Below, piece by piece: positions 1 to 24,232 of a DNA stretch of 24,232 nt. How positions within the stretch are numbered: position 1 is the stretch's first letter; each line of letters begins with the position of its first letter. Source of the stretch: a virus. The stretch is from positions 1-24,232 of the IMG/VR virus record IMGVR_UViG_3300028559_000187. One strand, written 5' to 3'. The translations under genes and the position numbers were made by a program. The notes beneath the pieces were generated by a model. It was not told the DNA's origin and ran no database searches. It was given only the letters and a program-made list of their open reading frames with translations.

Positions 1-61
1 CAGATATAAGAAGAATCATTACGATTAGTAAGACTAATCTAAAAGCAAAATTATTTTTCAT
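1..61 (-). CDS. N-terminus of a small membrane or secreted protein (cut by window edge)
   Basis: An ATG on the minus strand at 61 opens a frame that stays open to the window edge, giving 20 residues. After a short start with Lys2 and Arg8, residues 9-19 are almost entirely Leu, Ile, Val and Met, like a signal peptide or a first membrane helix. A run of A/T with several purines precedes the ATG, as for other genes here. Nothing downstream is visible, so neither the family nor whether the segment is cleaved can be told. It lies last in the leftward block and has no nearby copy of the 12-base early element. Confidence 0.45.
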   Translation of the reverse strand, partial: MKNNFAFRLVLLIVMILLIS

Positions 62-79
62 ATCGGAGATTAAGATAGT

Positions 80-183
80 AAAAAAATACGTTTCCCATGC
101 TTACCGGATATATCACCAAACTCTCGACACGTCAGAGATTGGTTTCATCGGGACTTTACACCAGTACCTGTTTCCTGGAAACG
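80..183 (-). ncRNA. Candidate structured RNA ending in a U-tract
   Basis: This stretch has no convincing reading frame and is less AT-rich than its surroundings. On the minus strand a perfect 7-bp closing stem (177-183 with 89-95) is followed at once by seven T (80-86). Inside is a hairpin pairing 116-119 with 139-142 and 121-124 with 134-137. An alternative pairing of TCCC(G)ATG with CATGGGA competes with the closing stem. It could be a small RNA with its own terminator or the leader of the gene starting at 61. No known RNA family was recognised. Confidence 0.3.
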
Positions 184-193
184 CTTAAGATGT

Positions 194-222
194 GTAACCC
201 ATCCCTAAAAGAGACGGGTTAC
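194..222. other. Stable 12-bp hairpin without U-tract
   Basis: Arms 194-205 and 211-222 pair over 12 positions (GTAACCC against GGGTTAC, then a mixed part with two G-U pairs) around a five-base loop. Neither strand has a T-run after it, so it is not a classic intrinsic terminator. It lies in the 240-base gap between two leftward genes and could be a processing site or part of a leader RNA. Confidence 0.4.
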
Positions 223-303
223 TAACAAATACAGAATAGATACAATTCAATTTAGCAGATTGATGTTTGAAATGTGCTGAACTATTCTTTGGTTTGTTAT
301 TTC

Positions 304-687
304 TTAAATACATTGTTTGTCGATAGAGACAAGTTTTTTGATACGGTCTTCAACACGAATTGCTCGAAACGGAGAGTTTTTGAGATCATACCCGGATTCT
401 TTGAGAGCGGTAATCATAGGTAACGGACAGTAAACAACGTCTACTAGATCATTATCCCATAACGTTTTACATTCCATCATCCTGGTATGTACTTCTGGAC
501 CCAGGGTAAAGGATAACTCAACATCGCCATTATCATGTACATTTTCGATGAATGTTACTTTTAAACGCTCGGCATCTTCGTCAGATATCCTGGGTAAAAT
601 AGTACCATCAACAAAATGAAAATCATGAGGAGACGAAAAGTTTATAACTTTCTTATCGTTAGAAAGAGTAATGATAGGTGAAATCAT
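304..687 (-). CDS. Hypothetical protein, 127 aa
   Basis: Family not recognised. The protein is soluble-looking and acidic in its first half, with no membrane segment. The frame extends upstream to a TTG at 723, which would give 139 aa. The ATG at 687 is preferred because the extra 12 residues would need a weak start codon, but this is not certain. It is followed by 240 bases holding two stable hairpins. No copy of the 12-base early element lies directly upstream, so it may be read through from the gene ending at 1044 or use an unseen promoter. Confidence 0.6.
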   Translation of the reverse strand: MISPIITLSNDKKVINFSSPHDFHFVDGTILPRISDEDAERLKVTFIENVHDNGDVELSFTLGPEVHTRMMECKTLWDNDLVDVVYCPLPMITALKESGYDLKNSPFRAIRVEDRIKKLVSIDKQCI

Positions 688-812
688 ATATAGAAGGATT
701 TGGTGAACCTGATTAATAATCAACGCACGATTTTCACGCCTTAATCACCTGGATACTAAAATAAAAGAAAGAGGAATCAAACCCTCGGTTACCAGATACA
801 AGAACCAAGTAA

Positions 813-1034
813 ATGATAAAACAAGTAAGTGAGTATACGAAACAAGTATACGAGAAACACTATAACGAGTATAGTGTTTCAAGTATAAGTGTATCTACTC
901 TCTTAGAGACTAGCTATGAGGTGCGCCGGGCGCCCAGTTCTGATTCTCGTACAATTAAGTGGACAATGAAAGAGGGTGAGGTAACAATACCTCTCCAACT
1001 CTCTCACTATCAATCACTTATGAACCACAACTAA
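813..1034 (+). CDS. Doubtful small orphan gene on the opposite strand, 73 aa
   Basis: An ATG-initiated frame of 73 codons lies in the only sizeable gap between leftward genes and points the opposite way. The product starts with a Lys/Glu/Tyr-rich segment and has a polar, mildly basic remainder; no family is recognised. The first third of the frame overlaps a perfect 11-bp hairpin (854-880) and tandem GTATACGA repeats, so the composition may reflect nucleic-acid structure rather than protein constraint. No other protein-coding frame covers the gap. It could be a small repressor-type gene or not a gene at all. Confidence 0.35.
   Translation: MIKQVSEYTKQVYEKHYNEYSVSSISVSTLLETSYEVRRAPSSDSRTIKWTMKEGEVTIPLQLSHYQSLMNHN
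854..880. repeat. Perfect inverted repeat, 11-bp arms
   Basis: GAAACACTATA (854-864) is the exact reverse complement of 870-880, with a five-base spacer. Two GTATACGA direct repeats lie just before it (about 834-853). No T-run follows on either strand, so an operator or structured RNA is likelier than a terminator. Confidence 0.6.
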
Positions 1035-1043
1035 TTCATATAA

Positions 1044-1538
1044 CTAGTTTTCTAAATCCGCTTCTGGCCCGTTATCCTCACCTGTAACTTTTTCCTCTAC
1101 CTTTGGTTGAGGTTTAGTAACAGATTTCTTGGCCGGAGCAGCGAAGATGTTACCGAAGTTTAGTTCGGCCAACGCTTTCTGGGTTACGACCTGGCCCCAA
1201 TCGCCACCGTTCGCTTTTACGAACGACTTAACGCGATCCATTTCACTAGTATCAACAACGATGTTGTCGTTCGTAGTGATCTTTAACTCGATGTCGTTAC
1301 CGTGGAACTGTGGTGTAAAGAACAGAACTTTACCCAAGGCCTGGTCGAACATGTCGTAACCTTCGTCCGCTTTGATGTCCAAGTATCTTTGAACATCTTC
1401 TTCTTCACCGTCAACGGTGTAGATGAATTTTGCAGTCAAGATCTTGCGCCCGTTTTCGTCCAGTATCTCTTTACCGGTTTTAGGGTCTTTTTGTACGCTC
1501 TTATAAGAGTCGTGATACTTAGCAATTAAATTGCTCAT
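1044..1538 (-). CDS. Acidic-tailed protein, possible ssDNA-binding protein, 164 aa
   Basis: The start at 1538 is fixed by a perfect Shine-Dalgarno sequence five bases upstream. The protein has a mixed alpha/beta-looking core (residues about 1-130), an Ala/Lys/Pro-rich linker and a strongly acidic C-terminus ending near GEDNGPEADLEN. A folded core with a flexible acidic tip is the layout of single-stranded DNA-binding proteins, and the 141-aa neighbour at 1983-2408 has the same layout. The function is inferred from that layout only. The gene is noticeably richer in G and C than the late genes, with many C-ending codons, suggesting high expression. It is transcribed behind a 390-base leader starting at the 1928 promoter. 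Confidence 0.75.
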   Translation of the reverse strand: MSNLIAKYHDSYKSVQKDPKTGKEILDENGRKILTAKFIYTVDGEEEDVQRYLDIKADEGYDMFDQALGKVLFFTPQFHGNDIELKITTNDNIVVDTSEMDRVKSFVKANGGDWGQVVTQKALAELNFGNIFAAPAKKSVTKPQPKVEEKVTGEDNGPEADLEN

Positions 1539-1543
1539 GGTGT

Positions 1544-1550
1544 CCTCCTT
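1544..1550 (-). promoter_or_regulatory. Perfect Shine-Dalgarno sequence
   Basis: The minus strand reads AAGGAGG, five bases before the ATG at 1538. Bacteroidota and their phages rarely use strong Shine-Dalgarno sites, and no other gene in the window has one this good. Confidence 0.8.
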
Positions 1551-1675
1551 GTTTTTTAGGATTTGTGAATGAAAAATGAAACGTGTAAATGACTCGGGAA
1601 CTTGTTCTAGGTCTAGATCGAGGTACGAGGCTCTTGTATCTAGGTTCTAGGACATAAGCCCTTGGATTCTAAAAA

Positions 1676-1696
1676 GTAGGGTATATATGAAAAAAA
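1676..1696 (-). promoter_or_regulatory. Degenerate copy of the early promoter-like element
   Basis: The plus strand reads GTAGGGTATATATG followed by seven A, close to the intact element GTAGGTTGATATG plus A-run. It lies 138 bases ahead of the ATG at 1538, inside the CTAG-rich leader, and could be a second, weaker start for that gene or a decayed relic. Confidence 0.35.
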
Positions 1697-1927
1697 TCTT
1701 GGAATCTAGGAATCTAGACAGAGGACTCAAGTAACTTGATCTAGACTCTCCTAGAGATCTAAAACGTGAGACTAGTCTACAAGAACAAAAACCTCTCCAA
1801 GACATGGAATAGAGGATTCTAATCGTTAATCTTGAACTAGTTCTGGAGGAGGGCTCAGATCTTGATACAAGACCTAGAACAAGATCATGTTCTTGGTCGG
1901 AGACGTGGCTGTGTTGTATTCTAATAG

Positions 1928-1939
1928 GTAGGTTGATAT
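1928..1939 (-). promoter_or_regulatory. Early promoter-like element, copy 1
   Basis: Exact GTAGGTTGATAT (ATATCAACCTAC on the transcribed strand). It lies right behind the terminator of the 1983-2408 gene and 390 bases ahead of the next start (1538). Its downstream flank, CTATTAGAATACAA, is the same as that of the copy at 2577. Confidence 0.7.
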
Positions 1940-1940
1940 G

Positions 1941-1976
1941 AAAAAAAAAGGTAACACGTCGTATTGACGTGCTACC
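1941..1976 (-). terminator. Intrinsic terminator of the 141-aa gene
   Basis: An 11-bp stem (1966-1976 with 1950-1960, one G-U pair) and a five-base loop are followed on the minus strand by nine T (1941-1949). It starts seven bases after the stop codon at 1983. Confidence 0.85.
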
Positions 1977-1982
1977 CAATGA

Positions 1983-2408
1983 CTAATCTTCAAAGTCGGC
2001 ATCATTTTCGCTTGGAACGAACTCAGGCTGTTCTAGTGTAGGTGGTGCTACAGTAGCCTTCTTGGTGTGTTGCTTGAAGATTAGGTCAGCAACCCTATCC
2101 GCAAGTTTATCAGCCACCGCACCCTGATAGGTACCCACTAGTTTGACTAACTTATCGGTTTCGTCTTCTAAGTGGATTATTTTACCACTTTCCGAAAAAC
2201 CGATGTTAAAATCCGCGGCTTTGAATTTCGTACTGTACTTCGGCATACCGAAATAATCCGAAAATTCATCGGTAATGGTACTAGCGTACTTACCACGGGC
2301 TTTTTGGAACTTATCCAAAAGGGCTTGGTTGTCGCTATCAATGGCGAAGAAATTAACGCCTGTCTGTGGGTTGCTATCAATGTAGATAGCTTTTAACGAA
2401 TTTTTCAT
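1983..2408 (-). CDS. Hypothetical early protein with acidic tail, 141 aa
   Basis: Family not recognised. Residues about 1-110 look like a compact soluble domain. A Pro-rich linker and an acidic end (EQPEFVPSENDADFED) follow, a layout shared with the 164-aa protein encoded next, although the two cores show no obvious similarity. The ATG at 2408 lies 34 bases after an exact promoter-like element and the gene ends in a strong terminator, so it is a single-gene transcription unit. A role in binding single-stranded nucleic acid is possible but inferred only from the tail. Confidence 0.75.
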   Translation of the reverse strand: MKNSLKAIYIDSNPQTGVNFFAIDSDNQALLDKFQKARGKYASTITDEFSDYFGMPKYSTKFKAADFNIGFSESGKIIHLEDETDKLVKLVGTYQGAVADKLADRVADLIFKQHTKKATVAPPTLEQPEFVPSENDADFED

Positions 2409-2442
2409 AGTACTTTGTTTTTTGGTACTATGGTTCTATTAA

Positions 2443-2454
2443 GTAGGTTGATAT
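2443..2454 (-). promoter_or_regulatory. Early promoter-like element, copy 2
   Basis: Exact GTAGGTTGATAT, 34 bases ahead of the ATG at 2408. A T5 run precedes it on the transcribed strand without a clear hairpin. The following flank TTAATAGAACC...GTACCAAAAAA is shared with the copy at 3018. Confidence 0.75.
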
Positions 2455-2498
2455 GAAAAATTAGAGTAATCATACCAATTTAATCAGGAGTACTTTAG

Positions 2499-2576
2499 AA
2501 AAAAAACGGTAACTACTTACATATAGCCCAACGCCGTGTCACTGCTAGGATTGTATCCGTTTTTGTATTCTAATAG
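2499..2576 (-). ncRNA. Candidate small RNA from a promoter cassette without a reading frame
   Basis: The element at 2577 is not followed by a usable reading frame. About 70 bases downstream on the minus strand lies a T8 run (2499-2506). The start of the interval carries AAAAACGG, which pairs with CCGTTTTT at its end, so the transcript would close into one stem around an inner part of higher GC. Promoter, closed structure and U-tract suggest a short RNA of 60-70 nt. No family is recognised. Confidence 0.35.
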
Positions 2577-2588
2577 GTAGGTTGATAT
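2577..2588 (-). promoter_or_regulatory. Early promoter-like element, copy 3
   Basis: Exact GTAGGTTGATAT immediately behind the terminator of the 108-aa gene. No start codon with a real frame follows within 120 bases; a candidate small RNA does. Confidence 0.7.
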
Positions 2589-2589
2589 G

Positions 2590-2618
2590 AAAAAAAAAGA
2601 TAATCCTAATGGATTACC
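2590..2618 (-). terminator. Intrinsic terminator of the 108-aa gene
   Basis: Arms 2611-2618 and 2599-2606 (GGTAATCC with GGATTATC) around a four-base loop, then nine T on the minus strand (2590-2598). Confidence 0.85.
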
Positions 2619-2656
2619 TTTTAACAGTCAATGATTGGGGAAACTTCGACTACATC

Positions 2657-2983
2657 TCAGTAACACTCCACAGGTGCTGTAATAACTCCTATCTCGTTGT
2701 AAAGAGTCGGTGTGTGGTGGCGAAAGCTAACCATATCCTGAATAGACTTTCTATTCAAGTAATTGTTAACATATTCTTCAACCCTTTCAACGTAATCTTT
2801 GTCTGATACTTCTAAATCATTCAAGTCTTCGATTAGTTCAAACGAAATACTTTTTAGATAACCCCCATTACTTGCTACAGGGATAAGACCTAATAAAGTC
2901 TCGAACTGTCTTTTGTTTAACACAACAGGTAATTCTTCAGGATTAGTATTTCCTTTCCTGAAGTCAATAAATGATTCTATCAT
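2657..2983 (-). CDS. Hypothetical early protein, 108 aa
   Basis: Family not recognised. The product is acidic and soluble, with a probable helical middle (residues about 48-85, rich in Asp, Glu, Val and Asn) and no membrane segment. The ATG at 2983 lies 35 bases after a promoter-like element, matching the spacing at 2408, and the two 5' leaders are near duplicates (TTAATAGAACC, then GTACCAAAAAA). A hairpin terminator follows the stop by about 40 bases. It is a single-gene cassette in the early block. Confidence 0.75.
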   Translation of the reverse strand: MIESFIDFRKGNTNPEELPVVLNKRQFETLLGLIPVASNGGYLKSISFELIEDLNDLEVSDKDYVERVEEYVNNYLNRKSIQDMVSFRHHTPTLYNEIGVITAPVECY

Positions 2984-3017
2984 AAGTGTATATTTTTTGG
3001 TACAAAGGTTCTATTAA

Positions 3018-3029
3018 GTAGGTTGATAT
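3018..3029 (-). promoter_or_regulatory. Early promoter-like element, copy 4
   Basis: Exact GTAGGTTGATAT, 35 bases before the ATG at 2983. Unlike most copies it lacks a long T-run directly upstream; the terminator of the preceding unit lies about 40 bases away. Confidence 0.75.
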
Positions 3030-3068
3030 TAAACTTTTGAGTTTTATACCAACCTGTATTTTTACCCT

Positions 3069-3104
3069 AAAAAGAATAACCCGCTAACTTTATACGTTAA
3101 CGGG
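3069..3104 (-). terminator. Intrinsic terminator of the two-gene unit 3433-3090
   Basis: A 9-bp stem (3096-3104 with 3080-3088, one G-U pair) with a seven-base loop, followed on the minus strand by TTATTCTTTTT. The stem overlaps the last codons and stop of the 55-aa gene. Confidence 0.8.
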
Positions 3105-3257
3105 CTTAATAGCGCTCACCTCAAATATTCCGAGGTAATAGGTCCAGCTACCACAAGGTAATCTGATCTTGGTCGTGAAACTTACCGATCCGCCTGGCGA
3201 TACTTCCTTTATCCTGGTCCTTTGACCATAGACAAGGACTTCAGCCCCGACTGTCAT
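3090..3257 (-). CDS. Hypothetical small protein, 55 aa
   Basis: The ATG at 3257 overlaps the stop of the upstream 59-aa gene as ATGA, so the two are probably translationally coupled. The product is basic and looks like a small beta-rich domain (alternating Val/Tyr/Thr, a PGGSVSF turn, then CGSWTYYLGIFEV). No membrane segment and no family recognised. Its last codons form part of a terminator stem. The support is the overlap, the uninterrupted frame and the terminator placed exactly at its end. Confidence 0.6.
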   Translation of the reverse strand: MTVGAEVLVYGQRTRIKEVSPGGSVSFTTKIRLPCGSWTYYLGIFEVSAIKPVNV

Positions 3258-3433
3258 AAACAATCAGGGTTTGATTTCCAAGGACGAAACTTCTGTTGAC
3301 ACTCACACATGTCAATCTCGGTTTTACTTTTAGTTATACACTTGATGTACATCATAGATGATACACATACGTACAACATAATAATAACACCGGCTACTAT
3401 AGCCGACATTACAAAACGGTCATTTTTGTTCAT
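3254..3433 (-). CDS. Small single-pass membrane protein with Cys-rich tail, 59 aa
   Basis: The ATG at 3433 lies 25 bases after a promoter-like element. Residues 7-30 form one hydrophobic helix (Ile, Val, Met, Leu). After it comes a basic, polar tail with Cys32, Cys43, Cys45 and Cys58. The short charged N-terminus and basic residues just after the helix would fit an N-out, C-in membrane protein, but the topology is uncertain. First gene of a two-gene unit with the 55-aa gene. Small early membrane proteins of phages often alter host envelope functions; nothing here shows which. Confidence 0.65.
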   Translation of the reverse strand: MNKNDRFVMSAIVAGVIIMLYVCVSSMMYIKCITKSKTEIDMCECQQKFRPWKSNPDCL

Positions 3434-3457
3434 AGTATAAATTTAGTGTTCAATAAT

Positions 3458-3469
3458 GTAGGTTGATAT
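3458..3469 (-). promoter_or_regulatory. Early promoter-like element, copy 5
   Basis: Exact GTAGGTTGATAT, 25 bases before the ATG at 3433, directly abutting the T-run of the preceding terminator. Confidence 0.75.
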
Positions 3470-3564
3470 AAAAAAATAATAAACAAGGCTGCTAATCCTT
3501 AAAATATGACAATACATTGCTTGTTCATATATAAATAGCACTTTATAGCACCTTGTTTATTATT
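3470..3564 (-). terminator. Long-loop terminator-like inverted repeat
   Basis: A perfect 14-bp inverted repeat (3551-3564 with 3475-3488, AATAATAAACAAGG against its complement) encloses about 60 bases and is followed on the minus strand by a T-run. A further GCTA/TAGC pairing extends it inward. The upstream arm contains the stop codon of the 70-aa gene. The loop is far longer than in a usual terminator, so it may hold a small RNA domain. Confidence 0.5.
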
Positions 3565-3772
3565 GATAGAACGGTGTAATCACACCATTTGTAGACTCAA
3601 ACTGTTTACCATAATAGCAATCTACACGTTCTAACTCACGGATGTTAGAAATGTGATTGTCTTTAATGGTGAGTAATAAGTCTCCTTCTTCTGCTATAGC
3701 TTTAGCAGCCTCCCATTCGAGGTGATTAAAAACACAGTTGTTCCTCTTAATCACCGAATACGTGTGTAACAT
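3560..3772 (-). CDS. Hypothetical early protein, 70 aa
   Basis: Family not recognised. Small, soluble-looking and mildly acidic; residues 17-30 look helical (HLEWEAAKAIAEEG), followed by a probable beta part. The ATG at 3772 lies 33 bases after a promoter-like element, and the stop lies inside the arm of a long inverted repeat that ends in a T-run. It is a single-gene cassette like its neighbours. Confidence 0.7.
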   Translation of the reverse strand: MLHTYSVIKRNNCVFNHLEWEAAKAIAEEGDLLLTIKDNHISNIRELERVDCYYGKQFESTNGVITPFYQ

Positions 3773-3804
3773 ATAGTAAGATTTTGATACAATAACTCGA
3801 AAAA

Positions 3805-3816
3805 GTAGGTTGATAT
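3805..3816 (-). promoter_or_regulatory. Early promoter-like element, copy 6
   Basis: Exact GTAGGTTGATAT, 33 bases before the ATG at 3772, directly after the T-run of the next terminator. Confidence 0.75.
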
Positions 3817-3817
3817 G

Positions 3818-3848
3818 AAAAAATAATAGTAGACGCTAAGTCTACTAT
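3818..3848 (-). terminator. Intrinsic terminator of the 24-aa gene
   Basis: A perfect 9-bp stem (ATAGTAGAC, 3840-3848 with 3826-3834) and a five-base loop, then TTATTTTTT on the minus strand. Confidence 0.9.
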
Positions 3849-3860
3849 CTTGGTCAAGGC

Positions 3861-3935
3861 TTACTTAACAGTAAGATTCCAACCTTTCTTGTTACACAAT
3901 TGTGATAACAAGAGAACTAATTCGCTTTTAGCCAT
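3861..3935 (-). CDS. Putative microprotein, 24 aa
   Basis: Between a promoter-like element (3968) and a perfect terminator (3818-3848), the only ATG frame is 24 codons long: starting MAKSELVLLL and ending KKGWNLTVK. The ATG lies 32 bases after the element, the same spacing as the larger genes, and the stop lies 12 bases before the terminator stem. That geometry is the main support. The product would be a short amphipathic helix with a basic end. It could instead be a small RNA whose frame is accidental. Confidence 0.5.
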   Translation of the reverse strand: MAKSELVLLLSQLCNKKGWNLTVK

Positions 3936-3967
3936 TGGTTTAAGATTTGGTACTAAGACTCATACAA

Positions 3968-3979
3968 GTAGGTTGATAT
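3968..3979 (-). promoter_or_regulatory. Early promoter-like element, copy 7
   Basis: Exact GTAGGTTGATAT, 32 bases before the ATG at 3935, directly after a T7 run. Confidence 0.75.
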
Positions 3980-4003
3980 AAAAAAAGTGAGTATAAACTC
4001 ACT
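3980..4003 (-). terminator. Intrinsic terminator of the 65-aa membrane protein gene
   Basis: A 7-bp stem (AGTGAGT, 3997-4003 with 3986-3992) and four-base loop, then seven T on the minus strand. The stem includes the stop codon of the gene. Confidence 0.85.
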
Positions 4004-4196
4004 CTTTTACATCTTCGTACCACCAGTAGATGGCGAAACAAGTAGTAGTTGTATAGTACATTATTAGTACTATCCAAGCAAATACGTTGTATTCGTTGAA
4101 ACTAAACGCGCTTCCTAGCGTCATCATCCCGGCTACAAAACTAGCGATTAAGAAAGATAGGCTAACACAGCCTATAAATGTTACTACGTTTTTCAT
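3999..4196 (-). CDS. Small two-helix membrane protein, 65 aa
   Basis: Two hydrophobic segments, about residues 5-30 and 37-58, are joined by a short polar turn; the C-terminus is aromatic and acidic (YWWYEDVKE). The frame is open upstream to 4256, but that longer version would run through the terminator of the preceding gene and the promoter-like element at 4223, so the ATG at 4196 is taken as the start, 26 bases after the element. No family recognised. Early expression of a small membrane protein suggests a host-envelope function such as altering transport or excluding other phages, but this is a guess. Confidence 0.7.
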   Translation of the reverse strand: MKNVVTFIGCVSLSFLIASFVAGMMTLGSAFSFNEYNVFAWIVLIMYYTTTTCFAIYWWYEDVKE

Positions 4197-4222
4197 GGCT
4201 ATAAATTTTATAACTCTAATAT

Positions 4223-4232
4223 GTAGGTTGAT
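4223..4232 (-). promoter_or_regulatory. Early promoter-like element, copy 8 (shortened)
   Basis: GTAGGTTGAT followed at once by eight A; the last two bases of the usual 12-base element are replaced. It lies 26 bases before the ATG at 4196. Confidence 0.65.
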
Positions 4233-4262
4233 AAAAAAAATAAGAGGGTTATTCACCCTCTT
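4233..4262 (-). terminator. Intrinsic terminator of the 57-aa gene
   Basis: An 8-bp stem (AAGAGGGT, 4255-4262 with 4242-4249), five-base loop, then ATTTTTTTT on the minus strand. The stem begins inside the last codons of the gene. Confidence 0.85.
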
Positions 4263-4422
4263 TCTTTAGTAAGACCCTAAACAAGTAGTGCGTAGCACTG
4301 CTTGTAATATCATACTTGATTAATAAACCAGTAGTTGACCACTGGTTTAACTTAGTTTGTGTTTGTAACAACTCTTTTGAGTCACCACAAACTACTTCAA
4401 TTAATACCGTTCTTGTCTTCAT
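4249..4422 (-). CDS. Hypothetical small early protein, 57 aa
   Basis: Starts at the ATG at 4422, 26 bases after a variant promoter-like element, and ends inside the stem of a terminator. The product is basic and alternates hydrophobic and polar residues (MKTRTVLIEVVCGD, then LNQWSTTGLLIKYDIT, then YLFRVLLKKEGE), which suggests a small beta-alpha-beta fold; no family recognised. It is the first gene of the leftward block, nearest to the divergent control region, so it may be among the first genes transcribed. Confidence 0.65.
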   Translation of the reverse strand: MKTRTVLIEVVCGDSKELLQTQTKLNQWSTTGLLIKYDITSSATHYLFRVLLKKEGE

Positions 4423-4448
4423 AGCTTTAAAGTTTGTGGTTCTGATAT

Positions 4449-4460
4449 GTAAGTTGATAT
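4449..4460 (-). promoter_or_regulatory. Early promoter-like element, copy 9 (one change)
   Basis: GTAAGTTGATAT, one base different from the consensus, 26 bases before the ATG at 4422. A T5 run precedes it on the transcribed strand with no hairpin, so the T-run seems to belong to the element and not only to terminators. Confidence 0.65.
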
Positions 4461-4852
4461 AAAAACAGTCTTAATATACCTATATACTATTATTATTACT
4501 ATTATATAACAATACAATTCTTTTCTTTGTATAATTTATTAGACATCATCTTATTATAATCATCATAGTATCATCTATACATTACTATACACTATACATA
4601 TAATATACTTCCCCTAGATATTTTTTTTCAAATCCTAGCGGACGTTTGAAACACTAACGCTAGAACATGTAGGGGGTAGGGGGTTCGAAGCACTGACGGG
4701 GGGTGAGTTTGGTACCACCCCTCTCCTCACTCTAACTTAGACCAAAAAAAATACCCAAAAAAAATTTAGTTGTTTCCTAGAGTCTTTTGATCTTTCTCTA
4801 TACTAATTGTTCTTTCTTTCTTTCTTTGGTTATACGTTATTGGTACCTGGTA
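4461..4852. other. Divergent intergenic control region
   Basis: About 390 bases without a supported gene separate the leftward and rightward blocks. The left half (4461-4620) is very AT-rich with TATTATTATTACTATTAT-like runs. The middle holds a hairpin with CTAGCG arms (4635-4640 with 4658-4663). It also has three G-runs of 5, 5 and 6 (4672-4703) and a GGGGTG/CACCCC hairpin (4700-4721). The right end has a TTTC microrepeat (about 4811-4827). The layout would suit promoters for both blocks or a replication origin; neither is shown. Confidence 0.5.
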
Positions 4853-4940
4853 GTAACCGAGGCGAAAAAAGAGAGTGGTAAACGGTGGGACTTAAAATCC
4901 CATGAGCTTGCTCGTACCGGTTCGAGTCCGGTCGGAAGTA
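4853..4940 (+). tRNA. tRNA-Leu(UAA)-like gene with poor 5' half
   Basis: The 3' two-thirds are textbook class II tRNA: anticodon stem TGGGA/TCCCA with loop CTTAAAA (anticodon TAA at 4893-4895), a GAGC/GCTC variable arm, and T-arm ACCGG-TTCGAGT-CCGGT. The acceptor strand CGGAAGT and discriminator A follow (A is standard for tRNA-Leu). The 5' side does not match: the best acceptor partner, GTAACCG at 4853-4859, gives three Watson-Crick pairs, two wobbles and two A-A clashes, and the D-stem is weak with an over-long loop. CCA is not encoded. It may be a decaying phage tRNA, or a host tRNA 3' end kept as an integration or recombination site. Confidence 0.6.
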
Positions 4941-4964
4941 CAAAAAATTTATTATTTTTGAGTT

Positions 4965-5669
4965 ATGATACCAAAAGTAATTTACCTTACGTATAAAAAT
5001 CATAATATACCTGATTACGTTATTCCTAATTGGGAAAACTTAAATCAAGAATATAAAGTTGAGTTTTATACTGATGAGGATTGTAGAAAATTTTTACAAG
5101 AAAATTATCATGATAAATATCTTGAATTTTTTGATTCTGTAAAAGACGGGCCTATAAAATCTGATTTTTTTAGGGTTTGTATTTTATACAAATTCGGTGG
5201 GATTTATGCTGATATTGATATACAACCTATCGAATCTATCGATTTATTCCTGGGTAAAGATGTGTCATTTTTAACAGTATTATCAAAACCATCTAACGGA
5301 TTAATAAATCCACATTTTATAGCATGTACTCCTAATAATACAATAATCAAAAAAATAATAGATGGGTTTTTTGATTTAAAAAAAAATAAAGTCCCTTATT
5401 CTTATCACGCTTATTCTATTGTTCCTATTACCGGTCGAATATTTTATAAAATGTTTGGTGGTAAAGGTACTACAATACCTATGAAAGGACCTTGGACTAT
5501 TTGTTCAGATTATTTTAATATACCTGAAGGTATTTATAAAAAACCTGAAGGAATAATTCAGTTATTACAAGAAACTTGTCCTAAAGATTTTTACGAGTGT
5601 GCTGCCTGGTATAAGGGTAAAAAAATATTATTAAATAGATACAAAACTTATATAGATCATACCTTTTAA
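4965..5669 (+). CDS. DXD-motif glycosyltransferase (GT32-like), 234 aa
   Basis: Resembles the Gly_transf_sug family (OCH1-like), which moves a sugar from a nucleotide-sugar to an acceptor. Seen: an N-terminal MIPKVIYLTY strand, typical of these enzymes, and the hallmark stretch around residues 66-88 with SDFFR (Asp67, Arg70), LYKFGGIYADIDIQP and the DXD pair Asp83/Asp85 that binds the metal and nucleotide. No signal peptide or membrane helix, so it acts in the cytoplasm. It begins 25 bases after the tRNA-like gene and converges on an FkbM-type methyltransferase. The pair looks like accessory cargo, perhaps decorating virion proteins or host surface sugars; the acceptor is unknown. Confidence 0.88.
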   Translation: MIPKVIYLTYKNHNIPDYVIPNWENLNQEYKVEFYTDEDCRKFLQENYHDKYLEFFDSVKDGPIKSDFFRVCILYKFGGIYADIDIQPIESIDLFLGKDVSFLTVLSKPSNGLINPHFIACTPNNTIIKKIIDGFFDLKKNKVPYSYHAYSIVPITGRIFYKMFGGKGTTIPMKGPWTICSDYFNIPEGIYKKPEGIIQLLQETCPKDFYECAAWYKGKKILLNRYKTYIDHTF

Positions 5670-5686
5670 TTATAAATTATAATTAA
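5666..5686. terminator. AT-only palindrome between convergent genes
   Basis: TTAATTATAA (5666-5675) is the reverse complement of 5677-5686 with one base between. It overlaps the stop of the glycosyltransferase gene and lies just before the stop of the convergent methyltransferase gene. The position suits a two-way terminator, but the stem has no GC pair and would be weak. Confidence 0.3.
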
Positions 5687-5694
5687 TGTAAAGC

Positions 5695-6486
5695 TTACAA
5701 AGATCTTATAACAACCATTCGATAAGGTTCTTTATCTTCAGTTAACATACTTTCTGTAAAAAGTTGTTCATTACCGTTATAATCCACATAAGTTAATTTA
5801 TGATTTTTAGACAGCGATTGGAAGAAATATTTCCCATTTTCTAAATAATGAGGATAAACAAATTCTAATAAAACAACACATTGAGGATTTCTTTCAAGAA
5901 GTTTTTGCATACCGTTCCATGCTAATTCTTCAGCTCCTTCAATATCTAATTTAATAAAATCAACGGGTCTATCTATAGAGTCTAAAGCAATTGTTTCTAC
6001 CTTAATTGTCTTTTCTACAGGTCCGTCCGGGTGTTGGTAAATTATAGTAGAATTTAAACTACTAGTTAAAATATTTAATTCGATAACGTTTCCGGTAACA
6101 TCGACTATTGCTTTATTTATAACTTTAACTTTAGATGCACAATTATTTAATTCGATAGACTTTTCAAGAAACGGTATTATCTCAGGGTTAGCTTCGATAG
6201 CTAATACTTCGCAATTTTTTTTCTCTAATAAGAAAGTATAATATCCATAATTAGGTCCTCCGTCTATACAATAAGAACCTGGTTTTATATTTTTACTCAT
6301 CCATAAAGTTATCCAAGCTTCCCAGAAACCGTCGTCTTTAAAATGATGAGAAATACCTTTATCGTTTAATTTACTAGCAATTAAATAAGAGTCTAATTGT
6401 TTAGAAATTTGAAAAGAGTTTTCTATAAATGTTTTTCTACCTTTTAAACCTGTAGTTTCTACATGAGCTCTATTTTTGAATACCAT
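5695..6486 (-). CDS. FkbM-family SAM-dependent methyltransferase, 263 aa
   Basis: Motifs of the FkbM group (Methyltransf_21), which methylates hydroxyls on sugars or other small molecules: SAM-binding loop CIDGGPNYGYYT (residues 73-84), the acidic end of strand 2 in AIEANP (96-101) and DFIKLDIEGAE (176-186), the family hallmark. The family loop usually reads DVGAN; here it is DGGPN. The frame is open upstream to an ATG at 6573, but the extra 29 residues are a low-complexity hydrophobic string, so the ATG at 6486 is preferred. The gene faces left inside a rightward region, next to a glycosyltransferase, which points to acquired cargo. The methyl acceptor is unknown; a sugar added by the neighbour is a natural guess. 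Confidence 0.85.
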   Translation of the reverse strand: MVFKNRAHVETTGLKGRKTFIENSFQISKQLDSYLIASKLNDKGISHHFKDDGFWEAWITLWMSKNIKPGSYCIDGGPNYGYYTFLLEKKNCEVLAIEANPEIIPFLEKSIELNNCASKVKVINKAIVDVTGNVIELNILTSSLNSTIIYQHPDGPVEKTIKVETIALDSIDRPVDFIKLDIEGAEELAWNGMQKLLERNPQCVVLLEFVYPHYLENGKYFFQSLSKNHKLTYVDYNGNEQLFTESMLTEDKEPYRMVVIRSL

Positions 6487-6686
6487 AATTTTTTTTTGGT
6501 AAAGGTAAAGATTATTTACAAATACAGAAAATAGTATTATTATACATCGATGAAATAGAATGAACATATCCAATATTACGAAGACGGGCAGTAGAAAACC
6601 GACTATTAACTGGAAAATCCTAGGTTTGAATCTACAAAAGGAAACTTTTAATAAAGTTTTATATCTTTATTAAAAATAGAAGAATA

Positions 6687-7163
6687 ATGATTTTTGAATT
6701 TACAAAAGGTAAACATTTTTCTAAGCCTCGTATATGGCAGATAACACCTTTTACTAAAAGAGTAAAAGGTTACGTTCAGTTTACTAAAGATTCAAGATAT
6801 ACTTGTGATGACCAGGATGATTGGAATAAATTGTGTGGTATATCTTTTGGTCTCAAACCTAATAAAAACGCAGTAATGTTTGCGTATAAATACAATCCTC
6901 AAGAAGATTACTGGCAAATAATACCTTATATAAACAGAAACTTTAACAAAGAATTTGACTTCCCTTTTCTTATTCTTAAAGAGGGTGAAATAGCTTTACT
7001 AAACATAGTAGTAAACAAACATAATGTACTATTTAAAGCAAATAGAAAAAGTTGGATTTTAAAAGCTCCTGATACTTCTTGGTTTAGTACTATAAGACAA
7101 CCGTATCACGGAGGTAATACTACACCTGATAACGATTATTCATTATTTTTTAAATACTTATGA
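6687..7163 (+). CDS. Hypothetical protein upstream of endolysin, 158 aa
   Basis: Family not recognised. The protein is aromatic-rich (many Trp, Tyr, Phe) and looks mainly beta, like a small sandwich: repeated strands such as GYVQFTKDSRYTC, AVMFAYKYN and IALLNIVVNKHNVLF. No signal peptide or membrane helix. Its stop overlaps the ATG of the endolysin gene (ATGA), so the two are probably co-translated, and it may work in lysis or as a virion-surface protein. It is the first gene of the long rightward block. The 200 bases between its start and the divergent methyltransferase hold only AT-rich sequence and a weak AATAAAG/CTTTATT stem. Confidence 0.75.
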   Translation: MIFEFTKGKHFSKPRIWQITPFTKRVKGYVQFTKDSRYTCDDQDDWNKLCGISFGLKPNKNAVMFAYKYNPQEDYWQIIPYINRNFNKEFDFPFLILKEGEIALLNIVVNKHNVLFKANRKSWILKAPDTSWFSTIRQPYHGGNTTPDNDYSLFFKYL

Positions 7164-7915
7164 TACTTAAATCACACGCCTGGGGAATTAAAGTAAAATT
7201 ACTCCAACAACTTTTAAACATAAAAGACGACGGTTTTTTTGGAAACTTTACATTGAATAAAGTAAAAAATTTTCAAAAACAAAATGAACTTAAAACAGAT
7301 GGTATAGTCGGACCAAAAACGTGGGAAATTCTTACTAAAGATATTCCTATAAATATTAATCCTGTTTACGAGCAAGAATTTAAAGAAGATTTTTCGGATC
7401 CTGAAGAAGAAATGATTGTAGGAGAGTTTAAAGAAGCTGAGCCTACCTGTAAAAATATTGGAGAGTTAATTGCTTATATTAACTCTTATAAAATAACTAG
7501 AAAAATAACTCGTGTTGTTTTTCACTGTACAGCTACAAATCAAGCGGCTACGGTCAGTTCTATCAAAGATTATTGGAAAAAGGTATTAAAATGGAATAAC
7601 CCTGGTTATCATATTATCGTTACTCCTGACGGTTCCTGGACTTTACTCCAGGAGTTTAACAAAATAGCTAATGGTGTAGCCGGTATAAATGGCGATACAA
7701 TTCATATATCCTACATCGGGGGAATATTACCTTCAGGAAAAGCTATAGATAACAGAACTTCTAAACAGAAACAAATTTTTGAAACTATTTACTTTACCTT
7801 AAAAAATAAACTACCGGGTATTACTTTTCATGGACACAACGAGTTTTCAAATAAAGCATGTCCAAGTTATAATGTAAAACAAGATCTTATAAAATTAAAC
7901 AAAAAATTAGTTTAA
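7160..7915 (+). CDS. Endolysin: N-acetylmuramoyl-L-alanine amidase with PG-binding domain, 251 aa
   Basis: Cleaves the amide bond between muramic acid and the stem peptide of peptidoglycan at the end of infection. Residues 1-60 are a PG_binding_1-type domain (LKSHAWGIKVKLLQQLLN, DGFFGNFTLNKVKNFQ, DGIVGPKTW). A linker of about 45 residues, acidic in its first half, follows. Residues 108-245 are an Amidase_2 (T7 lysozyme-like) domain: zinc ligands His122 in VVFHCTA, His226 in FHGHNEF and Cys234 in KACPS, with Lys232 matching the T7 lysozyme active-site lysine and Tyr150 in GYHIIV. There is no signal peptide, so it needs a holin or similar for export; small membrane proteins follow. It overlaps the preceding gene by four bases. 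Confidence 0.93.
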   Translation: MILKSHAWGIKVKLLQQLLNIKDDGFFGNFTLNKVKNFQKQNELKTDGIVGPKTWEILTKDIPININPVYEQEFKEDFSDPEEEMIVGEFKEAEPTCKNIGELIAYINSYKITRKITRVVFHCTATNQAATVSSIKDYWKKVLKWNNPGYHIIVTPDGSWTLLQEFNKIANGVAGINGDTIHISYIGGILPSGKAIDNRTSKQKQIFETIYFTLKNKLPGITFHGHNEFSNKACPSYNVKQDLIKLNKKLV

Positions 7916-7929
7916 TTGTGTAAGATATG

Positions 7930-7951
7930 TTATATTATATAATACTGTTTA
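7930..7951 (+). promoter_or_regulatory. Candidate late promoter
   Basis: TTATATTATATAATACTGTTTA ends 13 bases before the ATG at 7965 and closely resembles TTATATTATAATATTGTTTA ahead of the gene at 22880. The TAATACTG part is near the Bacteroidota -7 consensus TANNTTTG. Confidence 0.4.
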
Positions 7952-7964
7952 TAAATTTTCAAAA

Positions 7965-8366
7965 ATGGATGTAACACAATTAAGTTTTGGTACAAAAGAT
8001 GTTATAGCGATTGTTTTAGGATTAGTAAGTATTTTGGGTTTTCTATATGCCTTGAGAGAATCAACCACTAGGGTTACTATTAAGTGTGATAATCTTAATT
8101 TTGAAATTACTAATTTAAAAGTAGAATATGCTCAAATAATTACTGAGATGAAAACAACTACAGCTAATCAGATTACTCATCTTCATGATAAAGTAAAAGA
8201 AAAAGAACAAGATTTGTCTAAAAAAATAGAATACGTTAGAGAAGAAGCTAAAGAGTCTAACGAAAAACTATCGGCCCAGTTATTAGGATTCGGTGTTCAG
8301 TTAACTCAAATAAGTTCTTCTTTATCAGAACTAACCGGTTATATAAAAGCTAAAACTGAAAAATGA
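7965..8366 (+). CDS. Membrane-anchored coiled-coil protein in lysis region, 133 aa
   Basis: One N-terminal membrane helix (about residues 12-30) is followed by a long, charged coiled coil (about 45-110, heptads with Lys/Glu) and a polar end. That shape, next to an endolysin and holin-like genes, resembles an inner-membrane spanin, which bridges to the outer membrane in the last step of lysis; no outer-membrane lipoprotein partner (no lipobox) was seen nearby, so the role is only suggested. It is preceded by a late-promoter-like sequence and its stop overlaps the next ATG (ATGA). Confidence 0.8.
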   Translation: MDVTQLSFGTKDVIAIVLGLVSILGFLYALRESTTRVTIKCDNLNFEITNLKVEYAQIITEMKTTTANQITHLHDKVKEKEQDLSKKIEYVREEAKESNEKLSAQLLGFGVQLTQISSSLSELTGYIKAKTEK

Positions 8367-8608
8367 ATAAATTTAAAATAAAGTGGTCTTATTATTCAGC
8401 ACCAACTCCTCGCGCAATGAGAAAGCTTGGAGACTCTTTACTAGCTGTATCTACTTTTATAGCTTTAGGAGAATTGTATTCTTACGAAATTTTGAAAGAA
8501 ACTTTTGGACCTTTAGGTATGAAATTAGTAGTTGGCGGTACTTTACTAGCCGGAGTAATTGGTAAATTTTTAACTAACTTCTTTAAAGAAGTCAATGAAA
8601 TTAATTAA
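8363..8608 (+). CDS. Small membrane protein, possible holin, 81 aa
   Basis: Basic N-terminus (NKFKIKW, then RAMRKLG), two hydrophobic segments (about residues 22-40 and 49-69), the second Gly-rich (KLVVGGTLLAGVIGKFLTNFF), and a charged end. Two helices with a basic flank fit class II holins or antiholins. It overlaps the coiled-coil membrane gene by four bases and lies one gene before a better holin candidate, so it may be a regulator or partner of that protein. Assignment is by size, topology and place, not by family recognition. Confidence 0.75.
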   Translation: MNKFKIKWSYYSAPTPRAMRKLGDSLLAVSTFIALGELYSYEILKETFGPLGMKLVVGGTLLAGVIGKFLTNFFKEVNEIN

Positions 8609-8642
8609 CTTAGATTTTATTAATTCACTAAAAACGTTCAAC

Positions 8643-8804
8643 ATGAAAAAAGAACAGGTATTAGGAGTACTTCGTCACGTATTAACATTCGGTGGCGGTT
8701 TACTTGTAGCTAAAGGTCTTCTAGATGAAAACTTAGTAGCTGAAATTATCGGTGGTGTACTAACATTAACCGGAGCTCTTTGGTCTGTGTTTTCTAAAAA
8801 ATAG
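8643..8804 (+). CDS. Putative phage holin, 53 aa
   Basis: Two hydrophobic helices (about residues 7-24 and 30-50) with a short LLDEN turn and a Lys-Lys end. The sequence, with LRHVLT, GGGLLVAKGLLDE and GALWSVFSKK, resembles the Pam3-gp28-type small holins found in many phages. A holin collects in the inner membrane and opens it so the endolysin can reach the cell wall. The frame is open upstream to an ATG at 8595, inside the previous gene, but the ATG at 8643 gives the usual size and N-terminus and is preferred. Confidence 0.8.
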   Translation: MKKEQVLGVLRHVLTFGGGLLVAKGLLDENLVAEIIGGVLTLTGALWSVFSKK

Positions 8805-8810
8805 TTAACT

Positions 8811-8842
8811 TTTGATAGTTTAACTTTTTTACCATAACTTTA
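8811..8842 (+). promoter_or_regulatory. Host-type promoter candidate
   Basis: TTTG (8811-8814), 20 bases, then TAACTTTA (8835-8842) fits the Bacteroidota primary-sigma consensus TTTG-N19-21-TANNTTTG with one change. It lies 13 bases before the ATG at 8856 and would start the long assembly operon. Confidence 0.45.
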
Positions 8843-8855
8843 ACAAAAATTAGTT

Positions 8856-9104
8856 ATGGAAAACCAACACACTGAAGAAAAACAATTGACTCCTGAAGAA
8901 ATACGAGAAAGGAATAAAATCTTAGTAAAGTATTACAATTCTCGCACTGAGTTACTACAAGCTCAACACGTTGTAGAAAAATTACAGTGCGAGATTCAGG
9001 AGTTCCAAACAAAACGTTTGGAAAACTATCTCAAATATCTACATATACAGGCTACTATCAATCAAAAGCCTGAAGAAGAAAAAGAACAAGAACCTTCTAA
9101 ATAA
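8856..9104 (+). CDS. Hypothetical helical protein, 82 aa
   Basis: Almost entirely helical and charged: residues about 12-70 form a likely coiled coil (EEIRERNKILVKYYN, then LLQAQHVVEKLQCEIQEFQ). An acidic, disordered end (PEEEKEQEPSK) follows. No membrane segment, no family recognised. First gene behind a host-type promoter and five bases before the winged-helix gene, so it belongs to the assembly operon. It may be a small accessory or scaffolding peptide; this is not shown. Confidence 0.75.
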   Translation: MENQHTEEKQLTPEEIRERNKILVKYYNSRTELLQAQHVVEKLQCEIQEFQTKRLENYLKYLHIQATINQKPEEEKEQEPSK

Positions 9105-9109
9105 TACCG

Positions 9110-9532
9110 ATGGCCACAACAAAAATTGTGAACAAAACGGTATTGATGTCTTTAGAAGATATTATTCAATACCAACTTATTACTCATTGTTTTATAAATA
9201 AAATATTACTTACAGAAAGTGATATAGAATGTTTTATCAAACTTGCTAAATTGGGAGAAACTAATTTAAGTAAATTTTGTACAGAAATTTCTCAGAAGTG
9301 GTATTTAGAAAAACTAGAAGTTTGGAGAAAAGATCGTAGTGGTAAAGAACCTTCTATATCTACTCAAACAGTTAGAAATATTATATCTAAACTTGAAAAG
9401 TATAGTCTTATTTATAAAACTGAAGGTACTAAGAAAAAAATAGTTATAAATGAAAATTTAAAATTTCAGGTAACTGGTAATATTCTTCTTAATTTTAAAA
9501 TTGGTCATATAGATGATTCCTCGAAAAGCTAA
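9110..9532 (+). CDS. Winged-helix DNA-binding-like protein, 140 aa
   Basis: Residues about 36-60 and 84-101 look like helices of a winged helix-turn-helix: SISTQTVRNIISKLEKYSLI matches the usual recognition helix of replication or transcription regulators, followed by a basic wing (KTEGTKKKIVINENLKF). It could regulate the operon or bind DNA during packaging. It overlaps the IHF-like gene by 20 bases. The fold is inferred from pattern only; no specific family is named. Confidence 0.75.
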   Translation: MATTKIVNKTVLMSLEDIIQYQLITHCFINKILLTESDIECFIKLAKLGETNLSKFCTEISQKWYLEKLEVWRKDRSGKEPSISTQTVRNIISKLEKYSLIYKTEGTKKKIVINENLKFQVTGNILLNFKIGHIDDSSKS

Positions 9533-9875
9533 AACACTTTACAAAGAAGTTGCGGATGAGGTTAAAATACCTGAGTCTGTAGTAGGTGATGTAATGAAAT
9601 TCTATTATTCCATTATCAGATCTAATCTTACCAATATTGAACATATAAATATCAATCTTCATAAAATTGGAGTATTTACTATAAAAAAATCAAAGCTTCA
9701 AAAGCAACTTGATATTTTAAAAGCCGGTTTAGAAAAGTGTAATACTTCTACTTTCGTTGGTTATGATAAAAAGATGTACCTTAAAAATAGAATAGTTAAA
9801 GTAGAAAGAGCTATTGATATGGTAGCTTTAGAAAAAGAACGTAAAAAATTAAAAAAATCAAAAGATGCTATTTAA
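9513..9875 (+). CDS. IHF/HU-like DNA-binding protein, 120 aa
   Basis: Residues 1-60 follow the HU/IHF family pattern: two N-terminal helices (KTLYKEVADEVKIPESVVGDVMKFYYSII), then INLHKIGVFTIKKSK, matching the family's glG-F-i strand turn. The DNA-gripping arm and its Pro tip seem replaced by a helical basic C-terminus (residues 65-120, over 20 Lys/Arg). IHF subunit-like genes near the head genes are a known feature of crAss-like phages. It probably bends or coats DNA, perhaps at the packaging site. It overlaps both neighbours. Confidence 0.75.
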   Translation: MIPRKAKTLYKEVADEVKIPESVVGDVMKFYYSIIRSNLTNIEHININLHKIGVFTIKKSKLQKQLDILKAGLEKCNTSTFVGYDKKMYLKNRIVKVERAIDMVALEKERKKLKKSKDAI

Positions 9876-10191
9876 AAAAATCTGGAAAAATATTTGTCAA
9901 ATATTAGAAGGAGTTTCTAATACTATTAGTAAGAAAGAACACATAGAAAAGATTGCAGAATCTAGAATGTATTCTTGTAGAACTTGTCAACATTTTGATA
10001 TAGAAGGTACTAATTGTATGATACCTGGAACACAACCTTGTTGTTCTATTTGTGGATGTAATTTAAAATTTAAAACTCGTTCTTTATCTTCAGAATGTCC
10101 TCATCCAGAAAAAAGATGGGGTGCTGTTTTAACTCAAGAAGAAGAAGACAAACTTTATAATGATATTAATTATGACCCAAACCAATCGTGA
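9865..10191 (+). CDS. Zinc-ribbon-like protein, 108 aa
   Basis: Cys38 and Cys41 (SCRTCQHF), Cys51, and Cys59-Cys60-x2-Cys63-x-Cys65 (PCCSICGCNL), with Cys78 further on, give at least one four-Cys zinc site. The N-terminal 30 residues are helical and amphipathic, the last 20 acidic. Its ATG lies 11 bases inside the IHF-like gene. Small Zn-ribbon proteins are common in this place in crAss-like phages; what it binds is not known. Confidence 0.75.
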   Translation: MLFKKIWKNICQILEGVSNTISKKEHIEKIAESRMYSCRTCQHFDIEGTNCMIPGTQPCCSICGCNLKFKTRSLSSECPHPEKRWGAVLTQEEEDKLYNDINYDPNQS

Positions 10192-10237
10192 TTATTTAAT
10201 AGTTAAGGAATAAAACAACATTTAAAAGCTAAAATTT

Positions 10238-11062
10238 ATGATACTAAAATTTGAAGAAAAAGATCACAAATACACTAGTCTAGATTTAAACGATCCTGTG
10301 GATTGGATAAGTGTAACAAATTTAATAGGAAAATTTAAAGAACCTTTTGATAGTGTTACCACAGCGGAAAAAGTTAGTAAAAACAAAAAATCTAAATGGT
10401 ACGGTGTAAAACCTGAATTAATAGTTAAAGCATGGGATGATGAAAGAGATAGAGCCAATAAGTTAGGTACCTGGTATCATAATCAAAGAGAGGGAGATGT
10501 TCTTTCTTTAGAAACAATTTCTCGTTCCGGTATTGAGTTACCTATAATAAAACCTATTATAGAAAACAATATTAAATTATCTCCTCAACAACAATTAGTA
10601 CCAGGAATATACCCAGAACACTTTGTATATCTTAAATCTGCAGCGATATGTGGTCAATCCGATAGAGTAGAAATAGTTGGTGAATATGTTGATATTACTG
10701 ATTATAAAACTAACAAAGAAATTAAAACTAAAGGTTTTGTAAACTGGGAAGGAGTTAGTAAAAAACTTTTAAAACCTGTTTCTCATCTTGACGATTGTGA
10801 ATTAAATCATTACGCTCTTCAATTGAGTATATATATGTATATTATTCTTAAACATAATCACAGACTTAAACCAAGAAACTTATCTTTACAACATGTAATT
10901 TTTGAAACAGACGATGAAAATCAATTTGGATATCCTATTACTAAATTGAACGATGTTGGTGATCCAATAGTTAAAGAAGTAATAGAATACAAAGTACCTT
11001 ATTTAAAAAGAGAAGTAATCGATATTATTAACTGGTTACACGAAAATAAAACTAAAAAATGA
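10238..11062 (+). CDS. PD-(D/E)XK nuclease (Cas4/RecB-like), 274 aa
   Basis: Nuclease core motifs in order: GTWYHNQREGD with His81, CGQSDRVEIV with metal ligand Asp142, VDITDYKTNK with Asp155 and Lys157, and the helix HYALQLSIYMYI with Gln195. Together they mark a RecB/Cas4-type PD-(D/E)XK exonuclease. No iron-sulphur Cys cluster is visible, unlike true Cas4. In a packaging-head operon it may trim DNA ends or resolve branched DNA before packaging; it may also serve recombination. The stop overlaps the next ATG (ATGA). Confidence 0.85.
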   Translation: MILKFEEKDHKYTSLDLNDPVDWISVTNLIGKFKEPFDSVTTAEKVSKNKKSKWYGVKPELIVKAWDDERDRANKLGTWYHNQREGDVLSLETISRSGIELPIIKPIIENNIKLSPQQQLVPGIYPEHFVYLKSAAICGQSDRVEIVGEYVDITDYKTNKEIKTKGFVNWEGVSKKLLKPVSHLDDCELNHYALQLSIYMYIILKHNHRLKPRNLSLQHVIFETDDENQFGYPITKLNDVGDPIVKEVIEYKVPYLKREVIDIINWLHENKTKK

Positions 11063-11394
11063 TAGATAAACCACAAGTAGATGGATTATTTTGGTTGAGC
11101 GATACTCTTGCTGAAGTAGTAATCCCTTTATTTAATAAACGAGATATAGAATTAGGTATAAAAGGTAATGTGTTTTACGATAAAGAAATAATCGATCTTA
11201 CAAAATTAGCGTGTATTAGAGATTATCATCCTGATGATAATGATTCAGAAAATTATTCTGAAGACGAACTTGATGAGGATGGTAAATCTATTTACGAAGT
11301 ATTGGTTGATATTGAAGGGGTTAATACCCATGTTTTGAGAATAACTAAAGAAGATATGGTTAAAGTTTGGTTGTATGTAAAATCTTTAAAATGA
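11059..11394 (+). CDS. Hypothetical acidic protein, 111 aa
   Basis: Family not recognised. The middle (residues about 56-78) is very acidic (HPDDNDSENYSEDELDEDG) and probably disordered or metal-binding; both ends look folded (VDGLFWLSDTLAEVVIPLFN; YEVLVDIEGVNTHVLRITKEDM). It overlaps the nuclease gene by four bases and the next gene by four bases, so it is tightly coupled to both. Perhaps a partner of the nuclease or the terminase. Confidence 0.75.
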   Translation: MIDKPQVDGLFWLSDTLAEVVIPLFNKRDIELGIKGNVFYDKEIIDLTKLACIRDYHPDDNDSENYSEDELDEDGKSIYEVLVDIEGVNTHVLRITKEDMVKVWLYVKSLK

Positions 11395-11906
11395 ACATAA
11401 GACTTTTTGATATACAAAATGGTAAAGTAACAGCAACAGAACATTGTTATACACTGAGTACTCTTAAACGACTTATGGAAGAATATCCCGATAGTTATAA
11501 CCAGGTTTATACTTACCTCTATTATAAAACTTGTCCGGATCCTCAGAATAATCCTTTCTTTAATGTTCCGGAAGAAGATAAAGAAGAGCTTATTTTATTA
11601 GAAGTTAATCCAGATTTTTCTGTTGAAGATGATTTAATTATTGAGGCTATAGCGTTTTGTAGTAAACTTTACGAAACTCCTACAGTTAGAGCTTACAATG
11701 GAATAAGAAGTATGTTAGATAGATTAGCAAAATATTTAGAAACTAGCGAAATTACTTCTGGGAGAGACGGTAATATTACAGCACTTCTCCGGGCGGCTAA
11801 AGATTTTCAGGATATACGACTATCTTTTAAAGGAGTTCTTAGAGATCTTGAAGAGGAACAAAAAACTCGTACTAGAGGTAATAGAGAAAAAGCTTATGAT
11901 CAATAA
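11391..11906 (+). CDS. Putative terminase small subunit, 171 aa
   Basis: Starts at the ATG at 11391, which overlaps the upstream stop (ATGA); an in-frame ATG at 11367 would be buried deeper in the neighbour. Residues 1-60 look like a mixed domain; residues about 75-165 are helical, with FCSKLYETPTVRAYNGIRSM, LLRAAKDFQDI and a charged end (LRDLEEEQKTRTRGNREK). The helical part and the place directly before the large terminase, overlapping it by one base (TAATG), suggest the small subunit that recognises viral DNA. No family match was certain. Confidence 0.7.
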   Translation: MNIRLFDIQNGKVTATEHCYTLSTLKRLMEEYPDSYNQVYTYLYYKTCPDPQNNPFFNVPEEDKEELILLEVNPDFSVEDDLIIEAIAFCSKLYETPTVRAYNGIRSMLDRLAKYLETSEITSGRDGNITALLRAAKDFQDIRLSFKGVLRDLEEEQKTRTRGNREKAYDQ

Positions 11907-14116
11907 TGGTATCTCCTAATAATGATGGTAATTTTATAACTGTACCAACCTGGGATAATGGTGAATGGTTAGAAACTGTATTTGAAACCAGAGATGAATT
12001 TAAAGAATTTGTACTTTCTGTGTTTAGAGAACCCGGTAAATATGAGTTTGATGAAACTTCAGTAATATTTAACGAACAAGCTCGGTTTTTTAATACTAAC
12101 CAATATTTCTGTGCAGCCCCTTATAAAAGTAAAGATTATAAGAAATACTGGGATGATCAAAAAAACAAATGTCGTAAAGGAGTTATTTTTAAAAATAACG
12201 ATAACGTTTGGTATTTGAGTAGAGATTATTATATGTGGTTAAATTTCTTACCTATTAATAATAAAGAATTAAGAAGATTTAGTTTTCCGGATGTAAGAGA
12301 TGCTCAGTATCACATGGCTATATACGAAATACTAGCCGAACTACATTATAAACACGCGGCTATTCTTAAGAAACGTCAGATAGCGTCTTCCTATTTTCAC
12401 ATGGCCAAATTAATCAATCAGATTTGGTTTGAAGAAACACCTATTTTAAAAATGGGTGCTAGTCTTAAAGATTATATTAACGAAAAAGGTTCTTGGAAAT
12501 TCTTAGACGAATATCGTAACTTCTTAGATCTTCATACCGCTTGGATTAGACCGATGAATCCTGGTAAAACTCTTATTTGGCAACAACAAATTGAAGAGAC
12601 TATTAATGGTCGTAAAACTAAAACCGGTTTAAAGGGAGTTCTTCAAGGTATGTCTTTTGAGAAAGATCCTACAAATGGTGTCGGTGGGCCGTGTACGTAT
12701 TTCTTTTACGAAGAGGGTGGTATCGCTCCTACTGCAGATTTAACTTACGGTTATATGAGACCAGCTATGAAATCCGGTATGATGACTACTGGATTATTTA
12801 TTATAGCAGGTTCTGTCGGTGATCTCAGTCAGTGTGGTCCTCTTAAAAAATTTATTCTAAATCCTGATATAAATGACATTTATTCTGTCGAGACGGATTT
12901 GATAAATAATAAAAGGACTTTTGGAAAATCAGGTTTGTTTATTCCGGAACAATGGTCCATGCCTCCTTACATAGATAAGTATGGAAACAGTCTTGTAGAA
13001 AAATCTTTAGAGGCACTTGACGAATATTTTGAGAAGTGTAAAGCTAATATGGATCCTAGAGATTATCAGTTAGAGATTTCTCAGCATCCAAGAACTATTG
13101 AAGAAGCATTTGCTAATCGTGAAGAATCTATTTTTCCTACTCACCTAATTAATCACCAGATTAAACTAATAGAAGATAAAGAATATTCTATACAGTATAT
13201 TGATTTAGTAAAAACACTGGAAGGTAAATTTGAATTTAAAAGTACTTTTAAGCTACCAATTAAAGATTTTCCGGTTGATAAAAAAATGATAGATAAATCA
13301 GGAGTAGTTGTTATTACAGAAAAACCTGATCCTAACGCTCCGTGGGGAACTTATTACGCTTCAATTGACCCGGTAGGAGAAGGTAAAACAACTACGAGTG
13401 AATCGTTATGTTCTATTTATATCTACAAGAATCCTGTTGAAGTAACTAAAATAGAAGGTGATGAAACCACGGTTTATGTAGAAAGAGATCGTATTGTTGC
13501 TTGGTGGTGTGGTAGATTTGATGATATCAATAAAACTCATGAACGTCTTGAACACATGATAGAAGCGTACAACGCTTGGACTATTGTAGAAAGTAACGTG
13601 TCGTTATTTATTCGACACATGATATTTCACAAAAAACAAAAATATCTTGTACCAAAAGATCAGATTACTTTTTTAAAAGATCTTGGTTCTAACAAAAATG
13701 TGTATCAAGAATACGGTTGGAAAAACACCGGCCAATTATTTAAAGCTCACATGTTATCTTACTTGATAGAGTTTATCAAAGAGACTATTGATGAAGAAAG
13801 TAAAACTGATGGGACTATCGTAAAGAAGTATTATGGTATAGAAAGAATACCTGATATAATGGCTATGAAAGAAATGTTAGCCTATGTCGATGGGTTAAAC
13901 GTGGACAGATTAGTTTCGTTAGCAGCTCTTATATCCTTTGCCAAGGTACAAATTTCATCCCTGGGTTATAAAAAGAGAATAGATCGTGTACAAACTACTA
14001 ACTTTGACAAGTCGAATAAAATGAGTAAATTATCTATAAGTCCATTTAGACATATAGGAGGTAAATCTCGTGGTTTAAATAGTATTAAAAGAAATCCATT
14101 TAAAAATATACGATAA
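11906..14116 (+). CDS. terL: Terminase large subunit, 736 aa
   Basis: Motor and nuclease that pump DNA into the empty head and cut it. ATPase: a degenerate Walker A, KKRQIASS (residues 155-162), and a Walker B CTYFFYEE ending in two acids (263-270). RNase H-like nuclease: SIDP with Asp488, TIVESN with Glu562, and NVDRLVSLAAL with Asp667. The length is typical for crAss-like phages. Charged C-terminus (KKRID, NPFKNIR). It overlaps both the putative small subunit and the portal gene by TAATG, so the three are co-translated. Confidence 0.93.
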   Translation: MVSPNNDGNFITVPTWDNGEWLETVFETRDEFKEFVLSVFREPGKYEFDETSVIFNEQARFFNTNQYFCAAPYKSKDYKKYWDDQKNKCRKGVIFKNNDNVWYLSRDYYMWLNFLPINNKELRRFSFPDVRDAQYHMAIYEILAELHYKHAAILKKRQIASSYFHMAKLINQIWFEETPILKMGASLKDYINEKGSWKFLDEYRNFLDLHTAWIRPMNPGKTLIWQQQIEETINGRKTKTGLKGVLQGMSFEKDPTNGVGGPCTYFFYEEGGIAPTADLTYGYMRPAMKSGMMTTGLFIIAGSVGDLSQCGPLKKFILNPDINDIYSVETDLINNKRTFGKSGLFIPEQWSMPPYIDKYGNSLVEKSLEALDEYFEKCKANMDPRDYQLEISQHPRTIEEAFANREESIFPTHLINHQIKLIEDKEYSIQYIDLVKTLEGKFEFKSTFKLPIKDFPVDKKMIDKSGVVVITEKPDPNAPWGTYYASIDPVGEGKTTTSESLCSIYIYKNPVEVTKIEGDETTVYVERDRIVAWWCGRFDDINKTHERLEHMIEAYNAWTIVESNVSLFIRHMIFHKKQKYLVPKDQITFLKDLGSNKNVYQEYGWKNTGQLFKAHMLSYLIEFIKETIDEESKTDGTIVKKYYGIERIPDIMAMKEMLAYVDGLNVDRLVSLAALISFAKVQISSLGYKKRIDRVQTTNFDKSNKMSKLSISPFRHIGGKSRGLNSIKRNPFKNIR

Positions 14117-16881
14117 TGCAAATATATAACGCGTTACAGTTAAAGAAAGGTGCTAAAGTAGATTATAATAGAATGAGTAGTATTACTCAACCTATACAGT
14201 TTTTGTCTTCTAAAGATAAAGACGATGAATGGTGTGCCTGGAATATGGATTGGTTAGAGTGGATGGGAATACGTCAGGTACGTAAGAACGCTACTAGACT
14301 TATGAAAAATTACAAACTCGCTAAAGGTCAAATTGACAAGTCTGATTATATAGTAGAGAATGATAACGAATACTTAGATTTAGTAGAAACTCTTTCTTCC
14401 GGTAACGAGTCTTCAGTGTTAGAATTAAAATTTTATCCTATAATTCCTAACATTATTAATGTATTAACCAGTGAGTTTGCTAAGAGAAATACTATGATAC
14501 AGTTTACTGCTGTAGATGATTACTCTTATAACGAATTAATGGAGAAGAAAAGAGCTGATATAGAAAACTATCTTGTACAAATTGCTGAAGAAAAAATGAT
14601 GATTGGGATGTTAGAACAGGGTTTAGATCCTGAAGATCCTCAAGTACAAGAGTACATGGAGAAGCAGATGTCCAGAGAAAATCTTAAAACTTTACCTGAA
14701 ATACAAGATTTCTATACTAAGAGTTATAAAAGTATTGCTGAACAGTGGGCTACTAAACAAATGAAAATAGATGATCAGAGATTTAGTATGGAAGAACTTG
14801 AAGAGCGAGCGTTTAGAGATATGTTGATTACTGACCGAGAGTTCTGGCATTTTAGAATGGGAGAAGACGATTATGAAATAGAACTATGGAATCCGGTTTT
14901 AACTTTTTATCACAAGTCTCCGGAGGTACGTTATATATCTCAAAGTAACTATGTAGGTAAGCTAGATATTATGACTATACCGGATGTTCTTGATAAGTAT
15001 GGCTGGTTAATGACACAAGAACAACAAGAATCTTTAGAGTCGCTATACCCGGTAAGATCTGCAGGATATAATATTGGAGGTTTACAAAACGATGGTTCTT
15101 TTTACGATCCTACTAAATCTCATGAATGGAATACCAACAGACCTTCGTTGGAATATCGTCAGCTAACTTCTATGTTAGAAAATAGTTTTAACGATAATGA
15201 TGTGGTTGGTTTAATAACCAGTCAATCTGAAGATGGTGGGGATCTTAATATGGCTACCATGTTAAGGGTTACTACTTGCTACTGGAAGTCTCAGCGTAAA
15301 GTAGGACATCTTACTAAAATAACAGAAGCTGGTGAAGTAATAAATGAAGTAATTGGTGAAAATTATAAGATTACTGATAAACCTGTTTATAATACAACAC
15401 TGTTCAAAAATAAGACAAAAGATAATTTAATTTTTGGTGAACATATTGATTGGATATGGATTAACCAAAGCTACGGTGGTGTAAAAATAGGTCCGAATCG
15501 ACCTACTTATTGGGGTATGAATAATACCGGTGGTATAAATCCTATTTATATTGGGATCAATCAAAACCAACTAGGACCTTTGAAATATCAGTTTAAAGGT
15601 GATAATACATTATATGGTTGTTTAATTCCAGTAGAAGGTTCTGTATTTTCTGATAGAAATACGAAGTCTACTTCATTAGTAGATCTTACAAAACCTTTTC
15701 AAATTGGATACAATATTGTAAATAATCAGATCGCTGACATTCTAGTAGACGAGCTTGGTACCGTGGTATTATTAGATCAAAACTCTTTACCTAAACATTC
15801 TCTTGGAGAAGATTGGGGTAAAGGTAACTACGCCAACGCTTATGTTGCGATGAAGAATTTCCAGATTTTACCATTAGATACATCTATTACTAATACTGAA
15901 AACGCGCTAAACTTTCAACATTTCCAAACTCTTAATCTAGAACAAACTAATCGTTTGATGTCTAGAATACAGTTGGCTAATTATTTTAAGTTGCAGTGTA
16001 TGGAGATAGTAGGAGTTACTCCGCAGCGTATGGGTCAACAAATCGGTCAGACTGATACAGCTAGGGGTATAGAACAAGCCGTAGCCGGTTCTTACGCTCA
16101 GACAGAAAATTATTTTATACAACACTCGGATTACCTTATGCCCAGGGTCCATAGAATGAGAACAGACCTTGCTCAGTATTACGCTAGTACAAAACCTTCT
16201 TTAAGAATGCAGTATAGTACTAGTAACGATGAAAGAGTTATGATGGAGTTAAACGGTAACGATTTATTACTCAGAGATATAAATGTTTTCGCTACCACTA
16301 AAGCTAACCATAGAGCTATTTTAGAAAAACTAAAATTAATAGCTGAAAGTAATAATACTACAGGGGCCACTATATATGATTTAGGTAATATTGTTCAATC
16401 TCAATCTTTAGGAGAATTGAATACGGTTCTTAAAAAACTAGATGATAAGCTTCAACAAGCTAAACAACAAGAGATGCAACAACAACAACAAATGTTGGAG
16501 CAAGAACTACAATCTAGAACTCAAGAAGCTCAGTTAGAAAGAGATTATACAAGTTTAGAAAAAGAAAAAGATCGTAGAAAAGATATCTTGATAGCTGAGA
16601 TTAGAGCAGCCGGTATGGGATCAATGGTCGATTTAGATAAGAATCAACAATCTGATTTTCAAGATTACATGACGGATATGAGAAAGTCTCAAGAATTTGT
16701 TGATACAATGAGTTTTAATAGAGAAAAAGAAACAACTAAATCTCAATTATCTCGGGACAAATTAAGTATAGAAAGAGAAAAAATAAACGCTCAAAAAGAT
16801 ATAGCTAATAAACAACTAGAAATTGCCCGTACTAACAAAAATAAGTACGATGTAAAACAAAAAGATAAACCTAAAAAATAG
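14116..16881 (+). CDS. Portal protein, 921 aa
   Basis: Forms the ring at one corner of the head through which DNA enters and leaves. Identified by its place directly after terL, its size and features such as VTPQRMGQQIGQTDTARGIEQAV, a portal-like stretch at about residues 634-656. The last 170 residues are unusual: a Gln-rich run (QQAKQQEMQQQQQMLEQELQ), a long charged coiled coil and a Lys-rich tail, which may reach into the head or hold scaffolding. The family assignment is from context and resemblance to crAss-like portals. Confidence 0.85.
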   Translation: MQIYNALQLKKGAKVDYNRMSSITQPIQFLSSKDKDDEWCAWNMDWLEWMGIRQVRKNATRLMKNYKLAKGQIDKSDYIVENDNEYLDLVETLSSGNESSVLELKFYPIIPNIINVLTSEFAKRNTMIQFTAVDDYSYNELMEKKRADIENYLVQIAEEKMMIGMLEQGLDPEDPQVQEYMEKQMSRENLKTLPEIQDFYTKSYKSIAEQWATKQMKIDDQRFSMEELEERAFRDMLITDREFWHFRMGEDDYEIELWNPVLTFYHKSPEVRYISQSNYVGKLDIMTIPDVLDKYGWLMTQEQQESLESLYPVRSAGYNIGGLQNDGSFYDPTKSHEWNTNRPSLEYRQLTSMLENSFNDNDVVGLITSQSEDGGDLNMATMLRVTTCYWKSQRKVGHLTKITEAGEVINEVIGENYKITDKPVYNTTLFKNKTKDNLIFGEHIDWIWINQSYGGVKIGPNRPTYWGMNNTGGINPIYIGINQNQLGPLKYQFKGDNTLYGCLIPVEGSVFSDRNTKSTSLVDLTKPFQIGYNIVNNQIADILVDELGTVVLLDQNSLPKHSLGEDWGKGNYANAYVAMKNFQILPLDTSITNTENALNFQHFQTLNLEQTNRLMSRIQLANYFKLQCMEIVGVTPQRMGQQIGQTDTARGIEQAVAGSYAQTENYFIQHSDYLMPRVHRMRTDLAQYYASTKPSLRMQYSTSNDERVMMELNGNDLLLRDINVFATTKANHRAILEKLKLIAESNNTTGATIYDLGNIVQSQSLGELNTVLKKLDDKLQQAKQQEMQQQQQMLEQELQSRTQEAQLERDYTSLEKEKDRRKDILIAEIRAAGMGSMVDLDKNQQSDFQDYMTDMRKSQEFVDTMSFNREKETTKSQLSRDKLSIEREKINAQKDIANKQLEIARTNKNKYDVKQKDKPKK

Positions 16882-16949
16882 TTAGCGTTATAGTGCAGTA
16901 AATTAGATATGTTAAATATTCAAAAGCAACTTTTTTATGTTTAAGTTTA

Positions 16950-16957
16950 TATTTTTG
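16950..16957 (+). promoter_or_regulatory. Weak promoter candidate before the capsid genes
   Basis: TATTTTTG fits the Bacteroidota -7 box TANNTTTG exactly and lies 38 bases before the ATG at 16995, in the only gap over 100 bases between portal and capsid genes. No TTTG box is found at the proper distance upstream. Confidence 0.3.
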
Positions 16958-16994
16958 AGTATATTATTAATGTCAAAGAAATAAAACCAACCTT

Positions 16995-18218
16995 ATGACG
17001 CAAATTAAAGAAAGTACCCAAGTATTAGAAGAAGATCTAAATCTTCAAAATCTTTTTGGAACATCGACAGAAGGATTGATTAATACTGAACCAGAGAAAG
17101 AAAAAATGTTTCAAGCCCCTGGTAAAGATGAAAAAGAGTTCCTTGACAACCCTGATCTAAAAGATAAAAAACAGGTAACTGAAGAAAAGAAAGTAGAAAC
17201 TGTAATTTCGGCAGAAGAAATAGATGATACTTTATCGGTAGAACAAGAAGAAGAATTAAAAGATAAAGGGGGTAGACCAAAAGTATCTAAAGATCTTATG
17301 GTATCAACCCTTAATAAACTTTTTGAAAAAGGTTCATTAGTACCTTTTGAAGATGATAAACCTTTAGAAGATTATAGTCAAGAAGATCTTGAAGAACTTA
17401 TTGAAGCTAATCTTCATAACCAGGAAAGTAATCTTAGAGGAAAAACGACTAAAGAGTTTTTTGAAGCTCTTCCTCCAGAGATGCAGTACGCGGCTAAATA
17501 TATAGCCGATGGTGGTAATGATTTAAAATCTTTGTTTAGAGTTCTTTCTCATGTAGAAGAAGTTAAAGAACTAGATCCTTCTACTGATAGTGAAACGATA
17601 ATTTTTAAATATTTGTCAGCTACTACTAAGTTTAATAACGAAGAGATAGAAGAACAAATCCAGCTTTGGAAAGACCAAAACGTTCTTGAACAAAAAGCCG
17701 GTAATTTTAAACCAAAACTTGATGAATTAACTGAGCAAGAAGTAACTAAAAAGTTAAAACAACAAGAAGTTTTAAAAAGAAAACAAGAAGAACAGGCTGA
17801 GATATATATCGAAAACGTATATAATGCTTTGGCCCCTGGTGATTTGAATGGTATAAAACTAGATAAAAAAGTTCAAAACATTCTTTATACCGGTTTAGTA
17901 AACATGAATTATCCTTCAGTAACCGGTAACCAGACTAGTCTTTTAGGTCATTTACTTGAAAAGTATCAGTTCGTAGAACCTAACCACGCTTTAGTAGCTG
18001 AAGCTTTATACCTTTTAGCTGACCCTAAAGGTTATAGAGAAAAAGTTTTAAATCTTGGAGAAAAGATTGCGACTGAAAAAACTGTAAGAAGTTTGAAAAC
18101 AGAAGAAAGTCTTAAAAAAGGTGGTTCTGCTGTTATAACAAACGATGATGATAATAAACGTAATTTGAAAAAACAAACAATACAAAAACCATCAAAAAAC
18201 TTTTTTAGAAGAGATTAA
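16995..18218 (+). CDS. Putative scaffolding or capsid assembly protein, 407 aa
   Basis: Acidic, helical, charge-rich protein between portal and capsid. Residues 1-100 are disordered and Glu/Lys-rich; residues 100-200 look folded (DLMVSTLNKLFEKG, LRGKTTKEFFEALPPEMQYAAKYIADGG). A coiled coil spans about 235-275 (LTEQEVTKKLKQQEVLKRKQEEQ), and the C-terminus is basic (SKNFFRRD). Scaffolding proteins commonly have a long helical body and a basic C-terminal capsid-binding end, and the position fits. No protease motif was seen. This is inference from shape and order. Confidence 0.7.
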   Translation: MTQIKESTQVLEEDLNLQNLFGTSTEGLINTEPEKEKMFQAPGKDEKEFLDNPDLKDKKQVTEEKKVETVISAEEIDDTLSVEQEEELKDKGGRPKVSKDLMVSTLNKLFEKGSLVPFEDDKPLEDYSQEDLEELIEANLHNQESNLRGKTTKEFFEALPPEMQYAAKYIADGGNDLKSLFRVLSHVEEVKELDPSTDSETIIFKYLSATTKFNNEEIEEQIQLWKDQNVLEQKAGNFKPKLDELTEQEVTKKLKQQEVLKRKQEEQAEIYIENVYNALAPGDLNGIKLDKKVQNILYTGLVNMNYPSVTGNQTSLLGHLLEKYQFVEPNHALVAEALYLLADPKGYREKVLNLGEKIATEKTVRSLKTEESLKKGGSAVITNDDDNKRNLKKQTIQKPSKNFFRRD

Positions 18219-18250
18219 CATTAATTCACAATAAAAACAATTATTTAAAA

Positions 18251-19879
18251 ATGGCAACTCCAGTATTTAACAATGGTATTTTCCTACGCGACACGAACTA
18301 TCAAGCTTCGTCTCACGTAGATTCTTATCACTTGGTGAACATGCTTAAAGACGCTGAACCTATGGACATGGGCCCTGTAGATATATGGGCTATGACACAG
18401 AAGGTTGAGATGCCTCTTTATCAAATGTCATCATTTGGTGGAAAAAACGTTATCATGGTAGATAACGCTCGTGGTGAATATAAGTGGCAGACTCCTGTAT
18501 CTCAGGATCTACCTTATGTAATCGATGACGTAGAACCAGATAACACAAACAAAGGTATTGATGGTCAAACCTTTAAAATCAAATTATCTCGTAGAGAGTT
18601 TGGTAGTGGTGACATTATTACTTACGACAAGTACAATGGTCTTGAATTGTACATTACACCAACTGAAGATATTTTACCAGTATCTGACGGTTACATCTAC
18701 ACTGTTCAATTAGTGAACAATGATAACTTTAAATTCTTGGATAACAAGTATTTAGCTTCTGGTACTAAATTCTTCCGTAAAGGTTCTGCTCGTGGTGAGT
18801 ACGGTGAAAGATTTTCTGATATTATCACTAAATCTGGTTTCCGTGAATTTTACAACTACGTAGGTGGTGCTGAAGCTCACGTTCATTATTCTATCTCTAG
18901 TCGCGCAGACTTGATGATTAAAGGTGGTATGAAAGCTGATGGCGCAGTTCCTGTAACTGAAATCTGGAGAAATTTTGATAAATCTTTAGATCCGTCTATT
19001 AGTAAGATTGAAGATATCGTTGCTTTTAAGGGTAAAGATTATGTTAAAAAAGCTATGGCAAATGGTACATTAACTAGAACTTTCTTGACTTCTTTAGAAG
19101 CTGCTCACTTAACTAAAATTGCTACTGACATTGAGACTTACTTAATGTGGGGTCATGGTGGTAGAGTTAAACAAGATGGTCCGGATGATATCAGATTATC
19201 TGTAGGTCTTTGGAAACAATTAGATAACTCTTTTAAACGTGTTTATAACAAAATAAGTTTTAGCTTAGAGTTGTTCCGTTCTGAGATTTATAATTTCTAC
19301 AACGGTCGCGTTGAGTTTCAAGGTCCAGATCCTAAGAGACAACTTATCGTACAAACTGGTATGGGAGGTATGAAACTTATTAACGAATCAATCAAAAGAG
19401 AAGCTGCTAATTCAGGTCTTGTTATCCAGGCTGCTGCTAATAATGGTATTGGCGCTATCACTGGTCAAGGTATGGACTTGAATTTTGGATTTGCTTATAC
19501 TAGCTACGTTATTCCTTTCTTAGCAAATGTAAAATTTGTATTGAATCCGGCATTTGACAACGTTCATACTAACGATATTGAAAACCCATTGATCGATGGT
19601 TTCCCGTTAAGTTCTTATAACTACATTATTTTTGATGTTACTGATAACACTAATGATAACATTTACTTGTTAAAATTAGCTTGGGATAATCAATTGAAAT
19701 GGTGGTATCAAAATGGTACTATGGATTACATGGGTAAAACTCAAGGGTTTAACTCATCTGGTCAATTTAACGGTTACCGCGTGTATATGTCTCAAACATT
19801 CCCGGCTATTTGGGTAAAAGATCCAACTAAAGTGTTAAAGATTGTTATGAGAAACCCGATTACCGGTGGATCATTCTAG
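18251..19879 (+). CDS. Major capsid protein, 542 aa
   Basis: Shell protein of the head. Identified by size, position after portal and putative scaffold, and sequence character as in crAss-like capsid proteins: beta-rich with conserved-looking turns (GEYKWQTPVSQDLPYVIDD, GSGDIITYD, NPITGGSF at the end). Codon use differs from the neighbours, with many C-ending codons (TTC, AAC, ATC, TAC) and CGT for Arg, as expected for the most highly made protein. It has its own strong terminator right after the stop, which would keep capsid mRNA apart from the genes that follow. Confidence 0.85.
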   Translation: MATPVFNNGIFLRDTNYQASSHVDSYHLVNMLKDAEPMDMGPVDIWAMTQKVEMPLYQMSSFGGKNVIMVDNARGEYKWQTPVSQDLPYVIDDVEPDNTNKGIDGQTFKIKLSRREFGSGDIITYDKYNGLELYITPTEDILPVSDGYIYTVQLVNNDNFKFLDNKYLASGTKFFRKGSARGEYGERFSDIITKSGFREFYNYVGGAEAHVHYSISSRADLMIKGGMKADGAVPVTEIWRNFDKSLDPSISKIEDIVAFKGKDYVKKAMANGTLTRTFLTSLEAAHLTKIATDIETYLMWGHGGRVKQDGPDDIRLSVGLWKQLDNSFKRVYNKISFSLELFRSEIYNFYNGRVEFQGPDPKRQLIVQTGMGGMKLINESIKREAANSGLVIQAAANNGIGAITGQGMDLNFGFAYTSYVIPFLANVKFVLNPAFDNVHTNDIENPLIDGFPLSSYNYIIFDVTDNTNDNIYLLKLAWDNQLKWWYQNGTMDYMGKTQGFNSSGQFNGYRVYMSQTFPAIWVKDPTKVLKIVMRNPITGGSF

Positions 19880-19888
19880 TAAAAAAAA

Positions 19889-19917
19889 GAGGGCTGTGAA
19901 AACAGCTCTCTTATTAT
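19889..19917 (+). terminator. Strong intrinsic terminator after the capsid gene
   Basis: A 9-bp stem (GAGGGCTGT, 19889-19897 with 19902-19910, one G-U pair), a GAAA tetraloop and then TTATTATTAT. An A8 run before the stem would serve the opposite strand too. Confidence 0.88.
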
Positions 19918-19940
19918 TATAATCACTAAATTTTCAAACA

Positions 19941-20075
19941 ATGAAAACAAAAACTCCTACTAAAAAAGCTACAAAAACAGCTTCAGCTAAACCTTCAATG
20001 ATGTATGGCGGTTCTAAAAAAACAAGTAAAACCTCTATGATGAAAAAAGGTGGATCTATGAAAAAAGCTTGTTAA
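19941..20075 (+). CDS. Small basic Lys/Met/Gly-rich protein, 44 aa
   Basis: ATG at 19941 gives 44 codons. The product is a disordered, strongly basic peptide: a Lys/Thr/Ala-rich half, then MMYGGSKK, MMKKGGSMKK and a final Cys. Such peptides occur near head genes of many marine and gut phages and may travel with the DNA in the head. First of five small basic genes behind the capsid gene. The function is unknown. Confidence 0.7.
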   Translation: MKTKTPTKKATKTASAKPSMMYGGSKKTSKTSMMKKGGSMKKAC

Positions 20076-20084
20076 TAACTATTA

Positions 20085-20130
20085 AGCTGAGTAATATGCA
20101 CTTTGACGGGTTCGTATCCTGTACTCAGCT
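20085..20130 (+). ncRNA. tRNA-like minihelix (acceptor stem plus T-arm only)
   Basis: AGCTGAGT (20085-20092) pairs perfectly with ACTCAGCT (20123-20130). Directly before the 3' strand, with no gap, stands a T-arm-like hairpin: ACGGG (20106-20110), loop TTCGTAT, CCTGT (20118-20122). This is the coaxial acceptor/T-arm layout of a tRNA, but a 13-base linker replaces the D and anticodon arms. The loop has T where tRNAs have A58. No T-run follows. It lies in the 78-base gap before the 339-aa gene. It may be a decayed tRNA, an RNA processing signal or a packaging element. Confidence 0.5.
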
Positions 20131-20153
20131 CTTAAACCAACAATTATAAAACA

Positions 20154-21173
20154 ATGACTAGTACTTTAGAAAAACCAACAACTACAGTAGAAGTAAAAAA
20201 CACAATTACTGTAAAACCCTATGTAGATCGTGCAAAAGAAAACATGGGTCTTGAGAATTACAACATGGTTGTATTCGATGGAGTATACCAGGAAGAACAA
20301 CTCGCTTACGTTGAAAATAACGGAATAAGAAGATATCTTACTGGGTTAAACGAATTTGCTCCTGAAATTAAAACAATTGCGGATCCTGAAGAAAAAAAAG
20401 GTAAAATCTTAGAAATAAGAAGAACTGTGGCCCAGCTTGAAAAAGAATTATCGTCTAATATTATAGACGAAGATGATCCTCAGTTTTGGTCTAAAGTAAA
20501 ATTATTAAGACCTGATAATGATATTTTTTGGGGTAATATTACTATGAGATGTAGTAATAGTGAGATCCATTTGAATATTCATACAGAACCTATGGATCTT
20601 ATAAAACTTCATGCTATTGAAGCCGGTGGATTTTCGTTGATAGCTAAAAGTTTTGAATGGGCCCGTATGAGTAGTTTTCCTTATAAGTTTTATTTAGATA
20701 AATCTGTAGATACTATTTCTACTAAAACCGAAATCAAAAAATTACGTAATAAAGCTCTTGCTGAATTACAAAAATTATTTGATAAGAATACTAATAAGTT
20801 GTGGTTAGTAGCTAAAAGTATTGACGGAAACTCTGTTCAATATAAAAAGAATACACCTAACGATATTGTTTATGATAACATGGATAAGTATATAAACGGG
20901 GAAGGTATTGAAAAAAGTACTAAGAAAGCTCCTAAACAATTTATGGAAGCTGCCGCTTTAGATATGGAAACGTTAAAACTTAAAGCTATAGTTAACGATT
21001 CGTCTTATTACAAATACATCGCTCCAAAAGCTGATGGGGTTATATATCACTTATCGACTAATACAATTATCGGAAGAAATCCTTCAGAGTGTGTAGAGTT
21101 TTTAAAGAATCCTTTAAACGAAAAGATTCTTGAAGATTTGATGAAACGATTAGAAGTTCAATGGAATAAGTAA
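20154..21173 (+). CDS. Hypothetical head-region protein, 339 aa
   Basis: Family not recognised. Disordered Thr-rich start (residues 1-20), then a soluble domain with a helical stretch (IADPEEKKGKILEIRRTVAQLEKELSS) and a mixed part with many aromatic residues (PDNDIFWGNITM; EWARMSSFPYKFYLD). It ends in helices (KNPLNEKILEDLMKRLEVQ). Sits between the capsid gene and the small basic genes, sharing one base with the next ATG (TAATG). It may be a minor head or assembly protein; nothing more can be said. Confidence 0.75.
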   Translation: MTSTLEKPTTTVEVKNTITVKPYVDRAKENMGLENYNMVVFDGVYQEEQLAYVENNGIRRYLTGLNEFAPEIKTIADPEEKKGKILEIRRTVAQLEKELSSNIIDEDDPQFWSKVKLLRPDNDIFWGNITMRCSNSEIHLNIHTEPMDLIKLHAIEAGGFSLIAKSFEWARMSSFPYKFYLDKSVDTISTKTEIKKLRNKALAELQKLFDKNTNKLWLVAKSIDGNSVQYKKNTPNDIVYDNMDKYINGEGIEKSTKKAPKQFMEAAALDMETLKLKAIVNDSSYYKYIAPKADGVIYHLSTNTIIGRNPSECVEFLKNPLNEKILEDLMKRLEVQWNK

Positions 21174-21364
21174 TGACTAAGAGTACTAAATCAAAGGTTA
21201 ACGAAGCAGGTAACTATACCAAACCAAGTATGAGAAAATCTTTATTTGAAAAGATTAAAGCTGGTTCTAAGGGTGGCGATCCCGGAGAGTGGTCGGCTCG
21301 TAAAGCTCAGTTACTAGCAAAAGAGTACAAATCAAAAGGTGGTGGTTATAAAACTAAAAAATAG
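21173..21364 (+). CDS. Small basic protein with GDPGEWSARKAQ motif, 63 aa
   Basis: Lys-rich throughout, with a compact conserved-looking core, GGDPGEWSARKAQLLAKEY, then SKGGGYKTKK. Proteins with this core (G-x-P-G-x-W-S-A-R-K-A-Q) recur near head genes in unrelated tailed phages, so the core is probably under selection, but its role is not known. Likely DNA-binding by charge. Overlaps the previous stop by one base. Confidence 0.75.
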   Translation: MTKSTKSKVNEAGNYTKPSMRKSLFEKIKAGSKGGDPGEWSARKAQLLAKEYKSKGGGYKTKK

Positions 21365-21369
21365 TAATC

Positions 21370-21567
21370 ATGAAAAAAAGTACATCTAAAAAACCTAGCG
21401 TTAAAAAAACTGGAGGTTTGGTAGCTTCAGAAAGAAAATGGGAAATCGAAAATGCGTTGAGTACTTTAAAAAGAGCTGACGAAATACGTAAAGATTCTAA
21501 AATGATGTCTGATGTAAAAAAATTAGCTAATGAACAAATGTCGGTTTTAAAAACTTTTAGTAAATAG
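21370..21567 (+). CDS. Small basic helical protein, 65 aa
   Basis: Lys/Ser-rich start (KKSTSKKPSVKKTGG) then one probable long helix (residues 20-62: RKWEIENALSTLKRADEIRK, DVKKLANEQMSVLKTF). No family recognised. A basic tail plus helix could bind DNA or another head protein. Third in the tandem set of small basic genes; its TAG stop shares one base with the GTG start of the next gene. Confidence 0.7.
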   Translation: MKKSTSKKPSVKKTGGLVASERKWEIENALSTLKRADEIRKDSKMMSDVKKLANEQMSVLKTFSK

Positions 21568-21809
21568 TGGCTAAAACTATATCACAAAAAAGTTTAGATC
21601 GTTGGACTAAACAACAGTGGACTACTTCGTCCGGTAAACCTTCTGGGGAAACTGGTGAAGTATATGCTCCGACCAAGACTATATCAAAATTAAAAAGTAC
21701 AGAATCTGGTAGAAAAAAATTAGCACAAGCAAATGCTAAGAAAAGAGAAGCTACAAGAACTGGAAAACAACATGCGTCACACGGTTTACATAAAGGTAAA
21801 AACAGATAG
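21567..21809 (+). CDS. Small basic protein, DUF5872-like, 80 aa (GTG start)
   Basis: Starts with GTG at 21567, overlapping the preceding TAG by one base; no ATG would keep the N-terminal motif. The pattern SLDRWTKQQWTTSSGKPSGE, then GEVYAPTKTI, then RKKLAQANAKKREATRTGKQ resembles DUF5872, a short basic domain seen in phages and giant viruses. Very Lys/Arg-rich, so nucleic-acid binding is likely. Function not known. Confidence 0.75.
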   Translation: MAKTISQKSLDRWTKQQWTTSSGKPSGETGEVYAPTKTISKLKSTESGRKKLAQANAKKREATRTGKQHASHGLHKGKNR

Positions 21810-21811
21810 TT

Positions 21812-22099
21812 ATGTCTACAAAAAAAGATTCTAGACTTACTAAAGCCGGAGTTAGTGGTTATAATAAACCAAAAAAAACTCCTAGTCACCCGACAAAATC
21901 GCACGTTGTAGTAGCTAAATCTGGTGATCAAGTAAAGACTATTCGCTTTGGTCAACAGGGTGTATCTGGTTCTCCAAAAAAAGAAGGAGAATCAGAAAGT
22001 AGTCGTAATCGTAGAGAATCTTTTAAAGCAAGACACGCTAGTAATATATCAAAAGGTAAAATGAGTGCGGCTTATTGGGCTAATAAAGTAAAATGGTAA
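21812..22099 (+). CDS. Small basic protein with KTIRFGQQGVSGSP motif, 95 aa
   Basis: Basic, with three conserved-looking blocks: LTKAGVSGYNKPKKTPSHPTKSH, VKTIRFGQQGVSGSP and RRESFKARHASNISKGKMSA ending YWANKVKW. I recall this layout from hypothetical phage and viral proteins often encoded near virion genes, and it goes with the DUF5872-like neighbour. No catalytic motif. Likely a virion- or DNA-associated protein. Begins two bases after the previous stop. Confidence 0.75.
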   Translation: MSTKKDSRLTKAGVSGYNKPKKTPSHPTKSHVVVAKSGDQVKTIRFGQQGVSGSPKKEGESESSRNRRESFKARHASNISKGKMSAAYWANKVKW

Positions 22100-22102
22100 T
22101 TA

Positions 22103-22810
22103 ATGTTAAACAATGAGACAATTTTATTAAAAATAAAACAGAGGTTGAATAAACTGTCTAGTAACGATTTTGACAATATCGAAGACTGGGCCATTATAGA
22201 AGCTTTTAATAAAGCTCAATCAGACTGGTCTCGTAGAAACTTACATGGTATTAATCAATTAAAAGAAGGGGATGAATCTTCTTCTAGACGTATTGATGAT
22301 TTCCAGGTTTTACTTACTATTCATGACTTTAATCTTTTCAAAAAAGATTTGTTTTACGAAACTTCATTGATACCGGATAACTATTTTCATTGGAAACGGT
22401 TAGATATTAAAGGTTCAAGCGATTGTTGTCCAGGTTCCAAAAATATGATTGTTTATCAAGTAGAAGAAGGTAATATACCAGAAATCTTAAAAGATTTTAA
22501 TAGAAAACCTAACTTTGAGTGGAGAGAAACTGTTTGTACTCTATTAAATAATAGAGTTAGAATCTATACTAATAATGAGTTTGACATTAAAAAAGCTTCT
22601 TTAGTTTATTATCGTCAACCTCGTAAAATAGAAATATTAGGACAAAGTAATCCTTATACCCAAACCGTTTCTACAGTCAATGTTACTTCAGAATTTAAAG
22701 ATGATATTGTTGAGGTAATTATTGACGAAGCTTCAAAAATAATTGCAGGAGATATAGAATCGTTGGTTCAATATCAAAGACAATCACAACAAGTTGAACA
22801 AAATAATTAA
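22103..22810 (+). CDS. Putative head-tail connector (ring) protein, 235 aa
   Basis: Helical start typical of connector adaptors (ILLKIKQRLNKLSSNDFDNIEDWAIIEAFNKAQSDWSRRN, residues 7-46), a beta-rich middle and a final helix with Gln-rich end (SLVQYQRQSQQVEQ). The start fits the first ring protein below the portal in crAss-like phages, and the place after the capsid genes agrees. A Cys pair (DCCPG) recalls the Cys-rich protein encoded next. Assignment by pattern and order. Confidence 0.65.
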   Translation: MLNNETILLKIKQRLNKLSSNDFDNIEDWAIIEAFNKAQSDWSRRNLHGINQLKEGDESSSRRIDDFQVLLTIHDFNLFKKDLFYETSLIPDNYFHWKRLDIKGSSDCCPGSKNMIVYQVEEGNIPEILKDFNRKPNFEWRETVCTLLNNRVRIYTNNEFDIKKASLVYYRQPRKIEILGQSNPYTQTVSTVNVTSEFKDDIVEVIIDEASKIIAGDIESLVQYQRQSQQVEQNN

Positions 22811-22837
22811 AAAATTTGGATAGTAAAAAATTGTTTC

Positions 22838-22857
22838 TTATATTATAATATTGTTTA
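22838..22857 (+). promoter_or_regulatory. Candidate late promoter, second copy
   Basis: TTATATTATAATATTGTTTA ends 22 bases before the ATG at 22880 and matches the sequence before 7965. TAATATTG is one change from TANNTTTG. No proper -33 box is seen. Confidence 0.4.
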
Positions 22858-22879
22858 TTAATCTTAAAATCAAAACACA

Positions 22880-24232
22880 ATGAGTTATTTTAATCATTCT
22901 TTTACAAAACGCTTCTTAGTTAATGGAGCAACTTTAAATCCAGGAGACAAAGTACCTGGTACTAATATTACTACACCTGTTGAAACAGACGCAGGAGTAA
23001 TTGTATCTCAAGATCCTAATTTTACTACGGCAGATCTTGCAAAATTTCCTCCGGGTTATATAGGACTTTTTGACGCGAAAACATATAAGCTCTATAATAT
23101 AGAGGATACAGCGTCATCAGGATATGCAAATACTAAATGTTGTCCTTTTATTATTGCTGGTTCTTCCTTATTAACCAACGATAAAATTGGACCATATCAC
23201 GGTGGTTACAAAGAAACAAATAAGTCTAAAGTAATTAATCCCAAGTATATTCAGAAATCATACGCTGTTGAATCATGTTTACCAGAACAAGCTGTAGTTC
23301 ATATCGGATTAACCAATCTTAGATTATCTGGTAAAATTGTTAGTTTTACTACCGATGGTTCTTTTGGTTCGATTCCTGCTGATGGAACATATACTATTGC
23401 TCTTACAGGAGGTACTGGTTATGGTGCTGTTGTAACAGTAGTTGTTGAATCAGGTGCTATTACTAGTACTACAATTACCAATGCTGGTGTAAAATATACT
23501 GATACTGATGTATTAATAGCAGAAGCTGGTGGTGAAATATTTACTATTACAGTAGCAACTGTTAGTGTAACTAGTGTTGATGAAAATTGTTGTCCTACGT
23601 TTTGTTGTGAAAAAAATTACTATCTAAGAATTGATGTAAAAGGATCTCCAGCATTACGTTTCGCTAATCACAATCTTTATAGAACTCTTTTAGCTCAGGG
23701 AGGTACTTGTTGTAATCCAGTTGTGACTGAAGCTCAATTAAATGGTGGCGCAGCATGTCCAAGTTTAAGAGAAGCAATTTGTGACGTATGTACTCCTGTT
23801 GATCCTACTCTTATTTATTTACAGTGGGCTGAACAAATTGTTAATGATCCTTATTTAAGAGATTTTATAAGCCCTGTAGTATTTGATTATACTGGTCAAG
23901 CATGGTTTGCTCCTGGTACTAATAACGGTATATTCGAATGGGCTACAATAAATCCTGACGGAACCGTAACTAATAATTACAAAGAGTCTCAGACAGCTAT
24001 TGATTGGAGTACAACTTGTCTTGTGGAAGAACCTCCTACTTGTTGTGCAGGTTTACGTTTAGAAGGAGCTTATGTTGATACTAAGTTTGGTAATTGTTCA
24101 TTCCAAATTACAGATTTCTTTGAAAAAGAACCTATTAAGATTTATGCTCAACTAGTAGATATTAATGGTGATGCTTGTTTTAATCAAATTTGTATTGTAG
24201 AAGAATGTCCTGGTAAACAAGGTATTGGTTTT
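22880..24232 (+). CDS. Cys-rich structural protein, cut by window end (451+ aa)
   Basis: Open from the ATG at 22880 to the window edge. Nineteen Cys in 451 residues include five CC pairs (87/88, 237/238, 242/243, 277/278, 388/389) and CPSLREAICDVC (293-304). Residues about 151-234 look like an inserted beta-sandwich module (GGTGYGAVVTVVVESGAITS, TITNAGVKYTDTDVLIA), a type often repeated in phage virion proteins. The rest is beta-rich without signal peptide. Place and composition point to a virion protein of the head surface or tail apparatus; which one is open. Confidence 0.75.
   Translation, partial: MSYFNHSFTKRFLVNGATLNPGDKVPGTNITTPVETDAGVIVSQDPNFTTADLAKFPPGYIGLFDAKTYKLYNIEDTASSGYANTKCCPFIIAGSSLLTNDKIGPYHGGYKETNKSKVINPKYIQKSYAVESCLPEQAVVHIGLTNLRLSGKIVSFTTDGSFGSIPADGTYTIALTGGTGYGAVVTVVVESGAITSTTITNAGVKYTDTDVLIAEAGGEIFTITVATVSVTSVDENCCPTFCCEKNYYLRIDVKGSPALRFANHNLYRTLLAQGGTCCNPVVTEAQLNGGAACPSLREAICDVCTPVDPTLIYLQWAEQIVNDPYLRDFISPVVFDYTGQAWFAPGTNNGIFEWATINPDGTVTNNYKESQTAIDWSTTCLVEEPPTCCAGLRLEGAYVDTKFGNCSFQITDFFEKEPIKIYAQLVDINGDACFNQICIVEECPGKQGIGF

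Follow-up and report, generated by a model that had tools for sequence, protein, structure and literature searches.

The window, a stretch of 24,232 nucleotides from the IMG/VR virus record IMGVR_UViG_3300028559_000187, carries nine near-identical copies of a 12-nucleotide element, ATATCAACCTAC, and we conclude that this array represents phage-specific early promoters that are probably read by the phage's own virion RNA polymerase (RNAP), a reading to which we assign a probability of roughly 0.6. The layout recurs in related phages with other signal sequences, which suggests reading by a virus-encoded RNA polymerase.

The window covers part of a phage that is also represented by contig IMGVR_UViG_3300028044_000003 (G001; 111,530 bp, 99.97% identical), whose end sequences reappear at the contig start, as would be expected if the genome were complete or nearly so. 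The earlier note on this DNA had taken the phage for crAss-like, which was borne out by its portal protein and major capsid protein (MCP), matching crAss001 gp20 (E = 9e-21) and gp32 (E = 6e-5), respectively. The array-bearing block consists of small, putative early genes and runs divergent from the late genes. In crAss001, the early genes occupy one genome end and the structural block is encoded on the other strand (PMC8375218), and by analogy with this gene order the small-gene block of the window is presumably expressed early. A search for the host in genome contigs via TerL found no TerL relative.

Seven exact copies of ATATCAACCTAC and two copies with one mismatch were found at 1928-4460, all on the minus strand (Table 1); allowing up to two mismatches, 15 matches were obtained compared to 2.9 expected from dinucleotide shuffles. 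We confirmed the positions that had been given for the exact copies (1928, 2443, 2577, 3018, 3458, 3805 and 3968) and for the near copies (4223 and 4449). The decayed copy proposed at 1676 is a weak match that scores <5 bits with an ungapped position weight matrix (PWM), although it is similar to the other copies in its T-run and TTTAGAAT flank. As described, seven copies lie shortly before an ATG, at a distance of either 24-26 nt (3458, 4223, 4449) or 32-34 nt (2443, 3018, 3805, 3968). The second box follows at a constant distance but is looser than had been claimed, with TATTAGAA itself present in a minority of copies. After the 12-mer come any base, an invariant T, four variable positions, an invariant GA and A or G, the T and the GA being the same in 9/9 copies. 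The unit conserved among the copies is T-run-nATATCAACCTACnTnnnnGA(A/G), and the nine aligned sites read T-run-n-ATATCAACCTAC-n-T-n4-GA-(A/G).

Table 1 Features of the array region in window coordinates; elements are numbered in the direction of transcription, and dG is given in kcal/mol.
Feature	Position	Strand	Details
Element 1, ATATCAACTTAC	4449..4460	-	First in transcription direction; precedes 57-aa ORF 4249-4422; no strong terminator upstream
Terminator-like hairpin and T-run before element 2	4233..4263	-	dG -11.6
Element 2, TTATCAACCTAC	4223..4234	-	Precedes ORF ending at 3999, ATG at 4196
Terminator-like hairpin and T-run before element 3	3981..4004	-	dG -11.6
Element 3, exact	3968..3979	-	Precedes 24-codon ORF 3861-3935
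Terminator-like hairpin and T-run before element 4	3818..3850	-	dG -11.2
Element 4, exact	3805..3816	-	Precedes ORF 3560-3772
Long-loop inverted repeat AATAAACAAGG/CCTTGTTTATT and T-run before element 5	3471..3565	-	Read by eye
Element 5, exact	3458..3469	-	Precedes ORF 3254-3433
Terminator-like hairpin GCCCGTTAACG/AGTTAGCGGG and T-run before element 6	3069..3105	-	By eye; ~45 nt before the element
Element 6, exact	3018..3029	-	Precedes ORF 2657-2983; closest terminator ~45 nt upstream
Terminator-like hairpin and T-run before element 7	2590..2620	-	dG -12.1
Element 7, exact	2577..2588	-	Followed by short unit without ORF
Candidate small noncoding transcript behind element 7	2498..2566	-	~70 nt; ends in CCGTTTTTTTT (own T-run)
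Element 8, exact	2443..2454	-	Precedes ORF 1983-2408
Terminator-like hairpin and T-run before element 9	1941..1977	-	Strongest; dG -18.6
Element 9, exact	1928..1939	-	Followed by ~380 nt without convincing ORF, then ORF 1044-1538
CTAG-rich noncoding stretch (leader or RNA) following element 9	1690..1917	-	z -1.98
Possible decayed copy, TATATACCCTAC, flanked by T-run and TTTAGAAT	1676..1687	-	Weak, <5 bits

A PWM scan of both strands of G001 gave nine sites at 29-35 bits, all at 31,467-33,998 and on one strand, while the tenth-best site reached 12 bits, inside the range of the shuffled-sequence maxima (5-18). The earlier note had proposed a motif search over the whole genome and had held that equal numbers of the motif in late DNA would speak against promoters; in our scan, all nine high-scoring sites fell within 2.5 kb of the 111.5-kb contig, in a single block that is, judging from its position, presumably early. 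No repeat clearly above shuffles was detected in the rest of the early/middle block, and the repeats of the late blocks were scattered across entire coding blocks rather than clustered. The search of the replication block yielded neither the motif nor any other strong repeat, so that the replication genes are either read through or served by other promoters.

Along the direction of transcription, a gene is followed by a hairpin with T-run, then by the motif and, after a short leader, by the next gene. The hairpins directly upstream of most copies had not been described in the earlier note. In a test that pooled five lineages, a T-tailed hairpin (dG <= -8 kcal/mol) within 70 nt upstream was present at 30 of 41 motif sites compared to 31 of 209 control positions from the same blocks (Fisher p 2.6e-13); among the 41 sites, one G011 match lies in a coding region and two G009 matches are doubtful. 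Within the window phage, 5/9 copies passed this test (dG <= -8, 70 nt).

The copies at 1928 and 2577 have no ORF behind them, an observation likewise new relative to the earlier note. The ends of the candidate RNA following the latter copy pair with each other (AAAACGG/CCGUUUU); a structured small RNA was rejected at this position, as the fold was no more stable than shuffles (z about -0.3). The ORF that lies downstream of element 9 has a homolog in related early blocks. Similar to the window phage, the array of the related phage G010 includes motif copies before units without ORF, and such units are evidence against the motif as a translation signal.

Related phages, whose TerL proteins are about 56-99% identical among themselves and 60-68% identical to that of the window phage, do not share the 12-mer, but the motif search in relatives that had been suggested did recover equivalent arrays with other sequences. 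De novo searches located these in ~12 lineages at the corresponding position, where the block running divergently from the late genes begins, and on the strand of that block, each lineage having its own sequence that is uniform within the genome. Strong arrays were found in G010 (AAAGTCCTTAAT, 13 copies), G013 (AACACCTTAAT, 6-7), G018 (AACCCCTTTTTT, 6), G019 (TAACTCTTTAT, 5), G020 (CCAACTCAtaACT, 5), G021 (AACAGCTCA, 9), G026 (TATAACCTATTA, 6), G027 (TTTGGAACTC, 6) and G049 (CCTAGCC, 5), and moderate or weak ones in G042/G043 (GCTAACCCTTAAC, 3-4 copies), in G009 and G011/G012, and in G033/G034, where the repeat is a terminator arm plus TTTTTTAATTAAT. Many lineage motifs combine an AACC- or CCT-like core with an A/T-rich box some 8-12 nt further, and homologous early genes sit behind different motifs (the 55% pair of G010/G013). 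No array was seen in G045, and the contigs G014, G015, G022 and G023 probably do not contain the array region. A comparable array was likewise not found in six published genomes of crAss-like phages or their relatives, crAss001, phi14:2, cr55_1, cr272_1, ProJPt-Bp1 and Lbo-JY46.

The proposal that the phage encodes a virion RNAP held up: a 4289-aa protein at 78,495-91,364 of G001 carries the signature SGSDFDVDK, and the profile of its family, whose homologs occur in all related genomes examined, matched the structure of the DNA-dependent RNAP gp66 of phi14:2 (PDB 6VR4) with E = 3.4e-34, a relation that was also examined by hhalign. According to a review (PMC10136315), early and replication genes are both transcribed by the virion RNAP in phi14:2; the absence of the motif from the replication block of the window phage speaks against this type of enzyme as its reader.

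We then compared motif and polymerase across lineages. The RNAP tree joins G010 and G013 (100/100), whereas the TerL tree joins G013 with G015 (100/100) and G010 with G011/G033/G034 (99/99). Of 55 lineage pairs, G010 and G013 are closest to each other in their motifs, with CCTTAATnATTnAAAT in common, while G011, with a TerL 88% identical to that of G010, has an unrelated motif; an exact-pattern scan with the G010/G013 consensus, based on match counts only, gave relevant arrays only in these two phages. In this well-supported conflict between the trees, a single event, the motif thus appears to go with the RNAP. For a second conflict, G020/G022, the early block is apparently missing from the G022 contig; the phages with a G022-type RNAP, G041-G043, carry CTAACCCTTAAC or similar rather than CCAACTCAtaACT, and as their TerL is not G022-like they provide no clean test. 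Overall, across the 55 lineage pairs, motif similarity was correlated neither with the identity of the RNAP (rho -0.05) nor with that of TerL (rho -0.05). This would be expected if motifs no longer resemble each other once RNAP identity drops below about 45%, an interpretation made after the fact. The earlier suggestion that the elements are promoters of the virion RNAP therefore stands in two grades: the promoter array is well supported, and the RNAP as its reader is only probable, given the null correlation and the absence of such arrays from crAss001 and phi14:2.

From the sequence, we strongly infer promoter function, which is the simplest account of the position, orientation, spacing and within-genome uniformity of the elements and of the terminator in front of them. 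An alternative explanation is that the motif is part of the terminator, for instance a downstream stop element for the phage polymerase. Its strong adjacency to T-tailed hairpins fits this explanation, as does the unusual termination motif of the P23-45 virion RNAP (PMC10770324), but element 1 has neither a gene nor a strong terminator upstream and a gap of 45 nt separates element 6 from its terminator, on which grounds we rejected it as the least probable reading of all. Only slightly less improbable is an element of the 5' leader acting at the RNA level, as a protein-binding or processing site for the translation or stability of the small mRNAs. The motif does lie 24-34 nt before seven start codons; however, it is also found before units without ORF, both here and in G010, it shows no conserved fold (folded as DNA), and it adjoins the T-run of the preceding terminator so closely that its own transcription would require another start to fit into almost no space.

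The main rival concerns the reader rather than the function. The early promoters could be read by the host RNAP, with the motif as the site for a host sigma factor, a phage activator or a sigma-like factor; we consider this unlikely, although clearly less so than the two preceding explanations. The host RNAP is thought to serve the late genes of crAss-like phages (review PMC10136315), a small protein of the early block could act as its activator, and the host may have an unusual sigma factor. Against this, no intergenic region contains the Bacteroidota consensus TTTGn17-23TAnnTTTG, in agreement with the mismatch noticed earlier; its 7 matches in the whole genome all fall within genes, at or below shuffle level. 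No sigma factor was found among ten replication-block proteins scanned. A shared host sigma factor is also hard to reconcile with the entirely different motifs of G010 and G011 at 88% TerL identity. The virion RNAP is the probable reader, based on the analogy to P23-45 (PMC10770324), on uniformity within genomes together with change between lineages, and on the one tree conflict.

In the mechanism we propose, the virion RNAP (4289 aa, SGSDFDVDK) would come in together with the phage DNA and produce individual short RNAs from the array block, which is oriented divergently from the late genes. The region would comprise ~9 single-gene transcription units, each with a promoter (ATATCAACCTACnTnnnnGAA), a short leader, a small ORF or noncoding RNA and an intrinsic terminator, most terminators adjoining the promoter of the next unit. 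Promoter and polymerase appear to co-evolve, which would explain why the motif varies between lineages yet is uniform in each phage. More tentatively, and with somewhat less than even confidence, we propose that the early transcription module of environmental crAss-like phages is self-contained and evolves fast, that it consists of terminator-promoter cassettes, some for noncoding RNAs, and is read by the virion RNAP, and that exchange of the RNAP gene leads to replacement of the whole promoter set to match. The literature searched contained no promoter description for crAss-like phages and did not state the recognition sequence of a crAss-like virion RNAP; the array provides concrete candidate promoters, and the natural repeats of the relatives extend these to ~12 lineages with divergent polymerases. 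Promoter recognition by the two-barrel RNAP family can now be tested directly in vitro, and this may lead to new orthogonal pairs of promoter and polymerase.

Among known systems, the early promoters of the N4 virion RNAP are small single-strand hairpins. The putative promoters described here would likewise be early promoters of a phage virion RNAP, but an N4-type hairpin (5-7 bp stem, 3-nt loop) was rejected, as no stable DNA hairpin formed at four sites folded; a TTGC-TNN-GCAA mini-hairpin was seen only in G011/G012. Phages of the T7/T3/SP6 class have several near-identical, asymmetric promoters per genome with a lineage-specific sequence, a pattern shared by the sites described here. Unlike in this class, which uses a single-subunit T7-type RNAP, the polymerase here is a DFDxD two-barrel RNAP and the putative promoters are limited to 2.5 kb. 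Similar to the system of the crAss-like phage phi14:2 (gp66, PDB 6VR4), a homolog of that polymerase family is encoded; unlike it, the window phage has an array, phi14:2 having none comparable, and no gp66 promoter is named in the literature searched. In the Thermus phage P23-45, a conserved motif lies at the TSS-mapped start sites of the virion RNAP in pre-early genes, and its virion RNAP, gp96, uses AT-rich promoters whose motif is shared by relatives only when they carry that RNAP (PMC10770324). The window phage resembles it in having a strongly conserved motif before presumably early genes and a two-barrel virion RNAP, a comparison at the level of layout. It differs in host and phage family, in that each putative promoter adjoins a terminator and its sequence changes from one lineage to the next, and in that its start sites are predicted from sequence. 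As host and phage family differ, we do not claim membership in the gp96 type for these candidate promoters, although the array would work like one.

The DUF2828/DUF7788 protein of this phage is probably TROVE/vWA-like, and early expression of a TROVE protein is also known from crAss001, a published crAss-like phage. Because the array of putative early promoters includes units with no ORF behind them, an RNA-protein partnership is conceivable. Within the array region, the 24-codon ORF was the sole ORF seen in its transcription unit. The window contains 72 CTAG sites, 11 of which fall in the 380-bp noncoding palindromic stretch.

Features of the array region and of the wider phage genome (G001, 111,530-bp contig of the same phage; L028 and L030, sequence pieces)
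Feature	Position	Strand	Basis
CTAG-rich palindromic noncoding stretch	window 1540-1920		
24-codon ORF, product MAKSELVLLLSQLCNKKGWNLTVK	window 3861-3935	-	
tRNA-Leu(UAA)-like remnant	window 4869-4932	+	Rfam tRNA match below the gathering score
DXD sugar glycosyltransferase	window 4965-5669	+	
FkbM-type methyltransferase	window 5695-6573	-	
DUF2828/DUF7788 protein	G001 37,291-38,691 = L028:17291-18691		
Conserved replication-block protein	G001 67,900-68,757 = L030:7900-8757		

The tRNA-like remnant, which lacks a clear acceptor stem, scored 26.3 bits against the Rfam tRNA model, slightly below the gathering score of 29, and ARAGORN found no tRNA. The glycosyltransferase and methyltransferase genes (window 4965-6573) separate the early array from the late block.

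The replication-block protein ends C-terminally in GSGSDFDIDKETL, which resembles the catalytic motif of the virion RNA polymerase and was unique to this phage's protein among the homologs found.

In two related crAss-like phages (G041 and G042; pieces L416-L418 and L421), the structural block carries dense GGACC/CCTTG repeats that are probably collagen-like. In two others (G011 and G012), the early-block motif TTGC-TNN-GCAA forms a mini-hairpin with a 3-nt loop that recalls the N4 virion RNA polymerase promoters, whereas the motifs of other lineages differ.
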